Assembly (NCBI RefSeq): GCF_010093815.1 | Contig: NW_022985558.1 | Span: 969,459 to 1,033,458, forward strand | Origin: Pseudovirgaria hyperparasitica | Lineage: Eukaryota > Ascomycota > Dothideomycetes > Acrospermales > Acrospermaceae | Length of the DNA stretch: 64,000 nt | Reading direction: 5' to 3' | Shown: piece after piece, positions 1 through 64,000 of the stretch | Layout of the letters: the number at the start of each line of letters is the position of its first letter | Numbering within the stretch: position 1 is the first letter of the stretch | Notes under the pieces: model-generated | Database searches by the model: none | Seen by the model: the letters and a program-made list of their open reading frames with translations, nothing else | What the model was told of the DNA's origin: nothing | Translations under genes and position numbers: made by a program

Positions 1-849
1 GGCCGCGTGGCACAATAACGAGGGCTTTGTTCTATTACTGGGCCAGATCATTTCTTGTCTTTTTTGCGCAGCGCGGGAGGCTGCACTGCAGCTTTTAATG
101 GCCGATCATCCTAGTCGCAGATCTTGTGGTGTCGTACCTGTGCAAGACTATTATAGTAACGCCTTTTGTGCTACTGTCTGTCTACTTGCGCAAAATCAGT
201 GTCAGTAATCGCCAGTCGGGACCGAACTCCGGGTTCGGATCTTGTCTGCTATTTCCGACAGGATGACCAAGCATACGCGTTCCGGCAAGGACTTGTTACT
301 ACTACTTTGACGATATTAGCTAGAAGGCATGAAGCAGTTCTTTCTTATAGTTCCAACCCGTCTACGTATATGCGTTGATTCGTGGTGAATTTGCAGGCGT
401 TTTGCTGAATAAGTAAATTCTCAATAGCGAAAGGCATTGGTGCATGTTTGGTTCTTCGCAGTCAGGCGTATTCTCTATCTAGACAATTATCTTCTTCTGG
501 ACGACTGAACTGCATAACGAATGATATTACATGGGCTGTTGAGAAGGTAGTGCAATGATGGTCACAGATGCCATGGCCACTTTTCAAGAAAAGAGCCAAA
601 GAAAGCGGGTGGAACGTTTTATGCACCCACGCCTTGACCAAGTTAGGTCTAGCTTGACAAGGCTCCACGGAATAATCTACCCCACACGCAAGCGCGTCGC
701 GAATCGCGACAAGGTCCCTATTATCTACTGCTCCTCAGATGAACTCTCTCAGCACTGTTGCATGCAATTCCAACCCTCATCGCCTCACCACCACACATCG
801 CTATATCTGCTTCCCTTATAAATTCCGCTCTTCTAGGTTGAAGACCGCC
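1..849. other. Left-edge intergenic DNA
   Basis: Only short overlapping open frames occur here and none shows a recognisable motif. The right part is presumably the promoter and leader of the Irc20-like gene. An in-frame ATG at 739 could make the first exon of that gene 37 codons longer than annotated. Confidence 0.5.
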
Positions 850-3800
850 ATGTTTTCTTGCCATGCAAGCGTAAAAATTACACAATGCGATGGCTCCTCC
901 TGTGGCGTTGATGATCATGCCGCAGCGCAATCGCCCCGAAAGCTCACGAACAGCATGCGCAAATTCTACGAACAAGGTGTGAAGGGTCTTGATGTCTGCA
1001 CCGAGTCTCCTCCTGCGCCTGCTATCAATAAGCGCAAGAGGCGGTTTGTCGCTGGATCTGATTCGGATGACAGTGGTCGGCCGCGTAAGAGAGCACGCTC
1101 AAGCACAACAAGTAGCACGGGACAGACGGATGAGATAGAGTCGGACATCGCCACACCTGCTTCCAACCTCGTGCTGGCTGCTGTCACATTTCATATCGTA
1201 TGTCATCTACGGTAGCTAGTACAAGTCAATCTGCTAATCATACGCCAGGACGAGCCAGGGCAGATACAGCATCACGATCCTGCTTGCGTCCTTCCAGTGA
1301 GCCTCGACGACAATATATATCTACAACTTGGAACAGAGGGCTCCAGTCGCAGGTCTGCTGGCCGTCGTAGAATGACTCCTGCACACGCGACCGAGCACGT
1401 CGAACTCGATTTCGACTTCTCCATCTCGATCCCGCGCAGCACCGCAGATGCTCCTTGCTCGTCAGAACTCAGAATCTATGGTAGTCACGTAGAAACACAT
1501 GTCGATGCATATGAGGTATTGAAAGATGTCCAGGTATGCTTGAAACGCTCGCGAAAGGGAAGATCGAATCGGGTTGGGACACAGTGCACACTCTTGCCAC
1601 CAAGCACGACACGCCGAACGTGGGATCTAGTCATCAGCCTTACGTGGGAGCTCCAGCGGCCTGGTATCGAGGATGAGCGGACGGATGACATTCTGTGGGG
1701 GCTGTCTTGCTTGAAGAAGTATACCTGCATCGATGGAGTAGATGCAGCGTCTGGCTCTGCAGCAGCAAACGTATCAGGAAGTCTGACATGGAAGCCAGAA
1801 GATTTCTACAATTACGTGCACACAACTTCGCCGGATGATGAGGTTTCCTCTAAAATACAGACGAAGATGCTCGAAAGTGAACTGTATCCCTTTCAGCGAA
1901 GAGCAGTAAATTGGCTTCTACGACGAGAAGGTGTTGGCTTTAGCAACGGGGAACTCGTACCGCTGCAGCCTCAATACTCGAGGGACAATTTACCTCCTTC
2001 TTTCACCAAGATGCGTGCGAAACATGGGGTGGATACACGTGATGTGTACGTCAGCAAGGAAATGGCAATGGTAACGCTCGACCCGGCAGCCTGTCGTATA
2101 CCTCAAGAGGTGAAGGGTGGCATACTGGCCGAGGAGATGGGTCTCGGCAAGACTGTTGAGCTGGTCGCACTCATTGCACTTCACAAGAGAGCCCAAAGCG
2201 GCAAGCAATGGGACGCATACAGTATGACAGAAGTGACACGTTCCGGCGCAACACTGATAGTCACTCCGTCCTCGCTCATACAGCAGTGGAAGTCGGAAAT
2301 CAACAGACATGCGCCATCACTCAGGGTGCACGAATTCAAAGGCACGACGACTGCGTCTCACGCACCAAAGGCCAGATACGCTGCCGCATCGACGGAAACT
2401 CTGTTGAAGTTCGACATCGTGCTGACCACCTACGCCGTGCTTCGGCGAGAGGTGCACTTCGCACGCCCGCCGCCGGATCGGAGCACGCGGCACGGCACAG
2501 CAAAGGAGGCGCGGCGCAGAAGTCCGCTGGTCGAGATCCACTGGTGGAGGGTCTGTCTAGACGAAGCGCAGATGGTAGAGAACGGGGTGAGCAAGGCGGC
2601 AGAAGTTGCGCGTCTGATCCCGCGTGTAAACGCCTGGGCAGTCTCGGGCACGCCGCTGCGCAAGAATGTGCAGGATCTGCGCGGCCTGCTGGCGTTCCTG
2701 CGCTACGAGCCGTATTGCAGGCACGAGAAGCTGTTTTCGGGCATGGAGAGGCGGGTGTTTAGAGAGCTTTTTGGCAGGATCGCGCTGCGGCATACGAAGG
2801 CCGGTGTGCGACATGAGCTCTCGCTACCTCCGCAGAAGCGTGTCGTCATAACGGTGCCGTTCACGCCGGTCGAGGAGCAGAACTATGCCAATCTCTTCGC
2901 CGAGATGTGTGGCGCCATTCAGATGACGCCCGAGGGCAACCCGGCCGTCGATGACTGGGATCCCAAAGACTATACCGAGCAGATGAGGCGGTATCTCATT
3001 CGGCTGCGGCAAACATGCCTACACCCGCAAGTAGGGGGTCGAAATCGCAAAGCACTCGGACGCAGGAACGTCCCGTTGCGGACGGTGGCAGACGTGCTGG
3101 AAGTCATGATTGGGCAGAATGAGACGTCCATTCGCAATGCAGAGTGCGATTTTATCGCCGAAACACTGACTCGTGGGCATATTTACGCGCACGCAAAGGA
3201 TATACCTCATCGAGCAAAGAAGGCACTCGAGATATATGATAATGCGCTCCAACTAGCTAACGAGTTTGTCGAAGACTGTCGACGGGAGCTTGTCGAGGAG
3301 ATGGCAAAAGCAAAGGCCAAGGCGAAAGCAGGGTCGGAGGACAAAGAGCACGAGGAAGATTCGCAGGACGAAGAGGGCAAGGACGAGGAACAGGCCGAGA
3401 AGGATGATCGGGTTCGTGCAGGCAGGAATATACTACGGCGGGCACTGGAAGCGCAGCATGCTTGCTTGTTTTACACTGGAACGGCGTACTATCAAATGAA
3501 GTCCAACGCAGACATAGTTGAGCCCGAGAGCGAAGAATTCCAGCGACTGGAGAAGCTCGAGACTGAGTTTTACGACAGGGCCAAAGTGGTACGGAAGGAG
3601 CTTCTGCAGGAAAACCGCACCAGAGCCGAAAAGAGCATGGCAATACTCAACAGGAAGGTCAAAAATCAGGGTCTTGCTCCTCTACAGCCGCTGCAAGATA
3701 TCGACGATGTCGGGGGGATTGAAAACAGGAAAACACTGGAGCGGATAGACCAGCTCATAGACACACTCAACGAGCAGGGCGAATTGCTCTCCAAATGGCG

Positions 3801-5574
3801 CGCCAAGGCTGTAGACATCCTACAGCTTCCTCTGGTTGACACGGATGAGACGGAGACTACAGGAGACGAATATGAGAATTCAACTAAGCAGCAGGACGAC
3901 CTTGTCATTTACATGACGGCTCTCCGCGCCATCCAAGCCGACCGACATTTCACTCTCACCGGACAGGAGAACTTTCGAGTCGACGACGAGATCAGGACGG
4001 CGATACGGCAAGCCAGGAATGGGGAAGGTCATGCGCCGCAGCTGATGCTGCAGCTGATGGAACGGAGAAACGCGCTCAAATCGAAGCCGATGGATCCAAA
4101 TCTGAGAGGGGTCCTTTGCGAACTACGACATCTTGAGACCAGCATTCAGTGGCAAGTTGAAATGGGTAGACCGCGAGCAGCCATGGAGCTTAGTATTATT
4201 CAGCAACAAATGAAGCGGCTACAAGGTATCCAGAGTACGGAGACGAAGACATTGAGTTCGTTGGAGTTGGAGCATAACCAATACCACCAGACAATGAATC
4301 GACGTATCGCTTTTTACGCGCAGCTACAGCAGATTAGTGACACAGTCGCTCCGTACAAGGAGGAAATGGACGAAAGGCTCGACCGGCAAGCGCTTGGAGA
4401 ACACGAGAAAAAGGAAGAAAAGATTACTAAACAGCTTGCAAGTCTGAGGACTCGTCGTCGATTTCTGCATCATTTGAAACATGAATCGAACACCGAGGAT
4501 GGGCCAAGGAGTTGCGCGATATGCACGGGGCTAATAGAGATTGGCTCCCTGACATCCTGTGGGCATGTTTTCTGCAAGGAGTGTTTGCGGATGTGGTACA
4601 GAAGTCATAGGAGCTGTCCGCAATGCCGGAAGCACCTGACAATTGAAGACTTTCAAGACATCACATATCGTCCACAAGAACTACAGGCTATACAGGAGGA
4701 CATGGGACAGTTGGAGCAGGCATCGTCGTCAGCGAGCGGCACGCCAATGTCGAACCTGTCATCACTATACTCGGACATGTCTGGCACGACGATGCAAGAA
4801 ATCAAGGGCGTGGAGCTGAATGGGTCGTATGGCACCAAAATTGACACCATGTCGAGGCATGTTCTCTGGCTTCGACAGAACGATCCCGGCTCCAAGTGCA
4901 TCATATTCTCGCAGTACAGCGACTTTTTGGGTGTGTTGGCGGAAGCGTTTACCAAGTTCAAGATTGGACATACGAGCATCACGGCTAGGGACGGGATCGA
5001 GAAGTTCAAGAACAGTGCGAGCGTGGAGTGCTTCCTGCTGGACGCGAAGAGCAATGCAAGCGGGCTGAACCTGACGAATGCGACACACGTGTTTCTGGCA
5101 GAGCCAATGATCAACTCTGCGCTGGAGCTCCAGGCGATAGCACGAGTGCACCGCATCGGACAGCAGCGCGAGACGGCCGTGTACATGTACCTGGTCAGCG
5201 ACACGGTGGAGGAAGCAATCTACGACATCAGCGTGAATCGACGGATCAAGCATATGGGCAGCCAGAGCAGCACCGTCACGTCACGGGTGGTGTCGCGCGC
5301 GGCGACTCCTGGGGCGGCAGCGCAGGAAAAGGCCATGGATGACGCGAACAACAGGGAGATTGAGAGGGCGCCGCTGTCGATGCTGCTGGACAAGAAGAAG
5401 GGCCGGGGCGAGTTTGTTGACGAGGGTGATTTGTGGAATTGTCTGTTCAGCCAGGCCCAGCGCAGGCCGGTGTCGCCAGACCTCCAGCGGACGGTGGATC
5501 GTCATCTGCGAGCTGAGGCGGCGCAGCAGAGGTTGTTGCAAGGCTCGGACGAGTCAGATGGCATCAATCCGTGA
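850..5574 (+). CDS. IRC20: SNF2-family ATPase with RING finger, Irc20/SHPRH type
   Basis: Predicted nuclear Swi2/Snf2 DNA-dependent ATPase and E3 ubiquitin/SUMO-targeted ligase of the Irc20/SHPRH family (chromatin remodelling and recombination control). Exon 1 runs 850-1197, a 51-bp intron 1198-1248 has a GTATGT donor, GCTAAT branch and CAG acceptor, and exon 2 runs 1249-5574, giving about 1557 aa, close to the length of yeast Irc20. A basic NLS-like stretch (KRKRR, RKRARS) lies in exon 1. Walker A (GGILAEEMGLGKT) is near residue 406 and the DEAQ box near 554. A long charged helical insert follows, including an acidic and lysine-rich run near 3300-3420. The RING (CAIC...CGHVFC...CPQC) lies at about 1205-1244, and the helicase C lobe (IIFSQYSDF, ASGLNL, QAIARVHRIGQ) comes after it. 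The RING sits between the ATPase lobes, the family hallmark. The start is uncertain: ATG 739 and ATG 954 are alternatives. Confidence 0.88.
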
Positions 5575-6299
5575 GCTGCCGGACCAGGAACTTACTGGTA
5601 TGGCCGCCCTTGTTTCATACGAAGGCAGCATCTGGTAGATTGGTGGTGTACGTACGAATCCTCTGGTGATGATGACGACGATGAAGATGCTGGTGGTGGT
5701 CGGCTATGCAAGCCCAGCACCTGCGGAGGGCCAGACTCTGAAGCAAGGCGCAAAGGCGAATGCAAGCCTGTACGAATGAGGAAGCTCATCAGGTTGACGG
5801 GCGAAATGCAAGGATTGGACAGTCGAGTGATGTACACGACGTACATGGCTGTAGAGACGACATGACATGGATGGATGGACAGCAGCGTCCGGGAAGGAAT
5901 GAATATAAGCTTTGACTAAAAGGCTTGATGAGCTTGATCGGTCCCGTAGTTGACCCGTGACTAGGTAGGTACCAGAGTAACAGTCAGTCAAGATATATAA
6001 AAAGTAGACAGAGGTAGCCTGACAGTGACAGCAGCCCAGCTCCAGGCCAGCTAAAAACCCCCCGGTGCCAGCTGAAAGGGAGGCCTGATTGGCGGGGGGA
6101 GGGGCGGGGCAGGGGTGTGTCAGGCTGCTAGAGACGTGGAGAAGCCTGGCTTGGGGTCTGGACCATTTTTGTGGTCGGCAAGGGTCTTGTCCGGCTGTCC
6201 TCTCCAATGCTAGCGGCCCATAAGTCAAGACCAAAATGTATGCAATTGGATCTGATGTGTGTAGGTTGCAGTGCCTTTTGACGATGCGAGATGCATGGC

Positions 6300-6342
6300 A
6301 TGGACATGGACATGGACATGGACGTGGACGTGGACGTGGACA
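6300..6342. repeat. Hexanucleotide microsatellite (GGACAT/GGACGT)n
   Basis: About seven tandem 6-bp units; the first half reads GGACAT and the second GGACGT, so a C/T variant spread through part of the array. Confidence 0.9.
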
Positions 6343-6789
6343 CGAAAACGAATTCACCACGTAATTATTCATGTACGTCCAGCCAGTGGAAGCGAAAAGC
6401 GAAAGCGGAGGGAGACAAACAGGAGACTGTATCAGGTAGGGATAAGAGGTGTCGAGTGTCAATTTGTTGCTTTCAATGTCGCTCTCTTGCTTGCTTGGTT
6501 GATGCAGCGTGGATAATATCGCATCGCATCGTATCGAAGGGCGATGCGGCGTAGTGCAGTGCATTGCAGTGGAGTCACCCGGGACACGGACGTGGACAGT
6601 AAGTAGTAATTAGCAGGTAGGCAGATGGATTTTATGTGAGGTAGTTATTACTGGAGGTACTTTGATGAACTGTCATGTCAGCAAGCCTGCCTTTTCACGC
6701 TGATTCGGTTTCTCTTCTTCTTCTTCTCATCATCCTTCTTTCTCTTACACACGTCTTGCTCAACAGCAGCAACGATAACACTCACCATA

Positions 6790-6816
6790 ACGACGACGAC
6801 GACGACGACGACGACA
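6790..6816. repeat. Trinucleotide microsatellite (GAC)n
   Basis: About nine tandem GAC units followed by further interrupted GAC triplets. Confidence 0.9.
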
Positions 6817-6905
6817 CTGACGACGAGGAATCCAGCAACAGTACAGCAGTGACTGTCATTCTCATCACAGCGACGAAGACGACCAACCAAGCCTCCTATC
6901 CCGTC

Positions 6906-6943
6906 TCATCCATCCATCCATCCATCCAGCCAGCCAGCCAGCA
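6906..6943. repeat. Tetranucleotide repeats (CATC)n then (CAGC)n
   Basis: Five CATC units run directly into four CAGC units. A short (CA)n run follows at about 6969-6982. Confidence 0.85.
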
Positions 6944-7522
6944 AGCTACAGTACAAGCAGCAGTCATATACACACACACACAGCAGAACGCTCAACGTCG
7001 TTACAACAAGCACAACAAGCACAAAGAAGAAGCAGATCAGCCGTTACCCGTTGGTCTTGGCTGTCTGGGCAGTGGGAGCTTGTACCTTACCTGTACTCGA
7101 GCCTGAGCTTGACCAGATTCCTTGTCTTTCATCACTTGTCGCTGTCAGTCAGCGTCAAGCTGTGTCAGTCAGCCTCGTCGCCCCACCAGCGCCCGCCAGC
7201 CAGCATCATCCCCTAAAGCGGCGAGCAGCGAGGGTGCAGGTGCAGTACCCGGGCTGTGGGCAGTGAGCAGTGAGCAGCGGGCACCTAGTGGGCTGCAAGT
7301 TTGCTTCACCAGCTCCACCAAGTAAGCTTTTCCCCCTCCATCCTCATCCTCCACGCACACACCCTTTCTCTCTCTTCTTATCTTCCTCCACAAATCCTAC
7401 ACAAACACATTCTGGCTATTATTGCATCACCCACAACTGCACCACCACTGCCACAACTCTGCAGGCCACTCAACGTGTCATCACCATGGACAGATGCTCC
7501 AAGCTGTATACTACTACCAATG

Positions 7523-7553
7523 GCTACCAGTTACCAGCTACCAGCTACCAGCA
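7523..7553. repeat. Short tandem repeat, CTACCAG units
   Basis: Four imperfect 7-bp units of the type CTACCAG/TTACCAG. Confidence 0.75.
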
Positions 7554-8155
7554 ACACGCTTGGGACGACCTAATAGACTGGCCCCACGTTCTCTCCAGCA
7601 GAGATACGGCACAGCCCCCAATCGCCGACTCCCGATCCCTCCCAAAGTCCCCTACGGCCCACCATCAAATCACCAGCTCCACCACCTTCACCACATTCAC
7701 CACCTTTCCGTCATCCGCTCCGCTAATAATGCTAATTAGTTAATTACTCCTCCGGCACTCGCTGGACCTTCTCTCCTTCTCGCCTTCTCTCTCTTTCGCT
7801 CTCGCATCCTTCTACCCAACAATCCGACTACACGCAGTCGTACCGTCCCTGTGCACCTCCACAGCCCCTGGCTCGGCGTCATCCCTCTTGCGCGTCACGT
7901 CGTCCCAGGACTAAATCCGCCCGACCACTCTGCCGATCACTCGGGCCCTTGCTCAAAGGAATACACTTGAAACTGCCTCGTTCCTCTCTTCTATTCTAAG
8001 ACCGACACTTCACCTTCCATTCCCCCCTTTGCGCCTCCAACACAAAACCTGCTCCTCTCTCCTGCTTCTCCCGACCTCGTGCCGTGTGTTACGCGACCCG
8101 TCACGTCTTCAGGGTCTCGTGGGCCGCCAAATGATGCAACCATAAACTACAGACT

Positions 8156-10765
8156 ATGCCAACCAGTTCGATTCGCAATTCCTCGACCTCCACCTCGTCC
8201 CCCGTCTCATCTACTCCGCGCTCCTTCCTCTCCCGCCTTGCGCCCTCGTTTGCCTCCAAGACTCGCTCCTCCGCCGAATTCGATATCCAGCTAGACGATC
8301 CACATCGCCAATATGCCCCCGGTGACGCCGTGACAGGGACTGTGACCCTGAAGGTCTTGAAGCCATTGCGCATAACACATCTGGTCATATCGCTACATGG
8401 CTATGTGCAGGTGTACAAAAATCCGAATACCCCGGGGGACGGCTACCGGGCCCACAACCCGTCGATAGGCTCCGGCAAGGGTCCGAAGAAGGCGGGATAC
8501 TACGGGAATGGGTTCGCGACCCTGTTTGAGGAAGAGACTGTCCTGTGTGGCGATGGCAGCATGCAAAAGGGCATCTTCAAGTTCCAATTCTCACTCGACT
8601 TTCCCTCCAAAACCTTGCCCAGCAGTATCGATGTAGGTGCTTGTCGCCATTTATATTCTGGGAAACTGTGGTTGCTGATGCTTGGCTAGTTCGAACGTGG
8701 GACCATATCATACATGCTGACTGCAACCCTCACACGACCAACAAGCATATCGCCGACCAGCACGAGGGAGCTGAGGGTATTTCTGATTGAGAACATTGAT
8801 ATTGGGCCCATCAGCGAGCCGAAGCCGCGAAAGATATCCCTGGAACCGCGAGCTGCCAAGTCGAAACCAAGGCAGCCTAAGAAAAGACCCCCGGCCGCCA
8901 AAGCACCAGAGACTGGAGACGCAGCATCCACTTCAAAGGATAGTCGTGTGGGCGAGTTGAATATTGGTGCGAAAGAAGACCTGGAGTCGCCTCGCAGTCC
9001 GGCGGCAAGCGATGTCAGTTTTGAGACCCAGCCAAGCACGACAACAGGCTCAGGGGAAGATCCTGGCACTTCATCTGGCTCCGGGTGGCAGGGCAGTGGG
9101 GAGTTGAAGAGTGCAGGACTGACACCTATCAAGAAGCAACCAATCACTGCGACAATCACCTTGCTCAAAGCTGGATTCTTGCGCGGCGATACAATACAAC
9201 TCACAGTGAACGTGACGCACACAAAATATATGAAGAGTCTCCACGGGATAATCGTGACGCTCTATCGGCAAGCTCGGGTCGACATGCATCCAGCGCTCCC
9301 AGTCATCACTACAAAGGACGGCAAGATGAAGGCTGAAGAATACTTTCCGCGTTCAAAGACTGGACTTGGTGGCCTGTCATTGTCGAATTCCGGATCAACT
9401 CACGTGTTTCGCAAAGACTTGTCGCAGTCGTTTGCGCCCTTGATCATTGACCCCAAGACTCTGACTGCTGATGTAAAGGCGTCTGTCCGGGTGCCCGAGG
9501 AAGCCTTTCCCTCGATAACGAATGTTCCCGGTGCTATGATCACGTTCAAATACTACGTCGAGGTTGTCGTTGATCTACAGGCAAAACTGGCGAGCCTGGG
9601 GCGCTTTCTTCCAAACTCGGGAATGATGAATATTCCAAATGGTTACGAGGACAATTCTGGTATCCGGCCCGAGGTCAACGGACCTGGCATGTTCTCTGCT
9701 TGGGGTGGGAATTTTATTGATACCACCCAGGTCCGGAGAGACAAGAGCGTCGTGGCCTGTGTGTTTGGGATCATTGTCGGCACAAGGGACAGCGAAAGGA
9801 GGAAGAATAAGGGGAAACAGCCCACTGTTCAGCCTCCTGTAGTGGACGGACCACAAGCTCAACCTGTTCAGAATGGCAACGGGTATGAGCAGGGAGAGTA
9901 TCACCACTATGATGAGTCTCAATATTACGACTACGGGCATCCCCCGGACCGAAACATCGATCATCACGATCACTATTACGGGTTCGAGAATCAGTATGAC
10001 GGGCACGAGAATCATCAGTATGATGCGCGATATGGTTACTACCCCGAGCACCAATACGACATGTCGCATCCTCACGGGTATCGTCTTCCACATCTTGCTG
10101 TACAAGACGAGTCCCACCTTACAGACAAGGAGCGGATACGCAGAGCTGAGCAACGGCTGCTGCCTTCTGAACCGCCAGCGGAAGGTAACGGTGAATCTGC
10201 AGCTTGTGCACACGCTCCATCGGCACCGCTTCTGACGGAAGACGAAGACCTCCTTTTTGCGCCTGCCCCTCGTACAAGGTCGCACGCAAACAGTAATGCC
10301 TCCACTATCCCACCTCCCTCTCCCTCGTTTCTCAGCGCAGGTCTATCCGCTCCACCCGTGCCGTCGGCACCCCTTCCATCACCACGTCCTTTGCGGGCCC
10401 CTGCGCCAGTGTATACGTCGTCACCCGCACATGATGAGGCGTCCTCGTCACGTGTGCTCGCCGCAGGTCCGGCTGCATCAGACGACAAGCAAGAGCTCCA
10501 GCGCCGGCGACTACAAGCCGAGCAGAGCGCTCCCCCGGCTTTCGACCCGAACTCGTCCAACGGTCCCGACGCCTCCGCCATGACGGAGGAGGACGAACAG
10601 GACGCGATTCCCACTGCACCTGATCTCGCAGACTTGCAGCTCGGGGACGATGCGCATGATACCGGACTACCGTATGGCGAAGGAGCATCGTCACACCACG
10701 ATCCACGGGCTCATGTGCAGACTACTCCGCTGCTGCCTGCCTACAGGGAGACACGGGCTTCTTGA
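8156..10765 (+). CDS. palF: pH-response arrestin PalF/Rim8
   Basis: Arrestin-like adaptor of the ambient-pH (Pal/Rim) pathway. In the known pathway it binds the plasma-membrane sensor PalH and links it to ESCRT, leading to PacC processing. Exon 1 is 8156-8632, a 57-bp intron 8633-8689 starts GTAGGT and ends CTAG, and exon 2 is 8690-10765, giving about 850 aa. The N-arrestin lobe shows the family block DDPHRQYAPGDAVTGTVTL followed by ITHLVISLHGYV and, across the intron, LPSSID-FERGTISYMLT. A second arrestin lobe spans about residues 290-480 (AGFLRGDTIQLTVNVTHTKY). A Tyr/His/Asp-rich segment occupies about 545-610. The C-terminus is Pro/Ser-rich and contains several SAP tripeptides, which resemble the SxP-type ESCRT-binding motif of Rim8 (inference). 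The start fits the family N-terminus and the intron keeps frame. Confidence 0.92.
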
Positions 10766-11327
10766 CGCGCCAGATTAGCATTCTGATTTCGCACGCATGC
10801 ATGCATTGTACAGCATTTGGGACAGGGGGCGAGCGGGCGTTTTGTATATTGATGTACTTGGGGGCGGCAGCATGTGTCTGATGAGCCATGATTGAGAGAA
10901 TTTGTCAGCGTAGCCTAGCGTGTGCTTTGGAGGGACTTGTTGTGCATCTGAGATAGATGTATACCTGATTTGGCGTGGTCCATGTAATTGAGTCGTCTTT
11001 TGTGAGATTGAGAATGATGATGCATGTAGCATATTGTATAGCATAGTGTATAGCGTCGCATATAGCCGCGACAACACGACGACCGAGCCTGAGCTCCGTC
11101 GCCGTAGACAGTCGAATGAATATAGAATCTAGGTTCAGTCTAGTAATGCACCGCCTATCTCTATCAACCATCATATTCGCTTCGGGAGAACGTGTGATTG
11201 TCGGATAGTTAGTCTACTTAGTATTAGATAGGTATACGATAGGGCAAGAGATGATGATAATAATGATAATGATAATGCCATGGTAGATTATTTATTTTTA
11301 GGTGCCCTTATTCTTTCTTACGCATGC

Positions 11328-11376
11328 CTACCTACTTACCTATCTACCTACCTACCTAACTAACTAACTAACTAAG
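11328..11376. repeat. Tetranucleotide repeats (CCTA)n / (CTAA)n
   Basis: CCTA-type units grade into CTAA units; a short GATAAT-rich run lies upstream at about 11250-11277. Confidence 0.85.
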
Positions 11377-11446
11377 TTTTAAGAGACTATTATAATTATT
11401 AAGAAATTTAAGAGCTATAGTAGAAGAGCTTTAGATAAGTAAATAA

Positions 11447-11540
11447 GGTCGACCGCGACGCAGTGTATACAAGGACATGAACCCGCGACCGTCCAAGCGT
11501 CGCGCATAGTGCCACTGAGGGCAGTGGCGGTCTTTTTTAA
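11447..11540 (-). repeat. Possible tRNA-derived SINE fragment
   Basis: Read on the minus strand, this GC-rich patch inside AT-rich DNA has a tRNA-like order: a segment resembling a Pol III A box (CTCAGTGGCACTATGCG), a GCGAC/GTCGC hairpin, then a B-box-like GGTTCATGTCC. The T stem does not pair well and no acceptor stem is evident, so it is not a functional tRNA. A T-rich tail on the minus strand follows. A chance GC patch or part of another repeat is the alternative. Confidence 0.35.
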
Positions 11541-11711
11541 AAATCGGGCACTTTGTTACGGCTACGGCAGTAGCAAACAACATGTATAATTAATGTAGGC
11601 AGTAGCTACGCACCGGTCGGGTGTATATATACAACCGACCGTACACGTACATAGAAAATGGCATGCTTTTATGACCAATATTACAACTTGAACTGTCAAG
11701 GAACTTAATAA

Positions 11712-11885
11712 AGAGCTTTAAGTAGTTTATTAAACTAATAAAAATAGAAATTCTAATAGCTAGAAGAGCTTTAAATAAATAATAGCTCTTAGAGATATAG
11801 AGATTCTAATAGCTAGAAGAGCTTAAAGTAATTTATTAATCTAATAGCTATAGAAGTTTTAATAGCTAGAAGAGCTTTAAATAAG
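11712..11885. repeat. Tandem array with ~53-bp AT-rich unit
   Basis: Just over three diverged units, each carrying the core TAATAGCTAGAAGAGCTT, begin near 11712, 11765 and 11819. Related sequence also occurs near 11410-11445 and near 48580-48660, so the unit belongs to a dispersed family. Confidence 0.7.
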
Positions 11886-12091
11886 TATTTATGTTAAGGG
11901 TGAACCCTGGGTATTCTTGACGTAGGCGCACCTACGCCTGCGCTATCCCTGTTCTACTAAGCGAGGCTAAGCGAGCCCCTTCTTACTAGCGCGCACTCCG
12001 CCCTTTACCTTAAGGAAGCCGAGTAGACTTCTACTCCCTCCCTTATCGAACTTACTATATCCTATAAATACTCTTACGTCTGTGTATACGT

Positions 12092-13325
12092 GCCGCCAAG
12101 TTCAATTCAGAAGAGGGACCAGACCTTGCCTTGTAAGCGCATCACACGATGGCGAGGGGCGTACCCCTCGCCATTCTAACTCTGGCACAGCTTCGCATTA
12201 CAAGCCTTGAAGGATGAACGTAATTGTTAGCCGTATCGTCGCAAGTGGGGCACTTATCTACACTTTATCATCTGCGAGGATCGCGCATTTGTATACGGTG
12301 GGCAGTCGGTCGACTTACTACATAGGATCCACGAGCACCATGCGGTACTAGGCCGTCTATAACTGAAAGGGGATACTGGCCGAGAGCCACACTATGCCAA
12401 GTGGAGTGAAGCACAGAGTAAACCTGGATTTACGCATTTCTGGGTCGTCATTGCAGTCCAGAAGCTCACAGGATACCACGAAATCGATAGACGCGCCTTG
12501 AATGTACTCGAGCATCTAACTATCCTATATGTACAAGGCTACCAACAAACATACCTTGATAAAGACTGGCCAGTTGACATGTCCCGTATCGCGCCATGCG
12601 GTCTAAACGTCAAAATCGCCTTAGGGCAGAATCTCTGGCCTACTAATTTTTCGCATATCCCGAAAGAGGCCGACAACGCAAAGTTTCAAGAATGGAAAAG
12701 AAACGCAGCTCAAGGTGGGAAGAGCACCGCAGAGAGGAAACGGCAGGCCATTGCAGAAAGGTTCGGATATCACGAACCGGTGAAGCTTGCCGTTAAGTCT
12801 GGGCACAACAAGCATACGAAAGTAATGAACCATGCAAGCCTCCGGCTTATATTCTTTACTGCTGAGCATGAAGATCTTGCCAACGAAGAGTTCATTGATG
12901 TGTTCTTTGAGACTACAAACCAGGGTGAAGTGCACCCGAATAGCATCGCCCCAAATGCTATAGTAGGCACGGATATCGCTGCTCGTCTAGCGATAAGACT
13001 CCCGGATCGAATCCATGATGACGGCACTACGGAAGCTCGATACATCAAAGACAGTAACAGCGGCGAAGCATTTACAAAAACGTGTAATTCTCTCGCAGAT
13101 ATACTGACGGGAGAAGGTGACCCGAGTAAGTATATCGAAGAGAAGGTTCCACGTCGCAGGGTCCCGGCAAACAGACTATTACAAGTCGGGGATTCAACCT
13201 ACACTAACGATGATGGAAATCTTATACCCAAGGTGGTACAGAATAAGAAGGGCGAAGGTAGAAAGAGAGATAATCTCGTGCTCGCGAGGAAGGAGGAAAA
13301 AGAAGCATCTAAGAGTAACACATAG
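12092..13325 (+). pseudogene. GIY-YIG-like nuclease domain gene, decayed copy 1
   Basis: This is the best-preserved member of a family with four remnants in the window. Coding similarity to the copy at 23.6 kb begins around 12092 (AAKFNSEE, DLA). A likely intron at 12133-12190 (GTAAGC, CTAAC branch, CACAG) leads into FFALQALKDERN and then GTYLHFI, VYGGQS, RIHEH, which fits the GIY-YIG fold signature (GIY, YIG-type YGG, following Arg and His). After WVVIAVQKLTG and a helical VLEHLTILYVQGYQ part, the frame runs open from 12498 to 13325 with a lysine-rich tail. In-frame stops at about 12228 and 12360 lie within the nuclease region, so it is probably a pseudogene; the GIY-YIG label is inferred from motif spacing only. 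The upstream end and true start are not identified. Confidence 0.6.
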
Positions 13326-13465
13326 ATTGCAATTGAAACGGCTTCATTATGGGAAGGCGCGTATGTGTTTATCTAATGAAGATGCTTTTAAGGCTACAGA
13401 ATCTACAGTATATATGCACTAGTCTAACATTTTCGCCACCTTTCTACTTGTAACCAATTAATACC

Positions 13466-13578
13466 TTGTGTACGGGCGACTCGGCCACGACCATCAAGGC
13501 ATTGTTCGCTATTGTGACGTGCTAGATAATATGATTATCCTATAAGTTATATAAGAAATATCTATCTAGTAATATATC
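13466..13578 (+). pseudogene. RIP-mutated fragment of the 18 kb protein kinase
   Basis: About 110 bp align without gaps, apart from the first bases, to the coding strand of the kinase at 17852-18628 (its residues about 49-87). Nearly all differences are C-to-T or G-to-A transitions, creating TA dinucleotides and stop codons. This is the pattern expected from RIP of a duplicate. Homology is lost after about 13578. Confidence 0.75.
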
Positions 13579-13814
13579 TATTAAGTTAATTAATAGTTCG
13601 AAGAAGAGTTGGTCATGAAGCATATTATTTACTATCTAGTCTACGGTTAGTTATCTTATATTAACCGACCGCCTAGTAGCTATCATCTATATTATATATA
13701 CAGAGTCCTTGTAGTAATCTCAATCTAGGTCACGACCTTCGCGAGCAAATAACAGAGCCCCTTCCTTGCAAGCAACTTCGATCCTGAGTATAGGAATGTT
13801 GCCGCTCGGTATAT
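13579..13814. other. AT-rich intergenic DNA
   Basis: Follows the kinase fragment. It may be a further RIP-degraded sequence, but no coding similarity could be recognised. Confidence 0.4.
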
Positions 13815-15725
13815 TTGGATGTGAACTTCTTCAAAGAGCAAAACCAAGGTCTTCCAAAGGCTGAGAATGAAGGTCCAGCGACCAGTACGCACCTATTCGA
13901 GGTGTTGGACCAGCCTAAGTATGGCTCCGAACTCTTTGTCACCTTACGGTATCAGTACGTCTGGGTGGACGGTGATTGGGAATTTGAGACCCGTCACCAC
14001 GTTCTCCAGCATTCAATTGAGCCGTGACAATATCATTACTGGAGATGATGGAATTAGCATAGGATACAAAATCGTTGACAATGACAGTTGCGAACAATAC
14101 ACACACATTTATTCCCATCTATACTGGAACTGGTCAGAGCCGAGCAGGCCCATGCGGAAGAAGTGAGGGAAGATACTATATTCAACTACCAAGCGCCTTC
14201 AATACATCTTCTTCAAATCGCCTACAACGGCCACTTTTGCGGATACAATGTCATGGTTGATCAGGATTTGAGTCCTGAACATGCACAGCTGAAGGCTCTT
14301 CTCAGCGGGCCATGCAAGCTTTACATCCTTAATCTCGGGTTCGAGTTGGACAAAGAACTCCAGAAGATCGATATGGAGCTTGGCCAACGCTTCAACCCCC
14401 TTGATGCTTGGTACCCCAATGGAGAAACGCTTGAGGCTGTAGCAATGCAGCATACGATTCCCGAAAACAAATGGCCCAAGTATGTACGGGGCCTATAGCC
14501 CATCGTGGAACAACAGATTTGCCAACAATACATTTTTATGGGTTTCGGCTTTGCAGGAGGCTCAGCTGGAAAAACATCAAATCTGAATACGCCGCGGTCC
14601 AGCTCTCGATCATCAAACTCTCGGGAGACAGCCACACTTCCTACCTGGGTATCTTGTACCCGTCCAAAACCAATCTCCGATACCTACCCAGTGAACATCT
14701 CCGTCTGAAGATGAATCCGGACGAGGTATATCCCGAGAATGATTGGGTATGTGAGGTTTTGGCAATTCCACCAACATTTGTTCCAGTCGCGGCTGTTGCT
14801 ATTAAACTTATCCGTCCCCCGAATGAACCCGATATAGATGACTTGGCGCTGCATGAACTACTCACTATAGATCTGGACCAAGCGCCAAAGACGGTTGACG
14901 ATGTTTTTGCAACTGTCGAGCGCTCTATCCAGTCTAATGCATCGTTGCAAAAAGCGTCAATCGAGACCAGAGTAGACGTTAGCGATGGTGTCGGCCAGCA
15001 ACGCATGCAAAACGGTCCAGAAGTTCACGTTGCGACTTTCACGTTCGAAGGAAATGTTTTTTTCACGCTAGATCCTGATATCGAGCGTCTTATCCTGGGA
15101 AAGGATTCGCATAACCTCCGCCCATGAGACGTCTACGACACGCTGACGGAAGATAAGCGCCTTCTCGACGAAATGCTTATCAAGGTTCATGGTAAACTAA
15201 GCAAAGAGCAAGCAGACGTTCTAACGCAAAGTCTAAAGGTGCCAGCAGGCCATGTCGTCATCCAGGACTATGTTGGTGCAGGAAAGACATTCCTGTTTCA
15301 GATGCTCATGGCTGCCACTCTTGAGATTTCCCGAAAGGTACGGCGCAGCAGTCCCAGCCCATCCACCGAAGCAACGAGTCCCAAACAGAGCATGGGAAGC
15401 AAAAGCAACACCGTATGGTGAGGCGCGAACATCAGCACCTCTACGTTGCACCTACCAATGCCTTGGTGGACGACGCCATCAAGTCGACTTACGAGTTCAT
15501 CGGTTTCCTATCCAGGGGGCACAGAATCAAGCGAGAACCCTGTGTTATCCGCCTGCTCAACCCTAATTACAGATTGCCTTCTTCTTTTACTAACGATCTC
15601 TATAATACCAAATGGTATTCCTACTTCACTAAGAGTGTGCTCCGCTTTCCAATTCCATCTCTGGTGGAAGCGAAAATGGAACGCGATGAATGCCATAACT
15701 ACAGTCCTCAAGCTGCGCCAGCTCC
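13815..15725 (+). pseudogene. SF1 helicase-like gene, N-terminal half (broken)
   Basis: A series of plus-strand frames with protein-like composition spans this region: residues such as FNYQAPSIHLLQIAYNGHF (14.19 kb), then YAAVQLSIIKLSGDSHTSYLG and DIERLILGKD (14.6-15.1 kb), then KEQADVLTQSLKVPAGHVVI leading to a Walker A-like GAGKTFLFQML (15.28 kb) and YVAPTNALVDDAI (motif Ia-like, 15.45 kb). This order suits a UPF1/DNA2-type superfamily-1 helicase. Frame changes and stops (for example a stop at 15125) show it is broken. The sequence ends abruptly against the phosphotransferase gene on the other strand. A matching C-terminal half lies inverted at 20.16-21.64 kb. Family assignment is inferred from motifs. 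Confidence 0.6.
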
Positions 15726-16459
15726 TTAGGATTATTATAAATACGCGGTAGAAGTAGCCGGGAGAACGATTTGAACTTTACTTGGTGCTTCACAGCAGCA
15801 GCCTCGAATATTGGAGGATAAAATCCAGTACAACCCCAATCGATTAGCCAAACCTGGTTGCGCGTGTCCAAAATAAGATTTCGAGGGCTAAGATCTCCAT
15901 GAACGAGGACGAAGTAGGGACACTGTAGTGGTAGAGTATCCGGTAAGGCCTGCTTAAAATATTTACTTAGGCAGAGTTTCCATTTAATCCACTTCTGGAA
16001 TATTTCTCTCGTCGGAAACGGTCCTGCGCCATAGTCACTAAACACTATGCCACAAGATGCTCCTCCACCAATAACGCCTGGATGGTCATTATGTATGGAT
16101 TGAAGCTGGTTAATCATAGCCGCAACCTGGTCAACCACACTGTCCTGAAGACCGGAATTGAGTTCGTCCCAACATGTATCCAGGGAGACACCGTCTATGT
16201 AGTCCATGACTATGTAGCCTTCGACTCCAGAATCAGAATATGACGAAGGTTGATTAATATCAAAGTAACGGTAAACACGAGGTAGTCTCACGTCCGGAAA
16301 CTTCGTCGTGACATATCTCATCGTCTCGCCTTCTGAGGCTAGAACAGTGGGCCCAAACTTCATCACCAGCGTTTTAGACAGTCGTACAACTTTCAAACCC
16401 CCAAGTGAGTGAAGGACTGGAGCATCTTGGCCATATGCCATGAGTTCCTCCTTTGGCAT
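15629..16459 (-). CDS. Aminoglycoside-phosphotransferase-like kinase 1
   Basis: A 276-aa member of the APH/choline-kinase-like fold, common and expanded in filamentous fungi; substrates are unknown. The catalytic Brenner-type motif VHGDLSPRN lies near residues 187-195 and the metal-binding LIDWGCTGFYPP near 205. An N-lobe lysine is in KTLVMKFG and a glycine-rich ALGxL-like stretch (HSLGGLKVV) precedes it. The first ATG on the minus strand is at 16459. The last 20 or so codons overlap, antisense, the end of the helicase fragment, so the native C-terminus was probably replaced at a rearrangement junction near 15.7 kb. The core looks intact, so it could still be expressed. Confidence 0.75.
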   Translation of the reverse strand: MPKEELMAYGQDAPVLHSLGGLKVVRLSKTLVMKFGPTVLASEGETMRYVTTKFPDVRLPRVYRYFDINQPSSYSDSGVEGYIVMDYIDGVSLDTCWDELNSGLQDSVVDQVAAMINQLQSIHNDHPGVIGGGASCGIVFSDYGAGPFPTREIFQKWIKWKLCLSKYFKQALPDTLPLQCPYFVLVHGDLSPRNLILDTRNQVWLIDWGCTGFYPPIFEAAAVKHQVKFKSFSRLLLPRIYNNPKELAQLEDCSYGIHRVPFSLPPEMELESGAHS

Positions 16460-17851
16460 CAAAGCAATATCAAAAGTTGCGCCATCTAGCGGGCATAGAG
16501 TCGAACGACTTCGAGCGGCCGGCTATGTTCTTTAGCGTTTTTTTTTTATCTCAAGCGGTGATCGGGTACTCACATCGACATAGGGAACCCAGGGATCTGG
16601 CATTATGCTCGGGCGAGGACTGGACATTGCTCACAGGTATAGAAGTGATAGGAAACTATGACATGGACCGAATTAAATGGAGGCGTTACTACCCACGAGG
16701 CAGCTGGCTAGCGAAGCCTTCGGCCCTTCGCCAGGACTTGACAAGGCTGTACACCGAAGTATTAGCGAGCGGCAAAACCGCACAGACCTTGAATCGCCTT
16801 CTCGACTACCAGTGCCATGCACTGCGAAGTAGATCTTACGGTATTTCAAATATCTGAGATTGCCTAGACGTTACCTCTGCATTTCCTCTGAGGGAATATG
16901 AGGCACAGAGATTGCCTGTGCGACGAACCCTCCCCACTTCGATTGGTAGATACCCAATTAGGTATCTTATACCAGAGTTCCTATAAATTATATATAGCTA
17001 TCCTATTAGAATAGATAGTAAGTAGGTACTTCTAATAAATATAATAGAACAAAAGAATCCTTCGGAAGTACTTAGAAGTACTTAGAAGTGCTATATCTTT
17101 TTTAATGTATATTGTCAGGCACGTGGCCTGCTAGTTGATTCTACATGTGTGCAGCAGTCGTATATAAGCAGTGTGCTCCACCCTTGAAGCAGTAGCTTCA
17201 AGATTCGGTCCTTTTGGTGTAGTTGGTTGGTGCGTGGAGCCCGCCTTCTTACATATATTATTTATTAGAAGTAGATATATCTATTACAGTTTCTATATAT
17301 TTATAGTTAGAGTCTATCTATATCTAGCTTAGGCGGTAGTATTATATTCTATAGCTTATATATTTAGTAGTAAGGGTAAGATTAAGCATAGACCTATCTT
17401 TATTCTATTTATACTTTCTCTAAGTAATTTACTCTATATATATAAGAAGATATAGAAAGTTATAGTACTATATATATAGTTCCCTTACTTAGAGTTCTTC
17501 TTTTATAATAGTTAGACCTCTCTACTATCTATAGTAGAGGTTAAAGTTACTAAGGAGAATATATTATTCTAGTATTATAGTACTCTTAAGTATATTATCT
17601 AGTATTATAGTACTCTTAAGTATATTATCTAGTATAAGTAATTACTATTAGTTATAGATATTATAGATATAAAGAGAATCTATACGTAAGCAGAGATGAA
17701 GCGATCTTGTAGCCTTACTAACATGATTCATCGTAGTAGCGATGACCGCTTCGCCCAACCTATGAATGGTAGTATAGACGTTAGAGTCAGAATCAGGGGA
17801 ACCAGGAGCGATTTGCGTTTGAAAAGGACGATGTGGCGGAAAATGGAGAGC
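16460..17851. other. Intergenic region, AT-rich from ~16.95 kb
   Basis: A + strand frame at 16453-16857 has no ATG start and no recognisable motif. From about 16950 to 17690 the DNA is very AT-rich with many TATAG/CTATA motifs, as expected of RIP-degraded repeats. No gene is seen. Confidence 0.5.
17571..17636. repeat. 30-bp direct tandem repeat
   Basis: Two identical 30-bp units (17571-17600 and 17601-17630) plus the start of a third, inside AT-rich DNA. Confidence 0.9.
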
Positions 17852-18628
17852 TTATCCGTAGCTACTACAAGGCATTAGTGATAGATGCGGAATCAACGAT
17901 TCTAAAAATATACCTTCTAGCTTTATGTCTTGGAGCGCTTCACTGATAGTCTCATAATCCTGACTCCAACATTTCAGGATCGTATTACGAAGGGCGGGAA
18001 TAACTGTCACATCCGGGAAGCGGCTTGCCTCGAAATAGGCACTTATTTGGTCGTCACTCACACTCGCATAAGGCTTCGATCCGGTCATCAACTCATACAC
18101 CGTAGAGCCAAGGGCGAACAGCTCAGTCTTCGCGGAGATGTCTGTCCCAGGAAGTTCATGACTAGTCTCATAACAGACAAGCGGTGGGCACCCATCAATC
18201 GACGAACCAGCAAAGTCGCCTAGCTTGACGTTCAGATTATGGTCGAGGAATACGTTATTACACGAGATGTCGCCATGGAGCACTCCTCTTGAGTGGACAT
18301 ATTGCACAGCATCGAAGATCTGCTCCGCCCATCGAAGCTTCAAGTGAAGCGGAATCCGCGTCTGTCGTCCGATATATTGCCGGATGGATGTTTCTCGTGC
18401 AAATTGTAGGACAATCGCATTGTCCAGCACGCCAAAATAGCGAACGATGCCTTGATGGTCGTGGCCGAGTCGCTCGTAGACAAGCTTCTCCCGGTCTAAA
18501 AAATGCGAATCCCAGGGTTGGCAGAACTTTATGACGGCATCGAGACGTGCAACGATCGCTGTTGTTCCGGCGCCAACTAAGTCTCCGCCACCGAGACCCC
18601 TTGGCCATTGTATATCACACTGTTGCAT
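17852..18628 (-). CDS. Small serine/threonine protein kinase
   Basis: A single-exon 258-aa protein kinase catalytic domain without extra domains. Visible motifs are the glycine loop LVGAGTTAIV (17-26), the VAIK-type lysine in AVIKF (K34), the catalytic loop HGDISCNN (118-125, His-Gly-Asp in place of His-Arg-Asp) and GDFAGSS (137-143, DFA in place of DFG). A C-lobe with ELFALGSTVYELMTG is present. It resembles the lineage-expanded small fungal kinases with HGD catalytic loops. Targets are unknown. The metal-binding aspartate is present, so activity is possible despite the DFA change. A RIP-mutated partial copy at 13.5 kb shows the gene was duplicated. Confidence 0.85.
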   Translation of the reverse strand: MQQCDIQWPRGLGGGDLVGAGTTAIVARLDAVIKFCQPWDSHFLDREKLVYERLGHDHQGIVRYFGVLDNAIVLQFARETSIRQYIGRQTRIPLHLKLRWAEQIFDAVQYVHSRGVLHGDISCNNVFLDHNLNVKLGDFAGSSIDGCPPLVCYETSHELPGTDISAKTELFALGSTVYELMTGSKPYASVSDDQISAYFEASRFPDVTVIPALRNTILKCWSQDYETISEALQDIKLEGIFLESLIPHLSLMPCSSYG

Positions 18629-18941
18629 TTTCTTCCAACAAGGGTTTCACGTAAGATGGATAGGTGAAGGAGGATGGTATCGGTAAATTGTGACAGTGTG
18701 CTTGTGGGAGGGAGAGGGGTCGCAAGGAGCGGGAAGTACCCTAGAACCCAACAATCTTGGCGTTTCCCATTTTACGCGTGTATCCTTACCTTTATACAAG
18801 AGACTACATATTAGATTACTTATATGGACTTGTAGAGGATAATAAGATATACTAGATCCTAAATACTTTTTAAGCTATAAAATCTCTCATTTAGTCTTCT
18901 TATATCGACCAAGTTCACGGACGCAAGGCAATCACCAAGAC
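18629..18941. other. Intergenic DNA upstream of the kinase
   Basis: Probable promoter of the kinase on its proximal side; the 18780-18900 part is AT-rich. No gene is seen. Confidence 0.5.
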
Positions 18942-19440
18942 TTAAAGGACTTGAGAAGCCGTTTCTCTTTCAATCACCAAACTGTTTATCAGTCTGCGAT
19001 CCTGCGTACCTTTCTTATGCTGACAACATCTTGGTACTGCAAGAACTTTCTTCCCCGCATAATCCCGTGGGTTCACAGGAAACAGGAGCACTTCGTTCGC
19101 GTACGTCTCTCCATCAGCAAATGGACCTTCATCTTCCTCAAGCTCGACAATGTTTATTACGAGTACTTCTGGGTCGAGATCGCCGGCAGGAACAAGATGG
19201 TCAAACGTCACCCCATAGTAATCGATATACCTGAGCGCCACCGTAGATCAGCCTCAAGCTCCTGAACAAGGTGCTTCCACCCACTCTAGCGGTTTTACCC
19301 AAGCTAGGTACTCGTCTCGTACTATCGCAATATCGTCGGTTGCTCCATACAGAGTCTGGTGTGTAAGGTTTGCTAGCGCTAAACCCCCTTGCTGTGGGAA
19401 AGGCGTAATTTTTTCCCACGAAGAGCCCGGTAGCAGCTTT
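18942..19440 (-). pseudogene. Unrecognised broken gene
   Basis: Minus-strand frames successively read YGATDDIAIVRDEYLAWVKP (about 19.35 kb), a short shifted piece (HLVQELEADLRW), then ALRYIDYYGVTFDHLVPAGD to about 18942. The composition looks protein-like and segments in neighbouring frames abut, so I read this as one decayed gene with at least two frameshifts. I do not recognise the family. Confidence 0.4.
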
Positions 19441-20160
19441 TGTATGGATACAAGGACCTTGGATCCGGATTCTCAAAGGCTTTGCAGCGGGGGGCGGATG
19501 TAACGGGTGTTGAGGATGGTTGACGCAAGGATGGATATAGAGCTGAAGTGACATTATGTAGTTTAACTCGACAGTCAGGCTATACCCGTACCACGCACTT
19601 TAGTAATTGAACAGATCCAAATATACTTAGGAAGGGCGTTTCTATATTTACTTTTAGTACTATTTACTACTTCTATTACTATTATCTCTAATCACTAACC
19701 TTTTCTTCTATTTTTTAACTTATTAGCTTCTAGTTTAATAGACTTAGTATAAGAGGCCGGGCACTACGTACTAACTTGCTTATAAAGGACTGAACCACAG
19801 GTGAGCCACGTGCCGAGCACGTGACTTCTTACAAATAGTTAGTCAGTTAGTCTAGGAGTAATCTACTTTCTATCTATTATATTAATTATTTTCTTAGCGA
19901 GTTTCTTATAAGGCTAGAAACTATAGTTATAAGTAGAGAAGGGGAGGGAGAGTTACTATGCTAAAAAGGGGGTGTTCTTATAGAGGGGGAGGAGAGTTGG
20001 ATTTAGGGGGGCGGAATTCCAGGGAGGCGGATTTCTTATCTATGATCTGTTTCCTCTATTTCATCTATTTATATATGCTTCTGTACCATGTTACTTATCT
20101 ATGCTACATAGGTCCTATACAACAGCCAAGCAAAGCAAAACTAAGAGGCATTCAAATGGA
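19441..20160. other. AT-rich intergenic DNA
   Basis: Contains AT-rich degraded sequence and a perfect inverted repeat CACGTG-5 bp-CACGTG at 19807-19823. No coding signal. Confidence 0.5.
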
Positions 20161-21640
20161 TCAAAGCTCCGCCAGCCCAGCGATCTGCTGCATATCAAAC
20201 TCCACCACAGCCCCCGCGCACTTCCGCCCATAGTTTAGCACAGAGAGCGAATGACGGCCGCGAAAAGCCCCACTGCGCAATAAATGCGACATATTCCCGA
20301 CAACAACGAGGCCGTACTGCGTGCGCGTCGGCGCAACGATGATCCGGCTGTGCTCCTTCATGAAGCCTGGCCGGTCGAATGCGACGATGGTGGTGGCCTG
20401 GAGGCGCGGGTCTAGACGCTGGAATGTCTTGCTGGCGAGGGCTTTGTGTGCAGCGTAGGGGCTGATATGCAGGATGTCGGCGGCGCTGATGCCGGTGCTA
20501 AAGCCGGCCGTGGTACTGCGGAGGAGGGCTTTGGCAATGGAGAGCTCGATGCGGAGGGAGTCGGTGTTGAGCAGGCTTTTGCTAACGAGTGTCGCGGGGG
20601 ATGTGGCGGCGTTGATGAAGACGACGTTGTGCGGGCTCGGCAGGTTGAATACGTGCTGAAGGAGGGCGACGTAGCATGGGCCGTTGGGGTCCTTGGGAGG
20701 GTCACGCCGGCCAGATGCTTTCATGAGGCCGCCGTAGCAGGCTTTACTGATGGGTTTCACAATGGCTTCGCAGGAGCGTTCGGAGGTAAGGAGTTGAGAG
20801 TATGCGAAACCGCAGTCCATGAGGCGGGCCATCATCGAGTGGGCTGCGTTTTCGGCGAAGTTTGCGTTGTCGCGCGTTTGCTTGGTTGAGACGCCTGTCT
20901 GGTGCTTGTCGCCGACCATGTAGACAAAGGGCTGCCACTGCGGCGTGAACTAGTTCGCATAGATGCCCATCTGGTCTACTTCGGAGAGCTTGTACCCTTC
21001 ATCGAGGAATATCATGACGGGGAAGATTGTTTCGGCAACTTTTGGCGTGTTCATGACGTACGGTGTGCCGGCGAGGAACTGGGCGCGGCTCTTGATTTCC
21101 ATGTATAGGAGGGCGCATCTGTGGTTAAACTCTGCCCAGGAGGCAGGTGTGGCGGTACCAGCTAGGATTTGATTGCGCAAGGCGCAAAGTCTTTCGTGCC
21201 TGGTACCGAATTCAGGAGCCTGCCATTCGAATCGGGGTGGTCCATTTGGACAAAGTCCAAGGCTTCAAGAGCGATAAAGTCAATGGTATGCTTGATCATC
21301 TTGGCCCGGCATTCCATTGTCTTTAAGCCCAAGGGCCCGCTCTGGCTGTCTTGGAACGCCTTCTCGACCAGATGCCCGCCTTCGCCGAGCAGATAGCGGT
21401 ACGCCATATCACCGCTAAGTGCAGCCATTGCGAATGAAGCCATTATTGCCGACCTAGATGCCTTTTGTGCCTCCAGTCTTTTCTCGAATTTCTGAAATAG
21501 CTAATCTATGGCGATAGAATTCCTTGTCCTTCAGCGCCTTGTCCAAACGCCGCTCGAGATCTACTATAGTTAACTGAGCAGCCTCCACTTCTCTGGAGAC
21601 AGCATTCAAATTTAATGCAAGTTCCACCTCTCTGCTCGTG
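20161..21640 (-). pseudogene. SF1 helicase-like gene, C-terminal half (broken)
   Basis: Minus-strand frames give, in order, a heptad-like coiled-coil segment (QLTIVDLERRLDKALKDKEF, about 21.58 kb), GDMAYRYLLGEGGHLVEKAF, a Walker B-like VMIFLDEGYKLSEVDQMGIY (about 21.0 kb), MVGDKHQTG (motif III, 20.91 kb), and near the end RIIVAPTRTQYGLVVVGN (motif VI-like, 20.3 kb). This is the usual order of the C-terminal helicase half of UPF1/DNA2-type SF1 proteins. An in-frame stop at about 20950 and frame changes break it. It lies inverted relative to the N-terminal half at 13.8-15.7 kb; the two halves together would cover the expected motif set. Confidence 0.65.
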
Positions 21641-21656
21641 ATGAGCCTTAGTTAGA

Positions 21657-22421
21657 TTACGGTCGCTGCCATCGAGTAATAGCTTGATGGCATACCAGTT
21701 CAAGGCTGTAAGACTGAGGAAAGATTTGTCTTGCCCGATTCTTCCAGTCTACATGTTTCGAAGGTCTGTCGAAAAGTTTGATATATTCCCAGTGCTCAGG
21801 ATACCAACCGGCATATTCCCAATCAAGCAAGCCTGTAATCTTCCCATTCTTTACTAAAATATTATGCTGTGAGAGGTCGCAATGTGAAAAAACGATGCGA
21901 TGATCAGTGCGAAGTTGTTGGTGTAATGCTTCGAGCACGGGACTCGGGGTCGTCTGAACAAGGTCACAGTAGAATAGGTTAAAGCTTGCTTCGTCCAAAA
22001 AAGGTCCTCCGCTATAATCAGAGTATTGACGTAAATCTCGTGCGGATCCGTCTGAGCAGGATCCAATACGTCTATTAGTCGATGGAGCAGATCGCATTGT
22101 CTCAAGGATTTCTCGTAACTGATTACAAATATGATCTTTCTCGCATTCTGTCATACTCGGCCATACAAGGTCAAGTCTATCGCCATGAATGTACTCCATC
22201 CATAAGCTAGTTTCTCCTTCCCCAGAATCTTTCTGTGCATTATATACCTGGGGAACAGGTAGGTTAATGTGTGCTGCAAATTCGAGAGCATACTTTTCAT
22301 CTAATTTAAGTCGTCTGCCCTTCTTTAAAACGACAGATCCAGAATAAAGCGTAACGGTCCGATCTTGTATCGCGTGGAGTATCGAACTCTCTAGAATTGG
22401 ATTAGATCTGCCACATTCCAT
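21657..22421 (-). CDS. Aminoglycoside-phosphotransferase-like kinase 2
   Basis: A 254-aa APH-fold phosphotransferase. FSHCDLSQHNILV (about 176-188) supplies the catalytic Asp and metal-binding Asn, and GLLDWEYAGWYPEHWEY (about 198-214) the second metal-binding Asp. WMEYIHGDRLDLVWPSM is the hinge region and SVVLKKG carries the N-lobe lysine. The ATG is at 22421. It is only distantly like kinase 1 of this island. Its 3' end lies within about 20 bp of the broken edge of the helicase C-terminal half, the same arrangement as kinase 1 at the other half. Substrate unknown; apparently intact. Confidence 0.8.
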   Translation of the reverse strand: MECGRSNPILESSILHAIQDRTVTLYSGSVVLKKGRRLKLDEKYALEFAAHINLPVPQVYNAQKDSGEGETSLWMEYIHGDRLDLVWPSMTECEKDHICNQLREILETMRSAPSTNRRIGSCSDGSARDLRQYSDYSGGPFLDEASFNLFYCDLVQTTPSPVLEALHQQLRTDHRIVFSHCDLSQHNILVKNGKITGLLDWEYAGWYPEHWEYIKLFDRPSKHVDWKNRARQIFPQSYSLELVCHQAITRWQRP

Positions 22422-22734
22422 AACATTCCTATGACGGACTCACTTTGTCCGCCCACAGCATCATGTCCTTCATCCTGTGCTAGCGCTAGCATATCTTCAA
22501 CTCAAATTTCCAAGTTTGCGCCGAAATGCCAAATGAATTGGTCAAGGTTCTCAAGTCAGGGTCTCTCAACTGACTACATTGCAATTGGGTGGATACATAC
22601 GAGGGGAGCTTGATTCGCGGATGACGTGAGACGATTACGTTATCAGCGCCGCTACACTATTTCAGGCAAAACCACCTCTCTGCAACGTGACCTCTGCAAG
22701 TGCAGCCCGGTCAAAATACAAGTCAAATTTTACC
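22422..22734. other. Short intergenic region
   Basis: No gene or repeat recognised between the phosphotransferase start and the GIY-YIG-family fragment. Confidence 0.5.
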
Positions 22735-22968
22735 ACTTCGTTATTTGAGACTGCAGGCCAGGGTGAAGTGCACCCAAATAGCATCGCCCCGAATGCAATA
22801 GTAGGCACGGATATTACTACTCATTTAGCTATAAGAATCCCGGATCGAATTAATGATGACGGCACTAATACTATGGAGGCTCGATATATTAAGGATAGTA
22901 ACCGCGGCGAAGCTTTTACGAAAACATATAATTCCCTCGCGGACGTACTAATGAGAGAAGGTACTTAG
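22735..22968 (+). pseudogene. GIY-YIG-family gene, C-terminal fragment (copy 2)
   Basis: About 230 bp match copy 1 at 12.90-13.12 kb: both translate to FET-x3-GEVHPNSIAPNAIVGTD and RYIKDSN-x-GEAFTKT. Differences are largely C/T and G/A transitions, as expected after RIP. Similarity stops at a stop codon near 22966. No N-terminal part is present on this strand. Confidence 0.8.
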
Positions 22969-23195
22969 TTATAATGATGGTCGAAGGAAAGATCCGGGAA
23001 AGAGCATGCAGTGAGGAAGGAAGCGAGGGGCTCCTGACAACTCCCCATTGCTACAACGATTTCTATCCAAGTCACCATCCTGGACGAAGCAGTGCTATTC
23101 GAATGCAGCAAGATTCCAAACTTCGTTGTATAGGCTCACATGGTATGGCGCTCAACGTGCATCAAATTGTCCTTCGTCCTATCAACCTATAATCA
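22969..23195. other. Short intergenic region
   Basis: Nothing recognised. A few codons after 22975 resemble the lysine/arginine-rich end of copy 1 (EGRKRDN region) but too weakly to annotate. Confidence 0.4.
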
Positions 23196-24185
23196 TTACC
23201 TGAGAGGTTGGTATATAAATAGACATCGTACGCTTTCTGCGGTCTTCTTCCCACCATGAGCTGCGTTCTTCTTCCCACCATGAGCTGCGTTCTTCTTCCC
23301 ACCATGAGCTGCGTTCTTCTTCCCACCGTGAGCTGCGTTCTTCTTCCCACCGTGAGCTGCGTTCTTCTTCCCACCGTGAGCTGCGTTCTTCTTCCCACCG
23401 TGAGCTGCGTTCTTCTTCCATTCTTGAAACTTGGGGTCGTCGGGCTCTTTTGGCATGTGCGGGAAATTGGTGGGCCAGATTCTCTGGCCCAAGGCGATTT
23501 TGACGTTCAGCCCGCAGGGTGCGATTTCAAAGCTTGTGATGCGAAGCTGTGCCAGAGTTAGAATGGCGAGGGGTAACACACCATCGTGTGATGCGCTTAC
23601 AAGGCAAGGTCTGGTCACTCTTCTGAATTGAACTTAGCGGCAATATCCTCTCTGAAATGCTGTATGATCACATTAGGGTCACATTGACCAGGCAAAATTG
23701 ACCCGTATCGCTATTGAGCAGGTTGAATTTTGTCATGGCGCTTTTGCATGCGAGTAAGCATGTACGTATTGACGTCAACTAGCTTAGGTAGCGCTTTGTC
23801 TGGCCAAGGCGGGGTACCCAGTGGAATGTGTGGGTTCATGCTTTGATAATCGAGAAGGTTGGGATTTGGCTTCACGATACCGTCGATTGATACATCAGCT
23901 CTTAACTCTTCGAATGTGTCTTCGTCATCATCGGCATGAATTGCCAGAAGCTCTGACGTGGTATTTCCGGTTAGGTATTGGTTAACGGTTAGAGAGCTGT
24001 TCGTAATCCGATGTTGGTTGATAGTAGAAGACTGGTCGATAGCAAAACCCGAATTCACATCAGGAGAGCAGGCAGTTGCGGAAAAAGTGGCTGAGTGGAG
24101 AGTAGAGGATATATTCGCCGTAGATGTAGCAAAGCTAGACTTGTCTGATTTCTTGAGCCCTGACCTCGTTCGTCATGGTCATCCC
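23196..24185 (-). pseudogene. GIY-YIG-family gene, N-terminal fragment (copy 3)
   Basis: The minus strand reads a Ser/Thr-rich N-terminal region (SSTINQHRITNSSLTVNQYL), then PNLLDYQSMNPHIPLGTPPW and DPNVIIQHFREDIAAKFNSEE, the latter continuing the sequence found upstream of copy 1. After the same putative intron (about 23.53-23.59 kb) the nuclease core seen in copy 1 is missing, and sequence jumps to IAPCGLNVKIALGQ and KEPDDPKFQEWK, then into a 24-bp minisatellite. Two stops lie near 23.6-23.7 kb. The fragment shows that the family has a disordered N-terminal extension. It is inverted relative to copy 2. Confidence 0.65.
23244..23419. repeat. 24-bp coding minisatellite
   Basis: Seven tandem 24-bp units encode KKNAAHGG on the minus strand, expanded from a single such unit in copy 1 (KRNAAQGG, about 12.70 kb). 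The first three units (by + coordinate) carry CCACCATGAG and the last four CCACCGTGAG, a synonymous His codon change. As 24 is a multiple of three, every frame stays open through the array. Confidence 0.95.
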
Positions 24186-24297
24186 CAGAGTTAGGGATTA
24201 CCCGTCTTTATTCGAAGAAGTGTGAATGATGTATTTGAAGGCATTCAAATGTATTGTAAAGTGTGTAGAGAACTAAGTCTGTGAGACTCAGTCGAAG

Positions 24298-25500
24298 CTA
24301 TTTAACCGTGGGGACACTAGTCCCCTTTAGGAAGTCGTGTCCCTCACTGTTAAGGGTGAACCCTGGGTATACTATTGGGTCAATGACCCGGAAGTATCCT
24401 CCCGGCGGCAACATGTTCCACCCCTCTCCCTCCCCATACCACAATGTGTGTGGCCAGGCCCCGTCCGCGCCTCCCTCCTCTCCCATCCTTGCGACGTCGA
24501 AGGCCTTGAGCGCTATCGACCACACCTTTGTATAGTCCAAGCAACCAGTCGCCCACTCCTCCACCCTAGATATCTTTCCCTGGTCCTCCATCCCCTCCAC
24601 CATCGATCTCATCGACGGGAATCTCAACGGCTGATGTGCCCAATGGCACCAAACCATGTTCGAGTCTTGTGAGAAAAACGCGAACAGGCCAGCTCCATTG
24701 GTGAAAACACCATCGGCGAACAGGAAGGTACCGGCGCCGCTGAGTGCGCGAATCGGCGGAACAATCAGTGGTACTGTTGTGTATGTGACGTGCGTCATGT
24801 TGCAGTGCTCTAGGAGCGCAGCACGGAGCTCGGTGTAGGTATGAATGGGATCTGGAGCGGTGTAGACTCGGATTGAAGTTTCCCATTCCATCCAGTGTCT
24901 GAGCTCAAGGATATTGTCGGATTCCTCGTCCGTCTCCTCCGACTCAGGGGTGGTAGCCTCCGGAATGGGTAAGGGGCCAGGAACGAAAGGTGCAAACTCA
25001 GCTGTGGTGGGCGTTACCGGACGGTTTTCATTTATAGTGAGAGTTGAGAAGCTAAGCCGGGGTGCCGTGGGAGTATCTGGGGTGTCTGTAGCTTCTTCGG
25101 GCTGCGAGACCGGCTGATCTGAGCTCGTGTCTGAGGGCTCTACTCTCTGGTTTTGGGGTGGATGCTGGGCCCAGATTGTTCTTGCTTCTGCATGTGATAT
25201 CGCTTGAACTTGTGGGATAGAGTCGAAGTGTGCGCCTGAGGCTTGAAGAAGAACGAAGAGACGTTGAGCCACCTGTTCAACCTGCATTGCATGCACAAGC
25301 CCTGTGGCCCGCAGAAGTGATGCTTGTTGGGTGGCCATATGCCACCGGGTCTGACGCAAATCAACAGCGTCCACTGCTACACGGGGAAAGGGAGGCGGAA
25401 ATGATCGAACAGGGGCTCCAGATCTTGAATATCTTGAGGACAAGCCGGTTAAAGGTACTGCTTGATTGGGAAACTGTCTGAAAGGAAGTTGGCGATCCAT
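24298..25500 (-). CDS. Hypothetical 400-residue protein
   Basis: An uninterrupted 400-codon ORF with an ATG start, in an otherwise decayed neighbourhood. The first ~130 residues include an Arg/Gln-rich N-terminus, the next ~80 are Ser/Thr/Pro/Glu-rich and likely disordered, and the C-terminal ~190 residues look globular and rich in aromatic residues (ELRHWMEWETSIRVY, FLFADGVFTNGAGLFAFF, YPGFTLN near the end). No transmembrane segment or known motif is seen. A 22-bp part of its 3' end also occurs at 11893-11914. The length and codon-like composition support a real gene; function unknown. Confidence 0.6.
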   Translation of the reverse strand: MDRQLPFRQFPNQAVPLTGLSSRYSRSGAPVRSFPPPFPRVAVDAVDLRQTRWHMATQQASLLRATGLVHAMQVEQVAQRLFVLLQASGAHFDSIPQVQAISHAEARTIWAQHPPQNQRVEPSDTSSDQPVSQPEEATDTPDTPTAPRLSFSTLTINENRPVTPTTAEFAPFVPGPLPIPEATTPESEETDEESDNILELRHWMEWETSIRVYTAPDPIHTYTELRAALLEHCNMTHVTYTTVPLIVPPIRALSGAGTFLFADGVFTNGAGLFAFFSQDSNMVWCHWAHQPLRFPSMRSMVEGMEDQGKISRVEEWATGCLDYTKVWSIALKAFDVARMGEEGGADGAWPHTLWYGEGEGWNMLPPGGYFRVIDPIVYPGFTLNSEGHDFLKGTSVPTVK

Positions 25501-28500
25501 CTTGTGAGAGATTTAGTCGATGAACAACAGTGTCAAAAGTGTTCGAGGTCTCCGATGGTGATATGTGAGCTTAGAAAGTGATGCAGCTTGCGCGAAGCTA
25601 AGAGACGGCCGGAGGATTGCGGTTGCGACGTTTTCGCGGAGGTCAGTGTTACGTGAAATCGTTCTCGAGTAAATGTCAATCTAGGAAACCCCCTAGCGGG
25701 TCATAGCTCGCAGTTGGAGCTGCATTATATGCGGCTCGTTACTATGCGACCCTGAAGGCATAAATCTATTGCGAGATAGTAGCCTGATAGCTACTTTAAG
25801 CTTTTCAACTCTTCGACTTCCTCGATTTTCCAGTCGAATTCATCTAAAAGGGAGGTTCCGACTTTGCGGCTGTGGATGCTAGAAGTCCACTTTGATGGGA
25901 AGGGTCTACATGACACGCTTCCTCTCGTCGAAGTAGAAGAATACATACTCAATTTTCACGAAGAACCGTGGATACCTCGATAACATCTAGGCATGACCTT
26001 CTAAATGTGAGTTGTAAGATGATAGCCAATAAGTGTCTCCAACTGATGAAAATAGAGGAACTGCAAAGGGATTTTGCACAGAGACTAGAATTGTTCAGAG
26101 CTACGAGGGACGTCATTGTCATCCAGATGAAAAGAAGAGTGGATAATAAGCTCAGATAATGAAAGACGAACGTAACAATGAATGAAAAAGACCCTACAAA
26201 GAAATGTTCAAGACCAGTGGATCTGCGAATATATTCTCCAAGCAGATATCCCCCAGCCGGAACAACAGTCTTTACCTGCTCACAAGGATAGGCATTGCGA
26301 GGGAAGTCAGGAGCAGAAAGACAATATCGTTATGAAACACAGGTGAGACTCGATTCAAGAAAGAAAGGGAAGGCCATTACCAACAGCAGCAAAGTCGACC
26401 CGATCTTATCCCAGAAAAAGAATGAAGATATATCTCAGTTCGAAGTACATACAGGCGAAGAGAACACTAGGCATATTTGTACTAGCAATAAGGTACAAGT
26501 CGCGCTTTCTATAGCAATAAATCCTCGCACGAAACTGAACTAAGAAATCGAAGACGAGGTTTACTTACGTGGCGACCGTATTCCTCCCAAGGCACGAAAG
26601 AAGATGACCGAGGCCATGGTTTTAGCCAAGAGCTAAGAAGGAGAACAGTACGACTTTATGTTCAGCGTCACTGTAGGATGAGATAGCTGAACGATTTGAA
26701 TACCCAATATGAGTCACTGCTGTCACTCGCACAGCCTACTGTCATACGCGAATATTGCGTTGCGCTGAGCTGGACTCATGCATACAAACGCAACGTTAGG
26801 GAATTATAAAACGGGGACGAACGTATCAGAAGAAGGAAATATGGGTATGTTGCGCTTGATAAATTACGAATCCCGCCCTTCAATTCGACGGGCCCGTACT
26901 CAAAGATCGTCGCGGTCGCTCTTGTCTCTTACGATCCTGGCCGCAAACGGACAGGTGCATCCAGCTCGAAGTCAACGCATGGAAGCAGGAGACTGAGCGA
27001 GGCATGAGACTGCAATTAGTACTTCTCCCAAGATAGAGATATACAAGAAGTGATGTTTCAAGTAAGGTGCTTGTAGGCTGCGAGCTCGAATGAACATATT
27101 TAGGTGCTTGTCACCTCACGAAGTAGAGTTGTTTGCTCTAGAGTTTATGAGGCAGTCGATACACATATGGTACGTCTGAACATAGTAATATGAATAATTG
27201 ACACTTATATCGTGATCTAGTGTGTAAACAAAGGAAAGCATGAAGCTGTTAATCGCGACAAGAGATTTCCATTACAGTGGAGAATTTGAGGCTGAGTCAT
27301 AACCACGTGATACCGCAATTTACAACGTCCAGAATGCCTCAGGCACTCAAACACAAACATTTTATGACCAATGTCCGACAACTGTCCTCTTCTCCTCAAT
27401 GAGCAGGCAACCCCCTTGCAACGTTTAGGATCGCTCAGCCATCATATCGACCTGACTCGTCGAGCCGAGTCCATGACTCGTGACGTCGCTGCCTCGTGGA
27501 CGATTCCTCAGCATACTTAAGCTACGATCGTCTTACATAGGCAAGCAAATGGACCCGGAGCAATAATATAACGAGCGATGTGTAAATTTAGTGCTGAGAT
27601 GATGCATCATGCATACACACCTAGACAATACGACGCTCAAAGTACCCTGCAAACTCGGATTTCTGGAGAGCAAAATGATCTAAATATGTATGCCTGCATT
27701 CTTCAAATATACAGAGCATTCGAGAGGCGTGTTCTAGTTTCTTCCAAGACCATGAAGCGCTCATGCCAACGAAGGTATTATCTTTAGCAGCAGGGGTCCA
27801 ATTGTGGCGCCATAGTGATTAGGCTATTAGCATAGAATGTATCTTGATCATCGTTGTCGTTGAATGGCCTTAGGAGTGAGCGCTAGGTGACCCGATACTG
27901 GCTAGAAGCAACGAGATAGTGTCCAGTGTTATCATAAACCGCATCGAAAACTAGAAAGTAAGCAGTTGTGGGAGATGACAACGACGGAAGTGCATTGGGA
28001 AAGAATTGATAGTCCATCAGATCTTACTCTGTTTGGTTATAGATGCGGCGGAGCTAGGCTTGACCAAGGTTCCGTAAATTAGTTTCATGGAAGCTAGGCC
28101 TCGAGACGACCTAGAAGCCCTATCGCAACTAGTGAGACAGAAGATTATACACTTATTGTCGTTGTAGTGAAGAAGAGAAGATGTTTCTATACAATGACTA
28201 GATTGTGGTTAGAGTTCGGTGTGTTAGGAACAAGTATAGACATGCTAAGCGTTCACTCATGTAGATTTGGCATAAGAAAAGATGAATACATTTTCTTCGA
28301 GAATTCTAGTTCTATAGTGTCCTATTTTCCAATCTGTCCAGATCCTTTGCAGCTTCCGACCTATACCAGAAAATATCCATGTATGATGTCCCTGTCAATC
28401 CGAATACATCCCTAACGGCATTTCTTAGCGTGCTGACAGGAAGTTCCATCTGAATGATCCCTTGCTTGAGACTTCTGGGCTCCATGGCAGGATCGTGAGC

Positions 28501-28916
28501 TGGGCGGTGACGTTGCCTATTGGGCACGGACTTCCGTAAAGTGAACAGAGAGTGACGCACACGCACCGATGGCTGCCTGGCACTCAGAAAAGCAGCTAGG
28601 CAACAGGGAGAAACCTTGTTCCTGATGATGGAAGCGAAGTGAAGGATCCGTGCCAGCATTTGGACAGCCACGGAGACGATGGTTGAAGCCAAACACTCCT
28701 TTAGCAATATAGGTGTAGGTGCAAGCCTAACGAGAGCATACCAGCAATAGGTACGATGAGGAACATGACCGATGGCAGAGCGTGTGTCGCATAGAGGACT
28801 GAACCTTAGAGGGTGTGGAAGGAATGATACGCTTGCTACGCTTGAAACTTATGTTCGCTTTGTCTTCGGCGACGACGTCGCTCAGGCTCATCGCCATGCT
28901 ATATGTGATGTCAACG
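25501..28916. other. 3.4 kb gene-poor region
   Basis: Only short frames (under about 130 codons) on both strands, none with a recognisable motif. It may contain decayed sequence or unrecognised short genes. A minus-strand frame at 28312-28707 is the longest but has no supporting feature. Confidence 0.5.
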
Positions 28917-30679
28917 TCATGAAAGGCCGATATCATCACCATCTTCATCATCATAACCATCGTCGTCATCAAATCCCCCTTCCAGTTCTCCATCATCGCT
29001 CAACCCTTCAAAGCGCATGAACTTCTCATCTTTACTCTCTGTCCCCCATTCTACTACAAACCCGTCCTGCACCTCACAATCTTTCAGCACAGTCTTCTCA
29101 TCAGCCTTTGCAGGCCCGCCCTCGACCTTGCATCTTCGTCCGAGGATACACCCCGTGAGCTGGCAGTTCTCGCCTACCTCAGCCCCATCCATCAGCAAGC
29201 ATCGCATCAATCGCGCGCCGGACCCGATCTTACACCCGGCACCGATAACGCTCTCTTTGACATTGCATTTCTCTTCGACGGTGACGTTCTCCGCGACAAG
29301 ACATGTCTCGCGCGCAACTGTGCATCGCTGCGGGATTGCCTCTTCGTGTGCAATCTTGGCGATATGCGCGAAGGGCGACGCGTCCTTACCTGCCTCCGCA
29401 ATCGAGGGTAGTTTCGCAAGGCGGAGGGAGATGCTGAGGAGTAGGTGCGCAGTGTCTACACGGCGGATCAGGGGCAAAGCGGAGTCTTGCGGCTGAACGT
29501 AGGCAAGGATAGGGGGGATTGTTACTGAGGACTTTTGTAGTGTCTGAGGGGCGCCAGAGACGCGGGATGCAAAAGATTTCGGAGCGACAGGGGCGTCTTG
29601 GGAAGGGATCCAGGTACTGATGAGGTTCGTGAGGTCGACCTGTTCAGAAATCGGGCCGCCGGCGCCGAAGCTTTCTTCTCCATCAGCGCTGCTGGGACGG
29701 TGGAATATGTTGTCCAAACCGAGCTTCTCACTTAGACCATCTTGCCATCCCGCTTTAGCCCACCAGCCGAGAACGTCTTCAGCGATACTGTCAAACTTCT
29801 CGTTGTTTTTAATCATTTCAAGGACCCAAAAGGGGAGGAAGTAAATGTGGGCGTCACGGTAGGTCGTGAGCATTCGTGTTTTGGCGTGTTTCTTGACGAG
29901 AGCATGCCTTATCGGGAGGCATTTCTTTTCTTCTATAATGTCTTTGAGGGTATCTGTCGGAAGGGTATAGACTAAATTCGCGAGATCTTGCCGGAGAGAT
30001 GCTGACGGTGATGCTACAAGGGGCTTCGGTAGCGGGGCAGTTGCTATGAAGTCTGTCTCCTCCCCTTTGATGCTTCCTTCTCCTTTAGTGTTATACCATA
30101 CCCCTAGACCCCCTCTTCTGCCATGTTTCTCACCACCATAGCCCATTGGCATTCCTGACCCTCCAGTCGCGGCGCCTAGTCCGGCCTCTTGGACCATCCA
30201 TTGCTCCACAAGATCGCTCCCATCAAGCTCACATACCAAGTCGCATGGGAGTACTATGAAGTCGCTTGTTATGGCAGCTTGTACCTCAGGTAGCCGAAAC
30301 ATCTCAGCGGTTCCAGTAGTCAGTGTCAGGTCCTTGGGTGCTAGTATATCGGGCTTATGCGATATGAGAGAGGTGAGGTGAGGGTTTTGCGAAAGAGCCG
30401 CGCTTATGGCAGCTTCAGACTCGGGTGGGGTTACAAGAGTGATATCTGAGAATCACGTCAGCGTTCTTCGGCCAGAGAAGTTCTTCAGGTCCATATTGCA
30501 CCTGTAACCCCCATGCGTATGCACCATTCTATGGAGTACCACACCATGGGCCGATTCGCGACTGGCACCAAGGCCTTGGGAAAGTCTTCTGGACTTGAAG
30601 TGAAGGTATTAAGGGAAGCACCTGGTCCGCATAATATCAAAGCCTGGAAGCCCGGCGAGGGCAGAGTCGCATGCGGCAT
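28917..30679 (-). CDS. GCD1: Translation initiation factor eIF2B subunit gamma
   Basis: Gamma subunit of eIF2B, the cytosolic guanine-nucleotide exchange factor that recycles eIF2-GDP; part of the catalytic gamma/epsilon module. Exon 1 is 30679-30502, a 56-bp intron 30501-30446 begins GTGCAA, has a CTGAC branch and ends CAG, and exon 2 is 30445-28917, giving about 568 aa, the usual length. The N-terminal nucleotidyltransferase-like fold shows FQALILCGPG, FPKALVPVANRPMVWY and FIVLPCDLVCEL. The C-terminal left-handed beta-helix (hexapeptide repeats) includes CNVKESVIGAGCKIGSGAR and CILGRRCKVEGG. The C-terminus is very acidic. The start at 30679 (MPHATLPSPGFQ) fits the family better than the upstream ATG at 30748. 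Confidence 0.92.
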
Positions 30680-31969
30680 GTCTGCGGACTTGAACTGATG
30701 GAAGAGCACTAAGATGTGGTCGGGGAAGTGAGGAGATCTGCTACGCAAACGTAATCTGAGTAATTTACCAGTTATGAATATTGGTACTGAACAGAATGGA
30801 CCTGCTCACGGTTTGGAGAGTGCTTACACGAAAAAGATGAAGCTTGACTCGAAATTAGAGCCCCACATGAACAGAATGGAGTCATCTAATCTAATCTGAT
30901 CTAATCTTCTAGGCTTTTAATCGGCGATATTTCGGCTAAATGGCCAGCCACCAACTACCGTCCCTGCAGATAGACAGCCAACAAGCAACAGATATCCCTG
31001 ACCCTCTTATTCGGATTAGCATGAAACCGCGAACGTCACGAACGCCGAATCGGTCCCAATCATTACATATAGATCCTTTGGGTGCCTGTGCTTCGATAGA
31101 TCCAGATAGCAGATAGCAAAGGCACTACGGATTCTCCGATCAGAGCTACAGCAGCAACACACAGCGCGCAACGCACTGAATACCTGCAGTCTGATCAATA
31201 TTTGGTTAATAGGGTGTTCTCAACAGACTGAAACCTACTGCTGTCATGCGGCACAGCAACAGGGGAGGACGCTATATCACTCTCCTGTTCCCGCGCTGCA
31301 CCCCGCAAAGCCACAGCATCACGACTCGTATTCCCCTAGCATGGAACAATATCCGACCCCAGCTGCGCTCACGAGTCACGTCTTGGGTTTTAGCCAGAGC
31401 GTCACGAAGAGTCGGTTTCTCTTGAACGTTGGCTTCGATGTGCTGAACGAATGTAGCAAGATCATGATGAGGAACGATTGTTGTTCTATTGTGTTCTTGG
31501 AATACCAACCAACATGTTCCATGACTGCATCCTGCATTACCGCGCCAGGATTACGGGCCGATATTATAGCGGCATTTTCGTGGTTGACATTCACACAATC
31601 GGGGTTTGATTGGGCGGGATGTCAGCATTCTTTCGTCTTAGCCGCTTTAGTCGTCAGCGACCGTCAAAAAGGAACCGAAGATATGCTATGAATGGGCTCC
31701 GGCTCCAGGTAAATCCACTCAACAGGTCAGGGTAATGTCCACGTGTGGGGAACGGCACTGAACTACCTGGATCGTACGCCAAGGAACAATAAACTCTGCC
31801 TTGCTCAACGCTGTATTAAGTCGTCGTTCGTCTCAGCGACTTCATACCGTACGTATCTCGCCTTTCTACCCAGCTACATCTTCTGACGCCATCAACTGTA
31901 TATCTTGTTGAATAAACCGCAGAGTAATTAATCTTCGTCTGTAGCCAGCCCAGGTGGATTCGCGCCACT
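30680..31969. other. Intergenic region between GCD1 and the MFS gene
   Basis: A divergent promoter interval. Overlapping frames at 31272-31691 on both strands lack motifs and are not called. CTAATCTGATCTAATC-type short repeats occur near 30890. Confidence 0.5.
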
Positions 31970-33580
31970 ATGGCTGCCTCCAACAGCTCACCCATTCTAC
32001 GAGGGTCGAGCGAAATAGACGGCAAGTTTGTCCAAGAGGTCTCTCACGCAGAAACAGCCATCAAGCCGGACAGAGGCATGGAGGCACCACCACTGGTGCG
32101 AGATCTTACCCCAGAAGGCCGCATTGCTCTGGAAAAGAAGCTGAAGCGCAAAATTGATCTTCGTCTCATGCCAATGGCTATTCTCATGTACATCATGAAC
32201 TATCTCGACCGCAATAACATCGCCGCAGTACGACTTGCAGGCCTGCAGACCGAGCTAAGACTTACCAGTGTTCAATACCAAACAACTGTCAGCATATTGT
32301 TTGTGGGTTACATCCTCATGCAGATTCCGTCAAATCTTCTTCTCAATAAGATTGGTCTTCCCGCCGTCTATCTCCCATCTTGCATGGTTGTCTGGGGCAT
32401 CGTATCGGGCGCTACAGCCGGATGCCATAACTATGGCGGCCTTCTTGCCATTCGTTTCTTCTTGGGTTTCGTCGAGGCCGCGTACTTTCCTGGTTGTCTC
32501 TTTTACCTCAGTTCCTGGTACACGCGCAAGGAACTCGGCTTCCGCACTGCAATCTTGTATTCTGGATCCTTGCTATCGGGGGCCTTTGGCGGTCTCATCA
32601 CTGCCGGCATCACCGGTAACATGGACGGCACCGCTGGTCTCCGGGCCTGGCGCTGGGTGTTTATCATCGAAGGTGCCATCACCGTCGTCATTGCCTCGGC
32701 CGCTTTCTTCATCCTACCCAATTTCCCGCGAACAACCAAGTGGCTCACCGAAGAAGAGCGCCAACTCGCCGTCTGGCGCCTACAGGAAGACATTGGGGAG
32801 GATGACTGGGTGTCTAGCTCCGATCAAAGCTTCTTCCACGGACTCAAGCTCGCTGTCCTCGACATCAAGGTCTGGATCCTGATGGTCATGCTCCTTGGCA
32901 CCGTGTCCTCAGCTTCTGTGACGAATTTCTTCCCAACCGTTGTCGCGACTCTCGGCTACGGTCGTGTGGAAACGCTTCTTCTTACATCGCCTCCTTATGT
33001 TCTGGCGGTCATCTGTACATTTGTCAACGCGTGGCATGCCGACCGGACCGGCGAGCGATTCTACCACGTTATTCTACCCGCGTTTGTTGGCATCGCAGCG
33101 TTCATCATTGCAGCGGCGACTACCAATACCGCTGCTCGATATCTAAGCATGATGCTCATGTTACCTGGTGTATACACAGGATACGTAGTCCAACTGGCAT
33201 GGATATCGAACTGTATCCCACGACCGCCAGACAAACGTGCTGCATCACTAGCATTGGTCAACGCAGTTTCGAACGCCAGTAGTATCTATGCGAGTTATAT
33301 GTATCCACAGCCAATGAGTGGCGAGCGTAAGTTATCCGTCTCGTCTTGGTGGCTCGGAGAAGCAAAGTTAATCATATGCACAGCAATTGACCTTGTAGTT
33401 CCAATGAGCGTGGACTGCGCGACGCTATTTTTAGCCGTTTGTATGGCAGTGCTACTGAGATTTATCCTTGTTCGGTTGAATAAGAGATTGGATCGCGGGG
33501 AACATGTCGAGGGTGCTATCAATTCTGGTGCAGCTATCCCGGGTGAGGCAGCGAGCAAAGGATTCAGATTCTTGCTGTGA
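31970..33580 (+). CDS. MFS transporter, Dal5/allantoate permease (anion:cation symporter) family
   Basis: Plasma-membrane major facilitator of the fungal ACS family, whose members import vitamins, allantoate, nicotinate or related organic anions; the substrate here cannot be read from sequence. TM1 is preceded by LKRKIDLRLMPMAILMYIMNYLDRNNI, the family signature, followed by YILMQIPSNLLLNKIG and RFFLGFVEAAYFPG. The second half includes WHADRTGERF and RPPDKRAASLALVNAVSN. The ORF reads through, but a canonical 72-bp intron (33327 GTAAGT to 33398 TAG) removes a poorly fitting segment and joins MSGEL to PMSVDCATLFLAVC, giving about 512 aa with 12 membrane helices. As the intron has no stop and keeps frame, retention would also make a protein. 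Confidence 0.88.
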   Translation: MAASNSSPILRGSSEIDGKFVQEVSHAETAIKPDRGMEAPPLVRDLTPEGRIALEKKLKRKIDLRLMPMAILMYIMNYLDRNNIAAVRLAGLQTELRLTSVQYQTTVSILFVGYILMQIPSNLLLNKIGLPAVYLPSCMVVWGIVSGATAGCHNYGGLLAIRFFLGFVEAAYFPGCLFYLSSWYTRKELGFRTAILYSGSLLSGAFGGLITAGITGNMDGTAGLRAWRWVFIIEGAITVVIASAAFFILPNFPRTTKWLTEEERQLAVWRLQEDIGEDDWVSSSDQSFFHGLKLAVLDIKVWILMVMLLGTVSSASVTNFFPTVVATLGYGRVETLLLTSPPYVLAVICTFVNAWHADRTGERFYHVILPAFVGIAAFIIAAATTNTAARYLSMMLMLPGVYTGYVVQLAWISNCIPRPPDKRAASLALVNAVSNASSIYASYMYPQPMSGERKLSVSSWWLGEAKLIICTAIDLVVPMSVDCATLFLAVCMAVLLRFILVRLNKRLDRGEHVEGAINSGAAIPGEAASKGFRFLL

Positions 33581-33951
33581 TCATGTAGATCGAGGTACCG
33601 ATTCAATTGCACCCGATTGTGATAGGTATAACCATTGTATATACTTTTGAAAGAGCTGGAAAACTGGACATGGTTAGATAATTGATCTCAATAGCACATC
33701 GTTCTGTTCCTTCTCAAGACATGTACAGTTTCAGTGTATAAGAGACGCTGTCGAAATCACAAACAAAACTCACAGTCGACCTCCAATTCCGTCTTTTACT
33801 GATGCCTCAGGCAGCAACAAGCTTTGACCCATAAACCTCGAAAGCACTTTACGGCCTCACCCATCGAGCTGATCATCTTTGTCGCAATGTAGTATTACAC
33901 AGCCACTAGCCTAGCCCACTACATCCCCATATATCTCCCTATCGAGGCAGA
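33581..33951. other. Short intergenic region
   Basis: 3' flank of the transporter and promoter of the small GTPase; nothing else seen. Confidence 0.5.
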
Positions 33952-34679
33952 ATGTACCACCTCTTCAAAGGCCTCTACCTCTACGCAACAAGCAAAGAAG
34001 GTTAAGCCACTAAACACCACGTCGCATCCCAACCAACCCGCTAACGTCAACCACACCAGAATACTCAATCCTTCTCCTCGGTCTCGATAACGCCGGCAAA
34101 ACTACCCTACTCGAACAAATCAAAGCGCACCACTCCAACTCCCTGCATCCCAACCTCAAGACCGTCCCGACGGTCGGTCAGAACGTCGCAACCGTGACAC
34201 GCCCGGAGCTATACCTCAAGATCTGGGACGTCGGCGGGCAGCACTCGCTGCGCGGGCTATGGCAGAGTTACTATTCTTCGTGCCACGCAATCGTGTTCGT
34301 CATCGACAGCACCGATGTCGGCGACGCAGACGTCACGAAGCTGGCCTCGCTAAGTCCCGTCGAGGCGGATAGCGAGGCGGTCGGGAGGCTGGACGAGTGT
34401 CGGATGGTACTGGAAGATGTGCTACAGAATGAGGATGCAGAGGGGGTGCCGGTGTTAGTGTTGGCGAACAAGCAGGACCGTGAGGACTGTGTCGAGGTGG
34501 TGAGGATTAAGGAGGGGCTGGTGAGGAAGGTGTTTGAGGGGGAGAAGGGGGGCAATGTGAGGGATAGTAGGGTATTGCCATGTAGTGCATTGACGGGCAC
34601 AGGCGTTCAGGAGGCTGTGGAGTGGTTGTGTAGTAGGGTGAAGTGGAATAAAGAGAGTCGGCCGCCGGTTATGAGGTGA
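33952..34679 (+). CDS. ARL3: Arf-like GTPase, Arl3/ARFRP1 type
   Basis: Golgi-associated Arf-like small GTPase that in yeast acts upstream of Arl1 in trans-Golgi tethering. Exon 1 is 33952-34000, a 59-bp intron 34001-34059 (GTTAAG, CTAAC branch, CAG) follows, and exon 2 is 34060-34679, giving 222 aa. It begins MYHLFKGLYLYATSKEEYSI, without the glycine-2 myristoylation site of Arfs, as known for Arl3/ARFRP1 (N-terminally acetylated and bound through Sys1). G boxes: GLDNAGKT, switch II WDVGGQ, NKQD, and CSALTG. The insert after VIDSTD (about 18 residues, DVGDADVTKLASLSPVEADS) is longer than in human ARFRP1. Confidence 0.92.
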
Positions 34680-37679
34680 GAAGATCATATAGGGAAGCAT
34701 GGAGTTTCGGCGTGTCTGGACATGGCCATTCAAATGTAAGCGCGCATATCATAAGGTATTTCTGAATCTAATGACTGATGCTCGGAATGAAGATTATATG
34801 CTGAACATGTGACGGACCAAATCGCTCAGGCGTAGAATATATTCACGCTTCAGGCTTCTTGGTGGCCATATCGGTAGCTCTCATTCTTCCAGTAATATTA
34901 GGTTCACTTAAGCAAGTATTTTGAACAATATACTGACAACAACAGGAAAACGCGAGTACTAATAAGCGAATTAGATGGGTCGGAGTTGATGAATGACCAG
35001 TCGGACAAGTGAACAAGGTAATCACCGCCTTCATGTAACATGTCTGCAGCTTTAGTGTCTGTCTTTGACCGCTACCTGTATGTATGAGCACCTGCTTGGT
35101 CAGTGGCTTTAGACACTGGGCAAATGAACCTGGCAAGCAGGCCCTTCTCGGCCGTGCCTAGAACATTGAGAGGCAACAGACGTATAAACAAAGCAATTAA
35201 AGGACTAAAGCATATTTCATATATCTGCTGTACTTCCACACCGACGACTTATATCTTATATTTGACGCATTCACGATACCTGCTGTTTCATTGATTTCAA
35301 CCTTTGTCTAATGTAGCCCACAACACGGAGCGCAGTCCGTGGACCTGCCTAGATTGACGCCATCCTTCTCGAGTATTTGAATAGTGGCAGCCACGTGTAC
35401 ATTCACATATAAAGGTTCCGGTCCGCCACGTCTTCAGGGGTCTCCTACATCGACAGCTGAACTGTGTGTGTAAAGCTTTCGAGATCCAGTGCAAGTTGAA
35501 TGCAGTGCAGCGCATGAGGTCATCTCGGGAGAGGCGATGGCGATCTGGAGCCTCCTTCAATGCACTCGGCCGAGGCATTCCTGGAATGTCAGCTCTTCAT
35601 GTTTGAGGCTTTTGGCTCAAGCTCGGCGCGATCGATTGTCTTGATGGCTATCAAATGTTGTGAAATGGTGGCCGAGTCGATAAAACACATAGGGGCGGTA
35701 AAGACATATATGGCATGCCTATGAATATCAAACATTACTACTTCGGACCGCTAGTAACACTAGTTGCTGGCGCATTTCCCACAAATGGAAAGACATTCTA
35801 CATTACAACGGCGCTACCGACGATAGATGCCCTGAAGATTGCTACAGAAGTTTAGTGAGAATTAGAGTTGCGATTCGATGCTTGAGGTGCAAGTATGCCA
35901 AGCCAAGATTGGGTGGGTACTGAAGGGGTTCGGCCGTCTGCATTGTGATAATAAACCTCTTCCGACTACGCACGCAACAAGCAATGATGTGTTTCGGAGA
36001 AAAACCCCATGTGGGTTGATTACTGCCCTGATCTACCAAACGAATCCACAGCGGATGAATGGCTATATCTGGGAAGCCAGTGGGCCTAAATCGTAGGAAG
36101 GTTCTGTGGCTTGCCTGGTATTATGTGGATTTGATTGGCTACAACGCTCCCTACCATGGTTTGCCCGAGAGAAAAGTCTAGATTAAAGCCACGGAAAGGA
36201 ATCTCCGCGCTGAAATGATAGATTTTTCCGGAAGCCACAAAAACAAGACTCCGAATCGCGGGCACTAACTGACGGCTGACGCGCGCTAATGACTCGATGC
36301 TCTACAGCGTTCGTGAAAAGGGATCGGAGATCATTCCGCATTTTCCTTGTGCGCGGAGCAACTTGAGGAGGAATGAAAATAAGTGATCCGGGGGCTGGAC
36401 AATGCCATGAGAGGGCACACTTGTGAACACGTTAGATAACATGCAATACAAGGTCGTATAGGTTTGAAACAAAGCGCAACAATCAAGAAATGGATGAACA
36501 AAAACATGAAGTTTCGAACTCAAGGGTCTGAATGATGGCCCAAGTTTTGAGGCTAGGTCGCCCCGAGGAAGCACGAGCATGTTTCCCGAAAGAGAAGGTC
36601 GCGGAGAACGAAGGATTGGTTGTTGATAATTCTTTGACCTGACCAGAATATATTCATCTCAAAGGAAAGTGATAATATCACCAGGATCCTTATAGAAAAT
36701 GCTGCTAGCAAGATCCGTGGCGACGCGTTCTCCGGATTTCGGCAGAGGCGCCGTGGTATTGCGCGTCTTCAGCTTGATATGTTCGGACCCTGTGAGTTAG
36801 CAAGGATGTGCACAAGGTACAGATTTCATGGCGGCGTTTCGTAGGAAAATGCGGTTCAATCCTAGATATACTTGATAGTAGGCAGCAGAAAGCCGCCTGG
36901 TTGCCGTTGGCTTGCGGCGGTATATTGGATCGCCCATGTGGCGTGAGCGGGAGCTGAATGATCGTGCTGCTAGAACCCGGCTGCTTCACGATAGTCAACA
37001 GTCGGTCACGAAGTGGAGGACTGGAGCTGATGCAGTTTACATGATCGATCAATAGTCAGCTGGATCCTGCCCGAAACCGTTCTGTCGGTCCTGGCGGTGG
37101 CTTTTGTCTAGACAAGTTCTCTCCCACCAGCATTCGGCTATTCCGTGGGTATAGACGAGATGTCATCAAACGAACGAGTCTGAAAACAAGCAAGGTACAC
37201 ACGAGTAGCGGATTGGACGCACGATGGTGTCGAGGACTTGTGAGGCAATGAGCGTTGTAAACGGGCGCGGGCGAGAAGCATGTTGGATGTAATGGATGTT
37301 GGATGTTGGATGTTGATGATCAATTACTAAATTGGAGCATACTGGGTCTCGGTCTCGCCGGAGACGCTAGTAGCTATCAAGTCTAGCCTCGATATATACA
37401 CCAATGACAGCTGTACGACGCTGGGCCAGATCTGGCTTGGCCATGCACACTTTGCCGACGCTGGGCCCTCTCGCTGCATCAGCATCAGCATCAGCACAAC
37501 AATCCTATGGCGATCGACATGCCTGTCTCCAAGACGCGTGGTATCCATGTCTCACTTGAGCCAAGCAAAATCCACTGTCTGAAGTCAGGAGTATACCTGC
37601 AACTTTCCTCGGTAGGCTTGCCACTACCCGCAGGCACGTCCGCAATGGCTGCTTTGGTGGACCGGGCCATTCTATATGA
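34680..37679. other. 3 kb gene-poor region
   Basis: Scattered short frames on both strands without motifs. Minor simple sequence occurs at 37290-37320 (TGGATGTT-type) and 37480-37500 (CATCAG). No supported gene. Confidence 0.5.
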
Positions 37680-38921
37680 ATGTCCATCGTGTCCAGCTGG
37701 GTCTCGATGAGGTGGCGGAGGATGCTCTCTGACTTCATCTTGGATCTTCAAGAAGAGGAGCGTACAAGTAATACGATCATTGCTCCGTCCAATCGTTCAA
37801 TGCACGCCACTTCGAATCTGACAAGCCACCCCACAGCCGTGGACAGTACGTCCCTTGTGTACTACGACTATCTGAAAAATCTGATTCCTTCTTCGGAGTC
37901 TGAAGTGATTATCAAGAAGGAGAAGAGTCACGAATGTCCTGTTTGCCACAAGTCTTTTACACGGAAGGCCATATACCTCGACCACTATCGCAGCCAACAC
38001 TCCGATGAACGCATTCTTTGCAGTATCTGCAGCAAACCATTTAAGCGACAGAACGACCGCCGAAGGCACGAAAAACTGCATTCCGACGAACGCGCTTTCC
38101 GATGTCAAGGAGAGAATGAGAATGCGCATCTTGGTTGTGGCAAGCGCTTTGCTCGCCTGCACTCGCTAAGAGAGCACCAACGGCGAAAACCCGAAACATC
38201 TTGCTATGAGCTCATTTCGAAGATACAATCAAGGCGGTCGTCTGCAACTACATCGATTCCATCAGAACCTGATTCGTTAAGCGAAGATGACGGGGACGTC
38301 GACGAGGAAGATTTGGTCATGCAGAGTATCGAACCAATCGAAATCATTGATTCGCCCACCGAATACGATATGGAGTATATTGAAGACACGAAACCTGTCA
38401 CATCGACGCCACCAGTACCTCATATCTCCATCCAATCCGCTCACATATCATGGCCCTCTGTAATAGAGGCCAAGATTCGGCAACAGGCAGGACGTGCTCT
38501 CGCCGCTACCCACCACGAGCAGGTCCAACGGAACGTCGACGTCAAGAATTCAGTACCATCGCCATCTAATGGATCGGCATACCACTGCTGGCTATGTCCC
38601 AGTAGGTATACGCGGAAAGAGTCGTTCGAATTTCACCTACAGCATCACTTCCACGAATTGGAACAACGGCCGTATCACTGCTCCCAGTGTGGAGGGGATT
38701 TCTCTCTCATCGGCCATCTCAATACTCATATGTCAAACTGTACAGCTGCATTTGGCTTATTCCGGTGTAATTACGGCTGTGGTCGTGCCTTTCCATCGAA
38801 AGAGGACATGATTCAACATTGTAACGCTCCAGATGATACTGGATGCTTCGAGAAAGTCGGAAGATATGAACAGCATGTGAAGGCAATAATTCTAAATCGC
38901 TTGGCACAGCTCAAGGTGTAA
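37680..38921 (+). CDS. C2H2 zinc-finger protein with two finger clusters
   Basis: A 413-aa probable nuclear DNA-binding protein. The first cluster has finger 1 (CPVC...H-x4-H, residues 86-107), finger 2 (CSIC...H-x3-H, 114-134) and an atypical finger 3 with a long Cys-Cys spacing (C142...C153...H161/H166). An acidic linker of about 60 residues (SLSEDDGDVDEED) follows. The second cluster near residues 300-395 has YHCWLCPSRYTRKESFEFH, YHCSQCGGDFSLIGHL and FRCNYGCGRAFPSKEDMIQH. A paired-cluster arrangement like this is common in ascomycete regulators with unknown targets. No intron is needed. The start is the first ATG of the open frame; an upstream exon cannot be excluded. Confidence 0.75.
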   Translation: MSIVSSWVSMRWRRMLSDFILDLQEEERTSNTIIAPSNRSMHATSNLTSHPTAVDSTSLVYYDYLKNLIPSSESEVIIKKEKSHECPVCHKSFTRKAIYLDHYRSQHSDERILCSICSKPFKRQNDRRRHEKLHSDERAFRCQGENENAHLGCGKRFARLHSLREHQRRKPETSCYELISKIQSRRSSATTSIPSEPDSLSEDDGDVDEEDLVMQSIEPIEIIDSPTEYDMEYIEDTKPVTSTPPVPHISIQSAHISWPSVIEAKIRQQAGRALAATHHEQVQRNVDVKNSVPSPSNGSAYHCWLCPSRYTRKESFEFHLQHHFHELEQRPYHCSQCGGDFSLIGHLNTHMSNCTAAFGLFRCNYGCGRAFPSKEDMIQHCNAPDDTGCFEKVGRYEQHVKAIILNRLAQLKV

Positions 38922-40088
38922 CAAATGAAGCACACCCAGAGAGCTATTAGACATCATTGATTAGCGCATTTTAGACGGGGTTTGGGCATACACATTATGA
39001 AGTCACGAGTTTACGAATAGCTGTTAGATACAAACACAATGGCAAAATTAAAAACCAACTATAATCATTTAACTAGCCCCTTTGACCGTATTAGTCTTGC
39101 ATTGATGCCAGGTCATGGCCAAATGTATACATTTCGAATGATTCGACATAGTTCAAGGGGATTGATTCGTGCTGTCGATAATCCTATCGTAAGACATAAT
39201 CTCACATCACATAAGCGGTTTTCACATTGTCATGATCGACCGGTGAACGATAAACGCCAGTCACGGCTCGATCTTGGCATTACTTATATCTCTGGGTTGT
39301 CAAATCCTGAGATTCCTTCAGTCTAATACCTTTCGCTAATATGTGCTCTAGACATCGCGGCACAGAAACCTTAATTTCGGCAAACTATGAATACACATGT
39401 CACAGGACTTGTTGGGGATTGACATGTAAACGCACATACCGGATTCGGAAAGGTGGTCCTATTGTGGCATTGGGGCGAAAAGGGAGGCAAGAGTGCTCAT
39501 TCGGAGCTAATCAGCCCGAACTGGCTACCTTTCACCCTGAGCCGAGCCCCGAAGATCCGGAGAACAACCACCCAAAGTCGTTTTGCATATATAACCCGCC
39601 CTCGACCTCGGGATACCTACAAACTCTGACCACAGTGCGGATCATGATCATCGCCGCAATGCAAGGCTACGCTATCCGTTAAGAAAAAGGTTTCTTCCAC
39701 GAGTAAGCTGTGCGCCCGCTCAGACAGGCTGCGTGCAACATTCACCGAGATGTTCTACCCACCGGACGCACGCGTCCGACATTGCCAGGCGCGCGTGGCC
39801 CAGGAAGCGTTCTTGATGAGCCTTAGATGAACGGACGAAAGGCATCTCTGCCTCGTGGCACAAGAAAGTCGTTGCGTAATATACTTGCAACCTGTACGCT
39901 TCTACACGTGGCTATCTGCTTGTAACACTGCCATGCAAGCTTATATTGCACTCCACTATAGGTGGTATTGTGGGGTACAGTATATGAGTTTATATATGAC
40001 TTGACAGTAGCGATTTCTTTCTTTTCCGTATCGCTGGGTCGTTTTCTTCTTTTCCCGTCTTCAGGTGAAACTTGTCTCATCAGCAGAT
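38922..40088. other. Intergenic region upstream of the CE12 gene
   Basis: Two short + strand frames (39039-39326 and 39341-39682) have no motif and unlikely composition. A TATATGA-rich stretch near 39985-40000 may be core promoter for the esterase. One PacC-core hexamer GCCAGG is near 39784, not significant alone. Confidence 0.45.
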
Positions 40089-41034
40089 ATGAGGTCGTCG
40101 ACGCTTTTCGTTGCAGCCGTCATGGCTCTCGAGTCTCTGGCCGCGCCGGGCGGGTCTCTTGAGAAGCGTGCCCCTGTTGTGTATCTGGCGGGAGACTCGA
40201 CTATGGCGGAGAATGGCGGTGGTAGCGGCACTCAAGGCTGGGGCCATTACTTACCCTACTCGCTCTCCATATCTGTTGTAAACAGTGCTATTGGCGGTCG
40301 GTCTGCGCGTAGCTACACCGTTGAGAGTCGCTTCCAGGCCATTGCCGACAAGGTCAAGTCCGGTGACATTGTCATTATCGGTGCGTATACTATCCGTTCC
40401 AGCCATTCAATTCCATTCCTTCATCACTGCGATCAACGACTGTCCACAAATGGGTTGAGGGCATCACTTGTTTTCGCCAATCATCTCGTCTCCAAGTCCT
40501 CTACCTCCCTAACCCTACCCACCAGAATTTGGCCACAACGACGGCGGCTCCCTCACCCCAACCGACAACGGCCGCACCGACTGCCCGGGCGCCGGCTCGG
40601 AAACATGCACCTCGACCTACAACGGCGCAACCGTCACCGTGCTGACATATCCCGCATACCTCCAGAACGCCGCCAAACTACTCATCTCCAAAGGCGCCAA
40701 GGTAATCATCTCGTCTCCCACGCCCAACAACCCCTGGGAAAGTGGCAGCTTCTCCTACAGCGCGAGCCGCTTCACAACATACTCCAAAGCCGCCGCATCG
40801 GCGACCAAGAGCAGCTTTGTCGATCACGGCCAGTACACGGCGAATATCTGGCAGAGTCAGGGGAAGAGTGTGGTCGATGCGTTTTTCCCGAACGATCATA
40901 CTCATACGAGTGGACCGGGGGCGGATACGGTTGCAAAGGCGTTTGTGAAAGGGGTTGCGTGTGTAGGAAGTGCGAATCCATTAGCAGCATATGTGAAGAA
41001 TTCGACGGCGAGTATTCCGGGGTCGTGTATTTGA
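40089..41034 (+). CDS. Secreted rhamnogalacturonan acetylesterase (CE12, SGNH)
   Basis: Removes acetyl groups from rhamnogalacturonan I of pectin, outside the cell. Exon 1 is 40089-40380, a 145-bp intron 40381-40525 (GTGCGT to CAG) follows, and exon 2 is 40526-41034, giving 266 aa. The N-terminus is a signal peptide ([14 protein letters not shown]) with a KR at about 27 resembling a Kex2 site. SGNH blocks: GDSTM with nucleophile Ser37, GGRSARSY (block II Gly), EFGHND with Asn102 across the intron join, and DHTH with Asp221/His224. All catalytic residues are present. It converges on a pectate lyase gene 370 bp away, consistent with joint action on pectin. Confidence 0.92.
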
Positions 41035-41404
41035 TATGAATCAAACAATGGACGCCGATTTGTATATATGAGAATTGCAATTCCGAATAAACAATCTATG
41101 TTTACAGAACTATCATCTCTTAGCCTGGCGTTGTGGAGTAATTAATCATACATATGTTGAGTAGCGTTGTGCTTGGTAGGTGAGGATTTTGCATCAGTTT
41201 AGAAGACAGATGAGACGGTACCAAAGCCCGATGAAAATTTCTGCAAAAGTAATAAATGATAGTTACAAGAAGATAAAAAATTCACCACTGTCGTTCGCCA
41301 GGAATCTGACCCCCCCCCTTTCTTTTCTTGCGCCCCCATCTCGAACCCTACCATCTTGAAACCTGACAGTCTCATCGTACCCAATCCTTCTGTTATTCTC
41401 CACT
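41035..41404. other. Convergent 3' intergenic region
   Basis: Shared 3' flank of the esterase and pectate lyase; a short poly-C run is at about 41311-41319. Nothing else seen. Confidence 0.5.
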
Positions 41405-42271
41405 CTAACAAGCTGACATCGACTCCTTGTAGATGCAAGCATCACTCGGCCCGTCACTGACCTCCGTCGGCTCATTGCCGGGTGTCGTGCCTTTGTACTC
41501 CACGCACACTTTCTTGACACTGCTGACGCAAGTATTTGCGTCGATGGTAGATGTGTCGCCAAAGTTGCTGTTGATGCCGGTGAGCACCTTGCCCGACGTT
41601 GCAGAGACATTCTTCAATACGACATGGCGCTCGGCGGACTTCTTGCAGTTGCCACAGCTGCGGTACAGCTTTCCAAAGTCCACGGCCGTGAAGCCGTCGA
41701 TGGTGACGGTACCGGCGCCATTGTGCTGGATCACCTTGTCCGAGGCTCCGGTTGCGCCGCCGCCGGTGATGGTAGCGTTGCCGTCGCCTTTGAGGGAAAG
41801 GGCATCTGTAGACACGGGTGAGTATATAGCTTGGCACGGAAGGATGATGGGAGAGGAGATAGTATGGTAAGGGGGAGAGGGAGGTGTACCTTCACACACG
41901 GCCGCCCACCAAACGTTCTCGATAGTGCAGCTGCCCTCGCAGTGCACGCCCTCAATCTGATCGCTGCCGATGATGGCATTCTTGAGTGTGGCCCCGTCGG
42001 CGAGGATGAAGACAGCGTCGGAGTCGTCGCCTTCGTCCTGGCCAGTGCAGGTCACGCCGCGGCCATATGTCTTCAGGCCACCATCAAACGTGCCCGAGAT
42101 CTCCTTAGCCGCATCGTAGGTGACGCTGCCCTTGGAGGCAGGGATGGGGAAGGATGCGCGCTTCTGAAAGACAGAGTGGGTGTTTGCAGTGATGCCGGCT
42201 TTGCCAGAAGAGGGGATGGCAAGCACAATGGCAGAAAGGGAGAGAATGAGAGTGGCGAGTCTGGAGTTCAT
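41405..42271 (-). CDS. Secreted pectate lyase, PL3 family
   Basis: Calcium-dependent beta-elimination of polygalacturonate, extracellular. Exon 1 is 42271-41890, an 84-bp intron 41889-41806 (GTACAC to ACAG) follows, and exon 2 is 41805-41405, giving 260 aa, slightly above the usual PL3 length. A signal peptide ([19 protein letters not shown]) and a KR processing site (FQKR) precede the mature domain. PL3 features: [21 protein letters not shown], the beta-helix stack [39 protein letters not shown] and the Cys-rich [19 protein letters not shown]. The intron is in frame without stops, so the unspliced frame is also open. Confidence 0.93.
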
Positions 42272-44203
42272 GATGGCTATGTTGGATATAAGATAAGACT
42301 TAATGCTTCCTCTGAGTTGAAATGTGAAGTGAAGGATTGGTCAGACCGCTAGGGTACAATAATGAATGAATTGAAGACGAAACTCAATTGAAATGTAGAA
42401 AGAGTGTGATGGTTGCTGAGTAGAGAAAAGCGAATGTCACGAAGATCAGAAGCTCCTTTATACTTCGCGATCCTCAGTATGCCACATCATCTCCTTTGTT
42501 CCACAAACATGACTTAATCAACAAAAGTGGTCCTTAAACAAAGTAAAAAGATGACGGAGATTCCATGTAGCAGCCACATGGGATGCAAGGAGCCGCACTC
42601 CACGGCTGTCTGCAGGCGTCGCAATATCCAAGGCAATAAGGATCAGAGCAGATTCCATCTGTTACCAAGTTAGATGAATGTGGCGTAACAATGAAAACTG
42701 GGCTAATCTTTTCACGGCGGAGATATCGCATATATTCGGAAATTCCAGACTCGTGAATCCACTCGAACTAGATTGGTAGAGAGACTCATGACTGTCCATA
42801 AGGCTCCATCTGACAGACATCAAAGCAAAGACCGACGACAGTGGCGGAGACAAGAGGTTTTGCCAAGACCGGTAATGCTTCTGCATCAAGGAATTTACCG
42901 GAGACACATGAAACAGTCTGGGACCACAACTTCCAAGCCAGATCAATCTATACGAGAACGCCAGCAGCGGCACTGCAGTGGGAACACGATTCGAACAACA
43001 GCCGTAGGCAAGAGACTTAGTCCTAAATTTTCCTTGGGTCGAATTGTGAGGTGTACGCACATAGCGACGCAGGATATATTGTCGGACATGCACACTGGCA
43101 AGAGTCGTGGAGATGCGACGATAGTGACTGACCAACACGACAACAAGGGCACGTCTTGCAGTGACAAGTGATACCACGAAATCCAGATTCGTGGCCATAC
43201 GGTGTCTTCACCCCGCAGGTGCAGGTTATTCTTGCTATATTCGATCATAGGCATGTAGCTACAAACAGCTCGGGTGTATCTGTCATAGTTGTAGTGCTTA
43301 GTAGTCATCGGGCATTGAATGTTCGAATAAAGCAATATCGATTAGAAGAACCTATGCGTAATGAGCGATCAGAAGTCTGCGCACATGTGTCAGACATAAT
43401 CAAATAGAGTCGGCAGTGGAGTCGACACTCAAGTCCCGATTCGCGACGGCTAGTGCTCAAATTGTGGGGAGAGTGATACTGGACTCAGATATGTCGTGAG
43501 GAGTGGATTCTACGATACAACCACGTACCTCTGGTGCCGGTGCCTTGTGCATTGTGACTCGTGAGTAGAGGATCTGAGTCGCAAAAGCAGAGAACAGTAC
43601 TTCTACACCAACAACTCGACAACTGTACCTACGCAAGCTATCACGATTGGTGGGATCTTGCGCCCCACGAACCAGGTGCCTGGACCAAGGAATACAATCC
43701 CTGATAGGTGCACCTGAAGGGGGTTCCTGGGGGACTAACGATTCATTGAGCTTTGATACTACTTTCTGTAAAGCAGTTCCCACTATCAGAGTGGTGTTCT
43801 TAGCTCTGATGATAAGTCACCTCAGTGCCTAGGGGCTGGTCGTGCTTTCAACAGGCACCTGCATGATTGTGTTACCTAATCCGTCAGCTGAGAGGTACGA
43901 GGCTCTGTGCATGGACCCCGTTCATTTGTTTCCACTGCGGTCCAAAATTCCCTGTACGTAGGGCTCGGAGAAGCTGCTTCGTCGAGGAGTAGCCGAAACG
44001 TGGAATGAGTAGTCATTGGTACCGGAGACATTCAGAGGTACGGTGAAACTTGGAAGTACGTACTTCTCCGGCTTATTTACTTATTCAGATCATAACGCGA
44101 TAACGATGAGTCGCTCTGCAATGATAGTGGTCGCAGCGCTTGCTTCCACGAGGAAGACTCCAGTAAATCAGTATAAATAGACACAAATATCAAGGTCCAG
44201 GCC
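42272..44203. other. 1.9 kb gene-poor region
   Basis: The proximal part (42272-42540) is the pectate lyase promoter. Frames at 42534-43335 on both strands overlap and have no motif; none is called. Confidence 0.5.
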
Positions 44204-45385
44204 TCAGTAGCCATCTCCCGGTTTCCACTTCCGACCGGAGTCTAAAGCTCTGGCTTGTGGGTCTTGACCTCTGGTCTTCGCTTCGGCAACTTGTGCCCAT
44301 ACAACTCTGGAGGCCTCCTTGATCTTTCTTTCAAGCTGGTCCTTTACTCCGATTGCCGGTTTGCTCATCTCATCTTTCGATTCTTCAAACTCTTTGGTCC
44401 AGGAGCTCAGAGATATCTGCATCAGCCGCATATCATTCCAACGATCGGTGAAATTCTTATATGCTTCATCACCACCAAAGCACACGCCGTAGCCGTCACA
44501 GTAACATTTGTCCATGGCCTGACACACTACGGGAGTGTATTCCGTGAATATGTAGTGCCAGAGATATTCCCAAACTCTCCCAGACACCAGATCGTGAAGT
44601 GGTGTATTGATGATCCATTGTCGGTAAGCTTCGAGCCTCTCGATGGGAACCTTCAAGACAGCCTCCTTGGACAGAGCGAACTGTGCACAGCATGGTGTCG
44701 CTATAGTCTCAGGAACGTCTCTGTTTGGGAATATTTGCTTGAAAGCTAGTGCAAGTTCGCGTTCTTCGGGCTTCGAGATGTCTGTACGATTCGATGGGTC
44801 ATAGGGATGCATCCAGTCAGGACAACCTGTGGAGGCAACTTAGACGTGTCTTCAGCAATCAAGATGTAATATCAACGCACCTGGATCCCAATGACAGCGC
44901 ATGTTGAAGTAACCCTGACGCTTTACGTGTGGTGCACTGAGAGCACGGAGCATTTGAGCTGCGTCGGAAGCGAAGAGATCATTGTTATGCCATGCAATCT
45001 TGTGTGCATGCATGAATGCCATGACATCCGGTAGATTGTCATAGTTGTCGATCAGGTATGTCAGATAGACCATACCCTCGTGGCCCTTGTTCATGGGAAC
45101 TGTAAATTCTGCAGTTGGGTCATCGACTTTGTATATCACACTCTTGACATCTGGAACGTCTTTCTCCAGCCAGCTTGTGTCTTCGTCCTTTGTACTTGCT
45201 ATGACAACGACTTTGGATAGGTTGTCTGGTGGTAGGTTGCTTGGTGGTGCTGGTATACCAGATATGCCTCCTGTAAGCGGGCCATTGGCATTAATAGGAG
45301 TCGCAAGAAAGATACGCGTCTGGAAAAGGACGAGGAATATAAAGACAAAGACGACGACAATGACAGGCCGTCTAGATGAGATCAT
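44204..45385 (-). CDS. DUF3431 family membrane-anchored protein
   Basis: A 375-aa member of the fungal DUF3431 family, function unknown. Exon 1 is 45385-44881, a 54-bp intron 44880-44827 (GTGCGT to CAG) follows, and exon 2 is 44826-44204. A hydrophobic segment at residues 8-28 after SSRRP suggests a type II signal anchor facing the Golgi/secretory lumen. Conserved-looking blocks include VVVIASTKDEDTSWLEKD, YLIDNYDNLPDVMAFMHAH, WHNND, and after the intron GCPDWMHPY and ETIATPCCAQFALSKEAV. By structure the family is sometimes likened to glycosyltransferases, which I cannot test here. Confidence 0.88.
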
Positions 45386-46844
45386 TGCAGATTGGGCAGG
45401 ATTATCCCGCAGTGTGTAATTATGTAAAAAGACACGGACGCGTTGTTTTCTGAGTTCTCTGGGGATAATGAAACTTGGTGGTCGGGGCTTTCACCGGGAG
45501 TTGGTGGGGAAGAGGGAAGAGAAGAGGGAAGAGCCGCAGGAGTCCAGACTGCACGGGCGGACGAACGACGCGCGCTTCGGATCGCCAGCCCCAGCTGGTT
45601 GGTTCTAGCGGTCTATTAATTATAGTTTAGGGATCCCTCCATCTTTAAGCAACGAGAAGGATGACTTGGCTGCTAGGCGTCTCTCTGTTGTGCATACGAC
45701 AAACAAACTCCCCACTGCCATGGTGCTTGTTCAAGAGCTCAGACATGAACACGAACCACCTACTGGGTGAGCAAGGAGAGGAAAAGCTATTTCATGCCTG
45801 ATTGCCACATCGTCCAATCTTCCATCACTGTCAAGTGCCATCTCACTCTCATTGATCATCAGCAATCTCACCTAAGGCTGCGCATTTGACCTGGATCCTT
45901 TTTCCAATTCCCTTCTTTTGCACTCTGCGATGGAAGAGCAGATACACGACTCGTCATCACGCGCGCCTGCTCGATGATCCCTCGTCTTGAAGCCTCAGGC
46001 AAACAACTACAAGCAACTGAAACGTCTGTCCGGGAAGAGATTCCTTCGTCCAGGGATTCCAAACAGCGGAAAATGTCAGAAATCATGCCTTTTACAGAAT
46101 TTGCCAGTCTGTACCAAGGTACGTTTGAGCCCCATGGTGGACAATGGCTATGGAATTATGGCTCTCCGATACTGATCGTCGACTCGCACAGCGGTGGCTG
46201 TGTTGATCTTATGAAAAGTGGAAACATTACCCTAATTTGCCTTCAGGCGTTCGCCGTTTTTTTTGGCTCGGTCCCTCATCCTTTGTGACAACACAAGCAG
46301 TATTCGAGCAGCGAGTCTTTGAACGTCTCGATCTGATGACACTTGGCTTGAGGCTTCAACACGCTCGTGGCTGTGTCTCTATCTATACTGTGATCGGCTC
46401 GCATAACACTGTCCTGGCTGCGCAGAGCAGTAGGGGTCATATGCTAACATATGTCACACCCATTTCAGCCCCAGTCTCGACCACTCATAGTCTAGAGCCT
46501 CAACCGTTTGAGTTATAGTATCACTAACTAACAGCCCTCGCGCTCTCTGAGTGGCTGAAATAGACTATGATGCTAGTCTCCGTAGGTCCTCCAAATATGT
46601 TTCAAAGCATACAAGCTGGGCATAGAAGGGGGCCAGAAAAGCAATACCAGACTCCCGTCATCCAACATTCCCTTTTATCTCGATTTGCCCCTTCTTCCTC
46701 CGCATCACAGCGACATATCAACCAAGCCAATGTTGTTCTGATACAGCAACAGTGGTCACGCCGTAACCACAAGCAATACCAAATTCTCGACCATCCGTCG
46801 CTTCCAATCACTTTGCGTCGTTCTTTCCTCTACTGCGATTCTTC
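45386..46844. other. 1.5 kb divergent intergenic region
   Basis: Between the divergently transcribed DUF3431 and surface-protein genes. Short frames only; a GAAGAGGGAAGA purine run lies near 45506-45530. No supported gene. Confidence 0.5.
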
Positions 46845-47850
46845 ATGATCACGATGTATTCGTCACATCTCCCACGGATTTTTGTTCTCTCCCTAACGAT
46901 CTATGGCGTAGTCTATGGGCAAACATGCTATCGTCCGGATGGTAGTGAGTCTGGAGACACGCCCTGTCAGTCAGGCGACGGCTTGACAGTATTTTGTTGC
47001 CCATCTGGCTCAACATGTGTTGCCGACCCAGGACCGATCTGTCTAATGTCAAACGGAGGGTACCTCCGTGGTAGCTGTACGGCGCAAGACTGGACCACTG
47101 ACGATTCTACTGCGTGCCCGAAGTTCTGCTTAGGTGCGTACCAAGAAAGGACCCATTACCAACAACCTACATGCTAATACACACGCAGCGAAAGATTCAA
47201 ACCAAGAGGTTGAACGATGTGGATCTTCCAACAACTTCTGCTGTGGTTACGACTCGGACCAGAACCTCTGCGACTGTAATCCCAGAAACAATACGTTCGC
47301 TCTCGATTCATACGCACCGATCCAAATCGTCAGCTCGATGACCTTGCATCCAAGTTTCACCTCAGAAGCCCCCTCACAGTCATCGACTCTACCGCCCTCA
47401 TCAACACCCACTGCAGCCAGCGAAACACCCACCGCAGGGAGCGAAACACCCGGTGCACAAACGACTGGCTCCAGTGCACCTACAGGATCGCCAACACCCG
47501 AAGCGTCTGCGTCTTCTGGCCTGAGCACAGGCGCCAAAGTCGGGCTGGGCGTCGGCATTCCGATAGGCGTCGCTTTCATTGCTGTACTCGGCTGGCTTGC
47601 CTGGAGACAGCGCAAGAAGACCCACAGCGCACCAATCAGTGAGCTCCAGGGTCAAACCCAACAACCGCAATTCTCTCCGTATCCGGTGGAGCAGAAGCCC
47701 GAGTGGATGCAACACCAGGGCGCGTATGGCCAAAACAACTCCTATGCGAAGACAGCGCCGGTGGAGGTAGATGGAAGTTCCGCGCCGCTGCCGTATGGTG
47801 CTCAGGGACCGCCGGCGCCGGTGCATGAGATGCCCACGCAGCAGAGGTGA
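46845..47850 (+). CDS. Cys-rich single-pass membrane protein
   Basis: Likely cell-surface protein of about 316 aa. Exon 1 is 46845-47133, a 55-bp intron 47134-47188 (GTGCGT, GCTAAT branch, CAG) follows, and exon 2 is 47189-47850. A signal peptide (about 1-25) leads to a Cys-rich ectodomain with TVFCCPSGSTC and, across the intron, NNFCCGYD and CDC. A Ser/Thr/Pro-rich stalk, likely O-glycosylated, precedes a glycine-rich transmembrane helix (VGLGVGIPIGVAFIAVLGWL, about 212-233) with a basic stop-transfer RQRKK and a Pro/Gln-rich cytosolic tail. The layout resembles fungal wall-stress-sensor-like and Mid2-like proteins, but no named domain is recognised. Confidence 0.82.
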
Positions 47851-48796
47851 AGAGAGGGACACAACTTTATTGATGTTATAATTAGCGAACATTGCTGTAA
47901 AGTTGAACTGGCAAGCCTTTAAGCTATCCTTTCGGCTAAAAGGAACCTTTCTTAGCGTCTTTTGACAGAACTGCCATTGCAGACTTCTCTTTCCTCAATA
48001 TACCAATCTCACGATACGAAATATGCCGACTGATTTCGTCGACATTGATGTTCTACTTAGCCCTGACAAGTGTTCTCCGGGCGTGTGGCCACGCTCACAC
48101 TGATTAGTGCTCACATATTGATTATAGTCGATCTCGCCATATGTTTCTTCGTGCCAGTGCCCAACACCTGCGAAGGATGAAGACGCAGCGACTATCAACG
48201 AGAAAGCAAATTCAAACATAACCTCTCCCCTAATCATTGCAACCTGTCCACATGTCATATCCTCTCCCAGATAAAAAAACCTCTCTCCATAGTAACGCAC
48301 TACAACAAACAGCATAGCGAGCTAGCACACTTCAAGCACGGTACATCATCTCTCATAGAAATACAGCTCTGGAACGGCTATACTCTTTAGTCTATAACAC
48401 TTGATTGACACACACGCGTCTTAGTTGAATTTCCCCGTTTTCAAGACCCTATCAGTTTCTGTAGATAGATGTGCGTGGACCTAGAGATGCTCGAGGAGGT
48501 TTCTCGGAGAGCCCGCAGGTGGTCACTATTATATCTCCTTGGGCGGAGAAGGATTTTATTAATCTTGAAAGCATAGAAAGTCGATAGCTAGAAGAGCTTC
48601 AAGCTATTTATTATACTAATACATATAAATATTATAACGACTAGACGGATTCTAGTTGATATAGTAAGTAAGTATATACTAGAAGAATGGACTCTTAGAG
48701 TGTGTTCACTTCGCTGACTTGAGGTGCAAGTGGCTACGTGACTATTATGCACGTGCATAGTTCAAATCAGCCGCGAAAAAAAATGGAAAAGGAAAT
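47851..48796. other. Intergenic region with AT-rich repeat remnant
   Basis: No gene. At 48560-48690 the DNA becomes AT-rich and includes the GATAGCTAGAAGAGCTT core shared with the tandem array at 11.7-11.9 kb. A run of A at 48775-48784 and an AAAA at 48787-48790 lie 3' of the tRNA on its strand, where they read as Pol III T-tract terminators. Confidence 0.6.
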
Positions 48797-48877
48797 GCCA
48801 AACAGCGGAATTGAACCGCTGATCTTATCATCTCGTGGTAGTACAAGTGATACGCGTTACCACTGCGCCAGTCTGGC
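48797..48877 (-). tRNA. tRNA-Thr (UGU), intron-containing
   Basis: An 81-nt cloverleaf on the minus strand: acceptor GCCAGAC pairs with GTTTGGC (one G-U), D arm GCG/CGC, anticodon stem TATCA/TGATA, variable loop AGATC, and T arm AGCGG/CCGCT with loop TTCAATT. Box A (TGGCGCAGTGG) and box B (GGTTCAATTCC) are intact. The anticodon at 48845-48843 reads TGT. The 17-nt span between the anticodon stems implies an intron of about 10 nt just 3' of the anticodon (about 48832-48841). T-runs downstream on this strand fit Pol III termination. Confidence 0.88.
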
Positions 48878-49454
48878 TTTAATTGACAAGATTTGAATTA
48901 GATTAAATATACAGTTATGTCAAGCTTGTGATATAAGATTGGAAGAAGACTGCAGAAAGAGTCCTAGCTGGGTATGGTGACTATGGTGACGTAGCGGCCT
49001 AGACTACCTAATTGGGACTAGCAGCTGGCCTAGCCGACCCCACTTCTCCTAGTCTCTATTTTATTCCTACGGGTTCTCATAAAAAGATACTAGTCCCCGC
49101 TAGCGTCCTCACCAAAACCACGACTAAAAAACCACCTTTTCCCTCATAATAAATTAACCACGCCCTTAATCAAAAATCTGTTCCGATAAATCGTGCTCCT
49201 AGCTACGCCGAGTAATTCTATATACTTTTTATAACTTGTAGGCGCGGCGTCGCAGACGAGTTCCAGTTACAAGCCTCTGGTGTCGCGTTTAGTAGCAGCT
49301 TGAAAATTCGCACGTCTTAGCCGTGGATTTTCCGGCGTGCCTTAGTGCCTTAGTGCCTTAAATTAAGACTGCACGCAGTCTGCCGGCCGCAGGCCACCCT
49401 AGTCTTTCATATATACTTCTACATCCGATCGATGAGCTCACAACTCTAATTATC
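48878..49454. other. Intergenic region, tRNA to GIY-YIG remnant
   Basis: Mixed AT-rich and GC-rich segments; a TGCCTTAG-type short repeat lies near 49340-49360. No gene seen. Confidence 0.5.
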
Positions 49455-49771
49455 TAATCTGCAAGAACCATGAAACCGGCACTGCTTGACGTCAAAGTGG
49501 AGCATACAACAAGCACAGGAAAACAATGCATTACGCGAGCCTCCGGCTTGTATTCTCTGCTATTAAGCACGATCATCTCACGAGTGAAGAATTCATCGAC
49601 GTGCTATTTGAAACAGCAGACAAGGGTGGTGATTCAACATACACCGACGACGCGGGCAACTTGATTCTAAAGGTCGCCCAGGAGTCAGAGGATGAGGGGA
49701 GAAAGCGGGATAACGATGTACTTGCAATGAACTTTGCGCGAGAACGCTGCACTCGCGAAAGAAGGAGGTGA
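49455..49771 (+). pseudogene. GIY-YIG-family gene, C-terminal fragment (copy 4)
   Basis: Matches copy 1 from its HEPVKLAVKSGHNKHTK region onward (here HETGTA, stop, RQSGAYNKHRK), through MHYASLRLVF and EEFIDVLFETADKGG, then directly into DSTYTDDAGNLILKV and GRKRDND. The 87-codon stretch that starts GEVHPN in copies 1 and 2 is absent, and the frame is kept across the gap. At least one stop lies near 49490. No nuclease core or N-terminus is nearby. Confidence 0.8.
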
Positions 49772-50148
49772 GACAGCAACAGACATAGACTATTCTGGTT
49801 AGGCGGGCGAACAGCTTCAAAATGGCAACTCCTTCGCGCCACATAGCGTCGATCCGGCTCCCACAAGTTCTATACACGTTAGTTACGATCGACACGTCCA
49901 AGACACAAGTCTGTATTAGCTACGATCGATAAATGAAAGGCTGGCTGAAAGTTCGACTATTGTCGGCAATCACAACAACAATGACTTCATTACGACGGCA
50001 AAGACTATCCTCAGGACAAAACTTTATATCGTTAGCACAGTTGTACCAAGTACTTAATGGAAGGCAGTCTCGCCCCGTAGAAGAGAAGTTTCAACCACGA
50101 TTTCTACTGAAACGTTGATCAGAACCTCATCCTCCAGATTCTTTCACA
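49772..50148. other. Hydrophobin upstream region
   Basis: No gene recognised; probably includes the hydrophobin promoter. Confidence 0.5.
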
Positions 50149-50533
50149 ATGCAATACCAATCTGTTCTCACGCTCGTCCTCGCTCTTGCATCGCTGGGCG
50201 CCGCCCAAGGTGCTATCTGCCCAGATAACCGTGTTCCTCAATGTTGTGCCACTACGATAGTGGATGTCTTGGGAGTCGTAGACCTCGAATGCCAGCAACG
50301 TAAGTGGAAACTTCTCAATCTGCATCTGCTGCCTTGCTAAAGTAGTTCAGCACCTGCAACACCGACTAGTGCTGCTGATCTGCAGAGCATGTGTGTCATG
50401 AGCGGAAGAAGAGCGAGATGCTGTGCTGTACCTGTTGTAAGTTTCGATATCACAAATTTCGCACTCTCATATAGATAGAAGCTGACCTGACTCTTTTCAG
50501 GCGGGGCAAAGTTTGGTTTGCGCAGACCCTTGA
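50149..50533 (+). CDS. Class II hydrophobin
   Basis: Small secreted amphipathic protein that coats aerial hyphae, spores or contact surfaces. Three exons (50149-50299, 50351-50436, 50501-50533) with introns of 51 and 64 bp (GTAAGT donors, CAG acceptors) give 89 aa. A signal peptide (LTLVLALASLGAAQG) precedes the eight-cysteine pattern C, CC, C, C, CC, C: ICPDNRVPQCC, DLEC, SMC, RCC, SLVC. The short loops between cysteines and the lack of a long loop after the first CC pair indicate class II. The two-intron arrangement is common for this class. All eight cysteines are present. Confidence 0.93.
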
Positions 50534-51300
50534 GCTCAAGCGTAATAGAACAGTTATACTCTGGGCGGGACATTGTAATTTAGAACAATAGAAAATATTC
50601 ATTGAATGCGCTTCACACAAGATCAGGGAGATCATGTAAAACTTATCATTCTTTGCAGAACAGGTGGCGGTTGGATCGTTGAACCTTGATAATATTGCAT
50701 ACAATGCGCCATGAGTACTACGCCACACACTGCCATGAATATCTCATGATATCATGATGCTAGAAGAGTTTATTTTCTCTTGTCTCATGTGAGAAGAGCA
50801 GGATATGCACCATATACTTTGTTTCGAGCTCCAGCCAATGAGCTTCATTCTGCATAGTAGCCACCCCAACTAATTGGTGGACGGTCACGAGTCTGGGAAT
50901 CAGATTTTCCGTATCCCCAGGTTTCTCCACATCTGAACTGATCATGTAGCCTCGAATATATTGACCTATGTAATGGCCTGCATAGGTTTTTGAACCATGG
51001 AGACGATACTACAGGTCCTTTGTGGGGTATCGGTGGATCCATGACCAGATGGCTGTACTTAGCAGATGATGGCACCCGTTTTAAATGTTCTAGTGGCTTT
51101 GCATTTAATATAATGAGGTACAGCGCCGGGAAGAAAGGGCCGTGGAGGACACCTTTTTCCCGCAATGCAGTTGCTTTGGTCGCAAACGTTGCATTGTGCG
51201 CTGTTATAGCTGGCGAAATTCCTAAATCTTTGCATGCTATTTGCCCAGATCGAAGAGTTACACCCGCATCAAATCCAACGTGAACTCCAGCATTGACAAG
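50534..51300. other. Intergenic region
   Basis: 3' flank of the hydrophobin and promoter of the GH12 gene; short frames without motifs. Confidence 0.5.
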
Positions 51301-52155
51301 ATGAAGTATTCAACCTTCGTGCTACTCGCGACAGCAGCTTGCGGTGCATTGGCAGCACCAACGACGCCTGTACCATCAAAGACTCTCGAGAAGAGAGCAG
51401 ACTACTGCGGACAATGGGACTCCAAGGTAACAGGGACCTATACGATATACAATGTAAGAGGATGATGAATCAACATTGTGTCGAAGCTAATGTTTTCAAG
51501 AACCTCTGGGGCATGAGCGCAGCAACCTCTGGCTCACAGTGTACTGGCGTCGACAGTCTGAGCGGTTCTACAGTCGCTTGGCATACAAAGTGGTCGTGGG
51601 CTGGAGGTCCTTACAGCGTCAAATCATATGCCAACGCTGTGGTCAAAATGACAGCTACTCAACTATCAAAGTTGACTTCGTTGGCCACCACATGGAAGTA
51701 CTCGTACAGCGGTTCCTCACTCATTGCCAACGTAGCGTATGATCTGTTCACCAGTAGCTCGACTGGTGGCTCTGCAGAGTACGAGGTCATGATCTGGCTG
51801 AATGCTCTGGGTGGTGCTGGCCCAATCTCGTCGACTGGAACTAATATCGCTACACCCAGCGTTGCCGGTAAAAGCTGGAAGCTCTACTACGGCCTGAACG
51901 GGTCAATGAAGGTGTATAGTTTCGTGGCGAGCAGCGCCATTACAAGCTTTTCAGGCGATCTTATGGACTTTATCAAGTATCTGGAAAGCAGCCAGGGTCT
52001 TCCAAGCAGCCAGTATCTCCAGAGCATCGGTGCCGGAACTGAGCCTTTCACGTATGTTCACATTTTGTATCATTCATTGTAGCTCGACTAATACGATCTG
52101 CAGAGGGTCCAACGGCGTCTTGAGTACAACAGCGTATAGCGTTGTGGTGAAATGA
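51301..52155 (+). CDS. Secreted GH12 endoglucanase/xyloglucanase
   Basis: Extracellular hydrolase of beta-1,4-glucan or xyloglucan. Three exons (51301-51453, 51501-52051, 52104-52155) with introns of 47 and 52 bp give 251 aa. A signal peptide (STFVLLATAACGALAAP) ends before a short propeptide with a KR site (TLEKR). The GH12 beta-jelly roll shows CGQWDS, NLWGMSAATSGSQC, WSWAGGPYSVKSY, the nucleophile in AEYEVMIWLN (Glu about 146) and the acid/base in GTEPFTG (Glu about 232), with the last Thr codon split by intron 2. The substrate within GH12 cannot be fixed from motifs. Both catalytic glutamates are present. Confidence 0.95.
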
Positions 52156-54127
52156 ATGGAATTTTTAGTCAAAAGCCCTGTCCAATCGTCGAAGGAGTAG
52201 CCTTTTAGTAGTATTAGTATGGTGTGTTTGTGCATTAAGCGATGTATACTTACACACTTCTATAGTTTCTCACATCCAAATCTAAAGAAATGATCAATAA
52301 GAACTTGCCTGATAGCCTTGATACAGGAAGACAGATTGACCGAAAAGTGAAGTCTCTTGAAGAATGAATACATTAGACTCAGTTCATTGTACCCTAATCA
52401 CGTAGGGGGACTTTTCGGGGGAGTAACCTTCATTTTGATCCACGAGGAATGCACCAATAGCAACCATATGAGTCCGTATATATATGTTTCCATCTAGATC
52501 GCATCTATTTTTGTATTTTGTCGTACTGGAATAGGCCCTTGCGACCGCGCATTTGTCCAAAAACGTCGTCAGATTCTATGCAAGATCTGTCCAAATAGGA
52601 CCATGGTTTAACACTAGTTCCGGAGCGGTATTATCAGAAGAAGCTTGTCTGAAGATTTTCCTGCTTCCACAAGTCTTCTAGACGCTATCACTAGCTATAT
52701 TCGGTAATGTGTATGTCGTAGTAAGCAAGGCTGTCCAGTTTAGTCTCCATAATTTTCAGCGACTTGAGCTGTTGTGGGCTGCTGTGACTAAGCACCTTAT
52801 CCTTACGTGGCGGCTCTCAAGAAGACTTAGTGACCCTGCGAGACTGTAATTTTGGAACTGATGTCAGCTTTGAAGTGATCCCCTCGTCGAGGTCAGCTTG
52901 TCTTCCAGATTACTGCGAGAACGAAGAAAAGCGGACGTAATGCGCGAGACGGGGCCGTATCTTGCCAGTCGTTTGTGATTTATCGGTGATAGGAAGTCAT
53001 TGCCCGGCTGGGTCACTCCAGTATCTCACGTTAAGACCGGTGACTTTTCAGACCGTCGGGTGAGCCGGAAGTGCAGATGGAAACGAATATTATATCTGGT
53101 CAACAGGTGGTTAGTGGGAAATGAGAGTGGGTGGTTGCCAAGTGTTGTGCTTTTCCGTAGTCTTCTCGTCACACTAAGGCGAGTGGAGCTGTTTAAAGCG
53201 GATATGAACATTAGTGCGTGATGTCGTCACTGGTAGGCCGTATAAGCGTTGAAAGAAGAAAGTGTGTGTTGGTGGAAAGGAATGGCGAAGAAGCATGCGA
53301 GTGGAAGTTCACGGATTCGCTGTGCTTATGCGATCATTGTTCAGTAGCTGGATGCCAGTCCTGTTAAGGTTTAGTACATCTCACTAGCGGCTCGGCCCAA
53401 TCTCAACACCTCATGGCTTCTATCTACATCTATTTTTGCATATTGGTAAATATCCTGCGTATATTGAACGAAGCGGTGTGAAAGTCAGAGTATCACAAAA
53501 GCCTTACCAATCCTTCCGCTACTCAAGATACCTGTTTATCAATAGTACTACATTGGAGTAGTGATCATACTATGTCAGGACTACAGAAGCTGCTGGAATC
53601 GCCAACGCAGGTATCTCTTCGAGGTCGAAATGGCTTATATCATCAGGCTCCTCTGCCTATCTCCCAAAGAAGATGATGACTTGATGGGTAGTAAGCAAGA
53701 CCGTAAAGAGCCCGGGGAAATAGCAGGCTACGAAGCATTAGCTTGCCAAGTTCTAGAGAATATACTTCATGTTCGGAAACGGTCGAATATAGGAGCGCCT
53801 AATGACAATTGTCATCTTAAACAACAACTGCGGACCTAATAGAGCGATCTGGACCAGACCTGCATACTCGTTATCGGCAACGCCGTGATGCAGATACACA
53901 GGAAACTTATGACATACAATCGGGAAGCAAGTCGTAGCGGAGCCGAAGTATCTGGACCATTCCGAGCATTTTATGACACCTTAGTTGGACTCAAGATTCT
54001 GACCTCACCCCAGTTACCATAGCATTACAGACTCATCATCTGAATCCTATGTCTCGTGATATATCGTAAGCAGAGTATCGGCATTCATCTCATTCCTAGT
54101 ATAAAGAGAGGTTGTCGATCGCTATCA
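52156..54127. other. 2 kb gene-poor region
   Basis: Short frames only, including 53561-53839 with no motif. No supported gene or repeat. Confidence 0.5.
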
Positions 54128-54688
54128 ATGATCTCACTAACACTAACATATCAATATCACATCCATTCAATATTCCAAACGCAATACCGATACAGCCCTT
54201 CATCCCCGGGTCTCCACTCGATTGACGATACCGTCAAAACGAAGCAGACGCAGCATTCACGTAGTCTTTCAACTGGCCCCGACAGCCGCGAAGATACCGC
54301 CCACGAGGGTCTTGTCGAAGATCACCAGTCTCTCACGAAAGCCAACATTCAAACCAGCAACAGAGAGACTAGAGAGTCTGACCAGCAATTAGTTGCATCC
54401 CAACACTTCAGAACCCACCAGAATACTCGTGAACCAACGCGAACTCCGTCTCAAAACCAGTCCGAAGAAAAAGGGAAGACAAGTCCTGTGAACACCATTT
54501 ATCAGAGCACCGAAACTTCGCGCCATACCGGAAAGCAAAATACCAGGAGCAGCATGCCTCAATCATCCTCTTCTTCAGGTTCCTCGGGTAGTTCTTCGTC
54601 GAGCCAATACCCGCTACCATATGCTCCATTTCCTTTCCCTATTCCTCCAGGCCAGGGGCAAGGACAACAGGGTGGACAAGGACGCTAG
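54128..54688 (+). CDS. Hypothetical low-complexity protein
   Basis: A 186-aa ORF with its ATG at 54128. The first ~25 residues (MISLTLTYQYHIHSIFQTQY) are hydroxylated and free of acidic residues, which might be a mitochondrial targeting signal (weak inference). The middle is Gln/Ser/Thr/Glu-rich and likely disordered, followed by a serine run, a Pro-rich stretch (YPLPYAPFPFPIPPG) and a Gly/Gln tail. No domain is recognised. It could be a real small gene or a chance open frame. Confidence 0.45.
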   Translation: MISLTLTYQYHIHSIFQTQYRYSPSSPGLHSIDDTVKTKQTQHSRSLSTGPDSREDTAHEGLVEDHQSLTKANIQTSNRETRESDQQLVASQHFRTHQNTREPTRTPSQNQSEEKGKTSPVNTIYQSTETSRHTGKQNTRSSMPQSSSSSGSSGSSSSSQYPLPYAPFPFPIPPGQGQGQQGGQGR

Positions 54689-55216
54689 TCTTCTTCCCAG
54701 ACTCTGTATGTCACGAAATATGTAGGATTATATGGTGTCCATCAATTGGAACACTTTCATGATGCGATAAAAGAATGTTAAAGCATGAATAAGTATTAGA
54801 AAGATGCTTGGGCCCACGTCTGTGTATGACTACCGATGAAAAAGAGATGCGTCGATAGGCTCTTATAGTCCTGTCTCATTTTATTACTGTACATTAGATA
54901 CACTCATTTATAGATAGACTTCCCTTGATATATCTAGTTTGTTAGACAGCTATATCAATACAGCCCACCAGAGCGATGTGACCGATACCTATGACACGAT
55001 TCTGCTTTTTCTGGTTTTAACCACTTGCCATGAGTCATGGAATACAAAGTTAAATCCTTTCGAACGCCATATACTATTGATACACACGCAAGCTGCTTAT
55101 ATGCTGGGGATACAACTAATAACACATGTCAGTCTAAATTAAGTCTTATTCTCCAAAACTCCATTCTGCTGCGTATGCTGAAGCTATATGTAAATTCGAT
55201 CCTATCGAAATTGTGC
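54689..55216. other. Convergent intergenic region
   Basis: 3' flanks of the hypothetical gene and ATG27; nothing recognised. Confidence 0.5.
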
Positions 55217-56382
55217 CTAGACTGCGCTGTACCCGCCTCTGCTGCTAGAGAGAGACCCAGTAGCCCGTCGTGCCCAATCTTTCAGAAGGTACGGCAGATC
55301 TCGGATCGTGTCACCATGAGGTAACAGATCCCAGCCGCGGGCGCCATAACGGCTGTAGTTTAGCCAAGAGCCAAAGACGAGATATGCGGCGACACTAAGA
55401 AATAGGCTGATAGGTCACGTCAGTCGAGGTCAGGCAGTGGCGAAGACGGGTGTTCGATACTTACACCACGATGAACCAAGTGAAGAAGCCCCAAGATCCA
55501 TTGGACTTCTTAGGCACGTCACGTTCAGCATTTTCGCAGGCATACTTGGTGTGCCACTCAAGACGCAGAACGTCCATCTTTTTTCCCCCTGGCAGCTCTC
55601 GCTCGTAGCTCTTGTACTTCAGAGGCCTGCTGTCGTCTTGCTGGTCACCATCGTCGCTATCATCATCCCCGTCGTTGTCGCCGCCATTGTTTTCGTTATC
55701 GTTATTGTCGTCGTCGCCCCCATCGTCATCGCGTCTATTTTTCGCCTTGGGTGACTTAAAGTGAGGATCAGTCTCGCCTAAACCGTCGAGGCCGTCAACA
55801 TCCGGATCGCAGATAAATTCGATCAGAGCTCGTTGGGGTGTGCCTCCGCTTCCTTCCATTGGATGACGACCGCCATTCATTTCCAACCTTAGCCCATCCT
55901 TCTTAGAGTCTTCGTGTGAGTCCGAATCTTTTAGTCGTGTCCATTTCGCGTCCTGATGGCCACCGTATGAGCTCGCGAACTGCCCGGCAACAGATACGAC
56001 TTCGTCTACAATGGCACCTGATGGGTTGATCAGATATTTCACGCCACAAACTAACATTGGTTAGGAAATGGTTCGTCATATATGATTACACTAATAATGG
56101 TGACTTACTATTAGCACCCTGTTTGCATTGGCTCAAGTCATCATCGGATTTCTCTTTTATAAGGGGACTGCATAAGTCCAAAGTGAAAGTCTGGTTGTGA
56201 ATACTTTCGCCTGGGATCTTCTGTTCCCTGAATACAGTATGCGCGCCCTTCAGTGCCGATAGATCGTAGGGAACATCGTTTATACGGATGTTTGGGCAGT
56301 CTATGCTACTTGCGGCCGATACAAGGGTCGGAAGAAATAATAGAGCAGATAATGGAAGGTAGTCTTCTCGCGTAAATCGCAT
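55217..56382 (-). CDS. ATG27: Autophagy-related membrane protein Atg27
   Basis: Type I membrane protein that cycles between Golgi, endosome, vacuole and the Atg9 pool, needed for efficient autophagy. Exons 56382-56109, 56050-55465 and 55406-55217 are separated by two 58-bp introns (GTAAGT donors; TTAG and TCAG acceptors), giving 349 aa. After a signal peptide (LLFLPTLVSA) the mannose-6-phosphate-receptor-like lumenal domain shows GVKYLINPSGAIVDEV, DGLRLEMNGG and DVLRLEWHTKYAC. A Gly/Asp/Asn-rich acidic insert lies at about 205-240. The transmembrane helix spans the last intron (WGFFTWFIVV-LFLSVAAYLVFG), followed by NYSRYGARGWDLLPHGD. The protein ends in YSAV, the tyrosine sorting signal known from yeast Atg27. 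Confidence 0.94.
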
Positions 56383-57343
56383 AGCTGGCGATGCGATATG
56401 GTGAGGCTTGAGAAGAAGCTGGGCAAGTAAGGGTGATCCGGATCAGCCCACGGTGAGGTTAATGGCAGAGGGAGATAGATGTTGGCTTTGAAAGGCTTTG
56501 ACAGGCTTGAGGACAGTGGCAGGGAAAGCTACGACGATGTAGATGACTCGGAAAGAAATGTAGATGATGTTGCGTGTTTGGCAGGGTACTTACTAGCATT
56601 TCATCGTGCGGACGCGCGATTCGACGAGGCTGGTGCCAAGCTTTAGCAGATCTGATGACGCACGGCTACCTAGGTTGGATCTGTTCTCATATCCCACATT
56701 TTACGCACGGCATCGAACCAGGCTTATGGTCCTTGCTACGAGCAAACAATCGATGGACCACTCGGCAATTGTTAGATGTGCGTCTTTCATGCTCCCCGTG
56801 TGGGCTGTAAATTGGACTATTCATGGTCCATCTTGGATCTGTAGACAAAACAATAGATGCATCATGTCCTTTTGGCCCCAAGCAACCGTTATTGAGATCA
56901 AAGGATATGTACAAATACTACTGGATACAATAAATAGAAGTTCGTTCGAGGAAGTAATGTTCAGAGCATCTGCTAGATACCCAATAATTAGGTCTTCTGG
57001 GCTGAAGAACTGCTAAAAGAATTCCTGTATACTTTGAAACAAAGCACGCTTATAGTACAGTACCTTCGTACGTTCAAGAAGCCTGAGAGATGGCATGCCT
57101 TGGTTAAGCACCTATTCAGTTGTTTATAAACTTGTTGATTATGATGCTGTGTAATTATAGTCACAGGGACAAGCTTCATGGAGATGTCAAAGTAAGCCAG
57201 CTGTGTGATAAGTTACCGCACTCTCCGTTGTCGATAATGTATGCAGTATTTGGCATGAAGTACATGGGCACTTGGCTTGGTATCGCGGAGCCTGCAATAG
57301 TGAAGCAGATTTCTACGGACGAAAGGTTTGCTGGCGACCTCAT
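56383..57343. other. Intergenic region
   Basis: ATG27 promoter and 3' flank of the zinc-finger gene; short frames only. Confidence 0.5.
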
Positions 57344-58191
57344 TTATCTTCTAAATGTGGGCTTTGCACCGTGCCCGAATCTTAGATTCAGCTTCAGCTT
57401 TCTATCTCTTGTCACTTCTACTGGCGTCGTAACTTCGCCAATTTCTTCATCGGCTTCAGAAGAACTTCCTATAACCTCATCATCGGCCTTTGGATCGTGC
57501 GACTTGTCTTGTTCATCAGTTCTATCTGCCGCAGTGTCGACCATTCCGTGGTCGCCCTCTGTGTCTGTTGTCTTGGACGCTATAGCAGATTTGGAGGGTT
57601 TCAGGCCTTTTGGCAAAAATCCTTTTGGTGTACCCCATTTGATCACCCAGAAGTCATAGTCCCTAGGAAAGTGATGGGCATCGATGACATGTAAGCGGCG
57701 CTTTTGTGGCGTTGAACATACGCGAATGCAATTTTCGACCAAGCAACCATACTGCGTGCATGTATTAGAAAGCAGCTCATTCGGGAAGAGGGGGAGCTGA
57801 TATTCCGGTGATACAGGCCACAATCAAGCTTACATACCGTCTTTTCTCCTCTGTTTCTTTTCTCGTCCATGATGGGATTATGGTGTTCGGAAAAGTGTAG
57901 GTTGAGATATAAGTCGGACGGGAAAGTGCGGTTACATTCATTACAATGATGTGAATGTACTTCGTGATGATGTACTTCGTAGTCCTCGTATGAATAGAAG
58001 TTATGTGCCTTCTTGTGGGGGGCCAATGTGCATTGAATAATGGGTTGATTCTCGATATCCTGATGTGTGGTCTCTGAATCGCTGTGTTGATATTTTGCCG
58101 GACTTGGCTGATCAGCCACGCCGGAAGAGTCGATGGATAATCCAGATACTCCATCCAGAACGTTGTCATCTGAGTATCGTCTTTTCATCAT
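57344..58191 (-). CDS. Small C2H2 zinc-finger protein, ZNF511-like
   Basis: Predicted 253-aa protein. Exon 1 is 58191-57838, an 86-bp intron 57837-57752 (GTATGT to GCAG) follows, and exon 2 is 57751-57344. Finger 1 reads HCNECNRTFPSDLYLNLHFSEHH; a second finger across the intron reads YGCLVENCIRVCSTPQKRRLHVIDAHH and is followed by FPRDYDFWVIKWG. Fingers followed by an H-x-FP-DYDF-type motif are typical of the conserved eukaryotic ZNF511-like family, whose role is poorly known. The C-terminus is acidic and Ser/Thr-rich with a basic end (RDRKLKLNLRFGHG). The gene starts at the first of two tandem ATGs. Confidence 0.8.
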
Positions 58192-58613
58192 TGTAGATCG
58201 AGTGTGTAGATATGTTTCGTATTTACACGTGACAAGTGAAAAGGAGCGTGCGATGTTACTCCATGACAAGTGTGAGATATTATATAGTAAGTGTGGGTGC
58301 CTTGCAAGGCACAAATAATTGTGGCCTGACGCATGAGCTCCGCTCCGATGGTACTGGAATGATCACCAACTCCATAGAGTACCACCGTTACATCTTTTCT
58401 CCTCCAAAACACGGCACGCGTCGAAGCCGTTCACGCGTAGCTGCCACACGAATCGCTTCTTACGATATACCCTGCCTCGCACTTCTCATTCCTGGGAATC
58501 TGCTGCCATCCATGGATCGCAACAGCAGCTTCGGTTGCACGCAGTCCCGCTCGCACGTCTGACGCCCACACGGCCTTGAAAGAACGGCCTAATGAACTTA
58601 CACGTCGTCTATC
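58192..58613. other. Divergent promoter region
   Basis: Lies between the zinc-finger gene and the EST1-like gene; no features recognised. Confidence 0.5.
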
Positions 58614-61431
58614 ATGACAGATTCCCGCGAACCTCCATTTGAGGAGGTGTTTCTGTTAGTAGCTTTCTGGTATAAGCCTTGCACCACTGACCTCTGCTAT
58701 AGGCTTGTGCGCAATGCCCAAAAGAACCTTGTTACAAAATGCGCCGACCGGACCGTAACGAACTCGGATTTGACGGCTCTGTTATCAAAGTGAGCTCCGC
58801 AGTCGGTTTACACTATTGTGTTCTCACTTACGCCTTCAGATATCGCGTCGATTGTGAGAAAATCATATTCAGCAATTTCGTCCTCGCGACCGAATATAAT
58901 ATCGAGGTGCAGCTCTGGAACACACATATCTCGGTCAATGACCGCTTCAGAAAGCAGGTGAAAAGGGTAAGCTAGCTATATACGGGAAACTATGTCGCTC
59001 GGCTTATCTACCATCAGCTACGAGAAAGCGGAAACAACCTCATCGTGGAGAGACGTAAACTGCTTAAGGAATATCTGGAATTCATCAAATCCAGCCAGTT
59101 GTTCTACCGCTCATACATACTTCGCTTGGACCAGATATATGGTGGCATCCCAGCTATTCGGAAAGAGGCGCAAAACTGGAAGCATGCAGGTGGGGGATTG
59201 TCTTGCACTGTGCCCGTTATCAGTCTGCTGACAGTACTTAGATGTCAAGGCTACCTCCCTGGGAGCGCCATCCGCAGAACTCCGAAGATCTTTAAGGAGA
59301 TCATGTTACTTCACGCTCATACGCCTCGGAGACCTATCCCGGTATCGAGCATCTGACATAGATCAGAAGCCGAACTGGAGCCCAGCTGTTGGATATTATA
59401 ATTTAGCAATTGAGGTCAACCCTGATGCCCCCAATGCGCACAACCAGCAGGCTATCATATCTCGCTCCGAGAACGACCATTTCAGAACTTTGTATTACCT
59501 CTACCGATCTGTATCCACCAAGGATGGTCCCGATGCTGCCGGCAATATGGCTGGCAATCTTACATTAGTTTTCAAAAAATTCCGAACTGCATGGGAAAAA
59601 AGGGAGCCGATACATAGTCGAACAACACGAGACGGTAACCCGGCTGTTCGCGCTTTAGTGGCTTGGTTCATCCATTTGCACAGCAAATGTTACGCTGGCG
59701 AGGACTTCAATGAACACGATGAGTTAGAGAGTGAAGTGACGAGCCAGCTTGCGGTCCAGATCAAAGAGAGACCGCTAGAGGGCAATTTACACAAAATGGT
59801 ACTTATTAACATGTCCGCGGAATACTTTGCGACCACAAAACTCAAGGAGTCAAGTCCATCTATCTATAAGGCATATTTTCTGTTTCTTCGACTCAACGTC
59901 AAGACCTTCTTCACTCTACTGCAGACACTACAGTCAGAATTAGAACGTCTGAACGAGGGCAGTGGGCGCCAAGACGTCAAGAGTCACAATAGCTCAGGTC
60001 AACAGAGGCTATCCGACAGAATCACGGTCGTTGCGAAAAGGATCCTGCCTGCTGTCCGCCTTTATAGCGTATGGTTTCGTCGGAATTGGGCGATCTTAGA
60101 AACAAGGATTGCGGACTTTTCTAATTCTACACTGACTGAGGTCGACGTAAGAGAGCTGTTCAAAGCCTACACTAGCACATTGACCCTCTTAACGTCCGCA
60201 TTCCCGGTCGAGGAGCTGCCCGGCGCTGCAGAAGATTACCTCCTTGAAGAAGACGCCGACACGATTGGATATGCACCTTTGATTTCCACTAAGACCAGCA
60301 GAAACTGGTACAAGAACGACGAATTGAAGAAGAAGTGGTCCGATTCAGGGGTTGAGCGACATCATCCAAATCAAGAAATGTTGACAAGGATCCGTGATCT
60401 ACTTATTGACGGCCTTGAACTGGCACAGGAAAAGGTCAGTATTCTAGCTCTTCTTGATCCTCATTTTCCTCTGCTGCCGTAAATGCTGACAAGAATTTTA
60501 GAACGCGCCTATAGATGTCGTCGATCGAAGATTTGTTTACCGTGAGGCTGGTGTTCCCTCAGAACAGCTTGCCAGCCCTCATAGCAAAGCTGCGACTTCC
60601 CCTGACATAATGATCGACATCAATGACATTCCGCGACCCTTGGGAGGACCGGTGTTAGCGGACGACCAAGCGTCTCAAAGCGTAGCTCCTTCAGAGACCA
60701 CTTCCGCGGTTTTGTCAAAAGATACTGCAATGAATCGGATGGTGGATAATCTAGTGGGTAGTGGCGTCGGTGATGATACTCTAGAATCGCTTCAGGAGAT
60801 TGATGAGAATTTGCCTCCAACCCCACCGGCGCAAACCTTCCAGGACACGTCGCTCGTGAACAGCCATAGTTACGGCATGACGCCAATCACAGCCCGCGAT
60901 TTAGTAAACACTGGAGACAGTTATTCGCGTCTTCACGCCGGTACCGACCCTGTACAATTGTCGACCATAAAGAAGACACCAGGCTCCCCGTCAGTTCGTC
61001 AAGTTCATGCTCTTCCTTCGCTTCCAGACCAGTCTGGAATCTGGAACCCCACCTACCCGATGTCCAATCCTGGCTCTCCGTATCTTGGAAATGCTACTGG
61101 TCTTACGTCTCGTAATTCGACGACAAGCTTGAATGCGTTCCACCGTAGTTCGCATTCTCGCAACCCGTCAACGAACTCCAACGCGTACGGCCCTGCTTAT
61201 GACCCCTGGAGCAGCTCCGTCACTTTACCCCAGACTTCTAGTACTGCGAAGCTAAATGGTGGGAACCAGCAATTTGGCAATTATGCTAATGGCTCCCCAA
61301 ATCCCCAGTATGATCCTGCTATGGCGAGTTCATTCCTGTTTGGACATTCAGCCTGGAGCAGTCCGGCATCTGGTGCCGAGCGACAGAGAAGATCGCTTGG
61401 ACGGACACCTCCGAATGGCCAAGGCGGGTGA
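58614..61431 (+). CDS. EST1/SMG7-type protein (telomerase/NMD factor family)
   Basis: A six-exon gene (58614-58654, 58703-58789, 58840-58966, 59018-59189, 59242-60434, 60502-61431), all introns 48-67 bp with GT..AG ends and frame kept, giving about 849 aa. The N-terminal 14-3-3-like/TPR region includes FRKQVKRL, RRKLLKEYLEFIKSSQLFYRSY and RLDQIYGGIPAI. It passes into the EST1 DNA/RNA-binding domain: CYFTLIRLGDLSRYR, AVGYYNLAIEVNPDAPNAHNQ, FRTLYYLYRSVS and NLTLVFKKF (about 180-270). No C-terminal PIN nuclease domain is present, so it resembles SMG7/Ebs1/Est1 rather than SMG6. The C-terminal third is Ser/Pro/Asn-rich. In other fungi such proteins act in nonsense-mediated decay or telomere maintenance; which one here is open. 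The 41-nt first exon is the least certain. Confidence 0.87.
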
Positions 61432-62232
61432 GAAGCTTCGTATCGAATGTGTGTTGAACATCATAAGCTATATAGCCTCGCGCCGCCATGCTCTCGTGTA
61501 CTCTGGTTCGACTATCGTGCTCATGACACACCAGCCTGTCGTATCTCCGAGCAACGATTCTATCTGTGGCTGTGTTTTATGGGCCACTTCCAAGACCTAC
61601 CTCGTGTCTGCGGATTAAATATTCGAGATACTGAAGCTTCGGGGAGCCATTGGCATGCGACGCCGCGATCGAATTTTATGATCGTCCGAGGTCGTTCCTT
61701 GGGATATCCGACCATGTCGCAAGCAATCATCGTATTGAACCTAAGGTCAGCCTGTACAGCGGGAATCCTATACTGTCTCACATCAATTTGTCCAAAATAG
61801 TTTTTTCACGTCTTCGGTCTGACTACAGCAGTGTCGTGGCATATCAGCCGTTTGCTGCCTGAAGTACACCTCTGGTTTTTTTACTTCATCTTTCACACCG
61901 TCTTTCTTCGATGGAGTCGTTAGATATAAGTGCAGGTCTACAAGATCGTGATTATATCATACGAGCCTTCGTAAAGTTAGTCCAATAGAATGCTTTACGC
62001 CTGAGCTGATGCATGATGTTTATCGTAAGGTACTGTTTACGTAGTAATACTCAGGCACCTTTCTAGCTTAGTACGAACTACGTCAGCCATCCCCGCGCCA
62101 TGGATGTCTGTGCACCTTGATCGGCCTCCGAAAGCAAAATTCCGTTCAACCCCGCGAAAAGTGTCTCCCACCATCAATTCACCATTCGAAATCCAGAATC
62201 CTCCTTCCTTCGCACCACATAATACCGACAAT
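61432..62232. other. Intergenic region upstream of adenosine kinase
   Basis: An in-frame ATG at 62104 upstream of the adenosine kinase start would add 43 residues (SVHLDRPPKAKFRSTPRK), possibly a targeting extension or simply leader. Otherwise no feature. Confidence 0.5.
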
Positions 62233-63377
62233 ATGACCACCGGAAACTTCGAATTGCTCTGCTTGGAGAACCCTCTCCTGGATATCCAGGGTGTTGGGTA
62301 TGTAACGACTATCTACTGATCTGCTGAGCACTATGCTGATGCCACACCAGGGATGAAGAGATGCTCAAGAAATACGACCTCAAGGCAAACGATGCTATTC
62401 TTGCCGAAGAGAAGCACATGGGTCTATATGAGGACCTGATCCAGAACCGCAATGCGAAGCTCATCCCCGGTGGTGCCGCGCAGAACACGGCTCGTGGTGC
62501 AGCAGTAAGTTTTTGACCCTCGAACACCGATCCGAGCCCGACTGATCGTGGCTCTCAGTACATCCTCCCCAAGGACTCCGTCGTATACATCGGATGTGTA
62601 GGCAAGGACAAGTACGCAGAGATTCTCGAGAAGGCCTCGTCAGAGCAAGGCGTCAAGACAGCATACCGCTACGACGAGACCACCCCGACCGGCCGCTGTG
62701 GCGTCGTCATCACCGGCCACGACCGCTCCATGTGCACCGATCTCGCCGCCGCAAACCTCTACAAACTCGACCACCTCAAGAGCCCCGAGATCTGGCCGCT
62801 CGTCGAGCAGGCCAAGTTCTACTTCGTCGGCGGCTACCACTTGACCGTCTGCGTGCCCGCAATCATGGCCCTCGCAGAGGAAGCAGAGGCCAAGAACAAG
62901 CCCTTCACCCTCTCTCTCTCCGCCCCCTTCATCCCGCAGTTCTTCAAGGACCCGCTCGACCAGGTCCTCCCGTACTGCGACTACATCATCGGCAACGAAA
63001 CCGAAGCCGCCGCCTACGCCGAGTCGCACGGCCTCGACGCAAAGGACATCCCCTCCATCGCAAAGCACATTGCCAACCTCCCCAAGAAAAACACCAAACG
63101 GGACCGCACCGTCATCATCACCCAGGGCACCGAGCCCAGCATCGCCGCCACGGGTGGGAGCAGTGAGATCCAAGAATTCCCCGTGCACACGATCGGCAAG
63201 GAGCAGATCAACGATACCAACGGTGCCGGCGACGCATTTGCGGGCGGCTTCATGGCCGGCCTGGTGCAGGGGAAGCCGTTCAAGGAGGCGATGCATATGG
63301 GCCAGTGGCTGGCTAAGCTGAGCATCCAGGAGCTCGGCCCGTCGTACCCGCAGCCCAAGCAGACTTACTCTGCTTGA
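62233..63377 (+). CDS. ADO1: Adenosine kinase
   Basis: Cytosolic PfkB-family kinase converting adenosine and ATP to AMP and ADP, important for the methyl cycle. Exons 62233-62297, 62351-62504 and 62559-63377, with introns of 53 and 54 bp (GTATGT and GTAAGT donors, CAG acceptors), give 345 aa, the usual length. The N-terminus reads FELLCLENPLLDIQGVGDEEML, the substrate-site glycine pair is in PGGAAQNTARGA, and the ribokinase signature with the catalytic Asp is DTNGAGDAFAGGF (about 292-304). Exon 3 is GC-rich with strong codon bias, as for a highly expressed gene. Confidence 0.95.
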
Positions 63378-64000
63378 GAAGGTGCTATGCTTTATACTGG
63401 GTAGCGAGCAAGGTGTTACTCTTTTTTTTTTGTCTTTTCATTTCAGTTCAGTTCAGTTCATTCAACATGCATTAGAAGAGCGATATGGGAAATTCTCCAA
63501 TACAAGGACGGGAAGGGAAGGGATAAAAAAAAGTTGTACATGATCTATGATGAAGACAGACGATGGTGACGGCCGGAGCCTTTTCAACGAGGAAGAAGGG
63601 GGGGCGGAGAGTGGCCATTGTAAGACGATGGAAACGACGAGCAGCAGGGGGCGTAACTTTGTGCCGTTGGTGTAGACACTACCTTCAACAATATCCTCTC
63701 TAGCTCTGCTAGGGAGCCCGAACCCAAACAATGCTATCTATTGTAGCAGAGTGGGTTACTATGGAATATATCCAGGACACAAACGTTGATCTGCATGCGG
63801 GACGTGATGCACTGTTGACGCTTTGAAAATAGCTTCTGACTGTCGCAGCTCTAAACAACTCTCTAGAAAAGAAGTACACTCACTATCACAAGATCCATAT
63901 TCTTCTTCATGACGGCCCCGCAGAGTCCCAAGCAACTTTCCGCCTTTGACATGTCCCACCTGATGAGAGATTAGATCATGCGACTTCTTTAGATTGTACA
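63378..64000. other. Right-edge intergenic DNA
   Basis: 3' flank of ADO1 with a T-run at 63421-63431 and short GTTCA repeats (63445-63460). No gene recognised before the window ends. Confidence 0.5.

What the first reader, a model, noticed from the sequence alone, without database searches (positions are those of the whole stretch)
12092..13325. A dispersed, decaying gene family with a GIY-YIG-like nuclease core
Seen: four remnants (12.1-13.3, 22.7, 23.2-24.2, 49.5 kb) share one protein; copy 1 has GTYLHFI, VYGGQS and RIHEH in GIY-YIG spacing, followed by a helical part and a long conserved C-terminal region with no known domain. Known: GIY-YIG domains occur in homing endonucleases, repair nucleases and some selfish elements. 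Inference: an uncharacterised multicopy nuclear nuclease family, perhaps mobile, targeted by RIP. The unusual part is the C-terminal module (ASLRL, FIDVLFET, NAIVGTD) joined to the nuclease.
Basis: partly seen in the sequence, partly recalled or inferred. Interest (0 to 1): 0.72.

Follow-up and report, generated by a model that had tools for sequence, protein, structure and literature searches.

The report
Broken remnants of fungal nuclease-like gene
One fungal contig carries four broken, locally scattered pieces of a single protein-coding gene whose fullest copy begins like a GIY-YIG DNA-cutting enzyme, but no complete copy was found in this genome assembly and nothing shows that it is a mobile element.

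Summary
The family is real: four pieces of one protein lie at 12.1-13.3, 22.73-22.96, 23.38-23.64 and 49.50-49.73 kb. They diverged as coding DNA: 64 of 112 differences are in third codon positions, p = 3e-7. The fullest copy is open for 320 codons; 0 of 2000 simulated sequences matched that.

Only copy 1 holds the proposed nuclease core, and a TAA cuts it. GIY-YIG is the only Pfam hit: E = 0.0057 for the 43 open residues, 0.052 and 0.073 for read-through versions, all below the curated cut-off. None of 10 scrambled controls gave GIY-YIG. A small phage-based GIY-YIG profile did not pick it up, and structure prediction was uninformative. So GIY-YIG is probable, not proven.

All 5 own-genome matches lie within 37.5 kb of one contig. 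The multicopy, RIP-marked sequences are the short flanking repeats, not the gene. Copy 3 looks like a patchwork. The C-terminal module matches nothing held here, but fungal proteomes could not be searched. Best reading: an ordinary relict of a fast-evolving nuclear gene family.

The parts
12231..12359 (+). Copy 1, first half of the GIY-YIG-like core: 43 open residues with GTY, VYGGQS and R/H motif
   Evidence: Only Pfam hit PF01541, E 0.0057, 17.4 bits against a cut-off of 22.6, residues 5-38 on profile 1-32
12360..12362 (+). In-frame TAA that breaks copy 1 inside the core
12363..13325 (+). Copy 1, open frame of 320 codons: second half of the core and the C-terminal module; in-frame ATG codons only at 12579 and 12825
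   Evidence: 0 of 2000 first-order Markov sequences have an open run of 320 codons (longest 203)
12588..13325 (+). C-terminal module of copy 1, the only part for which the other three copies hold matches
   Evidence: no Pfam family at E <= 10
12091..12211 (+). Upstream block shared with copy 3, 110 of 117 aligned bases identical, one 4-base gap
22729..22962 (+). Copy 2: fragment of the C-terminal module (about residues 177-252 of the 12363 frame), two insertions of 3 bases
23381..23525 (-). Copy 3, coding block (from residue 76 of the 12363 frame), 120 of 144 aligned bases identical
23526..23642 (-). Copy 3, upstream block joined directly to the coding block; the core is missing between them
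23237..23419 (-). Array of 7.6 copies of a 24-bp unit at the end of copy 3
49502..49627 (+). Copy 4, block 1 (residues 147-188 of the 12363 frame)
49628..49726 (+). Copy 4, block 2 (residues 276-308 of the 12363 frame), joined directly to block 1
11891..12091 (+). Flanking short repeat that ends exactly where the copy 1 / copy 3 homology starts; 27 other places in the genome
   Evidence: RIP indices 2.67 and 0.40
17256..17697 (+). Short multicopy repeat between copies 1 and 2
   Evidence: RIP indices of 17112-17700 are 1.57 and 0.48
24206..24348 (+). Flanking short repeat above copy 3; 27 other places in the genome
49056..49424 (+). Flanking short repeat above copy 4; 38 further match rows in the genome (some are pieces of one place)

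Best explanation
These are decayed paralogues of one nuclear protein-coding gene of a filamentous fungus. The ancestral protein most likely began with a GIY-YIG-type nuclease core and continued into a C-terminal module of at least 245 residues, probably the part that bound DNA or a partner and so chose where the core cut. SHOWN: four related coding fragments; divergence under coding constraint; a stop inside the only core; no complete copy among the places that the search of this assembly reported; short repeats with RIP-like composition beside the copies. INFERRED: the GIY-YIG identity (about 0.75), cleavage or nicking of DNA by that core, the role of the C-terminal module, and the history: local duplication in a repeat-rich stretch, divergence while still functional, then truncation, internal loss and patchwork rearrangement. 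Nothing indicates that the gene moved itself.
For: Family: tblastn E 4e-32 to 3e-9. Coding history: 64 of 112 differences in codon position 3, p = 3e-7; open run of 320 codons against at most 203 in 2000 simulations. Core: PF01541 is the only Pfam hit, E 0.0057 for the open 43 residues, 0.052 and 0.073 for read-through versions; 0 of 10 scrambled or reversed controls gave it. Residues in the read-through protein P0001: Y3, Y16 and, ten residues on, R26, the same Tyr-to-Arg step as in the T4 sequence L010; E88 follows in a predicted helix. Local, not genome-wide: 5 of 5 matches in the window, core in copy 1 only. Repeats beside it.
Against: Every GIY-YIG score is under the curated cut-off of 22.6 bits. 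The family search of the own genome with PF01541 reported one match, on another contig, and not copy 1. A profile of seven T4 GIY-YIG segments plus the one own-genome match did not report the core at all in a search where the best of 20,000 shuffles had E 0.24, and hhalign gave 0.2% probability. AlphaFold2 models are unusable, mean pLDDT 31 and 37, and Foldseek of the second gave 0 matches at E <= 0.001 and no GIY-YIG enzyme in the 50 rows shown. NCBIfam and PHROGs give nothing. Only one copy carries the core, so its conservation cannot be tested. That the copies are all non-functional is inferred; introns, a downstream start at 12579, or expression were not tested.
Confidence: 0.68

Rival explanations
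1. A selfish nuclear element: the GIY-YIG protein cuts target sites and is copied into them, and the four pieces are decayed insertions.
For: Several copies in both orientations within 37.5 kb; repeats next to copies 1, 3 and 4; GIY-YIG cores are known in homing enzymes and Penelope elements (abstract and section 6, PMC1564403).
Against: No copy outside this window; the ends of copies 1 to 4 fall at different points of the protein, so there is no common element boundary; no reverse transcriptase or transposase among 30 of the 147 listed ORFs scanned with Pfam; no NUMOD match.
Confidence: 0.12
2. The N-terminal region is not GIY-YIG; the likeness is a short chance resemblance and the gene encodes an unrelated fungal protein.
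For: Sub-threshold scores, no support from the small phage-based profile, unusable models.
Against: GIY-YIG is the only family reported out of 24,736, it lands on the motif, and 0 of 10 scrambled controls gave it.
Confidence: 0.22
3. A mitochondrial homing endonuclease copied into the nucleus, as reported for Ustilago maydis (PMC7593156, abstract and section 3.2).
For: The precedent: a nuclear GIY-YIG homing endonuclease pseudogene with a broken active site and a downstream start codon.
Against: No NUMOD or helix-turn-helix match in the C-terminal part; GC 0.478 in copy 1; four paralogues diverged under coding constraint in the nuclear contig. Codon usage against the mitochondrion was not tested.
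Confidence: 0.04

Closest known systems
GIY-YIG nuclease superfamily (PF01541), as classified in PMC1564403
   Same: Only Pfam hit; GTY ... YGG ... R ten residues after the second Tyr; a later Glu.
   Different: Score below the curated cut-off; no Asn after the Glu, though that paper says the Asn motif can be absent or changed; 12 rather than 10 residues between the two Tyr when compared with T4 L010.
Nuclear GIY-YIG homing-endonuclease relic UMAG_11064 of Ustilago maydis (PMC7593156, abstract and section 3.2 read)
   Same: A broken GIY-YIG gene in a fungal nuclear genome, with the active-site part lost from the remaining frame and a possible start codon downstream.
   Different: That one is a single recent insertion of mitochondrial origin; this is a set of diverged paralogues with a C-terminal part that matches no homing-endonuclease module.
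T5orf172 family (PF10544), a GIY-YIG relative present in this fungus (relationship recalled)
   Same: Recalled as belonging to the same clan; 3 matches in the own genome.
   Different: None of the three lies in the window, and the protein here has no PF10544 match.
Penelope-like elements with GIY-YIG domain
   Same: Known eukaryotic nuclear mobile elements with a GIY-YIG core (PMC1564403; passage in PMC4522978).
   Different: No reverse transcriptase found among the ORFs scanned.

Membership tests
GIY-YIG nuclease superfamily | Profile match at or above the curated score | tested here: not met
   17.4, 14.3 and 13.8 bits against 22.6; only family reported, so a near miss
GIY-YIG nuclease superfamily | Paired GIY / YIG strands followed by a conserved Arg | tested here: met
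   By inspection of P0001: G1-T2-Y3, Y16-G17-G18, R26; compared with T4 L010
GIY-YIG nuclease superfamily | Catalytic Glu in a later helix | tested here: inconclusive
   E88 in a helix of a model with pLDDT 37; no aligned homologue to confirm it
GIY-YIG nuclease superfamily | GIY-YIG fold | tested here: inconclusive
   pLDDT 31 and 37; Foldseek gives no significant match
GIY-YIG nuclease superfamily | Profile-profile match to known members | tested here: not met
   hhalign against 7 T4 and 1 own-genome segments: 0.2% probability, 17 columns on the YIG-Arg stretch; the profile is narrow and dominated by one T4 type
Mitochondrial-type GIY-YIG homing endonuclease | NUMOD or helix-turn-helix modules in the C-terminal part (PMC1564403, Table 1 as seen) | tested here: not met
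   No Pfam family for 12588-13322 at E <= 10
Penelope-like element | Reverse transcriptase domain in front of the GIY-YIG core | tested here: not met
   None among 30 of 147 ORFs scanned; in copy 1 the sequence directly upstream is a short repeat
Mobile element in general | Copies spread over the genome with common ends | tested here: not met
   5 of 5 matches in one 37.5-kb stretch; copy ends differ
RIP-mutated repeat | High TpA/ApT and low (CpA+TpG)/(ApC+GpT) in the copies (cut-offs 0.89 and 1.03 recalled) | tested here: inconclusive
   1 of 4 copies flagged (copy 2), copy 1 borderline (0.93, 1.06), copies 3 and 4 clearly not; the stretches are short. Context test p = 0.037

The most novel reading that the evidence does not exclude
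An undescribed lineage of nuclear GIY-YIG nucleases in filamentous fungi, in which the core is joined to a new C-terminal targeting module of about 245 residues, that multiplies locally and is then broken by the genome's own defences, perhaps as a locally spreading selfish gene.
Probability: 0.2. Interest if true: 0.5.

Novelty: new member of a known kind. Interest (0 to 1): 0.22.

Why it matters
As it stands it is a modest annotation result: a relict gene family, and a caution that multicopy flanks and short repeats can make a local gene relic look like a mobile element. If intact relatives in other fungi show a real GIY-YIG core with this C-terminal module, it would add a nuclear nuclease family outside DNA repair (Slx1) and mitochondrial introns, and give a ready test of whether such proteins defend the genome or spread themselves.

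Tried and rejected
Relatives elsewhere: viral contigs (13 pattern matches, none confirmed) and genome contigs (15 pattern matches, none confirmed). No fungal collection was on hand and no metagenome scan was allowed.

Genome-wide mobile family: rejected, 5 of 5 matches are the window's own pieces.

Copy 3 as a simple deletion of the core, or copy 1 as a simple insertion of it: disfavoured. The upstream block differs at 7 of 117 bases and the adjoining coding block at 24 of 144 (Fisher p = 0.011), 16 of those 24 in third positions, so the two blocks seem to have parted from copy 1 at different times. This is moderate evidence only.

The ORF above copy 3 as a lost N-terminal part: its one weak genome match (C4, E 0.03) is antisense to a long ORF, so taken as chance.

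An intron that would remove the TAA: considered by eye on the sequence and not found convincing; no splice predictor was run.

Structure: two single-sequence AlphaFold2 jobs (and 63/74), both unusable; one Foldseek job, uninformative.

T4-based GIY-YIG profile: one search failed on a file path, read five of the seven loci on the wrong strand and is void, one search is the valid run and is negative for the core.

Known RNA families in 10-26 kb: none.

Literature: nine searches listed no paper, among the titles and abstract starts shown, on a nuclear multicopy GIY-YIG family with such a C-terminal module. Read: PMC7593156 abstract and section 3.2; PMC1564403 abstract and part 1 of section 6; single passages of PMC9410150 (a reference only), PMC4522978, PMC4511438 and PMC4226871.

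Full report
Where it is. The window is contig C10, 969459-1033458, of an unnamed 35.0 Mb assembly in 59 contigs. Gene content looks like a filamentous fungus (SNF2 helicase, arrestin-like, pectate lyase, GH12, DUF3431, Est1); the taxon was not determined. I scanned 30 of the 147 listed ORFs of 100 or more codons with Pfam.

The family. The frame of copy 1 runs from 12231 to 13325 with one TAA at 12360; 12363-13322 is open for 320 codons. In 2000 first-order Markov sequences of the same composition the longest open run in any of three frames was 203 codons, median 80. tblastn of the 320 residues over the window finds copies 2, 3 and 4 with E from 4e-32 to 3e-9; the next match has E 0.63. DNA alignments: copy 2, 184 of 217 aligned bases identical with two 3-base insertions; copy 3 coding block, 120 of 144; copy 4, 90 of 123 and 62 of 84. 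Summed over these four blocks 64 of 112 differences lie in the third codon position (19 of 33, 16 of 24, 15 of 33, 14 of 22), p = 3e-7 against one third. The copies therefore diverged for a time as coding sequence.

The pieces are incomplete in different ways. Copy 2 is one fragment. Copy 4 joins residues 147-188 directly to 276-308. Copy 3 joins an upstream block (counterpart of 12091-12211) directly to residue 76 onward, without the core, and ends in a 24-bp tandem array. In copy 3 the upstream block differs from copy 1 at 7 of 117 bases and the coding block at 24 of 144 (p = 0.011), which suggests a patchwork of pieces of different age; this is moderate evidence.

Is it GIY-YIG? For: PF01541 is the only Pfam family reported, with E 0.0057 and 17.4 bits for the 43 residues before the stop, 0.052 and 14.3 bits for the protein with X at the stop, 0.073 and 13.8 bits for a 134-residue read-through. 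The match covers GTY ... VYGGQS ... R. Nine shuffles and one reversal of the 43 residues gave no GIY-YIG hit; one of the ten gave another family at E 0.26. Y16 to R26 is ten residues, the same as in T4 locus L010. Against: all scores are below the cut-off of 22.6; the PF01541 search of the own genome reported only one match, on C15, and not copy 1; a profile of seven T4 segments and the C15 segment did not report the core, and hhalign gave 0.2%; NCBIfam, PHROGs and PDB sequence searches gave nothing; both AlphaFold2 models are unusable, and Foldseek of the second had 0 of 472 matches at E <= 0.001 and no GIY-YIG enzyme in the 50 rows shown. I put GIY-YIG at about 0.75.

The C-terminal module. 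Residues after 12588 (245 residues) have no Pfam family at E <= 10. A profile of the four copies finds three PDB sequences at E 0.48 to 0.98, which I take as chance. Since no fungal protein collection was on hand, this does not show that the module is new.

Is it mobile or RIPped? In the whole assembly the protein has 5 matches, all of them the window's own pieces within 37.5 kb, and the core has one. The tool says such counts are lower bounds. By contrast the flanks are multicopy: 11891-12091 has 27 other places, and 5 further rows hit 11600-11713 (34 rows with self and copy 3); 17256-17697 has tens of places (62 rows, many split or hitting other parts); 24206-24348 has 27; 49056-49424 has 38 further rows. 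The first of these ends at 12091, exactly where the homology of copies 1 and 3 begins. RIP indices flag 7 of 7 tested repeat or AT-rich stretches, 0 of 3 ordinary genes, and 1 of 4 copies (copy 2); copy 1 is borderline at 0.93 and 1.06. C/T differences between copies are somewhat commoner before A (19 of 85 sites) than elsewhere (39 of 309), p = 0.037; in copy 2 the T is mostly in copy 2 (6 of 7), in copy 3 it is in copy 1 (5 of 5), in copy 4 it is mixed. Mild RIP of copies 1 and 2 is possible; strong RIP of the family is not seen.

How it most likely worked. By analogy with the superfamily (PMC1564403; abstract and part of section 6 seen), the core would have cut or nicked DNA, and the C-terminal module would have provided binding or partner choice. 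That is inference. The present copies are probably inactive: the only core is interrupted, and the other copies lack it. A truncated product from 12579 (248 residues, without the core) is possible and untested.

Comparison. A nuclear GIY-YIG relic is known in Ustilago maydis (PMC7593156, abstract and section 3.2), but of mitochondrial origin and single. Homing-endonuclease, Penelope and T5orf172 membership are each not supported by the tests listed. The result is ordinary: a relict nuclear gene family with a probable nuclease core.

Noticed in passing
12149-12174: Perfect palindrome, 11-bp arms around CGTA, in the upstream block of copy 1; copy 3 has mismatches and a 4-base gap there, as if a template switch made or destroyed the hairpin.
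   Followed up: partly
13465-13578 and 18371-18484: Inverted pair of 114 bp, 82% alike; in the genome search of 13320-18500 the two match only each other.
   Followed up: partly
15632-16522, 17855-18646, 20164-20949 and 21660-22439: ORFs with APH-type kinase, protein kinase, AAA_12 and APH-type kinase matches in the same repeat-rich stretch; the first has a 73% DNA relative on contig C13.
   Followed up: no
17001-18000 and 19251-20000: AT-rich stretches with strong RIP-like indices.
   Followed up: no
11711-11884: 53-bp tandem array, GC 0.23 in 11714-11890, with a 66% relative at 48592-48662.
   Followed up: no
48796-48877: A tRNA-like gene on the minus strand with an unreadable four-base anticodon call (ARAGORN with bacterial code), next to the repeat that flanks copy 4.
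   Followed up: no
own genome C12:1239553, C26:262745, C1:2122250: Three T5orf172 (PF10544) matches over the cut-off elsewhere in this genome.
   Followed up: no
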